From: Lepidurus packardi
Lineage: Eukaryota; Arthropoda; Branchiopoda; Notostraca; Triopsidae
DNA length: 64,000 bases
Assembly (NCBI GenBank): GCA_023053545.1
Contig: JAKZAN010000163.1
Location: forward strand, 1 to 64,000
Direction: 5' to 3'
Shown: positions 1-64,000 of the stretch, in pieces
Layout of the letters: every line of letters begins with the position of its first letter
Numbering within the stretch: position 1 is the stretch's first letter
Notes under the pieces: model-generated
What the model saw: only the letters and a program-made list of their open reading frames with translations
Told to the model about the DNA's origin: nothing
Database searches by the model: none
Position numbers and translations under genes: made by a program

Positions 1-224
1 CCCCAACCCCAACCCCAACCCCAACCCCAACCCCAACCCCAACCCCAACCCCAACCCCAACCCCAACCCCAACCCCAACCCCAACCCCAACCCCAACCCC
101 AACCCCAACCCCAACCCCAACCCCAACCCCAACCCCAACCCCAACCCCAACCCCAACCCCAACCCCAACCCCAACCCCAACCCCAACCCCAACCCCAACC
201 CCAACCCCAACCCCAACCCCAACC
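1..224. repeat. Telomere, (CCCCAA)n
   Basis: About 37 perfect CCCCAA units without interruption, then CC and unique sequence. C4A2 read 5' to 3' towards the chromosome interior is the C-rich strand of a ciliate macronuclear telomere of the Tetrahymena/oligohymenophorean type. It places the left edge of the window at a true chromosome end. Confidence 0.98.
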
Positions 225-562
225 GAAAAAAGAGCTAAGAAGGCAAGCACCAAAAGGAAACCTTTTTAAACAGTACTTATATGGACACCAGATGACAAAG
301 GATTGAAAGACCACGGCATCTGAAAAGAAAATTCAATTTTTATGCATGATAGTTAAATATTTCACTCAACACTCACTTTGTAAAATACATCATCTATTAT
401 AGATCTTTGATGAATCCCTATGGTGTATTAGTCAGAATCACTTATGTTGATAATATGATTTGGACCTTTAATATGGAAAATCAGAGCCTAGATAAGAGAT
501 ATAAAATCATTATCATTAATAAGAATCCAATATTATATTATTGCAAATAACAACTATTCAGC
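225..562. other. Subtelomeric non-coding spacer
   Basis: AT-rich sequence between the telomere and the first gene. I see no subtelomeric repeat family, no tRNA and no convincing reading frame. It must hold the promoter of the cystinosin gene that starts at 563. Confidence 0.6.
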
Positions 563-1487
563 ATGTCAGAAACAATCCCTCAAGTAGTGATCAACGTCGT
601 TGGCTGGATATACTTCATCGCATGGAGCCTCAGCTTCTATGGTCAGCTTGGACTTAATTTCAGCATGAAGAAGTAAAAATCCTATTGCATTCTAATTTTT
701 TATATTTCTCAGTGTTGAGGGCATGAACTTCGACTTCCTGGCTATGAACCTAACTGGCTTCACTTTCTACTCCATTTATTGCTCTTATGGGTATTTTAAT
801 CCCGCCGCTTAGGCTCAAACCGGAAAAGTAGATCTGAATGATTTGGTGTTCTCATATCATGCTGTGTTCATAACAATCCTAACTGTGACTCAGGCACTCA
901 TTTACCCAAAAGGAAAAAATCGTATTATGATTTGGACTATTCTCATGCTTATTGGAATGTGGTCCTTTTGTATGATCTATGGTACCCTTTCGCTAGGAAC
1001 AAAAACATTGTAGCCTTCACCTCGACTTGGAGTAGTGGCTTTTATGGGATACTTTAAATTAGCTATTTCATTCCTCAAATACCTGCCTCAGATGTATTGG
1101 AACTACAAGCGGAAATCAACTGTGGGTTGGAGTATCATGAATATTGTGCTTGATTTTACAGGTGGTTTCTTCTCATTCCTCCAGATGGCTTTATAGGCTA
1201 TCAATGGCTTAGATGTGCCGATTAACCCAGTCAAGCTCGTGTTGGCCATCATGTGTATGTTCTATGACCTTATCTTTATGTTCCAGCATTATTGCTTGTA
1301 CAGGACCAAACCAAATCAACCCTCCGCTATCCCTAATTAGTCTATTAGATAACCTCTAAATGGAGTTTCTACCCCCCTAAACCAGGCTGCATAGGATAAT
1401 GAAGAAGTCTCAAGCAGGAAACAGAGTAAAGAGGGAGAAATTGATGACTTAAATAAAGAAGAACGACAAAAGCTGACAACCCTTTGA
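563..1487 (+). CDS. CTNS: Cystinosin-type lysosomal cystine transporter (PQ-loop)
   Basis: A 294-residue multipass protein of the PQ-loop family; cystinosin exports cystine from lysosomes together with protons. One 40-nt GT-AG intron lies at 673-712, and the join gives the family block [14 protein letters not shown]. The second PQ loop ([19 protein letters not shown]) and the block [16 protein letters not shown] are close to human cystinosin. The last Q of that block is encoded by TAG, which supports the reassigned code. Compared with the animal protein (about 367 residues) the long glycosylated lumenal N-terminus is missing: the protein starts at the first membrane helix. The C-terminal tail is hydrophilic and Gln/Glu/Lys-rich. 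It is the first gene from the telomere. A related PQ-loop gene (SLC66A2) lies at 25.5 kb. Confidence 0.9.
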
Positions 1488-2047
1488 AGTAAATAAGGAA
1501 AAATAATTGATTCGTTGTCTTTTTAGGAAACAATTAACTGAGAATGAAATAAGGCATATATTATAATTTTAAAAGAAACTAAAAACTTAAAATGATTTTT
1601 TTTATATTTTGGATAGCTTTTAGTATCAGAACCCATATAATTTTACTTGGATCTTTGATTTTGAGTATTGCATTGGATTAGATGGTTCTCAGTGGAGGTC
1701 CTCGACAGATGTCATCTTATTGAATATGAGCCTTAAAAAATAGCTATGGATAATTTGAATGAGGAAAAAATATTATTAGACGGATGATTTTATTATTTAT
1801 AAAATCGGAGGCATTTCAAGTATTTTCTTGATCTAGGTATAATTTGATCCTTCTTGAATTTTGTGTCAAAATTAAGACTGGAATATTTTCTTTCTCCTTG
1901 TTCCTAACTCGATCCTATTTTGGCAACCCTGTGCGAAAGCTTTACTTATCATATTTCTAATACTGTTTCTCTTAAAAGTACATCAAACACAAATTTGAAT
2001 TTATAAGTTCTTTTACATCATATCCTATTTAACTCAACATTTATCCT
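1488..2047. other. Intergenic region between convergent genes
   Basis: The 3' flanks of the cystinosin gene and of the leftward gene ending at 2048. Very AT-rich with scattered TGA in all frames. I see no RNA gene and no supported reading frame. Confidence 0.5.
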
Positions 2048-3772
2048 TCAATCAAACAGGCTTTCAAGAGGACCTTAATGCTTTCTGTTGTCTTGCTTCT
2101 TGATATTTAAAAAGAATCTACGGAATAATTCAGAACAACCCTCTTTGCGAACTTCATCAAGGTGAGCAAAAAGATACTGACTGTACTAATTCACTAATTT
2201 GGTATTCTATCCATTTAGTATTTTACGAATCTGCTTTTATCCCACAACTCGATTATACCATGCTTTGCGAACGTGCCTATTTTTGTTCCAACATTCCCAT
2301 ATAGATCTTTCTTGATTTTCTGCAGAGGAATGCATCTCTAATAAACGATCCTTACGCTTGCTAATAGGTAATAGAGCTCTGTCATATTGCTTTGAGTAAA
2401 ATTCTGCTTTAAAGATAGAGAATGCTTCTTTCAGAAAGGTCTCGTATTTTAGTGCGAATGTACGAGCTCTTAGAACAACAAAATCTATGTAGCTATTGCC
2501 AACGTTTTTTATCATTTCTGTGGTTAGATTGAAGTTTTTGAGGGGTTCCAAATGACCTTTGTTATTTTATTTTATGATTTAGAAAAGTATCTTTTTCGTA
2601 CTTTTACACAATATGTACGAAATCAGCTCAAATAGCTATTTTGACTTTAATTTGTGTAACCCAATTTCGTTGGGATCCACGAACTTTCCTAGCTTTTCAT
2701 ATCCTAAGGAAACGAAGTTAGTATTCCTGCATTCATAGTAGAATTCCAGTTCGTTGCTATTCAAGTTCAGTGTTCGTTTAAAGAAATACATGTTTTACTA
2801 GTTCTAAAACTCTGATTCTGTTTATCCCTCTTTTTTTTCCTTCAGTTCAGGTTTGTTGATATCTCTATTTTTCATGCGATCATTTTTCTCTTCCTATTAA
2901 GATCCCTCAATATTATCCTAAATAAGTTTCTCGTGCTATCCATCCTATTCATCCTCCCGAAGCGCTTCATACTATGCTCCTGATGACTCTTCACTGCTTG
3001 AATTCATATTGTTTTCTGCATCTATTTCCTTTCGAAGATCATGATATTTTTTTTTAAAGTCGTAGAATGTATTGTATTCCCTACTGAAGTTGTATGAAAG
3101 ATATTTTTTTAGATACGTCGACTCCAGCTTCAACTGTGGGCATGTCTTTGTAAATATACCGTTTTAGTCTTACTACTCAGGTTCTTAGTTGTTGATCTCT
3201 GGAAGAAGATAAGTGATCCGCCTAGAAGAGAACGTCCTCCTATGTAAAGCTCCTAAAAGTCTTTTTGTGAGAATCAATCTAAGCATGGTGCTAAGTTGGG
3301 AATGCATCATTTTTATACAATCCTCGGAAGGCTATTCATACAACACAGACATCATCACCTTAGCTAAAACTTCATAAAAAGGATAGTTTGGTAAATGAAT
3401 GTTGCTAGATAGCTTTAGTGCACTCGCCATGCCCTGACCTTTTTTCAAACCAAGCTCCTATATACTTTCTAATGAGACGTTGTTGTTGCTGTTATCTCCT
3501 ATATAAAGCTTTGGTGAGTGGAAGCTGAACCTTTTATGTATTTCCTTGACATTATTCACGAAACTAGGCTTTGCTGAAATGGAATTTGATTCTTGAGTCG
3601 GCATGGGCTGACCTATAGTTTGCATATAGTTGAGTATTTTTAGCTGATGTTCGGGAGAGAGATACTAGAACAGATCCTGGAGCTAGGTTTACTTAAGTGA
3701 GAGGAAATACTCATAACCACTTTTGCTTAATAAGTCTGAACTTAAAATTTCTAATGCTTTCTCGAGGGACAT
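2048..3772 (-). CDS. Uncharacterised 574-residue protein
   Basis: One uninterrupted frame of 575 codons ending in TGA, with glutamines encoded by TAA/TAG throughout. I do not recognise the family. The N-terminus (MSLEKALEILSSDLLSKS) is helical. The middle, around residues 240-330, is charged, rich in Glu/Gln/Lys/Ser and probably disordered. The C-terminal 250 residues are well-ordered looking, with a block around FNLTTEMIKNVGNSYIDFVV and a basic end (FRRFFLNIKKQ). No signal peptide or membrane segment is evident. An upstream in-frame ATG exists, but the ATG at 3772 follows an A-rich leader and fits better. The neighbouring rightward gene starts at 3877, so the two share a promoter region of about 100 bp. 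Confidence 0.65.
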
Positions 3773-3876
3773 TTTTACTTTTTTTAATATTATTACAACA
3801 TAAACCATCTGATTTATAATCCCATTATAACTAAAAAACACTACATTCATTAAATTATAATTTTTATTCATTCCAT

Positions 3877-5399
3877 ATGTTTTTCACTTCAGCTCTCAAT
3901 TCGTCAATACATGTCACCCGTAATCCTCCCGTTCTTGTCCTTTCTGTGAAATAGCTTAAGACCAAGACGACATCTTTTGCGTTCCCCAGTTCAATAATGT
4001 TAGAAGAATGCCTTAAGGTAATAAAGTTATTTTATCTGTCCATCATTCATTCTAAAACTCAGCGAATCAGTCATGGGAACTTGTACAATACCTAAAAAAA
4101 TAATTATTGGATATCTATCAGCTGAGATGTAATCTTTTGCAAAGAGACGTGCTGAAGCTGTATGAGTGGCGGCCAAATTTTTTCCGTTAGGTTTTATGTT
4201 TCTAGAGTCCGGAAGATCTATTCAGATAATTGGACCGAAACTGCGATGGAGATCTAAATTAATAGGAGCAGATGTCTTTATTTTCAAAAATAGTAGCAGC
4301 ACTGATGCACTGCAAAGAGTAGTTGATCAGAAGTCAGAAATATAACGAGTTTTCAAAACTATTGGCCATCATAGAAAAAATCGATTCAGAGCTCCCTTCA
4401 CTCGAGAATAACCTTAGAGTCGCCATTCGCAACAAAAAATTACAATCTTCTACAGCTAATAAAGACTCCGCTCTCAGAAACTTTAGCCTCCTCTAACGAA
4501 AAAATAAATTGTAGTTTCAAACTTAACAAAATAATAAGCTCCAACAGCTCAAAACGAAACACTCTCAACAGCTTCGCTAACTTTAGCAAAAGATGGGCTA
4601 GAAGGATATCCGAAATCTATACACTACCAGACCATCAAAGGCAATGAGGGAGGCAAAAGACACTTATCTCCTTCAGAAGCTGGCTCCTTACAAGGACTAT
4701 CAACAAACCATCAACTTTTAATGCAAAACTCTCAGGAAGCAACTACATCATACAATCGATTCTGAAGCGCAGCGCATCAACTAGACTATAGAGGCTTCGA
4801 AAAACCTAAGGCGAAAAAGTCTTTTTTTACATCAACAGAAAGAGTAGGACCTTACAAAAGAAAGATTAAAAAGAAAGCAATAAAAAATGACGATAGCACT
4901 TAATGAATAAAAAATTATAATGGAGAAAATCTACACTAATAGACAGAAATCTATGCTGAGTAAAGATCAGCATGAGGCAAATAGTCATATCGACCGGATT
5001 AGCAAGGTATTTAAAGCTCGTCGGCAACGAAGTGATACCAAACGTATTTAGGAAATATTACTTGAACACAATGATATAAGTCAGTTTGATTCGCACATGG
5101 AATCAATGACGAGTCTATACCCCAGTAACTTGAATGGATCCACAACTCGAAACTACGGGTATTTTGGCTATTCACTAGTAGAGCAAACGAGGAAGGCCTT
5201 GAATAAAAGTGCTAATTAGAGTAGTTATAAATAGATTGATGTGACAAGTCTCGTGGCGTCGCCCTAAAAACATCTGCAAAGGGAAGATAAGAAGGAGATG
5301 GCGAACAAGAAAACATCATTTTAGCTCTCAAAGAAAAAAAGTTTAGCAGAGTTGTATGATACAAATCTCAATCTCAAATGCACTGAAAATCTTTACTGA
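3877..5399 (+). CDS. Q-rich coiled-coil protein with a single EF-hand
   Basis: A 489-residue model with one 53-nt intron (4018-4070). Without splicing the frame closes soon after. The acceptor AATCAG at 4070 rather than the CTCAG eight bases upstream keeps the frame, so the exact acceptor is inferred. Just after the junction lies FRQLDRNCDGDLNQQE, which matches the 12-residue EF-hand loop (D-x-N-x-D-G-D-L...E), suggesting calcium binding. The rest is long, rich in Gln/Lys/Arg with heptad-like stretches, probably a coiled coil and perhaps cytoskeletal or ciliary. The first exon (about 47 residues) is less certain. The family is not identified. Confidence 0.6.
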
Positions 5400-6098
5400 A
5401 AACAAACATGAAATATTGGGAACGATTCACTTCGTTCTTTAGGTTGATAATATCGATGTATCATAATTTCTTTATTATTGGATTGATCGAATCTTGTGCG
5501 ATTGGATAGACTGGACTAAATAGAAATAATTCTAAATCTCAACATAGTTTTCCATTTTATTTTTTATTTTTTAATGATAAGAGAGGGATAGTTTAGTATC
5601 TAATGACCTACATTGTTCTCACAGAAGATTGAATTCACCGAATAGAAATATAAGCAATGTGGCTTTTAACTGAGTATCAATACAAAAGCAGTGTTAATCA
5701 TTTATATTAAACTGAAGATATGCCATACTTGGTTAGCAAATAAGTATTCGAGCAATAACAATATTCGTATTCTCATCTCCAAAAACAGACCTCATCATGA
5801 TTACATCAAAGAAATACATCCTTAAGTTGAATTTGCTGCATTTTTTTAAAAGTAGTGAGGACTCCAATTCTTCAAAATATACAGCAGAGCGCAAGAAACA
5901 TAACAATATTGATATCGTGACTGGACAGCCTGGAGTGAATTAAATATTCATTTCTAAAAACAACCTTAATACAATAATACAAAAAACAATGTATTCCCCT
6001 ACTCTCGATCGTTATTAAATATAAAAGAATGTCGATAAAATGTGATAATAAGCTTTTGTATAAATAGGTATTAGAACATTCAGTCTCACGCAGTTATC
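5400..6098. other. AT-rich intergenic region, no supported gene
   Basis: About 700 bp with short open stretches on both strands that end in TGA and lack sensible starts or splice joins. The longest, roughly 5633-5860 on the plus strand, has no ATG and no recognisable motif. I treat the region as a terminator plus promoter for the genes on either side. Confidence 0.45.
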
Positions 6099-7390
6099 AT
6101 GGATCGCCTTCACTACTTTAGAGGCAAGCTCTCAACTTTAAGGTGAAACCTATTTAATTATTATGGAGACTGCTTCAGAGCTCACCTGGTAGATATGTAT
6201 AAGTTAGTGACACCTTAAAATATGGCTTAATTGAAGTAGGCTAGATCGACAGCATAGATATTCATGTGTTAATACTCTATTGAAACTCACAAATTTTAAT
6301 TATCTTAAGTAGTTGCTGATCTGCCTGACTTAGTTATTATCAATCAGGCTCACTTGATGGAAAATTTTATCATTGCTGACAAAACCCTAACGGGGCTAGC
6401 CTCGAAAGCCCCTGTTAAGTACATCAAGAAGTATGACAAATCCAACGCTCCCGCGGTCCTATCACTCAAATAATCAATGTCTTCTAACAGCCCTCTCCTT
6501 TCCACCGCTCCTCGACTATCTCGGGAAATGCTTCTATAAAAATGTCTAAGAGTCTGCACCTCCTAAAAAAAAATTAAACACCTGAAGCACATTGCGGATT
6601 CGATGACCAATGATAGTGAGTGTCAAACGCCCATGTCGCCGAACCGCAGCACCGCTAATTTTAAAACTTTCAAAGTTTGTTCACGCACAGAAGAAATCTA
6701 GGCAAGGGCTTAAGAACTGTTTTTATCGAAAACGTGGTATAATCGCAGAGGAGACTCGGAAGAAAGTAGGTAATCTCCACAGATAAGCCACAAACGTAGC
6801 CACCATTCGGGAAGTCAACGTCATCACCACTGTCCAATTTTTCGATACAAAGTAATTCATAAAAAATAATTTCTCCACATTCTAAATTAGAATCCTACAC
6901 CTCCTTTCGGCTATTATGAGAAAAAATACAAATTGGTGGAAAGAAAAGTGCCTACTGTAGATATGTCGCATTGCAGCAAATCAAAACCTAGACAAATCGA
7001 TTATGCAGCACCCAATAATGTCAAATACACACTAATTGAGCCGCGTCCAGTAATATCTTACTCATTTCATGATGTTTAACCACTTAGCTCACATTCAATA
7101 TGAAGAAGCAAATGGCTCGCGAGCCGTGTCCTAACAATAATCGTAAATAGGATCCAATGGATGGAATGGATATAAGGCAGCTGGAGCTGTAGTACGAGTT
7201 CAATGTAAGGCAGCAAAAAAAATATCCTATAAGCATGCCTAGTCCTAAACTGCGGTTTGCTATCGATGGAAAAAATGCTCCTTTTTCGATGAATTAGATC
7301 AACAGTATGAACATGGAATTGCTGAAGAAGTACAACTTTAACGACACAGACAAGAAGTTCATGTACTTCAAAAAATTAGGAAAACACTGA
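6099..7390 (+). CDS. Uncharacterised protein with Pro-Gly-Tyr motif, possible ciliary protein
   Basis: A 405-residue model with two introns: 6143-6178 (36 nt) and 7050-7087 (38 nt). Both are needed, since each removes an in-frame TGA, and both join in frame. Near residues 250-280 is PTPPFGYYEKKYKLVERKVP, followed by VKYTLIEPRPLTF. Such Pro-x-x-Gly-Tyr-Tyr...Tyr...Val blocks recur in axonemal and cytoskeletal proteins of protists, so a cilium or cortex role is a guess. The middle has a His-rich run (RSHHSGSQRHHHC). No membrane segment or signal peptide. Confidence 0.62.
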
Positions 7391-7678
7391 TGGATGACAA
7401 AATAGTAGAATTACGTTAGTTTGCTGTAATAAGGAGATGAATAGTTTGAAACAGTATGAAATGTTGCCGAATGAGAATGTTTCCCTCTACGTCGATCCGG
7501 ATACCTATCATTTTTGACTTCCTTTAAATTACTAGCTGCTCTTTTTTAAATATATTCTTTTGAAACGCATCCAGGATTCTAATCAATCATGATCCTCACT
7601 ACTATCTGTAACCTCCCGCCGACAAAACTATCATGACGAAGCATCTCATCATTCTTTAAAATATCATGAAATGACACT

Positions 7679-8453
7679 TCATCGATACAAACACAATAGT
7701 TTTTCGAAGACCAGTATCAGTTATCTATCATTTTGGTCTCCTTCAAACGACGGTATTCCGATTGCATGTGGAAAGTTCATTCTTATAGACTCCATATTGT
7801 CGTCGACCAAGATCATTCTCTTATTTTAGGGATTGGGGATTCTCTTGAGATTTTTTATGAAGGTCCTGTCCTTAGAAACGCATGACTGAGGAATAAGAAA
7901 ATGTGATGCTTACATCTCTATAGAATCTCTTTCTGATAACACGTTGTCGATCAAGAGCATCGATGACGGCGTCAGCGTACTATTTTTTTCCTGCCGTGTA
8001 GACATAGATATCGAAAATAGTTGACGTTGATTTAAGAAATTCGTCTACCAAGGGCCTGCGATGCACACAGTATATCTCCTCAAGTGAGCTCTGCGAATTA
8101 ATAAAGACGATGAAATGATCAGATACTGTTGCTATAAAATAATTGGCGTGCTAGGGCGTGAGAGGATTTCGACTATAGATAAGAGTTTCGTCAAGATCTA
8201 ATACTAAGATCATTTTATTGTTTCTGGCCTTCTATATGATGTCTTATGGCACCTGAAAGGGTTGTTATTGGGCAGTGCATCTGTGCAGGTAGTTTTTGAG
8301 CTATGAAGCTGCAACGTGGCAGAAAGTTGAGGTGCAAGAGAGTACTGATGCAAGGACGAGGAGCGGCATAAGAAGTTGTCTGGGGAGTGCTCCTTACTTG
8401 GAGGAGGCATAGAGTTTTCGACCCATGTCGAAGAGCGCATTTTTGATAAACAT
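7679..8453 (-). CDS. FCP1/SCP-type CTD phosphatase (HAD family)
   Basis: A 248-residue protein with the FCP1 homology domain found in small C-terminal-domain phosphatases and Dullard/NIF proteins, which dephosphorylate serine/threonine with an aspartyl-phosphate intermediate. The signature DLDETL is at residues 86-91, with Asp86 the expected nucleophile and Asp88 the general acid. A 28-nt intron (7893-7920) splits the domain, and the join gives KRFYRD-SCVSKDRTFIKNL. The second motif MILVDDNMES and the closing block FEGDQNDRQLILVFEKL are family-typical. The tail after that block is unusually short (ends LLCLYR), so a further C-terminal exon is possible. N-terminal 80 residues are variable, as in relatives. 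Confidence 0.85.
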
Positions 8454-8716
8454 AGCCCTTGCTTCTTGTGGATGTGATATGCTTTTCAATCTAATAGATT
8501 AAATTCCAACCTGATACCATAAACATAGAATATTGCGAAACTGACACTCATTCCGGGAGTTGCCTACATTTTATATGAATTCGCCAGTCCTATTTCAAAC
8601 AACTAAATATTATTTTCATTCATCATCTGAGCATCATCAATTTTGTTATCCAAGCCATTGATTTCAAAACATACTCTTCCATACAAGACTGTCCATCAGC
8701 ACACTATTATCGAAAT

Positions 8717-8789
8717 GCCTTTGTAGCTCAGCTGGGAGAGCGTAAGACTGAAGATCTTAAGGTCCGTGGTTCGATCCCGCGCGGAGGCA
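8717..8789 (+). tRNA. tRNA-Phe (GAA)
   Basis: A 73-nt cloverleaf. The acceptor GCCTTTG pairs with CGGAGGC with two G-U pairs, the D arm AGCTCAGCTGGGAGAGC is canonical, and anticodon loop CTGAAGA gives GAA. The T loop is TTCGATC and the discriminator is A. No intron and no encoded CCA. A T5 run follows at once, the usual RNA polymerase III terminator. Confidence 0.95.
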
Positions 8790-8941
8790 ATTTTTATTCG
8801 ACTCACCAATAATATCAAGTACTCTGCCGTATCGAATTCTGACTATTTTTTATCAGGAAATTGATAAAGACTGGTTAATCTTATGTGGAAGAGTAGCAAT
8901 CGGCAGGCAGGTACGACTATGTATGAGCAAAATAATTAGAA

Positions 8942-8958
8942 ATATATATATATATATA
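8942..8958. repeat. (AT)n microsatellite
   Basis: A short run of alternating A and T in the leader of the Hub1/UBL5-type gene that starts at 8975. Only notable as a simple repeat close to the start codon. Confidence 0.8.
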
Positions 8959-8974
8959 AATAAGTAAAAGAATA

Positions 8975-9622
8975 ATGGGGAAAGGATCGTCTGAGAGCTC
9001 TCAGTCGCGAGAAAGATAGCAAAAGAAGAAGAATAAGAAAGATAAGAAGCTGAAGAAGGATAAAAAGGAGCAACATCATTCCTAACAAAACAAAAGCTCT
9101 CAACCCCAATAACTTATCCTTTCACAGCAATCTAGGACTTTGTCAAAACCATATCATCAAGCCACTGACCTTTATCTACCTCCTAAACTTTCGGAACTGA
9201 CAGAAAAGCCTTTCGTTCCACGCACCCACATTCCGTGTAGACGATGCCAAAAATAAACATTTTCGCTGAAGCTGAAACAATGCTCGGCTTGTGGATATCC
9301 AAAGTAATAACGACCTGCGAATTTTCCGCAGACTAAGGAGATTGATGTAATGGAAATGATACGGTCTGGGAAATTGGTGCATAACTCGTATGCACCAATA
9401 TTAATCGAAGTAGTGGTGAATGATCGAATGGGCAGGAAGAACAGAATAAAATGTAGCCCTGAAGACACTATAATGAACCTAAAAAAGCTTGTCGCTGCGC
9501 AGATTGGGACAAGAGCAGAAAAGATTAGGTTGCAAAAGAGCTCGGTGATTTATAAAGATCATTTGACTCTGGCTGATTACGAAATCAAGGATGGAATGGG
9601 GCTTTAAATGTATTATGATTGA
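8975..9622 (+). CDS. UBL5: Hub1/UBL5 ubiquitin-like protein with N-terminal eL37-like zinc ribbon
   Basis: A single intronless frame of 215 residues. The last 73 residues, from about position 143, are a full UBL5/Hub1 domain ([17 protein letters not shown] ... [17 protein letters not shown]) ending in the typical Tyr-Tyr plus one residue (MYYD). Hub1 modifies spliceosome function without C-terminal conjugation. The ordinary protein is only 73 residues. Here 142 residues precede it: a Lys/Gln-rich basic stretch (residues 1-60), then Cys88-x2-Cys91 and Cys103-x2-Cys106 in the context PCRRCQKQ...CSACGYPK. That spacing and the CGYP end match the zinc ribbon of ribosomal protein eL37. The rest of eL37 is absent. 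One codon near the end (TAA, Gln) lies inside the UBL domain. Start chosen as the first ATG; the frame is continuous. Confidence 0.88.
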
Positions 9623-9731
9623 GTTTAAAATGAGGGATCAACAAGACCTGCTTATACAATTATCTCTGTTTAAGAAGGTATCCACATTTAATTAACCTTA
9701 TAATCATCCAATATCTTTTAAGCAGGTCCAA

Positions 9732-12700
9732 ATGAGTTGGAAATCTCCTATACTTCTCTCCCTCCTAATTCTTGTTGGCCTCGTGAGCGCGAGAGCCCCG
9801 ACCCCTATCTGCCAGGCTTACCCAATCGTCCACCAGGTACCCGTCACTGTTGGAGAACTTCAGCGATTCGACCTCGAGTAGCTGTTCAATGGTATATACA
9901 TCTACAACCATCACTTCGTGTTCCCTCCCATCATTTCAATATGAGTTTAGGCTACAACTTGAAATTCAAAAATCCTGATGTTGACTTCATCAACATTATG
10001 GATAAATACACCATTCACTAAAAGAACTTTACATCGAGCATGAACTTCACATCTGCCAAAATATTTGGCAATAGTAGGTTTATGGGGATGCATGCAGATG
10101 GAGATTCCACCATTCTGTATTTGGGCATGAATGACGATTTGTCAGGAGTCACAATCGATAAAATTTTAACCGTCGAATCCTCTGCGAACGTACTTTGCTA
10201 CGACGTTTAAGAAGTTTTTGATCGCAATAGTACTACTAACTATGCAATCATAGACTGTGGTGTCTTCCGTATGGGTGAACTCAGTATCAATGAGTTTTAC
10301 TATGTGGATCTCTCCACCTTCAAAGTCACCGAGTCATCAAAATATACAGATGTCTTCGTGAAGTACAATACCCTAAGCAAGAGATACATCCATCTTCAGC
10401 ACGATCCCATCAACGGGCTTGACTACCTTTATCGAATTATTCCAATGGGCGGTGTAGATCAAAGCCATCAGTCACAAACCTATGTCTAAATTTTCGAGAT
10501 CACAAAACCAATGGAGCCTTACATAATTGATGTAATTGACCACACCGTCCTCGAGGCTAAAGAGTTGGCGATTGCTGACTTCAAGTTCTATGAAGGCTTT
10601 CTGTATCTGTTGGCCTATAACAGAGGTGTTTATGAAATAATGTTAACCCCCAATCAAAGGGTTGAAATACGGAGTGTTTTCCCGGTGAAAATGGATGTCT
10701 CCAAACTGTGGGTGAGTAGATTAGGCTTCAATGACAATATCAATATTGTTCTTTCGAACGGCAACAGTATTTATCAGTATGATTGGCTGATCGGGAAGGA
10801 CCCCGTGCTCAACACAAAATACAATCTCATGCCCAATTCACACGTTGAACATCTTTTCACCGATGAAAACTTTGTTATCGTCTCGGCCAGAGCATTCTTC
10901 ATTAATCAAACCATTGACACTGAATACAGGAAAATCTGGGTTTTTAGCAAAAAAAGCACTGCATATACCAATGCTTTCCTTTCCTTTGATCTGCCATCGT
11001 AAGGTTCATTTCACATGGTCTATCAAGAGCACGTAGGAATTCTCTCAGTTTTCGGCAACTATCGTTCAAGGAATATTAAACTAGCACTACCCTTTGTTCA
11101 GATAAATCCTCTCAGACCAGATCTTGCCAAGAAAAAGATCGACGTTACGTTTAGTGCGATTTCTACAGAAGAGAGCGACAATAGCAGCATCTAATGTGCA
11201 CAGTATGTGACTCTGACAATTCTTTCTCCGGGGGATTTCTCCGTCATTAATACAGGAGCAGAGGTTAGAGGAAAATATGTAGTGGACTCTCCCGATCAAA
11301 GATAAATTGATGTGATGAGATACTTCTTTGGACCTTTCCTGGAATACAATGTGGATGTTACGACATAGAAACTGGGTTCTCCGAAGCCTGAAGTGCTGGT
11401 TGAAAAAACACTTCGATATATTTTCAAATGGCCTGGAAGCCCTGACCCAAAAGATATTGTGTTCCTAGACTTTTTCAGGTAGAATGATCTAGAGAAATAC
11501 ATTTATGGGTTCATCCAAGATAAGAGCGATATGACTTATTATATCAAATGCGCTCCTGGAGCTAACATTGAACTGAGATGCACAAGTATTTACCAAATAA
11601 ACCTGGGCAGAGGCAAAATCCTCAACATATCTCAGATCACCGATAAAAATTAACGAAGAGTTGCCTTTTTATTTTCTAATCGGCCTTCAACAGCCTACGT
11701 TTACTAGGTCCTTCCCAACCAGATTCGCCCCTATGGCTATCTGGAGTATGTAGGAGAGCTAGATAATGAAGTTACTTCTCTCTCAATTACTAATGGGCTT
11801 CTCATGATCGCCTTTAAACTTGGAAAAAGAGTTGACATCTATAAACTAGATGACATCTATTCATAATCGGAACCCTCTTTGGCTCGTCCTGCATTCAGAC
11901 TCACGGCCAATACAATGAAATTCTTTGGAGTGCAATACTTCGCACCTGTCAATGCAGAAACATCTCCATCACACCCTGGCGTGCTATTTTTAAAGACCAA
12001 AACTTCGTTGATGGCGCTAAACATAAATCAGTATGGATTCCCTTCTCTTCTATTCCAGATTCCGGTACACACTGAGTATGATTATGAAATCAGCAGGGAT
12101 AACGTACTTATTATCACTCAAAGTGAAGTCTCTCTGTATCAGCTCGACACTCCTCTACGTCGCAACGCCAATCCTTATTTGCAACAGACCTTTGATCATA
12201 GTTTCACTTTAGGTAACTATGCTCAGCTTGTATCCGACCAGTTCTTTTATCTTTCTGATGCTGATGAGATAGGTGTCATCTACCCTGATCGACCATCGAC
12301 GAGCATTTTCTACGAGAGATTGAAAGCGAATGCTAAGGTGATGCTGATGGATGTCGTAAAATATGAGGACCGCGAATATGTTTTTACGCTCGACAGAACA
12401 GGAATGAGCAGCTGGGAGATTTATCTTACTCCGAAAATCAATCTTAAATGGGGAGATAATCAGAGCAATTTTAGGGTAGATATTTACGCCAGAAATGACT
12501 ATTCGATGTCGAACCTGAGCACCGTTAACTTCACAGTCTACAACACCACATAGATATCTATTGTTCCGTCCGAGAAATTCAACTAGACGCATGTGAAGAA
12601 TCTTTTGGTTTTCCCCAATCCCAAAAATGATAAGCATCCTCCAAACAACAGATCCTTCGACGAAAGAAACTGGTTCAATGGCTCCATTTTGAGGTATGAT

Positions 12701-14290
12701 CTCGAGTGTAAAGATTGCAACGATGCAATTAGAATTAAAAATCATGTCGAAGAGGTTAGAGAGATTCTGGCTGCTCGTGCTGTTTACGATATTGAATCAA
12801 CATATGATGGAGTATTCGCACAGCAATATGATGCCGTATTCAAGACCTATCTCAACGACTCGATAGAGTCCATTGCTCGAATCCCCACCAATATGAACGG
12901 AGAACCCTGCAGTAAAATTGCTGTTCCTACTCACCAGATGTTCACAGTTTCCCTGTGTGAAACCGGTAACGATGTTAATATGTATATCACGAGTTATCTG
13001 ACATAAAAGCCTTTCACATGGGGTCCTTCCAGATCTGAGGCTCGACAGGTCATTGAAACCAAAATAGTTGACCAAATCCTCATGATAGTGGATAACGAAG
13101 ACGACCCCTTTGCTAGAAACGGAGGAGTATATCTTTATCACCTGAATTTAAATCCCGACGACCCAGAACAATTTGCACTGCTGGACGTTGTGGAATCGGA
13201 CGATTTGCAAATTGAAGGCTTTTATGGCCCTGCTTTCATCACCTATGCTGAGCTGCACAGGCCAAATTTACTAAAAGACAGCTACCGGCTCATTCTGACA
13301 GAAGGCCGCACTGGTGGAATTTTCTTTTTGACATTCATTTTGAGTGCAGATCGCAACGAGATAATCTACTTGTCGAAGACATACTTGAACATCAATAAAT
13401 TCTTTAGCTCGGAAATCCTTATTCCCGATCCCTTGAGAATATTTACTGTGTCCATTCTCAACCACGACTATCAAGAGGCATTCATCCAATATACTCTACT
13501 CGTGACTGTCGCAAATTGGCACCATATTCAAGTCAATGTCACCCTGAGAAATAATGATGAAAAGATTATTGGTGTCGATGTAGTAAGACTGTATGAGAGA
13601 TATCCATGGCAGCTTAAACCTTATGTCAAAGTAAAATTCGGAAAAGATGGTTTCTTCGCAGTTCCTTATTTGAACTACAACATCTCTCGTCAAATATTGG
13701 CAGTGTATGATACTGCAGAAAGCTCTACTCCTGCTTACTTTATCCGAAACAATCAGAATGGTATATAGATCCCTGTTTCGAGAGTGATGGGGTCTCACTG
13801 GATAAGATCATCTTTTGAAATCACGTATGATTTTAACCAAACTACGGATTCTGACATGGACAACCTAATCTTCATAGATGTTGACGCTTACAATTTCACG
13901 GATCTGCACGTTTCAAGAAACTTAACTGTACTTTTCGAAGGCATGCCTGAAAATCAGACTATTAATGTCGTAGCACACAACACTTTCAGTCGATATGAGT
14001 TCAAGATGGATTTCGGATTTGGCCCTGATGTTCACCCAGATAACGAGGAAGTGGTTGAAATCATCTGGATCATCATATTGGTAGTGGGATTCCTCATGAT
14101 AATTGGTCTTATCTTGATTTGTGTCAAGCAGATTAAGAGATAAAAAATTGCGCAGCTCTCTGAAAATAAGGAAAGCCTCATAACAACCCACGATGAAACT
14201 GGATTCCAGAACGCCTTCATCAACAGAAGCTCCATCGACCCCGCAGAAGCTAACCCACAGTTCAGAGAATCCACGCAGTCTGAAGTTTGA
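9732..14290 (+). CDS. Giant type I membrane protein, uncharacterised
   Basis: A 1499-residue protein. The first exon encodes a clear signal peptide (MSWKSPILLSLLILVGLVSA). It lies in a different frame from the remainder, so an intron is required: GTATAT...TTTAG at 9892-9950 (59 nt) joins phase 1 to GGC. After that one frame runs without TGA for more than 4 kb. The extracellular part of about 1400 residues has many Asn-x-Ser/Thr sites, beta-rich sequence and few cysteines. A single membrane helix (around IIWIIILVVGFLMIIGLILI) sits near the end, with a cytoplasmic tail of about 55 residues rich in Glu/Ser/Asn. I recognise no domain. A cell-surface or secretory-pathway receptor-like protein is the natural inference. 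Confidence 0.82.
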
Positions 14291-14376
14291 AATGATTTCC
14301 AAAGGTTCCATTAGTTGTTATTTGCCAGATTTAGATAGAAACACACATATATTCAAGAACAGGCATCTTACCAAAA

Positions 14377-15283
14377 TCATTTGTCTTTGCGCGACTGTCC
14401 CCATTTCTCAAGCGCTCTCAGGAATGCTTCAGCACCCATATATTGTTTGAGTGTATCTGTATCCAAACCCATTTCATAAAATAATGACAAGGCTGCCTCA
14501 CTGTTCAATGCTTCGTCTAATGCGTCGATCGCTTGCAGAAACTGAGGGCTTCTAATGTTTTAGACAAAATCTTGTTTGTTGTTCAGCTGTCCTTCCGGAA
14601 GGTAGGTGAGAGTCTCTGGCTATATATTATTCTCACTAAACTTAAGAAATTCAGGAGTAAATATAGAGGAAAGGGGCATCGGTTGGGCTTGGATATGTTA
14701 TTTGTTATTTTTTGCTTCAAACAGCTTCTTTTGGAGGTTTTGAATAAAATCGAGCGAGAATGTGGGTTGAGGATTGTTTCCCGGGTAGTTCGTTGGTAGG
14801 ATATTGGGTTGAATTGTAGGGGCCAGACTATGTTTGGGAGATTCTGAAGAGGCTTCAAGCTGACTGGGATGCTGCTCAGACTCAGGTTCAGGCTCATATT
14901 CGATGATCTTTGTGATATCCTAGACAACCTTTTCTGGGGAATATGTATCTTCCTGAGCCCAAAAGAAATACTTTTCCTCAAATGATGCAAAACGAAGGAC
15001 ATATGTTGTTTTCTGTTTGGGAACCTGTTGGAACTTGGCATCTCCAGCAAACAGGTAAAGGTCTAACTCTTCTGCATTTTTATCTGAGTTGAACCAAGTG
15101 AGTTTTTTTTCTCCATCAGCATTCTAAAAGCATGGGTTCATGAATAATATGTATGGATAAGTGAGTTACGATGAAGACTCTCAGGACGCCCTTTTCCGGC
15201 ATTGCTAACACCTTTCTTGTGATTTGGTCAAAGGTAAACCTGCCGCACTTCATTTCAAAACTGAATGCCTTTTCGATATCCAT
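14377..15283 (-). CDS. ADRM1: Rpn13/ADRM1, proteasomal ubiquitin receptor
   Basis: A 286-residue proteasome subunit. Rpn13 binds ubiquitin through its Pru domain, docks on Rpn2 and recruits the deubiquitinase UCH37. The Pru domain fills the first 105 residues: FEMKCGRFTF, then after a 46-nt intron (15124-15169) LTWFNSDK and the core AGDAKFQQVPK ... VLRFASFEEKYFFWAQED. A Pro/Gln/Ser-rich linker follows. The C-terminal DEUBAD domain for UCH37 is visible as PQFLQAIDALDEALNSEAA ... AEAFLRALEKWG. Convergent with the giant membrane-protein gene, whose stop lies 86 bp away. Length is shorter than in human (407) because the linker is short. Confidence 0.9.
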
Positions 15284-15437
15284 CAGTTAGGACTGTTAAT
15301 GGGAGTTGTTCGCTGTCTTTAATAAGTATTGAACTATGAATTTTCTGGACTGATAGGCATAAATCCTCTTCAATTATTGAGTTAAGCGAGATTCTTATAA
15401 AAGGCTAAATAGATCAGCCGAGTGAGTTGTTGGTTGA

Positions 15438-16988
<1,551 letters not shown>

Positions 16989-17263
16989 GGGACTAGATTA
17001 GGAGCGTGTATGTAATATAACTTATTAATTATAGGTAATGGAGTGCCGATATGTTAACCGTGAGTGCCAGGAGAATTAGTGCGCAGAAGTCTCCTCTAAC
17101 CTAACTGCAAATTAAATCCTTCATACTAAATTAATATCTCAGGAGATTTTTGATCACTAAGTTGCTGCTCTGCCTCCCAATCTTCTTCTGTCTTCTTTCA
17201 ACCCTAACTCTCTCTTCCTACAAGTTCCCCTAATAAAAACAAATCATCCATAACTAATAATGC

Positions 17264-17455
17264 TCACACCATTCTAGTCTGTTATTGTGAACTCGACTTC
17301 AAGAATTCCTCGTACTGCTGCTCATATTTTCTATCTAGCTCAAGTATCAGGTCAGTCATTTTGAGTGCTGCACGGTAAAAGGAGTATCCACAGACCGATA
17401 CTACCACGGCGCCATACATAACGTACTTGTTGGCGAGTTTTTGCATATTGGACAT
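17264..17455 (-). CDS. Small single-pass membrane protein (hypothetical)
   Basis: A 63-residue frame: MSNMQKLANK, one hydrophobic helix (YVMYGAVVVSVCGYSFY), then an amphipathic segment with Glu/Tyr/Gln (LELDRKYEQQYEEF) and a Ser/Gln tail. I do not recognise a family; size and shape recall small mitochondrial or ER membrane proteins. A second Met three codons in could be the start. Support is only composition and the context, so an exon of a larger gene is possible. Confidence 0.4.
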
Positions 17456-17718
17456 ATCGTAGAGTTTGCAGAGGAAAGCTGTGTAGAAGAACTTCCATCC
17501 CTATTGCTTGTAAACATTGGTTCGGAAGGTTTAGTATTTGTGGGTGTCAGCGGGAAGAGTCAGCTTTTTGGTATTAAGAAACAAAAAACTGCTGGCCATG
17601 GTGCTGGAGTCGGCAATCTTTATATGATTATTTGGGTCTACTTTAAATTATTACCTCTGACGAAACTCCAAGTCTCAATTTAATTAAGAAACATAAAGTG
17701 TTCCTCGATATCCAGATC

Positions 17719-18862
17719 ATGAATAGTCCCACCAGTACCGCTAGCTTCACACATACCCTCCAAGCCTTACCGTTCCTCTTCAAACTCCTAACACTTATCC
17801 AACTCTGCATGGGTGCAATCTCTTTATTCACAACCTCCCTTGCTCAAATACTTTAAAATAAGCCTTATCTCACAGTGTGCTACGTCAACATTTGGCGTAT
17901 CTTCACCAGCTGGACTGCTGAGTCAAGTATTTTATCAGCCCTACTTGGCATATTAGTGCTGTACTTTGTCCTTCCCCAAATCGTAATACATTTTTATGAG
18001 TATCTTTGACTCGTCTTAACAAGTTTAGTAAAAAGGACTATCCACAGTGGTCGTTGCCGTTGATCTTATTCTGATGAGTGCAGTGGTACAGCTACTAGTA
18101 TGTCTGGCATGGATCCCATTGTACTTGGTCTTCGGAGAAGAATTGAAGCAGGTTTTTTCGGCAGGAGTATGGGGGTATTGGATGGTGGTGCTCACACGAA
18201 TCTGTGAAAGCGATCCATTTTCTTAAATCCCTTTCTGTTGCATTCCGGTAACTATCAAGAAAAAATACTACCCCCTGAGTATGTTGGTACTTTTCAGTGT
18301 TTTCAGCATGCGGTTACCATTAGACTTAGCTGTTGCTCTCATATTTGGCACTCTTCAATGCAGATATTTTGACGCCAATCTCATTAAACTCACAAGATAG
18401 CAATATCGGACTCTCGAAATCAGGCTTCTCGGTTTCTTCCGCTAGAGGCCTGATTTCTTTAAAATCGACGCTTGTCCTTTTGCTGGCTTCTTCTGCAGGG
18501 GCGAGCTAAACAATGATTACAAGGCATTCTACACTAATTTCCATAGCAGGGATTCGAGATCCGATTCTGTTACATCAAGCAACAGTAGCGCAGGTTCTGC
18601 ATAGACCCCAAATCCTGTATCCATGGACCTAATGCAGGGAGGAATCCGTATGAGTACGGGTATTAAGCCGATCGTAACAATAGATGATGTGCGAAATCAC
18701 TGGGCCAACAAACAAGAGGTAAGATAGTGTTTAGAATTATGGAGTAATGATTGGCACTTGTAGGTTGAAGAGGATAAAGAAAGAGATGGAGAAGACAAGG
18801 CAAAGAAAAGCAGTTCGGAAAAGGGACGGAATAATTACAACGTATTCTAAGATGAGAAGTGA
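17719..18862 (+). CDS. Rhomboid-like membrane protein without catalytic residues
   Basis: About 350-365 residues with six or so membrane helices. The start (LLTLIQLCMGAISL ... VCYVNIWRIFTSWT) resembles rhomboid-fold proteins: the Trp-Arg-hydrophobic-Phe-Thr-Ser motif of the L1 loop is present. I see no GxSx serine or partner histidine, so a pseudoprotease of the Derlin/UBAC2/TMEM115 sort is more likely than a protease. A 46-nt intron at 17983-18028 is required. A second stretch, 18719-18763 (45 nt, GTAAGA...TGTAG), looks like an intron but is a multiple of three and free of TGA; removing it joins ANKQE to VEEDKERDGED. The C-terminal tail is hydrophilic and acidic/basic. The exact family is uncertain. 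Confidence 0.7.
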
Positions 18863-18928
18863 ATAGAAATTTGATAGAGATTGTGCTAAATATATATTGA
18901 GGATAAATAAGTGAAACACACTAAAAAA

Positions 18929-18999
18929 TGCTACAACCGAGAATCGAACTCGGGCCAAAGCGATGGCAACGCTCCATTCTACCACTAAACTATTGCAGC
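18929..18999 (-). tRNA. tRNA-Gly (GCC)
   Basis: A 71-nt cloverleaf on the minus strand. Acceptor GCTGCAA pairs with TTGTAGC, the D arm is the short GTTTAGTGGTAGAAT form, anticodon loop TTGCCAT gives GCC, and the T loop is TTCGATT. Discriminator A. Six T residues follow downstream on the same strand (18923-18928), serving as the Pol III terminator. Confidence 0.95.
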
Positions 19000-19072
19000 T
19001 TGTCCACTTTCTGTCGCTCGTTTTACTAATATCCTTGAACGCTCTCCTCCAGAATACTCCCATTCCTCCAAA

Positions 19073-20443
19073 TCACATAAAACACAAACATCTTAGTGGA
19101 TACACAATCTTCCTTCCTATTTCTACTATTTTTTTTGTCCAATCCACCCACGACCTATGATGTTCTTCTGGTAATCCTGATGAATCACTCTTCGAAGTTT
19201 GGGTCCCACTATCCAATACTTCGTCAGATGGTCTTCCGGATCTGAGGTCATCAGCTTGAATGATAGATCTTTTTCCTAAAGATCCTTTGCCTGGAAGTAT
19301 GTGATTGAATCGTCTGGGAGTTGTTCGAACGTTGAGCTCCCGATGAGTATTAATTTCGACATCATCCGAAATCACGGGACAGAGAGAGTTGGAAGAGGGG
19401 AGTTGCGGAGGCTTTTAGGTGAAAAAATGAATATGATGAGGTAATTATTGGGGACTTGTAAAAGTGGGCTCAGCTGAATTTTAGTTTCTCTGGCTGATAC
19501 GATAGAAAATACTAGTTTTTTCATTTTAGTATAGAGAAAACAGCTGCATATCGTGCAGAGTATTGCCTTTACGCTTGTACTCCAAGCCGAGGAAAGAACA
19601 CAAACAACTGAAAACCCGAAGGCTCCTCATGCGACGGTTGTAATTTTTGGCTTCGAAAGCCAGCGCTTAACAGTTCTTGGCGGGAGCAGGATTCTTTTAG
19701 CGTTTAAGAAGAGGAGGAGAAACAGGATATACGATGAGCTTTTATTCGTTGCGTAGTTCTGGATATGTCATGAGAATAGAACGGACCACAAGATTGATGG
19801 TAAAAACCAGGACTTCATTTTTGGCAGGGATAATTTCGAACAGTTGGTTGTTCGCCTAACACTTTTTAATGTACTGCAGAAAGACCTTCTTAAGAATCTC
19901 GTTTTTATAGACTGGAAGCATATGCTCAGGGACACTGGCCCTGTCTACAAGGCACAAGTCCAGCGCGTAAATCTTCTCTTTTATTCTGTCATAAGACCAA
20001 TTCCTTTTGCTTTGGCAATCTCCTTATGCTTTCTCCTTCTTTAGATTCTGCTCCCGAACATAGAAACTTCTCAGCGCTTCACTTAAGAAAAGAACATCCC
20101 TATTTTAAGTCTACAGCAGTCGGTGTGCCACGTATTTTGTTTTTGAAATATCTATAACTTCCTAATTGCCTAGTATGCTGTGCTGAACACCGCCACTAAT
20201 GGGATTTGTTGCGGGCTAGGCTGTTTTTTGAAGGTTAATGGTCGCAGAGTTCTTAACTATCGGGATTTGGCCTTCGAAATCGCCGATGTTCGCAGGCGAC
20301 GAAGAGTAGATGTGTCTTTCTATAGATAGACTGAAATGCATCTGTTCAAGAGCTTGCCAATAGGGGATGGAAAAACTGAGGTCGTTATTATCATGAAAAG
20401 TGTTGGGAGGAGTCTTCTATGTTTATGCTTGCTTTTTTGTCAT
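19073..20443 (-). CDS. Uncharacterised 456-residue protein
   Basis: A single frame of 457 codons from MTKKQAQTQKTPPNT to TGA, interrupted by several TAA/TAG glutamines. No known domain recognised. Residues about 125-235 are a helical region (for example RSFYVREQNLKKEKAQ and YKNEILKKVFLQYIKKC), followed by Pro-rich and Ser-rich disordered sequence and a basic end. The last 25 residues (IVEIGRKIVYPLRCLCFM) are mildly hydrophobic. Frames on the opposite strand in the same interval are shorter and less protein-like. The 3' end lies only 73 bp from the tRNA-Gly gene on the same strand. Confidence 0.6.
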
Positions 20444-20503
20444 CAGACTTAAATTTGTATTATACATACCACACATATTTATAACCCAATACCTCCTTCC
20501 TTA

Positions 20504-21679
20504 TCAATACAACTCTTCCGATTATTCTAAAAACTCCTCCTCTCCCTCAAAGTAATCGTTAAGCTCTTTCAGCTCCTCGTCTTCCTCACATTCAGAAACC
20601 TCCTCTCCGAAGTTTTCTTCCTCACTCTCACTACTTAGCTTTTCCGACACCGAACTGCTTTATCCCCTCTCTGCACTTTCATTCACTTGCTGGGTCTTTT
20701 GAGTGTTTTGCGCCTCCATGCGTGGTCCGGTGACTTCGCGAGTGCTATTTCTTTGTGTATGTTCTAATTCCTTTGCTAATTTCAGTTCGAGGTCTCCCAT
20801 TTGTCCGATTCCCTGCAGGATTTAGTCATCGAATTCTCCCTATAGATTGTGCTCTTGAAAATTAGATCGGCAGAGGCGATAAATAGAGGCAGGCGAAATT
20901 CTAGTCGGGTGGCGGGAGTTGTATCTTAGGTTGGTGTTTTGAGAGTTCTGGCGATTTCGACCCAATAATAAAGACGCAGCACTGATATTATCAGTTTGGG
21001 GTCTTTATTCGGAACGACAGCTAGATGATAGTTTACTCGCCTCTATTCCTTCGTATAGGGAAATCTATTTGGAATATAATGATTGCAGAACAACTTGTCT
21101 GCAACTCTGTGATTAATCGATTTTCCTTTGCTTACCCTACCGTCTAGGATCTTTTTATATGCTAAGCCCAAAGGATTCGAGTACCACACTTGCTCCAGCT
21201 GCTTTTTCGAAAGGGTTTTCATACACGCAGCATATCAAGCCCTTCAGTCTGCGTAGAGGCGCAAGTCTGTACACATCCTTAATAATGTTCTAGCTTATGT
21301 CTAGATAGCGAAGTTGCTTCAGCTTCATTAAATGCTCAAGAGTGCCTTGTAGCTTGTTGGCAGAGAGAAATAGTTGAGTTAATGTCGGGATTATGGGAAA
21401 ATTCTAAAGAGTCCGCAAATCGCAGCGGACAATTAATAGTGTAGAGAGTTGAGTGAAGGTCTGAAGATAGTTTTTAGAACAAGGCTGTAGCTTCTGGAAA
21501 GGAATCTACTTTATTGAAAGATGGTCTACGGAATCTTCAGATGCTAGCTACACTTGCTGTTGGATGGTTTCTTCTATTTTCTTGATGAACCGGGTCATGA
21601 GTAGATTTTGATAGATAATAAAACAGTATAAATCTTTATACGCACCAAAATCACAACCTAGGTCGAGTTTCTCATACAT
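20504..21679 (-). CDS. Leucine-rich-repeat protein with acidic C-terminus
   Basis: A 391-residue frame. Residues about 45-150 carry leucine-rich repeats: LTQLFLSANKLQGTLEHL, LKQLRYLDISQNIIKDVY, LRRLKGLICCVYENP, finishing in an LRR-cap-like segment. The middle is Ser/Gln/Arg-rich. The end is strongly acidic (SESEEENFGEEVSECEEDEE). The arrangement, a short LRR array and acidic tail, recalls ANP32-type or ciliary LRR proteins, but identity is not clear. The start MYEKLDLGCDF is the first in-frame ATG. Alternatively 21671-21707 is a 37-nt intron (GTAATAAG...TATGAG) that would link in phase to an upstream open stretch around 21796-22080; in that case this ATG would be inside the intron. Confidence 0.68.
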
Positions 21680-22211
21680 AATGATAGTATGCGCCTAGAC
21701 TTATTACCCTCCTCAGATCCAATTACCATCGATTCTGTAGTCTACCTAACACCCAGTACGAACTTTCGCCATCCTAGATTATTCTACTTCGAGAGCTAAT
21801 GTTTTTTTAAAAAAGACTTCTTGACAATTTTAAGGTTTGTCACGATGTTATAGGCTGTATAATCCAAAATCATACGCTTGATACTATCAAAGGATTCTGC
21901 ATTTAGGTCATTACACATTTGAAAGACTTTCATGATTTCAGGAGTAAAGAGTGAGTTTTTCCAAATATTTTCGTTGTAGAACACGTTCTCCTCTATGCCA
22001 TTTGCTTATTTCTTTTACCAGCCGCCTTGGCCACATAAAATGGCAACAGCACCAATCTTAAATTGGCCTCAACTACAACTCTCAACCAAATTCAAAACTA
22101 TTAGCATATACTCATTATCATATTCTACATCAACGTAGTCCGTAGTCAGTGCCTATATCAGCTACTATTTACTCTTTGCTTTCAGAACCGCCTCTAAAAC
22201 ATAAAATCTAA
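21680..22211. other. Intergenic or unresolved exon region between divergent genes
   Basis: About 530 bp between the leftward LRR gene and the rightward membrane-protein gene. On the minus strand, 21796-22080 has a protein-like stretch (ENIWKNSLFTPEIMKVFQ ...) but no start codon and a TGA just upstream in frame. It may be an upstream exon of the LRR gene or a decayed gene. No RNA gene seen. Confidence 0.4.
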
Positions 22212-23675
22212 ATGGCGACAGCCCTCAATCAAAACACAGACCAATCTCCCTAAACTTAGAGACCCCTCGTTAGGCACTCTAGACTTCCCCTCTCCATATC
22301 TTCTTCCCAAGCTGAACAACTACCCTCTTAAATACAACTGCTCCCAAACATTGTCACTCATAAAAGTAACTATTCCAAATCTTACCCAAGTTTAGACCAT
22401 CCAGGGATCTCGATATTGAGCTGGAGTTATACTTTGATCGAAATAGTGCTCGTCCTTGCGGCCTTCAGCGTTATGCTCGCTATCTATTTCATAAACAAGG
22501 CTATTCCTTTGATGAACTCTTATTACTATCATGGGTAATTTGCTGTGATAAAGACTTCAGTGCCTGGATATCATAATGGGAACGGCATCTTACAGGAGAG
22601 CGGAAAACTGGGATTAGGAACGCATTTGAAGAGTATTAGCTATGGATGGATATTGTGGAAGCTAGCGAACCTGCTGTTAGTCTTGGACATTATGCCATTT
22701 TCAACTAGGGCTGTTAAAAAATTAGTGCTGTTTTCTGGATGCTTTGCAGTTCTACTGGCTTTAGATATTTCAATGCAGATATCACGAATAAATAGCTACC
22801 CTGAATGGATATTTGTGGCTATTTGCTGTCTTATGATCAACACATTAGGACAGTTCCTCGCCAGCAACACCTCACAGAGAGTCAAAGCTCTTAAAAATGG
22901 GTTTCTACCTTTTTTTACCTACTCTCTGATAATTGTGATTTACTGGTATGGGCTTCCTAACATCCTCAAAGGGCTTAGAAGTTCTTTCAACAGAACCGTA
23001 GGTGCAAAGTCATAGTCTATTCATCCTATCGACTCCTACATAATATTCATGTATTTGTATCCTATTTTTGACACCATGATATTGGCTTTCCAATCTGTCA
23101 TGACCTTTTATACGACACTCAAAGTCAAAGACTTCATGACTCAGATCCATTGGTTGATGCTAGGATACAGAGCAGGTGTAATCTTACTTGTCGGCTACAC
23201 TGAGGCATAATTCTATTATCTCCTTCTATTTTTCCTAATGCGCAACCTTTTTGTCAACCATATTCTAAGACTCCATAAAGACATCTACATCAGCATTTGT
23301 ACCACTTCTTGGATCCTCCCTTACTACTTATCCTATGTTCTCAACTTTCTACCTGTCTGCGGGATTCGTAATATAGTGGTTTCGGATGGTTTCTCTTCCT
23401 TCATAACGACTCAGACCCCCACACTATTACTAGGAATTCAAGACCCAAGGCACTATCAGAATAAGGGAAGCACATTTTTGAAGGACTGGGAGCCAATGGC
23501 GAAAAGTTTTGTCCCCTGGTTTGTGGGGTTAATTTTCTGGGGAGTGGAAACATTCAGCCAGAAGTATAGACATAGAAAGATGGATTGGAGACAGTTCTTG
23601 TATTTGGTGATGGGTATATTTTTATTTTATATCGGTCTGAGTTCGGCGCTGAGCTTGCATGAGCTGGCACTCTGA
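22212..23675 (+). CDS. Uncharacterised multipass membrane protein
   Basis: A 487-residue frame with no intron. The first 80 residues are hydrophilic and Gln/Ser-rich with Gln often as TAA. After that about nine hydrophobic segments follow, such as EIVLVLAAFSVMLAIYFI, LVLFSGCFAVLLALDI and FLYLVMGIFLFYIGLSSAL. No transporter motif is recognised. The frame stays open across the TAA/TAG codons, and the opposite strand offers no comparable frame. It is probably an integral membrane protein of the endomembrane system or cell surface. It ends 69 bp before the next small gene. Confidence 0.7.
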
Positions 23676-23744
23676 ATGTATATATTTCAGAATAACAAAA
23701 TAATACTAGCTAACATTACAGGAATAAACAACGTAATCAGCTGA

Positions 23745-24068
23745 ATGTCGAGCCAGGGTGTTGACATCCCCAAGTTATCCAAGATATCTCCAGCCAAAAA
23801 CCTCACTCGCAATAAACTCACTTCCTTTCACAGCCCACCCCAAAGGTCTATCAATAAACACGCTTCCAACAAGCGACTCCACGCCGACGCATCCCATAAA
23901 AAAAGGGTGAAGCTGACGTCTCATCGAGTCTAATCAATAATTCACGCCAATCTGAAAGTCTACGAAGACCAGGCAAAGCGTAGCCTGCACACGATTAATG
24001 TCATATCAGAGAGTAAAGTATATCATGTTATTGTTTATGAGTTCACTCCCCAAGTACTCCACAACTGA
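23745..24068 (+). CDS. Small basic protein, hypothetical
   Basis: A 107-residue frame. The N-terminal 65 residues are very basic and Ser/Pro/Lys/Arg-rich (for example NKHASNKRLHADASHKKRV). The second part, LKVYEDQAKRSLHTINVI, loosely recalls the last helices of a histone-fold protein (histone H4 has Tyr-Thr-x-His-Ala-Lys-Arg...Asp-Val). The resemblance is short and may be chance. No intron is needed. Could be a nuclear DNA-binding protein, but I cannot assign it. Confidence 0.45.
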
Positions 24069-24158
24069 TTATTCGTGCCATGATGTCTTATATAGTTGTA
24101 AGAGCATGCGAGCAGGCAGTAGGCGAGGGGTTTGGTTTTTCGATATTTTAATTAGAAA

Positions 24159-25409
24159 ATGTGCATCCTAGACAACTTGTTCAGAGAAAACATTCTTTAC
24201 AAAGACGCCATGATCTACAGCACACGACACTAAATCATGACTGCCTATCATGGTTCTCTCTAGCTGTCCAGTCTCATCCCAAAAATTATCCAAAACAAAT
24301 ATTCGATTCTAACTTTGCCAAATAACCCCCTTCAACTTTTCTCCCGCGATTCCCCAACACCCCAGACCGACCAGGTAGCTCTCAGACTTAGTTGGCCTGT
24401 TACCTACATACTCCCCTAATCTACTATCACCAGCATGTTTTATAAAGCTCATACTTTATGGTTTCTAAAAAATAAGCTTTCTTCTCAGAAACCTGCTGTG
24501 TCTTCTTCCTTTTCATTTTGCTAGCGATCTAGTCTATTCGATGGCCTAGAAATACCACCAATCGAAGCTATCAAAATAGACTCTAAGTAGACAGCTGAAC
24601 ACACCACCTATCAAAGCACTGGAAAAAATACAATCCACAATGGCTCCTCTCTAAGGTTGGAGTATCAAACAGCTGGAGGCACTGATACCGACTCTCACAG
24701 TAGGATGAAGGATGCACAGGGCCAGCCTTAAATATGCGAATGTTGTTCAGGTACGAACCTGTTGAGACGAAATAAAAAGAGATCTAAAAAAGTGGGGGTA
24801 AGTGATCGAAACTGGATATGTTGGACAGGAAGCGAAGAATGCGGGCATAGGAGAAACGGAGATCTCGAAAAACATAAACTAGGGGGGTTTTTTCAAAAGA
24901 GATCAGGCTAATACCAGCTGAGAATTCCCGAAAGAGCGATTAAAAAAATAAACTTGTTGTGTCAATAAGCTGGTCAAGTCGAACGACAGGATTCGGCAGC
25001 GAAGCCAGAAAACAAAGCTAAACAGAAAAAATCAGTCAAAGATAGTCTCGATCTTTCCAAACACAAAAAGACTCTCGGTCTTTCAACAAAAGCTTCTTCT
25101 TTCTTTCAACAAATACACCCAGATAATCCTTATAGTCTCAACTGCTCTAAACATCATCCCCTTAAAAAACTCAAATAGCCCCCGCTTTCCAATGACTCAG
25201 CACTCCCAAAGCACATAGGCCATAGACGAAAAAACACTAGCCCACTGAACAATCACTTAAACTCTAGGAAATAGCAGGATTCATGGACTGACCGCAAGTT
25301 GCAAACACAAGGGTCAGTATAAAGTATAAGCTAATACTACTGCGCAAAAAAGAGGCAGCATACAGCTGGTTCTATCTAAAGGACCAAGAAATAGAAATTT
25401 AGACGATGA
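24159..25409 (+). CDS. Uncharacterised basic protein with cysteine cluster
   Basis: One frame of 416 residues, open for 1.25 kb with many TAA/TAG glutamines. It begins MCILDNLFRENILYKDAM. A loose cysteine cluster sits in the middle (CECCSGTNLLRR ... CWTGSEECGHR), possibly metal-binding although it fits no zinc-finger family I know. The C-terminal half is rich in Lys, Ser, Gln and Asn and looks disordered. No membrane segment. Support is the long frame and the lack of any better frame, so the start and the absence of introns are uncertain. Confidence 0.5.
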
Positions 25410-25523
25410 TGGTTTTGAAGTTTTGGATGAGTGAATCGCAATGCATTGACATTAATTGTGAATATATTATTAGGTGATGAGTCAGATCTGGGAGTGAATA
25501 ATATCATATTATCAGCTGATAGC

Positions 25524-26327
25524 ATGTTTGTTTTGGATATTCTAATGGTGTTCGCGCCCGTGCTCGCCTACTACTAACAGTACCAGATTGTTCGCCAAAC
25601 CAAAGATATTGGTTCTTTCTCCACCGACATATGCGCCATCCTCATTATTTCCAACATTGTTCGCATCTTCTTCTGGTTCGCAGAGGGATTCGGCACTCCT
25701 TTACTCTTCCAGTCTTTCTTTATGATCGCCGCTCAAATCGTCCTGCTAAAAGTGTGTCTCGAAGCCATTAATCAAAGGAGACCAGTCGATAAGTCTTTCT
25801 AGGAGTTTGATCTGTACCGCTTTTGGAGGTGGACTCTTTTCGAACACTATAGTAAACAAAAATACTATTGACTTATTCTTTTATTATCCTCAGTTCGCTT
25901 CATCGTTGGCCTCACTGCCACACTCGCATTGCTCACCGCTATCTTTACAGGAATTTTGGCTTCATAAGTGTACGGGCACCTGATTGGATTTTTAGCCTTA
26001 TCAATCGAAGCCGCTTTAGGCGTGCCACAACTATTGAAGAACCAGCAATCAAAAAGTGTGGAGGGGTTGAGTTACGTGCTTATTTGTAGCTGGTTCGGTG
26101 CGGATTTCTTCAAAACTGTGTACTTTATTAGTAGTAAACAGCCGTTGGCGTTCGTAATGTGTGGAGCTGTGCAGCTCTTCGTAGACGTGCTGATAATTTC
26201 TCAAATTCGAAGGTATTCAGGAAATCAAACAGCTGTTCTTGATAAGAAAAAAGATTGGAGTACAGACAGCGAATCGCACCTGACAGATTAAAATGTGAGA
26301 CTACGATCGCCAGAGGGCTCACACTGA
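25524..26327 (+). CDS. SLC66A2: SLC66A2 (PQLC1) PQ-loop protein
   Basis: A 253-residue seven-helix PQ-loop protein, human length about 271. First PQ loop AYYQQYQIVRQTKDIGSFS, then NIVRIFFWFAEGF; the middle block FDLYRFWRWTLFEHY; second loop GVPQLLKNQQSKSVEGLS and DFFKTVYF. All are close to animal PQLC1, which has been implicated in endosome/trans-Golgi membrane asymmetry with the flippase machinery. A 42-nt intron (25852-25893) joins TAT-A to TT-CGC and restores the frame. A TAA codon encodes one Gln of the first loop. The short N-terminus suggests either loss of the first few residues or an unseen upstream exon. Confidence 0.92.
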
Positions 26328-26410
26328 AAATTCTGCAAGAAAGCACCGCAAACAGTTCGTAGATTTAAAAGCAGCACTAGGATGTGTATCCGTGTATAAT
26401 AGTTGATGAT

Positions 26411-27468
26411 ATGGCAGAGACCAGTAATTATCTGTTAAAGGCATATGAAAAGATGCGCCACCTGGCTAAAGACTGCGATTTAGAAATCGAGCCTTACAAA
26501 AAGGAAAGCCCTCCGGAGCTGTTCTACAGCCACACACTTCGGTTGCTAGACCAGTTCAAGAAATGTCTGGTGAATGCGAAGGCGTAAAAAGTCCACCCTG
26601 TCATGAATGATGCAGATTGTAAGACGAGTATGATAAGCTCTAGAAAGCGATGCAAAAAAACGAACAAGATATACGCAGGCATATCGCCCTACAGCAACAA
26701 TTTAAACTATATAACGAGTCCCTGACACAACAGCTGGAAGAGTCAGAAAAGGTGCGCAAAAACACTCTTTAGTAAACAAGGAAAACAATTCTGCAGCTGA
26801 AAGCGGAAAACAACACTCTCTATAACACTAATAAGCGCCTCAAAGATCTGATGCAAAAGACGCATTATGGAAGGGTCACAGAGCTCCACGGCTATGTAAA
26901 CTCCACTCATCTCAAGCCCAATAATGTGCATAGTAATGCCGGTGTTTCTAACAAGTCAATCGATAATGATTGCACCCCACATAAATCTCATGAATATTCA
27001 CAAGATAAATCCAAAATCCACAAAAGTGTGATGCAAACTTGTGCTGCTAAAACTCCTCTGGTATCATCACGCCTGAAGGAGACTAGTCGTAAGAGACGCA
27101 AACCGATTCAAGTGCCAGCCACTTCTATGAACGACGTCTACACTTATGAGGAATCAAACGAAAAAAGGCATAGTAGTAAGCGCCAGACCTCAACAAGCCA
27201 AAAGAAAAGAGAAAACAGCAGAAGCCTGAAATCAAATAAAAGTAACTCGGGTGGAAAGTCGAAGATTCATGATCAAACACGAAATGGACTCAGTAATCTA
27301 TAAAAAAATACAACCCACGAGCCACGTCGGAAAAAACCAAAGAATAAAAAACCGCTTGATTTGAGTCGTATGAGCGAAAAGCAGCTAAGATTTATGAATG
27401 GGAGCTACTATAAAGCAGGGCAGGAGTCTGGCAAGCATTTGAAATCGACAACAAAAGACAATCGTTGA
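26411..27468 (+). CDS. Coiled-coil protein, uncharacterised
   Basis: A 341-residue model. Exon 1 (MAETSNYLLKAYEKMRHLA ...) joins through a 32-nt intron (26584-26615, GTAAAAAG...TGCAG) to a long coiled coil (LQDEYDKLQKAMQKNEQ ... ILQLKAENNTLYNTNKRLK). The second half is basic, Ser/Lys/Arg/Asn-rich and probably disordered, ending KSTTKDNR. Family not recognised; this shape is common among centriole, basal-body and cytoskeletal proteins of ciliates. Intron assignment is strong because it corrects the phase exactly. Confidence 0.65.
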
Positions 27469-27559
27469 GTATAGGATATTCGTAAAGCATTGCCTAAAGG
27501 GATAAAGTTACGGTTCCTACTCGAAATGTGATGTTGGCAAGAAGGTTTCAAAGCTTAAA

Positions 27560-27794
27560 ATGCACATGTTTCCCATTTTTACGACATTTGAGATACTGTT
27601 GGTGAGTTGTGATTGGATAATAATGGACTGATTTATAGTTCTCCGCACAATTTTAGGGAGGAAATCATAAAAGGAATTTAGCCAAAGTATAGACCAATCG
27701 CTTTTATAGAGGCTTCCTGCAGCAACCCTTTAACATCATCAATACCTCCACACCCATCCTTCCACCACCTGATGGACAATCGACGATATGTTGA
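27560..27794 (+). CDS. Possible small protein with one intron (weak)
   Basis: ATG CAC ATG ... TTG followed by a good-looking 37-nt intron (GTGAGT...TTATAG, 27602-27638) and an exon ending in TGA gives 65 residues, FYRGFLQQPFNIINTST near the end. No recognised family. It may instead be the 3' part of a longer transcript or non-coding. The rest of the 27469-28041 interval shows nothing else. Confidence 0.28.
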
Positions 27795-28041
27795 GTTTTC
27801 CATGTCTTGCTATCAGCAATGATGGATTATACATCGGGGACGGGAGGATGGGTCTGAAGGTCTTGATGATCGTTTGAGGAAGTCTGTGGGCGAGTGGTTG
27901 GTCTAGGCTTTTGGTCTTTCAACTCGAAATCTTTTCCTACATACATGTCATTTTTTCCCTCAACTCAAATGGTACAAAACATTTTGAATTAGCCCGGTAA
28001 TAACGAATCTCTTGTTGCGACAGATAGCATTATTAACATTA

Positions 28042-28912
28042 TCATTATTCTACGGCCATCAAATTTGTGGTACCCACTGGCATTTTCATGTAACTCGTTA
28101 ACTCATGGTCTGTAGTACTCAATGAATTCGAAGGTAGACTGTTGGAACATTTTGGATCTTCTGCCATACACAACACTTTTGTTTGCATAGTTTCCGTGAA
28201 CCATGCTTAGGTATTGCTATGTTTGTAGTCCAGTAAGTTTGAAGGAGGGAGGTGAGGCACAATATCAGCGTAATGAATGGCTCGGAAAGAGTTCGGAATT
28301 TGAGTGTTGAAGAAACCGGCAAACAGAGAATTGCCGACACGTGGTTGCCCGTAGGTATAAAAAGCATCTACATGTCCATAGTTTTCTTTGAGATCCAGGG
28401 CAGCCACCGCAGCAATAGCCCCTCCCAAACTGTGGCCGGTAACATAAATAGTGGCGCCTCGATATTTAGTTGCTAGCAGCTGGACCTGCGACCTCACAGC
28501 TAAGCTGACCAATGTGTAAGCAGAGTAGAAGCCTGCGTGGACCTTGCATCCTGTACAGGACTTATATGTGAGTTGCTCAGCATTAAAGTCAGCGATCCAA
28601 TTCTTGATATCAACAGAACCTCGAAAAGCTGTGACAATAGCGTTGTGCGTTGGATTGTAACCAACGAATCCCTGTATATTAGCCGTGGAATTCACGAAGA
28701 CTTTCACCTGAAAATTGAATAATGAGGAGTGAAGGAATAGATATTACATCTGTGATTTTGATTTTCTGGCAGGGCGCACAGGTCCAAGCTGCAATAGAAG
28801 TGGAAGAATCGTAAGCGGCCTCTGACAGGAGGCCTAGTTAATAGGCCATTTTCTGGTCATAGGCGGAAAAAGCAGCAGTGAAGAGTAGTAAGCAAAGGAT
28901 ATGTTTGATCAT
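28042..28912 (-). CDS. Secreted class 3 (alpha/beta hydrolase) lipase
   Basis: A 276-residue lipase with a signal peptide (MIKHILCLLLFTAAFSA). A 40-nt intron (28708-28747) lies after IKITD. The nucleophile elbow GHSLGG places the catalytic Ser near residue 148; the catalytic Asp is in HYADIVPHLPP, and family landmarks AFRGSVDIKNWIADF and YGQPRVGN are intact. These triacylglycerol lipases are abundant in ciliate genomes and are likely secreted or delivered to food vacuoles. Cysteines flanking the substrate-binding region (CTGC) suggest a disulphide. The stop is TGA at 28042. Confidence 0.92.
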
Positions 28913-29073
28913 AATGGGGAGTTGTGGAGTATTTTTTATTATGTAAGTTACGAGTATGGCTGATTCGTGTTTAAAATAATCAATGGCTATACACTTTAAA
29001 ATTAGACTCAACAAATATCCTTCGAGCTGAGCTATTAGTTTTGTCACACAAAACCACTATTAACCCTTATGCG

Positions 29074-30371
29074 TCAGAACCCATATTCTTTGAGTTTCTT
29101 TTCCTTGACATTACACGTCTTTTTAGAACGGTCTGTATTCGGCACTTAGCTGGGTGCTGATTTGTCCACATCTGACTCCCTCTTCAAACTTGAAGAACTG
29201 CTCGCCAGCCTATGTTTATTCAGGGACTTGCTGGCGAAGTATTAAGAGGGAGAATTGAGTTTTCCTGCATTCATTTTGGTCCACAGTTGGACGCTCAAAA
29301 AATTATGGATTTATCTTTTAATGATGTCTACAGTACCAGATTTTTCAAGGGAAATAGAGTGCTTGGCGTGCTGACGGACATCTTCTTCAAGTTGGGTTAT
29401 CCATGATTTAAAATCAGAGTTGATTTTATAGAACTAAAGCTCCTTGTGTATGTTTTCGAAGCCTGCGAGGAAGATGGGTTCTTTGAGCCTGAGACGTAGT
29501 TCCGAAAGGTCCGCAATTTTCTACTGTAATATTTTGATTTTAGGCTGGTAAAATCTATCGATGATGTTGGTTAGTTCTCCTCTACGATCGGCAATAATAC
29601 CTTAAAGAGTCCTGAATCCTTGATTCGTGTCATTGGAAATCATGTGATATGACTCTTCGTAATCGTGCTTCAGTTTCAAATAGTAAGAGATGCGACTCTC
29701 CATCTCAGAAAGATACTTTATGCCTTCTCGTCTTTTTTGGATGTTTTCTTGCAGAACGCGAGGCAATGCCTCACCGACATCTACTAATCTGTGCTGTGCA
29801 TGAATACTAGTTTCACAGCATTGTTCGCACAAGATATCAACATGCTCCTCACAAAAGAACACGTATGGCTTGTTGTGTACTCGACATTTGGGATGTGAGG
29901 TGTTTTTATGTTTACTGAAGGTCTGAGAGCAGAAGGCAGTTTAGGGAAGAGGCATGCTTTAGTTAGGAAGAATGGGTTTTTTGGAAGAGACATCAGACTT
30001 TCGGGAATCAGATCGTTGTTTCTTTGAATGAGAAACATGTAGAGATGAAGATGAGGAAGTGTGCTTATTTTTTATATCAGGGGAATCTACAGAAAAATTT
30101 TTAGTGACGCTACAGCTGCTCGTTAGAAGGAGGTTGTTGATATCGTAAGTGAAAGTTATTTTTTTGCACTTAGGGCACAGGATCCGATATTTGCTCTACA
30201 ACTAGCTATTGAACCTCAGGATGACTTTTACGTTTCGACTTCTACTCTCAGTAGATTGGACCCGCATGCGAAACACAGCACGTGTTAGCATATCAGGCTT
30301 ATAGGTTTCTTTGATGCTTTTAAGCAATAATCGCATATCCACTTCCGGCTTCCCACTCCACGCTGGCTCAT
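29074..30371 (-). CDS. TRIM-like protein: RING finger, B-box, coiled coil
   Basis: A 423-residue protein. The N-terminus has a complete C3HC4 RING: Cys13-x2-Cys16, Cys28-x-His30-x2-Cys33-x2-Cys36, Cys57-x2-Cys60. Reaching the last Cys pair requires a 26-nt intron (30206-30231, GTAAAAG...AATAG) between Thr47 codon bases. After a Ser-rich linker there is a B-box-type zinc finger (CRVHNKPYVFFCEEH ... CEQCCETSIHAQH), then a coiled coil (VLQENIQKRREGIKYL onwards) and a long helical C-terminus. This RING-B-box-coiled-coil order is the tripartite motif of TRIM ubiquitin ligases. No recognised C-terminal substrate domain. Confidence 0.82.
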
Positions 30372-30704
30372 CAGACAACAATATACAATCTTCAATTTAT
30401 GTAGTTCAAAACTCTGAATATAATATCTATGGATTGGTATTTGGTTGAATGCAGCCATAGCCTGGTACTGGATAGGCTATGGGCAGCACTAAAGCTACAT
30501 AGATTAAAGGTTAAAATCCTTTCATTCATTGAGGAATATACCTTTATCTATGAGCTATATTTATTGAAAGTGTTTAGATATTGAACAAACCTAAGTCCCC
30601 TCAGATATCATATAACTCGAACGTGTTGTCCCCTCCTGAGGTCTTTCAGCATCTTTCGAAGTCTATTCTAAGATTCTACTCATCAACCATTCGGGCTTCA
30701 TGCA
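30372..30704. other. Intergenic region
   Basis: Upstream of the TRIM-like gene and downstream of the leftward Gln-rich gene. A short plus-strand frame starting near 30432 (MDWYLVECSHS) stops at TGA unless spliced into sequence antisense to the next gene; I do not accept it. Nothing else seen. Confidence 0.4.
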
Positions 30705-31706
30705 TCATGGATTCACAAACCGGTCCGTATCAACCATACTGTCTTCGAGCCCCAGTTTTTCACTGATCCTGTCGGTATGCTGTCTCCCTTGCTCCTTAGA
30801 TCGAATCTATCCTCTCCTAAACCTGCCGAGGAGCGGACTAATTGTTCGAGGTTTGCTTGAAGAATTAAAGTTATGCACTTTCCGATGTTTTTGATGCTTT
30901 AAGATATCTCTAAAGTGATTTGACTAGGTGCGTTTTTTGCTTGAAGAAACCTAATCTACATTGACCTCTTACCGCTTTATCTTTTCCGAAGGGTTCGGCT
31001 CTCCAAATCTCATTTTGAGCGATAAAATACTACTTGATCTCCTTGTGCCGAACTTTCGTATTGCAGCGGTGTTTGTCTGTTTACATCTATCTCTTTGCTA
31101 TAGGAACTCACTAAACTTTTAGGCTATCTAGTTCCGTCTTTCTAGATTCGATCCTCGCATAAGACTGGTCTGCAAATGTGATACCTTTCGATTTCCCGAA
31201 ATGATTATTGCTCCCGATTTCAGTCTTTCCTACGATTCAGTCTACTGCAACCTTATGTCTTAATTGTTGCTTTAGGTTTCATCACTATGTTGTTTAGATG
31301 ACAATGCATCATCCTCCTTTTATTATTTATCGCACTCATCTGGAATAAACTACTCAGCTCCGAGATCAAGCACCGACTCTATCAGGTATCGAGATTATTG
31401 CAGAGAAACCATGGGGTTTTGGATGGAAGCTGCACATGTCGTGGAAATCTAAAGATTGGTCTACGGATGAATCCTAATCTACTAAGGTTGATTTTGAGAT
31501 TATGGTTAGGTGTGAGTCTAGATTTATGGCTGGAGCTAAGAATGATGGAGAGACTGGAGAGGTTGTTATATGGATGTCAGGGGCTGGCAACCAGGAAAGT
31601 GGAACTCCGGAGAAGGCTCTGGTTGATCTGGAATGGATTTGTAGATATTTTTCCTACTGAAATAGTTGAGTTAGTGGCTGAAACGTGGCTGGAGTTTTTT
31701 TATCAT
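30705..31706 (-). CDS. Gln/Ser-rich low-complexity protein
   Basis: One frame of 333 residues. The first third is strongly Gln/Pro/His-rich, with runs in which CAA, CAG, TAA and TAG alternate; under the standard code it would be riddled with stops. The centre contains charged helical sequence (QIAQKFSEFLQQRDRC) and the end is basic. No known domain. Lack of TGA over 1 kb and the start after an A-rich leader support it. Confidence 0.55.
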
Positions 31707-31784
31707 TTCTGCATACAACTAACAAATTAATTACAGAACTTACTCCAAAATTCACCTTAAAAACATAATGAGCTGTCAAGTATT

Positions 31785-33677
31785 TCAACGTGTCCCCTTT
31801 TTCTCTTATTTTTCCATCAGACTCAGGCTCCTTCTCATCACTATTTTATCTGTTCTCTGTTTTTCTCTCATGTCACTAAACTTTGACTCTCTTGCCAGAT
31901 AGTCTTGTAGGCTGGTCTGCCATCCAGTACCGTTTGTCTTTATTGTCGTCTATAGTAGTGCCTTTAATTTGAGACTACCTGCCTGACACTGCTCAAACTT
32001 GTCCTTAATAAACTTGATATCTCGCAAGTTGACTGTTCTGGGACTCATTTGATTTAGTTTGCTAATAAGTGATGCCTATAGATGGACGTAGATGAACTTA
32101 TTGGTGTGGGGAACCTGACTATAAACTTGGAGGATCGTCAAGAGTGTCTTAATGCCCAAAATCCCAGCCTTTAAAGCACCTTACACTTTTTTCTACAATC
32201 CTTTCAAAAAGATGTTCTTTATATTTGGATCAGTATCTCGGTCCTTTACACAGACATAAAATAGATTGTTCAGAGCTGTGGGGGACAACCTGGCGACATC
32301 CGTTAACCCATATATTTTATGAGGGAAACAGCCTTTGTGGAGCTTGAGACGATAGATCTGGAACCATACATTGATAATAATATTAGAATCGTGGGGATTG
32401 GTGACTTTGCCAAGCCTCTAGATCCATTTCCCAAGATTTTGGGAGTCGCAGCGCGCCAGAATCAGTACAATGTTGAATAAGATTTCCTTCTCAATGTTTT
32501 AGTCGGGCAATTGCCAGGATCTCTCCATCGCTCTCTCGATTAATTGTTTATGGGATGCTGCGAGCAAACTATAATTCTTAATCAGAACCTTAAAATAATC
32601 GTTTCGGTAATTCCCAGTTTCTAGTTCATTCATGATTCGATCAATAATGCTCGAAATCAGCTGGACAGGCGCCTATATTCCGTAGATTTGAGCGATACTT
32701 AATACCTCGCAATCAAAGATCAGATTACTCTTCTATGTTTACATTCTCTCCAATCTAACTATACTTTCAGTTTCTGAAGCTTCCACATTCTGAATACGGC
32801 ACGATTTGTGCTTCAGAAGCACTTTTATCAGTCCAGAGCACTCGATTTTTAGATAGAATGATAATTTTACAGCTCTTCGCACAAGACTCTCTTCATTTAA
32901 ATGATCGATGGCCAACTCTTGTATTCCAATTACCAACCTTTCTAGCCCTTCGACAGTGATATCGCGAGTATTGAAAGAAGACAGCGACTTGGCCAGATCG
33001 GTTACTTCAGACAGCGAGAGGGAGCGTAGTTTTGTTGTAGCTATCCCGAAGCAAATCATTAATTGGGATCTATTTAAGTATTATTCTATTTTGGGTATCC
33101 CCAAGAGGTCGAGCACGAACCCAATTTCTTATGACTTGAGTTAAGTGAGCATTCTGTCAAATAGTGTGACCAGATATTGATTGGGTACATCATGCTTAAG
33201 GAAGAGAATATGAAGGAGCCCCAACAAATGTTTGTCAGACTCGGCTAGCTCATTCAAAAGCATCAATTCTTTCAGATTGATGAGAAACTATCTAGCTTCC
33301 CTCTCATTATATTAGATTTGAACTAGGGAACGAAAAATCAATTTGTAGATTGAGAAGTGGCCTGTATGGGAATTGGTCGAGAGTTAGGGAGTTTTCGAAA
33401 GCATGTTGAAGGAAACTGCTTGATTGAATAGGGCAAGAAGCTCTTCGGTTTTGAATGAGTAATATTTAAAGAAACAGCGGATTTCTTAATCACGTAAACT
33501 AAAGGCAGGCTTTCGGGAAATCATCTAGAGAAGTTGATTCTTTTCAGGAGTATATTCTCGAAGGGCAAGGAGCTTGGTTATGGAAGCGCAGGCGAAGGAC
33601 ACATGAGGATGGGGCACGGTGCGACAAAATGCATAAATGATTTGCCTTGGCAGGGCTCTTTTAGAAATGTAGAACAT
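31785..33677 (-). CDS. Large helical-repeat protein, possibly FAST-kinase/RAP-like
   Basis: A 630-residue frame without introns. It is made of repeated amphipathic helices (for example SLSEVTDLAKSLSSFN, SLVRRAVKLSFYLKIE, ALNNLFYVCVKDRDT). The pattern resembles the helical repeats of FAST-kinase-domain and other organelle RNA-binding proteins. I see no clear RAP domain at the C-terminus, which instead is basic (MREKQRTDKIVMRRS). No obvious cleavable targeting peptide, although the N-terminus (MFYISKRALPRQIIY) is basic and aromatic and could target mitochondria. Function stays open. Confidence 0.62.
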
Positions 33678-33899
33678 AGGAGGGTCCTTTCGTAATATAA
33701 TTAATTATGGGTGATAGATGACAGAGCCATGTTGGATAAGCAAGACTGAAGCAAAGGTCTTGGCAAGTTGTGCTTCATGCTCTAGTTAGTGGCCTGGTCT
33801 TTCAATGAGAGATATTTTATCCAAAACAGCTATTATTATTAGAAAACATTGTTACTAAAATCCAAAACATAAGAAAACCACGTCAGTCAACACACTTAC

Positions 33900-36800
33900 A
33901 TGAGCGATAACGCCTACGCTAACTACGACTCGGACGAGGCAGAAATTACCGAAGACTTCGGTTTCGAAAAAAGGATTACCACCGAAGCTGATCTCTTCTC
34001 CTTTAAAACCACCGACTTGCCTGGCGTCCCAAAATCTGAAAGAATCAAGAAATTTGTGGTGTCGGACAAAACCAAAATTCTCATCACCTAAAACAACAGA
34101 GTCTATCGCTGGAGAGTCGAAAAGGATCCTGAGTTCATTTACTACGAGATTCCAGACCCAAGCAGCGAGAAACTCTTCGGAGTTTTTAAAGGTAAGGAGA
34201 GACAGCTTTCAGTCCGCAACGTCTTCCTCGACCCTCGTGGCTTCCACTGTATTATCAGCGTTGACGGCCGTCACAACTACTACTTCAACTACCGCGACAC
34301 ATCCGTCAGGTATTTAGGGAAGATGTTTAAAGACATCAATATAAGATGCCTTGCATTCTACAACCCTGACAACTAACGCAATACTGGAGACATGATCTTT
34401 GCGTCTGATAACGGGATGATCTCAGTCGGCCGCATAGAAATTGGGGAGGAAATAATTGAGCGCATTAACGCAGGAGTTCTTCAGATAGCTACTACACAAG
34501 ATATTCTCAGCATATAGGTTTATAGGCTGGCCCAAAAGAGTCTCAAGTCTCTAGTAGTACTTTTCACGACGCCATCCTATCTGTATACGATAACAGGCCC
34601 CGACGACCTAGGTCTATTATTAAAGCGGTTCGAGGATAAATCAGAGAGGATACGGGAATGGACAATGTCTCGGGGCTTCAATAGCATTGGAAGCACGAAT
34701 TGGGCGAAGGGTGGTCGGCCAAAAACATACTTGTGGACAAATGGCGAGAAACTGATGGCATTTAGGCTCCCCAGATAAAATGAGGAGGTTAATGATAGCT
34801 GGCTGTTCAAGAATTAAAACTATCGCTACGCCAGAAAACAGGATCTCGAAGACCGCCACGCCTTCAACGTCCAAGAAACTCCTAACAATATCATGATCAC
34901 AGATTTTCACTATTACCTCTTGTACCAAGACTCTCTCACAATTATGAGCCGTGTAACTCAGAAGATAGTTACAACATGGGATTCCAAATCCGGACCTATC
35001 GTCGACATGTCTTTCGAGCGGGAAAAGGGACTACTCTGGCTGTATACTTCCAACTCAGTGACTAAACTTGATACCTCGAATGAGGGCGCCTAGGTCTGGA
35101 AACTACTGATTGAAAAAAAACGATTCGAAGAGGCCTACTAAGTTGCAAAAGCTAACAACGAGAACATCGAATACGTTGCTGGACTTTACGCAGATGAGCT
35201 GTTCATGGGGGGAAACTACCGTCAGGCTGCCACATTGTATGTCGATACACTCCGCACTCTCTAAGAGATTTTTATAAAATTTCTGCGAGCAGATTGCGAT
35301 GAAGCTCGCTAAGGCCTTGAAATCTACATCAGATTTTGGCTCGGCAAACTGAAGTCCTAAGAAAAATCTCAAAAATGTCTTTTGTTAGCTTGGCTGATTG
35401 AGTTGATTGTCTACCGTCTGAATAACCTTGAGCGGGAAGCCAAAAACGAAGAAAGAAACCCCAAGACGAGAGATGCTGCGTAGGAAAAACGCAGACTGAT
35501 CCAGCGAAAAGAACAAGAATTGGACCGGCTGCTCGGCTAAAACATTGACGTATTGGATGAGAACTTGGTGTACAGCATCATGCAAAGCCATGGGAGGATA
35601 AATAACATTGTGAAGTTTGCGGAGAAGAAAAACAATTACAAAATGATAGTGCTCCACCATATCAATGAGGAGAACTATAAGTAGGCTATCAACAATCTAA
35701 AGAAAGTGAAGGACAAACGAGTAGCCGAGGTCGTAGAACTTTACTCACACGTCTTCTTCAGAGAGGTTGTCGACGAAACCGTAGATCTTCTTGTCAACAA
35801 CATTCGCGATTTCAAACCCGTCCCCCTCATAGGAGGTCTCATGAATATTCCTCCTTAAAAAAGAAATATTGGTCTTGAACTTCTGAAGTATTGTATTCTC
35901 TAACTCAAATGCCGCGCCAAGAGCATCTCCAATATCTTCATATTCTTTTACGCTACCACGCGCAAGGACAGCAACGAGGAACTCGTAGACATGCTCAGGC
36001 AGAAACTTAATTTCGATGTTGAGTTTGCCCTTCGCCTATTCAAGCGAAATCACCTGTACTAGGCACAAATTTACGTGTATGGTATGATGAATTTGTACGC
36101 AGAGGCAGTGAATCTAGCGCTATAAAACGGAAAATTTGCTTTGGCCAAAAAGTATGCTAACAAACCCGAATTTGATGATGTGAAGAAAAAGTTGTGGTTG
36201 TTGATTGCAGAAAACCTGTTGCACCAAGGAAGAAATGTTAACGAGGTGATTAGCTTAACGAAGGAATCCCGGGTCATTAAGATTGAAGACCTTCTGCCTT
36301 TCTTTAATGAAAAGATTAAAATTGAGGACTTCAAGGATGAAATCTGTGACTCTCTCAAAGGATATAGCCAGGAGATTGACCGGCTTAAAAAACAGATGGA
36401 GAGCTACTCTTCCAATGCCTAGCAACTCAAAAACGAATTGCGAACCATTAAGAATCGTTGTATCGAAATTGACTCTTCCAACAAATGCGAGGAATGCTTC
36501 AAGTCTCTTTTCAACCAAGAGTTCTACATATTCCCCTGCATGCATGGCTTCCACCGGTAATGTCTCTTCCAAGCGATGAGCCAGCAGCCCACTACAGATT
36601 CTACCAAGATTCATAAAATATAAAGTCTTAACCGAGAACTCGAAACTCTAAAGACCAAGCTGATGCAGAAGAAAAAGTCCAGCCAGAAAGATAACAGTTC
36701 TTCATTTTCATTTAGCGTATTCGGACTGTTCGGAGGCCCGCGTAGAGGAGATCAAGACGACAATATGTTGTCTCTTAATCGTGAAGAGGCTGAAATCAAA

Positions 36801-36923
36801 GGCAAAAAGTAGTAATTCGACGAATTACTTGCGAGCTAATGCATATATTGTGGACCCAGCATTGTGGACACGATTACGATGCCTTTCAATGACTAGACAC
36901 TGAAACAGTCATGGAGTATTTGA
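33900..36923 (+). CDS. VPS18: VPS18, HOPS/CORVET core subunit
   Basis: A 1007-residue intronless protein, close in size to human VPS18 (973). VPS18 is a core subunit of the HOPS and CORVET tethers for late endosome and lysosome fusion. The N-terminal half is a beta-propeller (RNVFLDPRGFHCIISVDG is the family-typical blade); the C-terminal half is an alpha-solenoid (clathrin-heavy-chain-like repeats, VWKLLIEKKRFEEAYQVAK). A RING-H2 closes it: CEECFKSLF ... FPCMHGFHRQCL and CIYCG; the Gln of HRQC is TAA. Coding-sequence end overlaps by 13 nt the ATG of the next gene in another frame. Confidence 0.92.
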
Positions 36924-38125
36924 TTTGTTTGGACCGGCGTATGATGGATATCAAAAGAATAGCCTTTGATCACTGTATGCTATATATTCACAATGGGGTC
37001 GTACTTCCACGTATATTTATACATCATATACAATTCAGAATGCAGGCCAAACATAGGATCCTCTTTGTAGCTCACGGTGACCATAATTTTAACCGCCTCT
37101 CTTGCGTAAAGGTCGAGTAAGGCAGAAAATGGTTTGGCCATATGGACAATATGCTCGGTGTCTACTCAGTCATGTCTGCATACTTCTCAGGCCTTCTTCC
37201 TAAATCCGCATCCATCTAAATCACTTATGGTGAGGAGTAGTCTACTTACGATCCAAAGTTTGATAGATGGGTGAGCTTCATCGGTGCGCGGGAGGTCATG
37301 AAGGAAATTACTGAAGATGACCTCGTGGTAGTCGTCGATGTGACTTCTCTGCCTGAACAATACCAAGGGCTACACTTCTCAGTTGAGAAATGTAAAAATC
37401 CTGTCTTGAAAGAAATGATTGACCATGCTTTCCGAGGCAATGAGGGCGAATTCAAGTATGAGGTATTTGAAGATACACCTGATACTGAAGCCTTTGAAGA
37501 CGAGACAGATGCATTCCGATAAGTGACTAATAATGTTATATTTTTTGGCATGCAGGTCTCTGGAGGCAACTATAATGCAGGTCCAGTGATGGCTGACATT
37601 TAGTGTCATAAGAAGGCCGTGTCTGGCATGATAAGACTGGCTCAGCACTTCGACTAACACTGGCACGAATATCTACTAAAAATGCCTTAGTCTCTCAAGA
37701 AAAAATCATAGCGATAGATGCAGAATTTAGTTTCACAGATGTCCAAACTGTATATAGATGAGGAACAAGAAGAAGATTTTATGTAGATTAAACTAAGATT
37801 GAGAGGCGCAAAAATGCCATTAATCATCGAGCTCTAGGCCCAAGCGTATGAAAAGATCTAGACCTTCAGTGAGCTTATAAAAGAAGTGAAGAAATGCAAG
37901 GACTTGCAGGATTTAACAGAGAAAGGACGGCTTGCAGAAGCATCAGTAACAACGGTCTTGCTGAAGCTGACCCATCAGAAACTGGTAAATGCAGGCGAGA
38001 TAAAAGGGCTAGGCGAATAACTGGCGCATTAAATAGTCAGAATTTATGACTCAGATGAAGTGTGGGTGCTTGTTCGATTGAAGCAGCGAATTTTTAAGGA
38101 TCTTGTGATGGTGATGAAAACATGA
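36911..38125 (+). CDS. Zinc metallopeptidase-like protein (M20/M28/M42 fold)
   Basis: About 390-404 residues. Conserved positions typical of co-catalytic zinc exopeptidases occur in order: HGDHN (His-x-Asp ligand), HMDNMLGVYSV (bridging Asp), ITYGEEQ (Glu-Glu, general base plus ligand), LVVVVDVTSLP (Asp ligand), then VSGGNYNAGPVMADIQCH. The C-terminal third is charged and helical. A 33-nt stretch (37523-37555, GTGACT...TGCAG) is probably an intron, but it is in phase and TGA-free. The first ATG overlaps the end of VPS18; a downstream Met (MMDIKRIAF, 15 codons on) could be used. Family placement is inferred from motif order only. Confidence 0.62.
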
Positions 38126-38209
38126 TAAATACAGAAAGTTGGAAATCAGACTTGCAAAGTTTGATGTAACTCTCTGCATAATAAATCCGTATTACCTTGC
38201 ATCCCTTTT

Positions 38210-38935
38210 ATGAGATTTGAGTTTTGTGGCAATCTTTCTTGTCCCGAGTGGTTCATTGCTGAATCAGCTTTCCTATCCAAAATCGTAACGCTTTCCAACC
38301 TAACCGCCTTTTCAGACAGCCGTCAAACTCAAGCTCGTAGTTAACAGCATCATCAACTATCTGCTCTAAGACGCTGATATGGTAACGCCTCTCCCCCACC
38401 TGTATCCTTTCTTCTCAGACTGATAAAATCTATAAACTGCTGGATGGGTCAGGCTTCAACCTGAACGAGATGAATGCTATTGTCTCTACACTATAATTCG
38501 TTCTGCGCAATTGTGTTTTGTTCAACGTCGGGGACTCTGTTTTAGCAAAGGAACTTATCGACATGGGCCTGCCACGAGAAAACGCTTAAAGCATTGCTAA
38601 GACATATAAGCAATCACGTGAAAAACTAATAGGCAAGTTTGCGCATGATTTCCCAAAATGTACTTTCCAGCTTTTATGCTTTAGTGTCCAATTAGCCGCA
38701 TTTCGAATACTCAGTCAACACTCTCTTGAAGAGCAGCCGCCTCGGCGCAGGTCATTCGGCAGTGAAAGTTGATTATTTTGAAGTCGCTATGAGCTACAAA
38801 AACACTGATAAGCAATAAAAAAAGTGCAGTTTTGTCATGACATCGGACAGACTTGATGAGCTCCTCGAGGAACTGGAGAAGGCAGAAACCATCATGAAGG
38901 AGCTAGAGAGCCAGGTGCCTGCAAGAAGTTCTTGA
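38210..38935 (+). CDS. COMMD4: COMMD4, COMM-domain protein
   Basis: A 210-residue protein; human COMMD4 has 199. It belongs to the Commander complex, which recycles endosomal cargo with the retriever and CCC subunits. The N-terminus (MRFEFCGNLSCPEWFIAE) is nearly that of human COMMD4 (MRF-FCGDL-CPDW-LAE). Three tiny introns are required: 38285-38315 (31 nt), 38382-38418 (37 nt) and 38660-38684 (25 nt). The C-terminal COMM domain is FEYSVNTLLKSSRL ... VKVDYFEVAMSYKN ... FVMTSDRLDELLEELEKAE. Gln codons TAA occur in the helical N-terminal domain. Confidence 0.9.
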
Positions 38936-39009
38936 GGCATCCGAAAGCTGGCATGATTATTTATCAGGGTAAAAAAATGGAATTTAGTTGTCGAAAGAGC
39001 AAAACACAA

Positions 39010-40500
39010 TCACTGGGACGCTTTCACCTTTTTCCTGAGTTCGCAAAACCATTCATCTTCTGAATCCTCTTCTAACTCCTTCATACTGGAGGTGTTATGA
39101 TTACGAGTCTTAAAGGAATTTACATCGGAAGACTCTGACAGGTTCTATTCGCCAATCGAGTTGTGGGCTGGTGAATTCATATCCAGCTTCTTGAATAGCT
39201 GAATGTAGCTATTTCTGGAGACCCGCTCTACATACGATGCCAGAGTAATACATAATCTGTGGAAAAGATCTTCGGTTGGAGAGTCATTTGCAATCGATAA
39301 GGGTGCCAACTTTCGGAGATTTTCTAAGGACCATTGACGAATTCGTACTGCCAAATACTGGTTCTTGGGACAAGTGTCAACATCTAGAATGGATGTAGAA
39401 GTGATAATGGAAGGGCGCCCTGGTTGTTCTTCCAAGTTTTACGTGATGAGCTGATGACATTTTTGTCGCAAAGTACGATTTTTAGTCTTAGCGTTTTCGA
39501 GCTGACGCTGTAACCCATCCACAGAATCAGCCAGCTTCTGGTATTCCTCATCGCGCGACAAAAATTTAGTAGCCATCTCTTGGGGCGTAGAAATATTTGC
39601 AGCAACCTTCACTTGCTGGTAGGAATCCACCAACTTGTTGTTGGCAGCTAGTAGGTTAGTTGATTTCTAACGCAGCAGTCTCCGCAAAAGCAAGTGAACA
39701 AGCAACGCTTTCCGATCAGGTGTGGGCCGAAAAGCATGCTGCAAATGATGGGTTTCTTAAACCTGCAGCTTCTCCATTTCTGACAGCTCTTCTCTTTCGA
39801 GCTGTTTCAAATGTTGGTTGTAAATCTTGAGTTGGTCTCGACGTCGCTGATTACTATTTTCGAAGTCTTCGAGAACTTTTTTATGGAAGATTTTAGCTTT
39901 TTCCTTACGATCGTAGAAAGTGATTTCTGAATCTTCCTGTTCGCGACAAAGTCCCAGCTTAGATTTTACAAGGGCTTCACACTTTTGGTTCTGAAGCTGA
40001 TAGAATATTTGGTCAGCTTTCATCCTTCTCTGAATATTTAGAAGAACGCTACGCTGCCACGCCATATCCTCCAGCTTCAGGCGGGTCTGTAGAAACCTGT
40101 TCTCCAGTTCCTCTTACTCATGCTTGAGGCTGGTTAAGTTTGTTTCTTTGATAAGCATGAGGCTGTGGATCTAATCGATCTGTTTCCGAAGAAGCATAGT
40201 ATCTGCTTCCAGATGATCTGCATTTTTCATTTGAACGTCATATCTTTTTCTTAGGCTAACAAGCTCATAAGAAAGTGTACGGGATGACGCTTATTTGGAT
40301 TTGGGACGTTGAATGTTCTGGATTTTATCATTGATGTCTGATTCAGTCTGAAAGTGGAGGGATGGGAGAGCAGTCTGGCTGGTAGGACGGGTAATGGTCA
40401 GAGGTGTGGATTCACGGTGCTTGATCAGACGGAAGAGGTGTTTGGAAGCCTTGGACCTGGATTGGGGGTACACAAGTGTGTTTTCTTTGGATCTGAGCAT
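39010..40500 (-). CDS. Coiled-coil protein resembling outer dynein arm docking-complex subunits
   Basis: One frame of 496 residues without introns. It is a long coiled coil (QMKNADHLEADTMLLRKQ, LKQLEREELSEMEKL) with a block, VAANISTPQEMATKFLSRDE, that resembles the motif of ODAD/CCDC63/CCDC114/CCDC151 proteins, which anchor outer dynein arms on axonemal doublets. N-terminus is basic and Ser/Thr/Arg-rich, the C-terminus acidic and Ser-rich. The assignment to the docking complex is by resemblance only. The plus-strand frame in the same place is a shadow. Confidence 0.68.
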
Positions 40501-40616
40501 GGTATTCTATTTCGTATTTATTTTCTATAAGGAGTGGGGGTGAGAGGATATTAAAACTAGAATGAGTGGAGAATGATTGTGATGAAATGCGATAGTATGG
40601 ACAGTCAACAAAGCTA

Positions 40617-42968
40617 TCATTTTGCGATCCTGATTCCCAAAAAGTTAAGCAGCAACATATCCTTTTCCTACACTTTCCTAAACTTCTTCGCCTCCTTCGC
40701 CAAACTCATCGATGCCAACTTCACTTTTATGTTCTTTAGTTCTGACAGATTCACCATACTCTTGCTCATTTCATCATCCTTCTTTCCGCCTCCTTCTTCT
40801 TCTTTTCGACTTATTATCATCGATTGTGCAGTCAACCCCTTTCTCCCCAAGGGGATATTAGGCAGCGAACCTGAAACACTTTGAGGTTTATTTCCCATAT
40901 CACTCGATTTCTGTACCTCTTCCTCATTTGTCCAAGAATTCTGCTGTTTCCGTCTTGGCGAAGGGCTTGCAATTCTACTCGAACTACCTCCTGAGCGTGC
41001 AGGTGTTAATCTTCTCTCCTGGCTTGTTGCCCTCATATTGCGTATTTTCTCCTCGGCTTCTTTACCCATTTTCTCCATGGCCTAACTGAAACTACCTGCA
41101 CGCGATTGAATTGGCGCAGGAGGTTAGAGATGTCCAGAACTTAGCAGATCATTGTTAAGACTTGCCTTTTTTTTACCTAGGTCTGGTTAAGGTGGATCAG
41201 AATTCTAGGATTTTATTGGGTTGGCACTCCACTGATCTGAATCCTGCTGTGAAGATGTGGAGATCTATTGTGTAGGCACTTTGAAAAAATTATCATTGTC
41301 TATGATCTGGGGAATGAGTTAGAGGCAATCTGAATGGACGGAATTATGTGATTGCTGTGTTTTGAGGAACCGGGCCTCCTCTTCTATCCCCTAATTACTG
41401 GTGGAGTGGATAGGCTTAGACGGAGACGGAGGCAACAAGGGAGTAACTTGACGTACTTTAAACTCTAAAGGCTGAGATGTCAAGTCGATGTTATATGAAC
41501 CTAGTTCTTTCACAGAAATCTCCTCATATGGCTTGATGATTTCTAGGGCGACTCTAGTCCAAAGCTCGGTATAGGCTTTAATAGTGTTGATGATATTCTA
41601 GTTTGTAGTCTGGATGCCTGAATAAATCTTAATTACACGCATGAGATGTGCAAAATTAGATTTTTTCCGAAGAGTCTGGAGAGGATGCCCGACGATGACA
41701 CCCGCTGTACGACTGATGATGTCCATATTACAGAACAAATGTTCGCGATATTTTTCGTGAAGATTCTTGGGACTCGCGAACACTGCGTGGAATGTCTTTT
41801 CGATAAGGTTATGCAGAATGTTATTCTGCTCGTATCTCAGCAACAACTCCAAAAGGCATCCAAAGAAATTCACCCGACATAATGTCTCTACTAGCACTTG
41901 GCTATTTAGGGACACGCAGTGGCATAGAAGTTCCAGCATACCCATATCACACAGACCCATTCTCGTAGCGCCCATCACATTCCCTAGAAGCTTCTCGAAA
42001 TTCATATTCAAAATCTGGACAATCGGCTGGGAATCTAACCGATTGATATTTTTGATAGTGTTGTCTGGGTTATCCTTATCCTCGGCATTGAGGCTCGAGA
42101 ACGAGTAATAGTTGAGAAGGCTGATGAGGAATCCTAATACAGGAAGAGCTACTATTTGATTGGAGGATGTGATGAACTGAAGGAATAGGCTCGCTGATTG
42201 TTCTGAGAGGATGGGCTACATCATTTCACGTCCGTCTGCGATAAGGAAATACTTCTCAACAGTTTCAGCCAGCACGTTCAAGAGATTCTGTAGTAAAAAG
42301 GTATCCTAACTCAATAATTGAGCTCTTACAATCTCCAAAATGGCTTCGATAGTCTCGATCTTTCGTACTTTGCCAGCTGTATTTTCGAGTTCCACCTTTG
42401 AGCACTATAGATTCAATAGAGTCTGAAGTACCGTAACACACCCCGACTTCGATGAATGTCCAAGTAGTTTCTTAAAGATTTCGGGCCTCTTAGCATAGAC
42501 ATAATCAGTGAGATCTTTGAATTTATGGGTCAGCAGGCAAGAGCAGACTCTCATAAAGTAAACACTGCTTAGTACAAGAATGTCTGTTTGTTCCAGGATT
42601 TCAAACAGAAAATCGACATACATTTTGTCGTTAGCACACCCATTATTTTTTTTAGCATTGCTATCCAGGCACGGTTTGAAAAAGCTGGACAGGACGCTCA
42701 TGGCTTACGTCTCCACCATTTCAACAGCCAAGAGAGGATAGCGGTGTTTGCGGGCGAGAGAATCCGACTCTGAGGGAGGAATGACAATGTAGTCGATGGC
42801 TTGGCGGATAAGTTCTGGAGTGTTAGTTATGTATTCAAGCAGCTTAGGGTTGTAGGCCTTAAGCTCAAGAATGAAATCTGGGTCCTCAAAGATGGTTTCG
42901 AGGGTGGGTTTGGTTTCGATGAGCTTTTCTAGATTTTTAAGAATGGGCTGAGCGTACCAGGCCATCAT
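40617..42968 (-). CDS. SAPS-domain protein, PP6 phosphatase regulatory subunit
   Basis: A 783-residue intronless protein. Its N-terminal 470 residues form the SAPS helical repeat of PP6R1-3/Sit4-associated proteins, which target the PP6 catalytic subunit. Landmarks in order are LETIFEDPDFILELKAYNPK, RHRYPLLAVEMVE-like sequence (ARKHRYPLLAVEMVE), SFFKPCLD, GHSSKSGCVTVLQTLL, and VNFFGCLLELLLRYEQNN followed by LMRVIKIYSG. The C-terminal 300 residues are Ser/Gln/Pro-rich and basic, like the disordered tail of relatives. Dozens of TAG/TAA glutamines are spread across the frame. A shared-strand gene (docking-complex-like) follows 117 bp downstream. Confidence 0.88.
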
Positions 42969-43139
42969 GGAAAAGGGGAGCGTTCTCTTAAGTGAATTTA
43001 AAAATTAAGTACGACGTGACGTGAAATATACAGATTTGTGAAAGGGCGTTGTTTTTCGGCTGTCCGCACCATCTACACTAGTTTTCCTAGAGCCTGTCAT
43101 CTCCAATACCAATAATGTACTTGTCTGTCAGAACCTTCA

Positions 43140-45266
43140 TCACAGCCTTTGAAACTTCCTTAATACCTTCATTCCTGATTCAATTTTCTGGTTTCTAGTT
43201 TTCATTACTCCTTCTATAATACTATTCTGCTTTTATCTTTACACACCCTCGAAGTCCCTCACCTTTATCTCTGAGTAATCTCTTTTGCCCACACCTTTGG
43301 ATTTGGGTGTAACTCCCGAGCTACTTACCTGTAATGTAATAGCCCTACTCTTTGCAATGCTTGATAAAACTGCGGTGTCAGCTTTAACCCTGATAGAATG
43401 CTGATCGAGCATCCCATTGGTAGGCTAAGTGAGCTTAAAATATGTAAGGTATTCATCATCTGTGCTATCTAAGATGGTGAAAGGGTCGAAATTCTTGTCT
43501 TTGAATTTGTCGAGGTTTAGTATGGTTAGCTTCTCCGGCTATCTTTGAACAGGAATCAAGAAGTTTAGGCTCAGATCCTTTTTTTTCTTAGAGTTAATAT
43601 GAATTAGTTATATAGCCTTGTTACGAAGACCAACTTTATTTAGATAGCTAACTTCTTCCTTGAGGCGGGATATCAACTGCTGCTATTTTTATTGTTCCTT
43701 CAACTCTCTCCTTGCTTTAAGCTCGTCTTTAATCTCCCATTCAGTTTTGCCAGAATGTGGTACGATCTTGAACTCATACTTGGCGTGAGAAGCTTAGGCT
43801 TTAATGGACTTTGACTTGTCCAGTTTTTTTGCCTTGATGACTGTCTTCATTAGATTTTTGCGAATCTCTTCGTTATGAGTGTACAGAGTATTCATCAAAG
43901 AAAGAAACCTAGTATAGTCCAATTCACGTTGGTTAAGCGCGCTCTTCTTATAGAAATCGCGAAGTACTTCGCGAGGCAGGTCGACATGATAATCATTGCA
44001 AAAGCCAAAGAATTTTTCGAAACTCATCGTTCTGCTCTCATGGTCAATAGAATCGAATGTTGTAAATTTTGAGACTGCATATCTTCTCTTGCAGTATGTA
44101 AAGAAAATCTCCTCTAACTTAACCACAAACTCTGATTAGCTTTTTCCTTCCTGAGACTTCATTCCTTGTATTGTGGCCTGATTGCCTAGACCCTTCGCCT
44201 ACTGTTCTAAGATAGGCCATTGTGTTTTTTTACTCGTAAGAACTTTATACTGTTCATCGAAGGTCGAGAGTATGTCGAGGAGTGTCAGTCTTTCTTATTC
44301 GTTCTTTACCTTGCTCAACATTGATTCATATTTCAATATGGTAGACTTCAAACTTTGTAACAACTCATCCTTTATAGGGGATTCTGGTAAGACATCTTTC
44401 GTGCCTTTTGTGCTGTTGGAAATATCGACTCTGTTGTGCACAATTACTTCAGTAGCTGCTTCACATTTCATTTACTATACCATTTCTTCATATTGATGAT
44501 TTTCTTTCTACTATTGAGTTGCGTAAGTAGCGTTTGCTTGCTTTATGGCTCGCGTCAGACCTTTCGCTGTGAGCCTATAAAGGACACAAATTTATGGATC
44601 ATTCTTCATCCAGAACTCCACGAAATCCAATATTTAATCCTCTGCAAGGAACGCCCCTAAAATATTAAACTGTTCGGGTGTTATTTCTTTGACTCTGTTG
44701 TAATAGTCTTTGAGAAGCTAATGAAGAAGAGGAGCAATTCTCTGGTCTCCGAGACAACTAGATGTTTGGGATGGGTTTTGCAGAAAGGTGATGTGGTTGT
44801 GCGAAAACAACTCTCTAAAAAAGGGAACCAGGTTTGATGCAGGAAGAGTTCTATTATGTTCAGAGTCACTCAGAGAGTGATACGTATCTAGGGCGTGCTG
44901 AAAGTATTTTGGGTTATCGCGTAGGTATGCTCCAATATTTATCCGATTAGAAGCATATAAAGAACCACAGTCTTCTGACTATACCTTAAAGTTCTCAAGG
45001 ATGTAGCTATCCTCGAGAGCATCACTATGCTCTACAAAATACTCCAGCATACTGAACACTGACTAGAATGATAGAGGCTAGGAGACTTAAAGCGGATATT
45101 TTCCTGACTCCATGCAGAACTCAAGAAGAAGCGGTGAGAGTCCAGCGACGTTATTTAGATTCCTGAGGACAGAGCCGATAGATTACTTAGAAGGGGGAGT
45201 GGAGAATGCATTCCACCTGGCAAAGAGTTGCTATTTTTTTAGATAAAAAGGAGAAGCCTATGCCAT
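43140..45266 (-). CDS. Uncharacterised 708-residue protein with EF-hand-like region
   Basis: A single intronless frame of 709 codons. No family identified. Around residues 400-470 (SFEKFFGFCNDYHVDL ... LDYTRFLSLMNTLY) there are two helix-loop-helix units that resemble EF-hands without a canonical set of calcium ligands. Before it lie Gln-rich coiled-coil stretches (ATQQQKENHQYEEMVQQ); after it a basic/charged region (KDELKARRELKEQQKQQQ) and a Lys/Ser-rich tail. The overall shape (coiled coils with degenerate EF-hands) is frequent in ciliary proteins, but that is only an inference. Confidence 0.65.
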
Positions 45267-45502
45267 TAAGAAAAAGGGATAAATAAATTGTGAAAGGTAG
45301 TAAGTTATAATAGGAGGACATAGAGTTTTAAAGTACAGGGTTGATGGATTGATTTGATTTGAAGATTTCTGGTAATCTGAGTAGAGAAAAAAGGAGATGC
45401 CTTAAGATATTGTATGGGCTATAAGTTTTAATAGTAAATATTAAATTGGTGCAGTTGAACAGTAGACCCAGTGTAATCAAACATCAAGAGTAGTTGCCTA
45501 CC

Positions 45503-46882
45503 ATGCAAGAAAATGTCGAACAACGCCAGAACCAGATCCGCCGTCTCCATCTCAAAATCAGATAATACAAACTTAATGAACATCAGACCGCATAATTCCA
45601 AAATAATTCCCTCAACCTTGCCAAAGCTATCTAACTTAAGTTCTCCAAAACATCAAACATCTACTATAAATTTCCCCTCTTCACCACCGATACTTCCTTC
45701 TCTGACGATGAAGATCTTGCCCACAATCCCATCTACAATCTTCATACTCAAAACTAATCCCTACCCCCTGGTAACGAATCTATTACTAATGCTGTCTACA
45801 CTATTTTGCATATCCCGATGTTCCCTCGCCCTCCCGCTAGGTAGACTCTTCATACTTTCCACAGTAGATCGGGTCAACAGACTGCTGAAGTACATGCGTC
45901 AGACCTTAAATATACAGGATATACATGGTAGGAGCCAAAACCTTAGGTTTCGACAGAGTCAGTAAAAAATACTTGGAGTAAGAGTACTAGACTCCTGGCA
46001 ACCAAAAGACATGAGAAAGTGTCTTGTTCGTCGTATAAGAAGGAGGCAGAAAACGTAAACCCAAAGGTCCGCTTGACGGAGACGAGACATTCTTCTATAG
46101 ATACTAAATGGCCTAATAATCAGAGTTCAACGAGCAGATTAGGGCGTGGAGGCATAATGCCGAGGCTGCTCCAGTGGGAATTTGAACAGGAGGATGTAGA
46201 GCCGTAAGCTCTGAAGATACCATCTTCACGAAGCAACGTTGCTAAGCTCAAAACATATTTGCGTCATGCAGAAGAACAGTGTAGGAGTTCCAGTAAAGAT
46301 GATCGAAATGTCGGAAAGCTGAAGCTCAATCTTAGCAACGAGAAGGAAAACTGTTTTTCAGCTAACGAGAATCTAAAATCGGCGGCAACCACCCGCATCA
46401 AAAAAATATTACTGCAAGTAGCTCCCTAAAACACCCAAAACCGAGCAGCCATTTACCTAGATAACAAGCCAACGAACCTTCTTCAAAAAGGACTGGCTCT
46501 AAGTTCTAAATACAACCTTTCCACGAGGTCGAAGGCGCAACTCAGCCAGAGCATCAGGGTTGAGTCTATGCACTTGAACAGGCCTGACGCGACAAACATG
46601 CAGGGGAATCGTGAATTTATTGCGAAGACCCCTCCACGGAATAACTAAAATAGGTCAGGGCATAAAATTGAGTTACAAAGTCAGAAGGTGAGTAGCAATG
46701 GGCAAGCGCCTATGGGAAAAAGCCAAAGGGAATCCAAATTAGGCAATAAACCTCGACATCCAATAAATTTGTGCAGTCCCCTTAACAAAGGGGGTGGAAG
46801 GAGTAATTCTAATCTAGGGAATAAAAAAATAGATATTTGTAAAAGTGAGCTTAAAGGAACGCCTTTGTCGACTCGGGTATGA
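45503..46882 (+). CDS. Uncharacterised basic protein, coiled coil at N-terminus
   Basis: A 459-residue frame starting MQENVEQRQNQIRRLHLKI, a short basic coiled coil. The rest is low in hydrophobic residues, rich in Ser/Asn/Lys/Arg/Gln, and probably disordered. I favour this frame over another one in the same interval (first ATG ten bases later): only it stays open to TGA at 46880. It also keeps the regular Gln/Lys helix at the start. No recognised motif. Confidence 0.55.
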
Positions 46883-47173
46883 AGCGAAAGACCTTTGGTG
46901 AAAATGATAAATATACACCCATAATTGTTCGTTGTGCAAGTTGACCTGTCTCCATAAATAATTTGACAACCAAACCCCTCATTTAATATTGTCTGTGCAG
47001 GGCCCACAATACAAGGTTAGACCAACATGCTATTCTTGCCAAAAACTGGGAAACTTAGCCCTATGGCGTTATTCGCATCTTTTATGTAACTTTTTAAATA
47101 TCTCTGCCGGCATCTCATGCAGCCTTCCATCAATGATCATTCTCCTATAATATAGGCAAGTCGCCAAGACTTT

Positions 47174-47898
47174 TCAAACATCAACATCCAACATCACATT
47201 ATGAGTCTGCCTGCAAAGCTTCACCAGACGACTCTGCATTTCCAAATCCTGATCAGAGTTTCCAGGGTCAAGTTTAATGTCTATTACGATGCTTTATAGA
47301 TTTAAGTCCACTATTGGCGGGTGCCGGCCAACAATTTCTGAGATCTGATAGAGCAGGTCTTTGTGTTGCTATTTTGAGGAGCTATAAAAACCAATGATGG
47401 GTTTGCACTGGCGGGAGGTTTGAAGTAACTTGCGTGCGAGTTGACGCTAAGCGCTGTCTATAGTTAATCGATTCTGAAATAGGCGCACCATTTGCGTAGA
47501 CCTTGCGAAGAGTTCTGCTTCCATCTTCTTGATTTGTTGTTCGACCTTCTGATAAATGTACTAGCGTGCAAGCTTCAAAAATACAGTCACCCTCTGTCTC
47601 AGACGACTCAACAATATTTCCTATGAAATGACTGTTAGTATATGAAGTTACCAGTTCATCAGCAGCTTGTGTGTAAAGATGGTCAAATTGGTGGAGTTCG
47701 TTGAACACGGTCTGCCTAGCCTGGTCGATGGATATGATTAACGACGGGGTGCGGTACTCGGCATGCTATTCGGAGTGTATGGGGATGCAGAGCGAGCATA
47801 ACGGGAGGAGACACAGTGCTAGAGGCGATGAATGTCAAGTAATTATGGTACGCGAAGAACAAAAATGGGTGATTTGGTGGGTGGGATGGTGGACGCAT
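47174..47898 (-). CDS. Helical protein with two short introns, uncharacterised
   Basis: A model of about 218 residues. Two introns give a coherent protein: 47721-47757 (37 nt) and 47621-47651 (31 nt). The core reads ARQTVFNELHQFDHLYTQAA, DELEILLSRLRQRVTVFL, IYQKVEQQIKKMEAELFA, then IIGFYSSSKQQHKDLLYQ and ends MLDVDV. It is helical and Gln-rich, with no recognised family. The first exon is weakly supported: its ATG (47898) opens a Pro/His-rich stretch; a second Met (MLALHPHTLRIACR) is closer to the first junction. Confidence 0.5.
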
Positions 47899-48133
47899 TG
47901 GGTTGAGACCATGAAAGGAGGGAGTTTGAAAAGAGAAAATATTGTTTGAAAATTGGCGAACCACTAAATAAGTGGTTAAACGAGGAGCAGAAAGCTAAAC
48001 AGCTGTATTTTTGGACAAATTATTGAACCCTCTAAATTAAGAGTGCGGTGGCCCTTTTTCCAATCGACAGTCGTCCACACTCCTTTATAACATTATAAAC
48101 AACATTGTTGGCGTCCAAACACCAAATCATAAC

Positions 48134-49733
48134 ATGACTCGATCCAGAAAACCCATCGACAAAAGCGCCGCCAGTACAAGGATAGGACCAACTAAAAACA
48201 TTGCGTCGTCAGTCCATAAATCCAAGCGTCCGACACCTCGACTCGATCGCGAATAAACATTTCCACTGAATAATGATAATGGCTTCGAACAGGAAGGACA
48301 CTCAGAGGACAAATTGGATCTCTAGGCTGCCGGAGTAGAATAGAATCAACCTCTGGGAGGCAGGGTAAAACGTGATCTCTTTTCGGAACAAGAACTATGT
48401 AAACTATCCATCTCTTATCACCTCTACACACTGCTACCAACCGACTTAGAAACACCCGAACAAAAGAGACTGAGATTAGCGAAAGCACTTTTGAAAAACA
48501 TGAGGCCCACCAAGCCTATGCCTAAACAGGATGACTTCTTCTTGCCGGAGTAAGAGCCCGGCCTCAGTGCTAGGAACACAGTTGAGCAAGAGGATGAACT
48601 GCTGAATGCACAGTTAAAAAACTAATATGTACCGCAAACCCACTTATTTATCCATTATATTTATAGCTTCGCCGGCAAAACCTACTGTACGAGCCTTTAG
48701 GAGATCGGTTCAACCAGGTGCAGTTTGCAGAACCAATAATCTATAGGGGACACACTCTTGCCATCACTGCACTGCAAGTATCGCCGACGGGGGAACATTT
48801 TTATACCTGTTCCAAAGATGGCAGCATTATTAAATGGGATAGATAAACCAAAAAAAAGACTTTCCTAACTCTGGGGAAATAGCCTGAAAATAAACATTAG
48901 TTGCTCTGCATGAGTCTCAACCATCACGGCAACCTCCTCGTCACTGGATCCTCTGATTCAACCATTCAGATATGGGATACAGACAGGGGAATAAAGGTCG
49001 AAGGCAACTTGAAGCATCATAAACTAGATGTCAATGGAATAGCCTTTGGGAAGGGAAGCAATAACACATTCTGCTCGATTTCCAGTGATAGGACTCTAAA
49101 GGTATGGGATGCCGTTGAGAGAGCGTATATAGACACCTTCTTCGGACATAGAGAAGAAGGGCTCGACATTGACGCTCTTAACAGCACAGATTTTGTGACT
49201 TCGGGAAAAGACTGCCAGCTTATTACTTGGAAGACTGAGAAGGAGACACAGGTAGTGTATAGTGGTCATGACTACGCAATTGATAGAGTGCGTTGCATAA
49301 ACCAAGAAAACTATCTGAGTTGTTCTCAGGACGGGGGTGTTTTCCTGTGGAACGCTAGAAGAAAGAAGCCATTGTACAAAAATTACAAAGCGCATGGACT
49401 AAGTAGCAACGGCACCCCTAACTGGGTTTGCTCTTTGGTAATAAATCCATTTTTACCTAAATATCCACACTATTGTATGTATCTAAGGCAAATCTACCTA
49501 ATGCAGACATCTTCGCAAGCGGTTCTTACAATGGGGTCGTGAACATCTATCAATTACAGTCAGATTTGAAAGGCTTTCAGAAAGTTCGTTAGCTAGGTTG
49601 TTCAGGCGTGATTACGGACATGAAGCTGACGAAGGATAGCCTGTTCGTGGTGGAGAGTGAAGAACATAGACTTGGGCGGTGGGTAACTGTGAAGGAAAAG
49701 AATCAGATCGAAGTGATGGGATACCGGATTTGA
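48134..49733 (+). CDS. RRP9: RRP9 / U3-55K, U3 snoRNP WD40 protein
   Basis: A 503-residue protein, human 475. It binds the U3 snoRNA B/C motif in the small-subunit processome. The N-terminal 160 residues are basic and charged; the WD40 propeller begins at RGHTLAITALQVSPTGEHFY. Further blades: HGNLLVTGSSDSTIQIWD, CSISSDRTLKVWDAVERAY, YLSCSQDGGVFLWN and the closing block EEHRLGRWVTVKEKN (human: EHRLGRWWRIKE). Introns: 48629-48666 (38 nt) and 49438-49487 (50 nt). Both splice in phase; the second is between blades. TAA/TAG Gln codons are frequent. Confidence 0.9.
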
Positions 49734-49962
49734 GAATCAGTGATAATTATGATGTATATTAGGGAAGTAACAACGATGTTCTGGGTTTAAATTTGATGAT
49801 AATGAGAGGTAGAATGAGAGTGGTGAATCTATTCAACAAGTACAGAAAATAGTGGTTTACGGATCAATTAAATAATTCAACCCTGATGGACAAACTCAGG
49901 TATATTGTTGTGCCACCAATCTCCCATTTCTCACTTCAAATACATCTACTACTCTATTCATA

Positions 49963-51173
49963 ATGTCTTACATATTCCCAATATCCAATATATCCCTTAT
50001 GGCTGAATCCACCTACCAAAGACATAACGCCCCAGACTCGGGCCCCAAGAAGTTCAACATTCCCAGCAGGGAATAAGTCATTCAGGCTATCAAAGAAAGT
50101 GATGATGATGTCGAGCACATCTCTCTCAACCTCATCAAGTGCCATTTTGATGCCGCTGAGTCTGATGTGAAGAGTGCGTTCCCAGACTTCAGCTTTTTGA
50201 AGGTGAAGCAGTACAACCCAGGAAGCTTCGAAGTGGTGTTCAACCTGAAGATCGACGCGATAAACTTCGTGAAGAACTCTCCTGGCAAAAAGATATTAGG
50301 AAGGTAAAGAAATAATGTGTTATCCGCTCTCCTGAACTTTAAACTAATGTCTTTAGGATGTTTATGATCAAGATGGGAAGGAACAACCGTAACAACGAAT
50401 GGTTCGTTGTCGAGGGTGATGATTCCTCACAGCAGTACAAAGGCCCCAGAAAGCCTGCCAACTACAACAGCAACAACAAGTTCCCAAACAACAGGAACAA
50501 GGAAGAAACCATCCCTACTCCTGAGGAAGAGTCTCAACAGCCCACCACTGAACAGCAGCCCGCAGACCAAAGGCCACAGAGATAACCTCGAGAACATAAA
50601 TAACCTCGAGAGGCCCGATAATACAAGCCAAGACAACCCAGATAAAATTATGAAAACAGGGAACACAGACCATACAACAAACAGAGTCAACCAGTCGAGA
50701 ATATGTCCACTCAGCAGCCTACCAGCCACCACAGAGTTATCCCGACTGATCACATCCACAAAGAGCCGCGACCACAACAACAGCCAGTTGTTGAAGCCCC
50801 CCCGAAGGAAGGTTCAGAGACGGTACAGCCCCCCAAGGCTACAAGGCCTCCCCGTAGAGAAGAACCTAAGATTTAAGAACATGCTGACTACAAGCCTAGG
50901 GGTTTCACTAATGCCAATAAAAATGGAGGGACAGTTGCTGAAATTAAGACTGTAGAGAATAAAGCTGTTGAAAACAAACCAACTGCAACAAGTTCGGCAG
51001 ACCAAAAAACTGTGACTTCGGCTAAAGAAGCTCCGAAACCTGCTGCCAAAGCAACTGAGAACGTTGGAGTTGCGAAAAAGGTGGAAGAGAAAAAGAAGGA
51101 GGTGGTCCCTGCAGCCGAAGATGACGGATGGATTGTAGTGGAAGATAAGAAAGGCAAGAGAAAAAACAAATGA
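49963..51173 (+). CDS. RRM-type RNA-binding protein with Q/P/K-rich tail
   Basis: A 385-residue protein with a 53-nt intron (50304-50356). Residues about 45-125 have the beta-alpha-beta pattern of an RRM (HISLNLIKCHFDAAESDV, FEVVFNLKIDAINFVKN, ILGRMFMIKMGRNN). The tail is Gln/Pro/Asn/Arg-rich, then Lys/Ala/Glu-rich, ending in DDGWIVVEDKKGKRKNK. It may be a translation or mRNA-binding factor of the eIF4B/4H or La-related type, which I cannot decide. A second in-frame Met (49999, MAESTYQRH) is also a possible start, but the ATG at 49963 has an A at -3. Confidence 0.68.
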
Positions 51174-51288
51174 AGGTGATTTGTTATGTGAAATGAGCGA
51201 TCTCGCAAAAACAATCGTTGGGCGATCGGGTAATTAATCAGAGTATGTTTAACAGAACAATATCAATCGAGCCATCTCGCTGGTCCAA

Positions 51289-52038
51289 TCACAGCATTCT
51301 GGGGATCCGCGCGATGAAACCGCACCCGCTTGCTTCACCCTCCGCTCCTGACAATCGGCGTTGCTTCCACACCTGCTTTTTCTATAGGCTATTCAAATGC
51401 ATTCTGATGCTTTCCTTGATCCCTGCTGTCCCAGGCTGTCCTACCGTTGGCATAAAGAAGTTGTTTTTGGGCAAAGCGTTCTTTTCCCTACAGTCGGCGG
51501 CGCGAGTAATTGATTTCTTGCGGCATTTCACAGACATTGCCTGAAAATGTGTAGTAGCAGGCTTAGCAGGACGGGGGGGAGGGGGGAAACAGGGCTTTAG
51601 ATTTATTAGAAGGCTATTGTTCTACTTATTGTCGAGTACATAGTCTTTGAATGAACGGACGTAGGGTTAGTTGGGTTGTGAACTCGAGAACGGAGTTACT
51701 TGTTGGTATTTTTCCTGGCCGAGCCCAGTACTTGGTTTATAGGGTTGCATTGAGGTGGCATTTTAATTGTGTGAGGTGGAATGGGTAGATTCTCGGTTTG
51801 TGTTAGGTTCATACGAAAGAGGACTGGCGAGGAGGAAATTGATTTTTTTGAGGTCATCGATAATCTTACGGTTTATCTGCTTGGACCGATATCTAACAGG
51901 GGGAGAAACAAAGGGAAGCGATTTCTTTTTGTCGTGGGTCTAGTTCCAAGCATTGATTTCGCAAGGGACTGAATGAGGCTTGGAGGCTGAGAGTTCGGAA
52001 ACAGATATTAGGTTGGTAGTGGCTTTTTTTTCGATCAT
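51289..52038 (-). CDS. Uncharacterised 249-residue protein
   Basis: A continuous frame from MIEKKATTNLISVSEL to TGA. It contains a basic helix (RSKQINRKIIDDLKKINF), a Pro-rich run (CFPPPPRPAKP, the source of a G-run on the plus strand near 51575), and a basic C-terminus (NSLQKKQVWKQRRLSG). No known domain. The start codon CAT/ATG at 52036-52038 overlaps the ATG of a proposed rightward gene at 52037. Gene support is composition and a long TGA-free frame with three TAA/TAG Gln. Confidence 0.6.
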
Positions 52039-52339
52039 GGATGCGCTAAAATCTAACGAACAAATTTATAATGGTTTATGCAATAGCTCTGATGCCACGA
52101 CCTAACAAGTAGCACTAATCTTGAGCACCATTTCCGATCATTATTAACACAGGTCTGCAAAATCACTTCATCCATCAACCATAAGTAAATTATGCTTGGC
52201 CCACTCCACCCACAGCCAACTTTTTGCCGAAATCGGAGACACCCAAATCCACTCATTAAATTCCAGACTATGCAGAGCTTTGGCCCTACTAAATCAAATG
52301 CATCTCGTCGACGAAGAACTTTAAAAGGGATTTGGATGA
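52037..52339 (+). CDS. Possible 100-residue protein (weak)
   Basis: A frame from MDALKSNEQIYNGLCNSSD to TGA with three TAA glutamines and an alternating hydrophobic/polar helix (RLCRALALLNQMHLVDEE). Its ATG overlaps the start codon of the leftward gene in the palindrome CATG. A frame on the opposite strand is also open, so this call is weak; it could be the 5' leader of the leftward gene's transcript. Confidence 0.3.
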
Positions 52340-52388
52340 TAGGTTTAAATACAGCATTCACATCACATGCTTCGGCGGCCAAGGCTAC

Positions 52389-52634
52389 TCAGTTCTTGAC
52401 CTTGAAAGCGCTGCCTTGAGTGAGTTTGCACTTGCCACCTGTGGGTTTGCACAGGATGTTTTTGCAGTTATCGCAGGAGACGACGGTCTGTGCATGGCTG
52501 AAGATGACTGCGGTGTTGGCGCAACCCCCACACTTCACATCCATGAAGTAGCTGTTGGGAGCGGGGATGAGTCTCTTGAGCTTGTGACTCTGCTTTTGGT
52601 GGTCGTGGGAGGGATGAAGGAGATCTCTTTCCAT
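52389..52634 (-). CDS. RPS27: Small-subunit ribosomal protein eS27
   Basis: An 81-residue protein, human 84. Zinc ribbon Cys35-x2-Cys38 ... Cys54-x2-Cys57 in the context [19 protein letters not shown], then [35 protein letters not shown] matches the family N-terminus. No introns; stop TGA at 52389. It lies tail to tail with the uncertain plus-strand frame ending at 52339. Confidence 0.95.
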
Positions 52635-53083
52635 AGGATTGGTGCTGGTGGCTAGGAGTTGGTGATGAGAATTATATTATAATTATAATTAATATTTATT
52701 CCGAATATTTGTGCCCCCTCGCCATGTTTTGACCCGTGCCCTACTCCATCTTACTACTAACACTTTCTTGTCCAAACATTCCCCAACCACCGCCACCATT
52801 ATTTGCCCAACCCTTTCTCTTCTAGCCTCACATCTCCTTCGCTTTCTCATTTTAGGCTCTTTCAATATTTCCCAGCCCTCTTTTTTTACCACTTAATTTA
52901 AGTTGCTTTCCTCTACCTGTCTTCACGTAAGCATTGCCACAGATTGACTCAATGGCAGGTCGTCGAGAAGAGCTTACCTTATAATCGTGACTCGAAGCCT
53001 AGTATTGTTTAACTTCTGGAGTTCTAATCTACCAAGAGGTCATCATTGATCAGGTTCAAATAAGCAAGAACGCCTTCTTCAGA
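52635..53083. other. Intergenic or upstream exons, unresolved
   Basis: Region between eS27 (leftward) and the gene starting at 53084. It begins with a palindrome-like AT-rich block (TATTATAATTATAATTAATA), likely the promoter. Pyrimidine-rich sequence then gives open frames on both strands with no clear coding character. A 35-nt intron candidate, 53002-53036, would add an exon (VIIDQVQISKNAFFRM) upstream of the annotated start of the next gene. Confidence 0.4.
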
Positions 53084-53802
53084 ATGGCTGTCACTAGGTC
53101 ACTTGATTCTAACGACTCTAAAATAATAGTCATTTCCAACGAATTTTAAAGACTTGTAAACCCTTAATGTCCTAGACCGACCGCCAAGCCCTTTCGATTT
53201 ATCAGCTCACCTAGCCCTATATTCTACGTGCAATCCGCAGACACTGTTCTAACATTAATTCCATACAGTATATTGAACTCATCGAGATACTCAAGGCAAT
53301 AGGCTTCCTTAGTACTCACTACGAAGATGATATGGATGTCTCCACAATTTACCTTGTTCAGAAAATCTGGGACGAAGCCGCCACACCTGACTAAAATTCC
53401 GATGTCTTCAACTCCACCGCAGATTCATCCCGCTTGATCGCAGCAATTATGAACCAATAATGGCAGCGTTGTTCTCATCAGGAAAATACGTACTCCCAGA
53501 AGGCTGTGAGCTTGAGTTAGTAGTTGTAAGCAGGGATGAAAGACACATGCACTAAATACTTAAGCTTAAAATCGAGAGCAAACACAACAGTTAATGGATC
53601 TCAAAGGAGCAGGATCGTTGAGGGAAGATAATTTAGATGTGCGAGCTCCAGTGGGCTTGAGTGGGCAAAAAGGAAAAAGGCCGAGGGACAAGAGAAGAAT
53701 GATAAAAGAATAGGATTTATCGCCAAGAGGGTGCAGAAGATCTGTTCGGAGTTCCAAAACAACGCCAACAGGTGCAAAACACAACTAAGTAAGCGATAAT
53801 GA
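53084..53802 (+). CDS. Uncharacterised helical protein, first exons uncertain
   Basis: About 232 residues. Exon 1 (MAVTRSLDSNDSKIIVISN) joins through a 20-nt candidate intron (53156-53175, GTAAAC...CCTAG) to the main frame (TDRQALSIYQLTQPYILRA ... YIELIEILKAIGF). If that intron is not used, ATG 53167 opens the same main frame. The middle is acidic and Ser/Asp-rich and the C-terminus strongly basic (SGLEWAKRKKAEGQEK ... KTQLSKRQ). Some sequence around IEILKAIGF recalls a degenerate EF-hand helix. Upstream exons are likely because the frame continues above the ATG. Family unknown. Confidence 0.5.
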
Positions 53803-53996
53803 GTGACTATATGGTGATGGTTAACTATTTAGCTAGGTGAGTTGGAGGACCTATCTCCACAGTCGTATGCTTGACCCCCAGCCACCAGTCCCATCCAAAT
53901 GGGGCCTGGCGGCAGGACTTATGTCGTCTAATGAACTTATGATTATTGACACTTTACTATGAAATCAGAATTATTTCTATGCAGCTTGCCCATACT

Positions 53997-54248
53997 TCAG
54001 CTCAAGTCGAGTGTCTTTTTCATGACGATGATCCTCTTATCGTCTAGAGTAACCAGCCATTCTACTTTATTGTCTGTGAAAGACACCCTGCGCAGACAGT
54101 CATGCATCACTATATATGTAAACTGCAACATTTCTTTGGCCACGCGATACACCTCTTCGGGGTTGGATGTCTTCTGTTGACTCTGCAGCACCTTGCCTTA
54201 GTAATCATAGACCCAGTACTCTTCTAAGTTGGTTGGGAGGCCCTCCAT
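53997..54248 (-). CDS. LAMTOR4-like (Ragulator) roadblock-fold protein
   Basis: An 83-residue protein: LPTNLEEYWVYDYQGKVL, then AKEMLQFTYIVMHDCLRRVS and EWLVTLDDKRIIVMKKT. The order and spacing of these three blocks match LAMTOR4 (p10), a small roadblock-type subunit of the lysosomal Ragulator that anchors mTORC1-Rag signalling. Resemblance is moderate and the protein is short, so it could be another roadblock/longin-like protein. No introns; glutamine TAA once. Confidence 0.55.
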
Positions 54249-54391
54249 GCTGCTTCAGGTTTTAGGATTTGGTAGATTTTTAGGTGCCCTGGGCTAGTAA
54301 CAATACAGAATAAATGTTATCTATGAAATGGTGGTCATTCTTGGCCCCATCGTATAGTAATCGCTGGCAGCCCCTTAGCTTTATAAATGCA

Positions 54392-55405
54392 TCAATCATC
54401 GAGAAAGCTGCTACGATTTCCAACGCAGCAGTCCTCCGAATATTCTTTTCCTACACCTACAACATCTCCCTAAATTAAAGACTCATCTTTCCCTCTGGAT
54501 TTGCTGCATTTCACTGGCCTAACGATTGCGCCTTTCTCAAACATGTCTTCTTTCATAGTTTCTATTCCATCCATTTGAGCACCCGTGGTCTTGATATCAT
54601 GGCTATTTCTAGAGCGCCGCCCATTTTGGCTCTCAAGTAAGTGCTTCTTCATTTTTTTAAAATATGCCGTGGAGCTAAATTTGATCCTAGGAGTGCCAGA
54701 AGGCGAAGTCGGAGAAAGAGCCATAGCGATATCTTTAGTGTTGGTTTTCGGGCGTGTGAAGTGAGGAAAGGAATGTAGAGGCATAGTCTGGTTGACAATA
54801 CTGTTGGGGAGCTGCACTGAGTTTTTGGGGGGGTAGAAGAAACGTCTGGCAGGAAGGCTTTCATATTTTGCTTTTCCTGTGTGTGGGGCAATATGGTAGG
54901 GGTCTCTACCACAGTCCAGGCTAAAACAACTCTAAGAAACAGGTAATTTCTTAGATTTTTCGTTCTTAAAAGTCCGTGGTTTCACAGAGGAGAGTTTCTT
55001 GAACCATCCTGCAGTTTTTGGCGCATAGCAATCCACCTCCTCATTTTGTACCTCTACTCTTCCGATAACACTTCTAACAACACTTATCTGCCATTTTTGC
55101 CACTCCTATCTACAACCTGTTCTGAGGAGGCTAGGCCCCTGTCTAGCTTGATTCTACTGGTTCTTCACTCTTTTATGCAGACAATCAGAGTCTGTCTTTA
55201 CAACGTGATGATTTGTAGAATTGAGTTCGTTGTGTTGTATTTTCTGTATGATTTTAGAGAGGGAAGAAGGATGAGAGAAGCGGGAATGGTGGGAGAGGGT
55301 GTAATAGAGAGATGTTGTGGGGGAGCGTTGGGGAGTGATTGGGATATGATTGGGATATTGATTTGGGGTCATGGCAGGTGAATTAGAAGCCCCTGTAACT
55401 TTCAT
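54392..55405 (-). CDS. Uncharacterised basic, Ser/Thr/Pro-rich protein
   Basis: A 337-residue single frame. The start MKVTGASNSPAMTPNQYPNH is Pro/Asn-rich; the rest is rich in Ser, Thr, Lys, Arg and Pro and has no membrane segment. A conserved-looking part is RIKFSSTAYFKKMKKHLLES and the C-terminus is acidic (SEDCCVGNRSSFLDD). No family recognised. An upstream methionine-containing exon is possible because the frame stays open above the ATG through a T-rich segment. Confidence 0.55.
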
Positions 55406-55569
55406 GGAAGGCAAGATTCTCTTTCGATGTAAAGAAATAGTGTAGCAATTAGTCTGGAAAAATTCAAACAAACAACTTGAAATAACATTTATGCAAAGGA
55501 AGATAACATCTACATCGTCTGTACATCCAAAATTAGGAGCTAGCAATACGTGGTGCGTCTCCAGAAACA

Positions 55570-56833
55570 TCACACATCTCTCCTCAGCCCTGAACTCTGA
55601 CTTCTCAAAACACTATGTGTATACCCCAGCGTTCTCAAATCCTCTAGTAGACTCGCATCTCTCATGCTATTCCTCGTTATCGTTTCTGCACTCGGCATTC
55701 GCGGTCCTATTTGTGATTGCTTAAACCGCCACGCGAAATGCCTTGACCCAACCTTATTTAAACGATAAGAGTAGTCAACAAAGGACTTGGTATTAGTGTT
55801 TTTTGCCTCGAATATCTGATTAGTTTGAGGATGCCCAAGTTATACTTAGTGATCTTTATTCTTGTTTTTTTACTATTTCCCGAGACTCCTAAATTCGCTC
55901 ACAAATAAACCCTCTGCCTTGCCTAGAATTCCTATAAAACCAGCAGAAGAGTTCCCGCTATTTCTAATCCCCATAAGATTAGTTGTAGGTCTCCTTAATA
56001 TGACTTGAGACCGCATTGGGGAGGACTGGCTGGTGAAGAAAGTTTTGGCATTGATGCAGATAAACATGGCGACGCTGACTAGGGTCATGGCTTGGATGCT
56101 GAACTAAAGATATGTAGTTTGTTATATGTGAGGGGATTTACGCAAGAGGATTGCTGGGATTTTGCTGCAGCGTTAATTCCCGAATGAACCTGAATATCCT
56201 GCTTGAGCTCTATTGGGTGTAGAAGCCCGAATTATCAAAAATTCTAGTCACCAGCACAGACCACACCTCCAGAGGTAGTTAAAGTTCTTACAAACTTGTC
56301 TTCAGCTTCTTTTCCTATTTTTAGTAGAGCTTACAATTGTGAGTAGTAACCAAGGCCGACTTTTGCTGTGTAAGCTTCGATCCCAAATATTAGATAATGT
56401 ATGTCCTCAGCTTTACGTATAAAGCGATGACCTTTCGATCGCCTGAGTACAGGAGTGCAGTCAGTAGCTGGAACTCGGAGCACTGTCTTCGCCAGAATTC
56501 AAGACGGGACAAAAAACTTGAAAGCTGATCTGTTTTCCATTGATGTTGCCTATGAGTAGAAGAGCTTTTGCCCTCATGCATTGTTTGAAATAAGTATGTG
56601 AGGATATCGACCTTTTTGGAGTTTTTAGTCAAAAAGCCTTTGAAGATATCAAGGAACCTTATAGAGAAGTTCTAAATGTTGTCGTAAGAATCTTTGCTTG
56701 TGTTTGATGTGAGAAGAAGCATTTAGCGGTCGCGAACATGTGGGTGGACATCACTAGACTCATACTTGACGAGGATATCGAAAACGGTTGCCTATTGCAA
56801 GCTTAAAACAAACTGGGAATAGGCTGGCAGCAT
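55570..56833 (-). CDS. Uncharacterised helical protein with one intron near its 3' end
   Basis: A 409-residue model. The main exon is mostly helical (IQNFSIRFLDIFKGFL, DQLSSFLSRLEFWRRQC, RDVHKK-like basic stretches). It runs to KKHQYQ. There a 34-nt intron (55753-55786, GTCCTT...ATAAG) switches frame to a basic C-terminal exon (GSRHFAWRFKQSQIGP ... SLLEDLRTLGYTHSVLR). Both frames look coding only on their own side of this intron, which supports it. The N-terminus is uncertain: the first ATG in frame is 56833 and the frame is open upstream of it, so an unseen first exon is possible. Family unknown. Confidence 0.55.
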
Positions 56834-57004
56834 AGTACGCTGGCACACGCAGAAAGAGTAAATAGCGGGAGTCGTGACTTTATAAATTTTATTGGCCGTG
56901 TAATCGCTGGATCATCTTATCAGTTCTAAAATCCATTCAAAGCTCACTACTATAAATCAAATTCCAGTAGTCAGTCAATGCTTGGCCTTCGACACTTCTA
57001 AATC

Positions 57005-57833
57005 TCATCGATCGCTTCTGCCGGCAACTGACCTAACCTTGTTCAGCCCTGTATTGAAAGTCAAAAGGCCACACTTTGACGCGAACTCTGTATTCTATTC
57101 ATGCTTCTTCTGGATCTGTGCTGCCAACAAATTCTTATTTTTCAGAGCTTATGTGCGCATCAGACTATGTAAGGACCGTTCAATTTCGACTTCTCTCATC
57201 AGATCTTTTCTTTCAGTCATCGTGGTGTTCTTCTTATCTCCCGCGCTCTGATTCGCAGAAGAAGCATTTGATACAGGATAAAAGCTCTCGCACTATATAT
57301 TTTTCGATAGGAACTGTTGGGGCCGACCACGGGCTGCGGACTGGAGTCTTACACGTTTCTATTTTCGTTAACTAAGACGTTTCAGACTGTCGGCTCTGAG
57401 AGCAAGCACAACCTGTCTTCTATTTTACTCCTACTGTAATATTCTGGTGTTTTCTTGCTGGTCGAGATGGTGGATGTGAGGTTTCTGGAGCTAATTGCTT
57501 TTATGATAGTAGTTATAGATCTTCTTGGAGGCTCGATAAGGGTTGTTCCAGGAGAAATCAGAGCGGTTATAAAACTATCTGGTTTTGAGGAGTGGAGGGG
57601 GTTAGTAGCGAGACCTGAGGATATAGTCTGGGAGGACGGCGTCCAGGACGTGGTTGTCGAGGGCAGACTCGGTGGGGTATTTGGTGACAGGATGGCGCAG
57701 TTTCATGTTAAACTTATTGATGTTATTACTAGTGCTATACAATCTATTCGGAAGGAGTTCTGTGATTCTGTGCTTATGGGACCGTATGACAAACAAATAC
57801 CAGTTCTATGGCTACGTACTCTCCTATCTTCAT
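57005..57833 (-). CDS. Uncharacterised 261-residue protein
   Basis: Model with a 43-nt intron (57773-57815) that links a 6-codon first exon (MKIGEY) in phase to HRITELLPNRLYSTS. Without it there is no ATG until MKLRHPVTKYP. The body is Tyr/Asn/Gln/Arg-rich (FYNRSDFSWNNPYRASKK), followed by a basic coiled-coil-like C-terminus (RSLHSLMRTQALKNKN). No TGA for about 790 nt, many TAA/TAG. An uninterrupted plus-strand frame of 129 codons in the same place is a shadow. Confidence 0.55.
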
Positions 57834-57864
57834 ATTTTATCTAAGACACATATCCATAATCTTC

Positions 57865-59474
57865 TCAATCATCATCTTCCTCCTCTTCTTTCGGTAGGTA
57901 GTAAAGCTTCACGTTCGTCTGGTAAGGGCTCTTCAGCAGCACATATTCACCATCTGATTCATTGAAAACTGCCTCTAGAACACACTTAACGACGGGCCAG
58001 CACTCATGGATCTTGAAAGTTATATTCTTCTCGATCTCTTTGATAGTGGCTTCCATGACGTTGAGGATATTATACTTTCCAGGCTCTCTAGTCTAGCTGA
58101 TGTATGCAGTCTTGATCTTGTCAGCACCAGCCAAGTAAGCTTCGATGATCCATTTCTGCCAGTTGCAGTTGTTGGCCAAATACTCTTGAGAAATAACCTC
58201 ACCTGCAGCATTCTCGAATTTCTTTTTCCATTCATAGTTCGATGTGGTTTCGAATAGTGCCCTGGCGATAATCTTCTCCATCGTTTCTTCGTCATCCACA
58301 ATCACATTTTTCGCACAGTCTAGCTCCACCTTCGTGTAAATTCGTAGTTTTTTCCCTACATTAATCTTGATGTATCTCTTGAAGCTATCGTCAGAATCCC
58401 CAGTTTCTTCTTCTTCCTAGTCAACTTCAGCCTAGTATAGGATCTTATCTGGCAGGCCGATTTGTTTACGGAAGGACTTAGTGACTTTGGTAGCTTTGAT
58501 GCAATTATCCCATACGCGTGACTCCTCAGGCATGCTGTTTGTAGTGTTTTAGTTGACTGCGAAAAGATCCAGGAAGGTACACTCATTGTTGTCGAAGTTG
58601 TCCAGAATCATGACGTTTCCTTCTTTGTTAATTTTAATGTGCCAAGGATACTGGCTCGCCTTCAGAGTCATGAGTGCCAACAAAAACTGTACACTCGTAA
58701 AAACCTTTCTTTCTGGGGTTTGGTTGTCCACAGCTTCGCTGATCATTTCAGCCAGGACTGGATCAGAAAGAGTGAGTTTGGGAGTGGGTTCTTCGTCGAG
58801 GAATTGCAGAGGATATTATCGACGCTGGACTCTTTAGACAACAGTATTTACTGCCTTGAGTTTTCCAACCTCTTTGACTTCTTCCACAGATACATCTTTT
58901 TCAGTGATGGTCTATCTGTCGAACTGTGCCTTAGAGATGTCCTTAACTTGTATCCAATTGTTTCTGACCGTGATGGCCTCTTTAAATTTGGTCTTTAGGA
59001 CTTGTTTGCCTCGGCTATTTATTGGTTAGAGAGATTCAAAATCGTCAATAAAGGAAATTGCTCATATCTTACAATTGTTTGGTCTTGTTAAAGGTATTCC
59101 GTGGTCCGGAAGACGAAAAAGCAGTCTTGTTGGTCTGCTGGCTCTTCGTTGGCTGGTACACCTTTGGCTTAATCCCAATAGTTGTTTTGGGGGCTTTTTT
59201 CACAGGTTCCTCTACCATGATGAACTACATGAGGCGGGAGTGCACATAAATGTTATTTGGAGGAAGTAGGATAATGAGGGAGAGATATGCTTACTTAATT
59301 TTCTTCATCAACTTTTTTGGTGTTGAACTGGGTGAGATCACAACACTTGCCGATGCGTTCAAAGCGGTTGACGAGGCCAAGAGGTAAGTCGTTAAATCGT
59401 TCCTGCTCAAGTTTGTCAGGGCCCCAGTGTTCCCTGCGATAAATTTTGAAGTCTTCGAGGATGGAAAGGTCCAT
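57865..59474 (-). CDS. EIF3D: eIF3d, translation initiation factor 3 subunit D
   Basis: A 493-residue protein. It is the cap-binding/peripheral eIF3 subunit. Two introns: 59225-59294 (70 nt, the longest seen) and 59015-59072 (58 nt). The N-terminus carries WGPDKLEQERFNDLPLGL and RFERIGKCCDLTQF, equivalent to human WGP...[22 protein letters not shown]. The body has FLLALMTLKASQYPWHIKI, KKKFENAAGEVISQEY and WIIEAYLAGADKIKTAYIS, all diagnostic. The end is acidic (EEEEDDD). The Arg/Gly-rich RNA-binding insert of animals is reduced to a short Gln/Lys-rich segment. Confidence 0.92.
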
Positions 59475-59644
59475 AGTTGATATGTATTGCAAATGAGTTA
59501 TTTTGATAATAAGTTCGTACTGTGTCTATCTCTTTAGAATGGCTACCTAGTCGATCCCCTTTCTCCAAACTGTCTTTAAGCCTAGTTTTAAATCATAACT
59601 ACCATTAATAAGGTGATTATCGTCCTATTTAAATTCTCCTAACC

Positions 59645-62600
59645 ATGAAGACTCTCTTCTTCCTGGCTCTTACTTCCTCCCTCTTCTCCATCCTCACCCC
59701 CCAGACACTTACCATTACGTTCCCAAATAACGCCTCTACTTCTCCCGATCGATTTGCCGCCGCATCGACAACCCTAACCGTCTCTGCCACTCTTAGTTCG
59801 CCCATCTCTGGCATTGTTTCTGCCACACTCACTTTTCCTGCCAACTTCACTGAAGCAGGCACCCCTTCTACCTCTTCTATTCCTAACCCCAACTGTATCA
59901 CAGTTCAACTAAATCAGTACGTATGCAATTTTTCTTCGAGCAGCATCAGTGGATTTGTGATGACAATCACTTCGGCCCGGAACCCACCCTATGCCGTGAG
60001 CTACGCCAACAGCAGCAGTATGGTAACTATGAGCTTCTCGAATGGTTTGGGCGTTTCCACAACTATCAACAGCGGAACAAATTCGGGCGCAAGGATATAC
60101 TCTAATCCCTCAATGAAGTGTTCGTTGGAGTTTACACCTAGTGTAAGCAGCACAGGTACATTAAAAATAGGGGTGGTGAACTCTCTTGCAATGAACCTCT
60201 CGTCATAGAAATAGTTTCGGCTGGCGTTCCCAGATAAATGGGATGGGTATTACTCGACAGGACTTATTCAAGGCTCCGATAATTCTGACATCACCACGAC
60301 CCTCGGGATTTCTGCATACAATGGATCGATCACTAGTTCTTCTTTGCTGACGATTTCACGTACCTTTACTTCGATGAGGAAGTCTCTGAGCATTGTCCTC
60401 CCCTCTTCGACAATCATCCCCGCCAACTCAACTATTTACTTTGTGATCGATAGAATCAATACTCCTACACTCGAAAACCCTAACTTCAACTTCTCCATGA
60501 CCACTAATCTGGTATCTTTTGGTTAGGTTGAATATACCTCTTCTTCAAATGTAGTCGTCTCTCCCCTTACACCCCTTTCTCTTACTGCCACCCTGACCAC
60601 TTCTGGAACCCAGGTCAACAAACCTTTCACGATGTAGTTTCAAATGGGTAACACACAAGGAGCTTTCATTGCACCTGCCGACATTGTACAGATTACATAT
60701 CCTACTCTAGTCGGCTTGCCTTCCTCAAGTATCTAGATGTCAATGGAATCGTCCGAGGTTTTGGTTAGTTTGATCGGAGGGAGCATTGCTTCTAGATCCC
60801 AGAATTTCTCAGTAACATATTTGGGGAATTCGAACACAGAGCCTACCCTTATCAACAAACAGTATAACATTACACTTTCGCCCAACTTCACGATGCCTAG
60901 AAATACTCAGACCCAAACAGTCATAATAAGCTTCTTCCGGCAGAACTCAAGGTACATGGTTTGTACAGTGCCTATTACTGCTAGTAATGGGCCTCTGACT
61001 GTGAACTCGATCGTGCCGACTGCAGCAACCGTTGCTGGGATCACAACCTATACCTTTAATATCAGCTGCACTAACGGGATAAGTACTTCAGGTGGATTAG
61101 TAGTAGTTTTTCCCGCAGAAATAGCAGTAGAGGGTGCCTGTTCGTTCAATCTTTCTTGGCCATTTAATTCTTCATCAGGGGCTTGTTCGGTGGTGACCTC
61201 AAACATTGTCAATATCTCGGGTGCTTTCAGCCAAGCAGTTTCCAGCGGAAGCACCTTATTGTTTAGCATTACTAATATTAGAAACCCTCTTTCGACAGCC
61301 TCCCTAGCCAACAATTTCACGATTTCAACTTACGATGACATTTCCTCCAATACTACTCTGGTTGATATGACTTCCAGGTTCTTTACCATCAATTTTAACA
61401 AAGCTCTGATTTCTACAATTTCCTTGGAGATTGCCAACAAGACCGTAGGGGCAGTTTCGTAATATAGCTTCCAATGGCTGAATCCTTCTCCATATGCAGC
61501 CGAAAGTATTATCACTATAACCTATCCTTCAGATGTGATGCTCTATAATTCCCCAATCACCTTCAGGAATGCTGGTACTTTTGCGTCGATTATATCTTCG
61601 AATGTCTCTACCAATAAAGTAGCCATTAAGCTTTTGGCCGATGTAGCTAATGCTAGTTCTCTGACAGCAACTATATCCTTCATAAACATGAATCGGACGG
61701 GCTTAGTATCTGGCTTCGCCGTTGAGACTTCAACTAAATCTGGTTTTCCCATTGATTACTCTACATTTCTCTCAGCTAATATCACAACTGCTTCTGCATT
61801 CTCCTCCCTCACGGCTGCACCTGAAACGACGAAAGGAACTTCAGATTTTGGGAATCTGGTGTTGAATCTAACAGCCTCGACCAGCCATCCGACGAACTCT
61901 GCTTTTGCTATAGAATTCGATGCATCTGAAGTGAACACCTCGAATGTTTCATGCACTGTTCTTGGAGGGTGCTTTATCTTGAGTAATCAAGGCTCTCTGG
62001 TTGTAATAATAACATCCTCGTCAGTTATCCAAGGAGCTAGCATTTCTGTCACTCTCTCAAATCTAAAGTATCCCCGTTCTCAGAAGCCAAGTTTAGTGAA
62101 GCTGACTTCGTTTACGAACAGCAGTCAGACAGCCTCAATCAATTCGTTGAGCACCAGCTTCACCGTAGCGAAGACTAAACTGCTTAATATCGCCTACAAT
62201 TCCCAATCCATGAACTACTATCGTTCTACTGACAAAATTCAACTCGTGCTCACTGTTACTAACCACCTAGCCACTTCAGATCTGATTTTTATCTATTTTA
62301 ATTCTTTCTATTCCTACTCCAGTGGTGGCAGCATATCATGCTAGGGTTCTTACTTGACATGTTTGTTTAATAACACTACCAGACTCCTCAGAGTCTCTAC
62401 CAGTACAGGCTATGTCAATACATCTACCATCGATATCGGCGTACTGGGCTTCACCACCGGCTCCCTGGTGGGCACACAGAGTACTCAACTAAACGGGCAG
62501 ATAGAAGCATACACAACTGAAAATAGTGGGGTTTATAGGATCGATGCTACTGCCTCTCCTCTGAATTTTAGTTTGACCTGCGGGGATAATATAATTTGTC

Positions 62601-64000
62601 GGACTTGTCTGGTGAACAACCATTCCCACTGCACAAGCTGCTACTCTGACAATACGATTACCTCTCTAATATACCTGGTCGACAGCAAAGACTGCACCAA
62701 TAACTGCACAAACGTCAATCAATTCTACTTTGCTTCAGGAAACATCTGTGACGCATGCCAAGCACCTTGCTCTACCTGCACAAATAAATATGTCTGTAAC
62801 ACTTGCCTCAGCACCTTTCCATACCTCTATCAAAACACTACCAATTCCACATGCAACTCTACGTGCATCTTGGGATACTATGAGGCTACAGTCAATGGCA
62901 TTCTCCTGTGTCGACCGTGCGCAGCTTCATGCGCTACGTGCAATGCAACAGCTATCTTTTGCCTAACCTGTACGGTAACCTCTGAGTTCGTACAAAATGG
63001 CTCTTGTGTGGTTTCCTGTAGCCTCGGATTCTACCCGTCAAGCACTTTGTGCAAGACATGTGACCCAAGTTGCAGGACTTGTCAGAATGCGACTGCCTGC
63101 ACTTCATGCCTGTCTGGATATGTGGAGTTACCGTCTCAGCTTTGCGGAAATAGCTGCCCTTCAGGGACTGCTATTAATTTGAGCACGAACAAATGTGGGT
63201 GTATGCCTCCTTGTGCGACTTGTTCCGGTACTCAGAGCAATTGTTTGTCCTGTTTAGCTGATAGTCTTTATGGAAACACTTGCGTGCCGTCATGTCCGAG
63301 CGGTACAGTTACCGCCAACAACATTTGTGTTAGTTGTGCTATGAACTGTTTAGTCTGTACCTTAACAGCATGCGTCTCCTGCCTAAGCAATACATATCTC
63401 TATGATGGCAAATGCTTTTCGGACTGCAACTCCATTGGCCCAGAGTACGACAGAAATATAGCTACGGGCACCTGCATTAAATGCCCCACTGGCTGTGATA
63501 GTTGCAACCCCATTACGCAAACCAACTGCTCGTCATGCATCAGTAACTATGTCCTTGATACTAGTACGAGCCTGTGCGTGGAAAGATGCGTGGCCCTCGG
63601 AAACTGCTCTGCGCCTGTTATTTGCACCACAGGTTTTGTACTTAACGGCAACGCGTGCGTGCCCGAAGAGCCCAGCGCAAATGGCAAAGCATCGATTATT
63701 ATTTAAATTGTTGCTCTTGGGAGTTTAGTCACGATAGGGCTTCTATCGAAACTCTTGGTCAAAATAACTTTTTTGCCTTACTCGATCATGTCGATGGTGT
63801 GTGTTTTGGAATGGTGTGGCTGCCTAATCGTAGTGGGACTGGGTGGAGAATACATGGGGAAAAATCGGTTGCTTGCCTAAAGTTACGATCTTCGGAGTAG
63901 CGGCGTGATATGCGTATTGGTGGGAATCGTGCTGAACTATGTTCTGAACGGGTTCCACATCCTGGCTTACCTTAAATATATTTCGGCGGACCCCTACTTT
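59645..64000 (+). CDS. Giant secreted/membrane protein with Cys-rich furin-like region (partial)
   Basis: A frame open from the ATG to the window edge: at least 1452 codons, 3' end outside. It has a signal peptide (MKTLFFLALTSSLFSIL). The first 900 residues are Ser/Thr/Asn-rich with repeated beta-sandwich-like units (each with a pattern such as ITFPNNAS or VVVFPAEIAVEGAC) and many N-glycosylation sites. From about residue 980 comes a cysteine-rich region of CxxC and CxxCxxxxxx repeats of the furin/growth-factor-receptor type (for example CDPSCRTCQNATACTSC). After that the frame becomes hydrophobic, with several membrane helices (SIIIQIVALGSLVTIGLL). This layout is common in large ciliate surface proteins. 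No enzyme motif recognised. Confidence 0.8.

Follow-up and report, generated by a model that had tools for sequence, protein, structure and literature searches.

A gene of 215 codons followed by a TGA stop lies on the forward strand of the window, the 64,000-base stretch analysed here (bases 1–64000 of contig C152, which has 71,775 bases). Its sequence supports an arrangement in which Hub1/UBL5 is joined in frame to an eL37-type zinc ribbon. The features on which the analysis draws are as follows.

1–224, no strand assigned: left-hand telomere of C152, made of C4A2 repeats and read directly from the sequence; the right end likewise carries such repeats
8716–8790, forward strand: tRNA-Phe (gaa) gene, adjoining the 5′ side and bounding the 5′ reach of the gene
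8975–9622, forward strand: whole gene, 215 codons and TGA, comprising a Lys-rich N-terminal region, the eL37-type zinc ribbon, a linker and the Hub1/UBL5 domain
9017–9073, forward strand: Lys-rich low-complexity stretch, residues 15–33 (translated with the Glu code), without a Pfam family match
9221–9310, forward strand: eL37-like zinc ribbon, residues 83–112, with Cys88/91/103/106 and then GYP (Pfam PF01907, E = 1.7e-9; PDB eL37, E = 1.1e-6)
9311–9400, forward strand: linker, residues 113–142, without TGA and with two in-frame ATG codons (9350 and 9356)
9401–9619, forward strand: Hub1/UBL5 domain, residues 143–215, with C-terminal YYD; Asp164 corresponds to human Asp22

The frame is open when TGA is read as stop and TAA and TAG as sense, and contains seven in-frame TAA/TAG codons (residues 15, 37, 46, 94, 111, 112 and 211). 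The ATG at 8975 is the sole in-frame ATG 5′ of the ribbon, with an upstream in-frame stop (TGA) at 8924, and the first TGA downstream in the ribbon frame is met only at the end of Hub1. Cys88, Cys91, Cys103 and Cys106 fall at window positions 9236, 9245, 9281 and 9290, directly followed by GYP, and about 30 residues separate the ribbon from a full Hub1/UBL5 domain. A sequence-only reading of this DNA had described a single open frame running from these four cysteines and GYP into a whole UBL5 domain, a description borne out by the frame itself and by the Pfam and PDB matches. Judged by those matches, which lie far beyond chance, the two halves are an eL37-type ribbon and UBL5/Hub1. The linker also contains, just 5′ of the Hub1 domain, a perfect 7-bp inverted repeat (GTGCATA-ACTCG-TATGCAC, 9377–9395), seen by eye, which could be due to chance.

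Source of the contig and genetic code

With C4A2 repeats at both of its ends, C152 has the appearance of an entire macronuclear chromosome of a ciliate. It carries long unbroken open reading frames (including ones of 1449, 1048, 827 and 516 amino acids), which suggests that it contains few frameshift errors. The assembly to which it belongs is, from the genes that it contains, a mixture of ciliate, another eukaryote and bacteria. Genes of the other eukaryote, probably an animal, were found on C1 (14.0 Mb), C2 (13.5 Mb) and C5 (matches up to 9.7 Mb), and bacteria appear to be present too, judging by open frames on C43 (L053) and C95 (L055) that we take to be FtsZ-like. These two frames were among 23 matches to the tubulin family, which on small contigs otherwise comprised one divergent tubulin on C321 (L059, C321:32129–32770), a very divergent ciliate protein with a long acidic tail whose best PDB match is β-tubulin (E = 8.2e-44). 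Prp8 was detected on C5 only, indicating that the ciliate part of the assembly is incomplete.

Several other ubiquitin-related genes were noted. In the ubiquitin–eL40 gene (L035, C240, at about 54,640), an apparent frame shift occurs right after MQIFVKT and there is a 52-nt intron, features that reflect either consensus errors or an odd gene; the polyubiquitin gene (L028/L029, C229, 43,100–44,700) has frameshifted repeats beside intact ones, perhaps an assembly error in the repeats. Because both look frameshifted, consensus errors may occur in the assembly. L031 (C151:45250–45462) and L036 (C289:52097–52306) encode similar ciliate proteins with a von Willebrand A domain and an internal ubiquitin domain, as assigned by Pfam for L031 and by eye only for L036.

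In-frame TAA and TAG most likely encode Glu and not the usual ciliate Gln, a peritrich-type code (NCBI table 30). As Pfam bit scores were mixed, this call relied on conserved positions in a kinase on C152 and the tubulin on C321, which are assumed to come from one ciliate. The MAP kinase gene (15438–16988, reverse strand; best PDB match 6v6a, E = 7.1e-133) has 11 in-frame TAA/TAG codons. When compared with 6v6a by eye, five fall on Glu (codons 60, 146, 206 and 224, and TAG at 308), two on Asp (codons 92 and 321), one on Ala (codon 247) and none on Gln, with codons 163, 165 and 479 unclear or unaligned; codon 60 is the catalytic αC Glu. In the C321 tubulin, the TAA at codon 3 corresponds to tubulin Glu3 and several more TAA codons lie in the acidic tail. 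The assignment of TAG rests on few positions. Taking the best family of each protein, and for L031 its VWA_3 domain as well, Pfam scores favoured Glu for the Pkinase domain (+8.1 bits, the largest difference), SAPS (+1.5), the ubiquitin domain of L043 (+1.0) and NIF (+0.5), and Gln for Vps18 (2.7), the VWA_3 (1.5) and ubiquitin (0.8) domains of L031, PQ-loop (0.4) and the eL37 match in the window (0.4); the ubiquitin match of the fusion gene scored the same under both codes. Two further open reading frames in the window (43143–45266, reverse strand; 59645–63997, forward strand) matched no Pfam family under either code. In the available part of PMC10553269, UAR is given as Glu in Peritrichia, with one other oligohymenophorean using UAG for Glu and UAA for Lys.

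The Hub1/UBL5 domain

By sequence, the C-terminal domain groups with Hub1, and the 142 residues that precede it make the protein a variant by architecture. Pfam places a ubiquitin domain at residues 153–212 (E = 1.8e-7; 31.2 bits against a cut-off of 25.4). In a phmmer search of the PDB, UBL5 entries lead, aligning from residue 140 or 143 to 214 with E values of 4.5e-24 to 1.2e-23 (87–88.5 bits); polyubiquitin chains reach 4.6e-20, with no single stretch passing alone, and stop near residue 207. The domain is identical to human UBL5 at 45 of 73 residues and ends in MYYD, that is, the tyrosine pair and one further residue, without Gly-Gly. With codon 211 read as Glu, this end becomes GMGLEMYYD, compared with human GMNLELYYQ.

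A second surface of Hub1 binds Prp5; human W39, W47, Y48 and H63 are all changed in the fused Hub1. As far as the available text of PMC4141198 goes, nine human Hub1 positions are named in the interface with the HIND helix. Asp22, which forms the salt bridge with HIND, is kept as Asp164. Six of the nine are identical here (17, 18, 22, 29, 30 and 33), two are conservatively replaced (M1 by L143 and V16 by I158) and one is changed (N19 to S161), a comparison in which Lys was used at positions 17 and 29, where that text prints L17 and L29 and the human sequence has Lys.

A Hub1 search of the assembly gave 12 matches at E ≤ 10, comprising two Hub1 genes (the fusion and an intron-bearing gene on C2), one fragment beside the C2 gene and nine weak ubiquitin-like matches (16–18 bits). 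As the ciliate part of the assembly is incomplete, the recovery of a single ciliate Hub1 does not imply that it is the only one in the cell.

The eL37-type zinc ribbon

The Pfam family Ribosomal_L37e matches residues 83–112 with 38 bits (cut-off 27.6; 37.6 bits with the Glu code), spanning profile positions 13–42 of 53. When the ribbon and its flanks (50 amino acids) were searched against the PDB, the best 60 of 71 matches at E ≤ 10 were all eL37. The loose pattern C..C.{8,14}C..CG occurs once in the six frames of the window, at the ribbon. Given the strength of the Pfam and PDB matches, a chance motif was rejected as a reading of the ribbon.

The assembly also encodes a canonical, full-length eL37, on C262, a contig with C4A2 repeats at its ends. 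Such a gene had been proposed as a sign that the fusion is not the only source of this domain, and its presence led us to reject the fused gene as the sole eL37 of the cell. In the 27 residues compared, the ribbon is identical to the C262 protein at 12, keeping all four cysteines, TH..CRRC and CGYP. Alignment with the eL37 proteins of C262 and C2 shows that the fused ribbon lacks both the N-terminal GTxxFGxRH segment and the C-terminal basic tail, which in eL37 are main rRNA contacts. With these tails absent and a canonical eL37 encoded on C262, the ribbon is more likely reused than ribosomal.

One protein or two

In our judgement, the gene very probably encodes a real fusion protein, a single chain. 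The competing view, to which we give distinctly less weight, is that the ribbon and Hub1 are separated by a hidden intron, an assembly indel or a start codon in the linker, and that Hub1 is made bare or short-tailed from the ATG at 9350. The in-frame ATG codons at 9350 and 9356 could indeed start a shorter Hub1, whereas the ribbon frame stays open to the end of Hub1 and offers only the ATG at 8975 from which to begin. The open linker in itself proves little, because TGA-free stretches of 30 codons are common, occurring at 57% of random places.

A 28-nt intron candidate, GTAATA...TTTTCCGCAG (GTAATA...CAG), begins at 9304; its length would shift the frame, and by eye the ribbon read beyond it soon meets TGA. 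Against its use, splicing would split the gene in two. The homology-supported introns, moreover, are longer, at 40 nt (in a cystinosin-like gene) and 52 nt (in the eL40 gene), and have TTCTAAT and TTTTAAC, respectively, before the 3′ site, whereas the candidate has no such motif; this calibration is thin, consisting of two introns whose ends and sizes were judged by eye. A count of intron motifs gave 116 candidates, fewer than in shuffled sequences (167–202), and was of no use as a calibration. The cystinosin-like gene is a PQ-loop gene in the window (563–1487, forward strand), with its intron starting at 673 as judged by eye.

The apparent indel damage in the eL40 and polyubiquitin genes of the assembly would also suit a broken frame, as would weak codon bias through the middle of the open frame, across much of residues 31–120. 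Of 13 blocks, those starting at residues 31, 76 and 91 (scores of −5.1, −3.7 and −5.4) fell under −3.5, the 5th percentile for held-out coding blocks; at residues 36–60 the other two forward frames scored 4.3 and 3.4, compared with −2.6 in the gene frame. Blocks from residue 121 onwards scored 1.0 to 4.7, supporting the UBL half. Two single-sequence AlphaFold runs, without an alignment, gave models too poor to serve in a fold search (mean pLDDT of 45.1 and 40.5).

Proposed function

We somewhat favour the view that the gene encodes the spliceosomal Hub1 of a peritrich-type ciliate, made as one chain with an N-terminal ribbon and a Lys-rich head that probably add an RNA or protein contact. The single-frame plan is read directly from the DNA; its expression we infer. 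The kept residues suggest that, like other Hub1 proteins, the UBL half most likely makes a non-covalent contact with a HIND helix in the U4/U6.U5 tri-snRNP, on Snu66 or Prp38. With the HIND-binding face largely kept and Gly-Gly absent, the UBL half should work like Hub1, and with the domain at the C terminus and again without Gly-Gly, the ribbon should not be cut off. Human Met1 forms part of the HIND-binding face and the chain here extends upstream from that very point, so that the ribbon would hang on its linker of about 30 residues beside the HIND contact. There it would probably add a contact to RNA or protein, perhaps with help from the basic tail.

In the accessible portion of PMC8431670, Hub1 is described as a non-covalent clip on the tri-snRNP, and that of PMC9505925 lists Hub1 and Prp38 in Stentor, with Snu66 not found. 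All matches to Snu66/SART-1, Prp38 and HIND that we obtained in this mixed and partial assembly fell on two large contigs, C1 and C5, with none on small contigs.

The sequence-only reading had left the choice between a translation- or spliceosome-linked fusion and an adaptor that provides Hub1 with an RNA-binding head. Retention of most of the HIND-binding face strengthens the spliceosomal side of that proposal and the ribosomal side now appears weak. On the latter, some large subunits would have the ribbon in place of eL37, which would connect translation with splicing or with stress control. The nearest relatives of the ribbon are indeed eL37 proteins, with TH..CRRC and CGYP kept, but the full-length eL37 on C262 and the missing rRNA-contacting segment and tail make a ribosome-bound Hub1 improbable.

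A neutral or lineage-private accretion, in which a fragment of eL37 was copied upstream of Hub1 and serves as a folded cap or stabilizer without a specific target, shares its anatomy with the spliceosomal reading and differs in function. The divergence of the ribbon from the C262 eL37 is in keeping with this history, as is the failure of searches in viral, bacterial and archaeal collections to turn up a relative that carries the fusion. A whole-protein search of viral contigs gave 23 pattern matches, and a three-row UBL alignment gave 157 in viral contigs and 97 in GTDB genomes, with none confirmed in any of the three. Because these collections are viral, bacterial and archaeal, such absence says little about relatives, and conservation of the four cysteines, TH, CRRC and GYP suggests selection on the fold; we therefore regard accretion as the less probable account, although one that carries some weight.

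The spliceosomal reading could be taken further. In peritrichs or ciliates more widely, Hub1 might be obligately joined to an eL37 ribbon that was captured and now binds RNA at the tri-snRNP, an arrangement that might even couple splicing to ribosomal protein supply. We put this forward as a speculation that is unlikely to hold in full; if true, these ciliates would have in Hub1 a built-in RNA-binding subunit. Hub1, a ubiquitin-fold protein of high conservation, is mostly described as a bare domain. A version that permanently carries an additional domain would be a natural experiment on the contacts of Hub1 in the spliceosome, and on the reuse of ribosomal zinc ribbons away from the ribosome.

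Comparison with known systems

Elsewhere, Hub1 is normally a stand-alone domain of about 73 residues. With Hub1/UBL5 structures (PDB 1uh6, 4pyu, 1p0r and 6ahd; yeast 1m94 and 3plu) the fusion shares the whole 73-residue domain, Asp22, the C-terminal tyrosine pair and the absence of Gly-Gly, and it differs from them in 142 extra N-terminal residues that include a zinc ribbon. A text search of the Hub1 review PMC8431670 met no mention of fusion, zinc, ribosom or N-terminal, and no report of a Hub1–zinc ribbon fusion was found among the papers listed by full-text searches of open-licence PMC, in agreement with the earlier impression that a Hub1 joined to a ribosome-type zinc ribbon had not been known. 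Lineage-private ubiquitin fusions do arise, as described for algae (PMC6332867, in the portion available).

With eL37 (Pfam PF01907; PDB 9l94, 4v8m and others) the common element is CxxC-x11-CxxCGYP with TH..CRRC. Where eL37 has its GTxxFGxRH segment and basic tail, the fusion has neither, and its ribbon runs on into Hub1.

Ubiquitin–eS31 and ubiquitin–eL40, the latter also present in this assembly on C240, likewise combine a ubiquitin-fold domain and a ribosomal protein in one frame, and the sequence-only reading had invoked them as precedents. Those classic precursors start with ubiquitin, which is released by cleavage behind its Gly-Gly, whereas here Hub1 comes last and ends in YYD, leaving no Gly-Gly to cleave; the likeness proved superficial. 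It is this general resemblance, of a ubiquitin-fold domain with a ribosomal zinc ribbon, that might suggest a cleavable precursor releasing free Hub1 and free ribbon, but cleavage of the kind made by deubiquitinases would leave the ribbon attached, and we rejected such a precursor as highly improbable on account of the reversed order and the absence of Gly-Gly. With its opposite order, the fusion shares no cleavage logic with the classic ubiquitin fusions.
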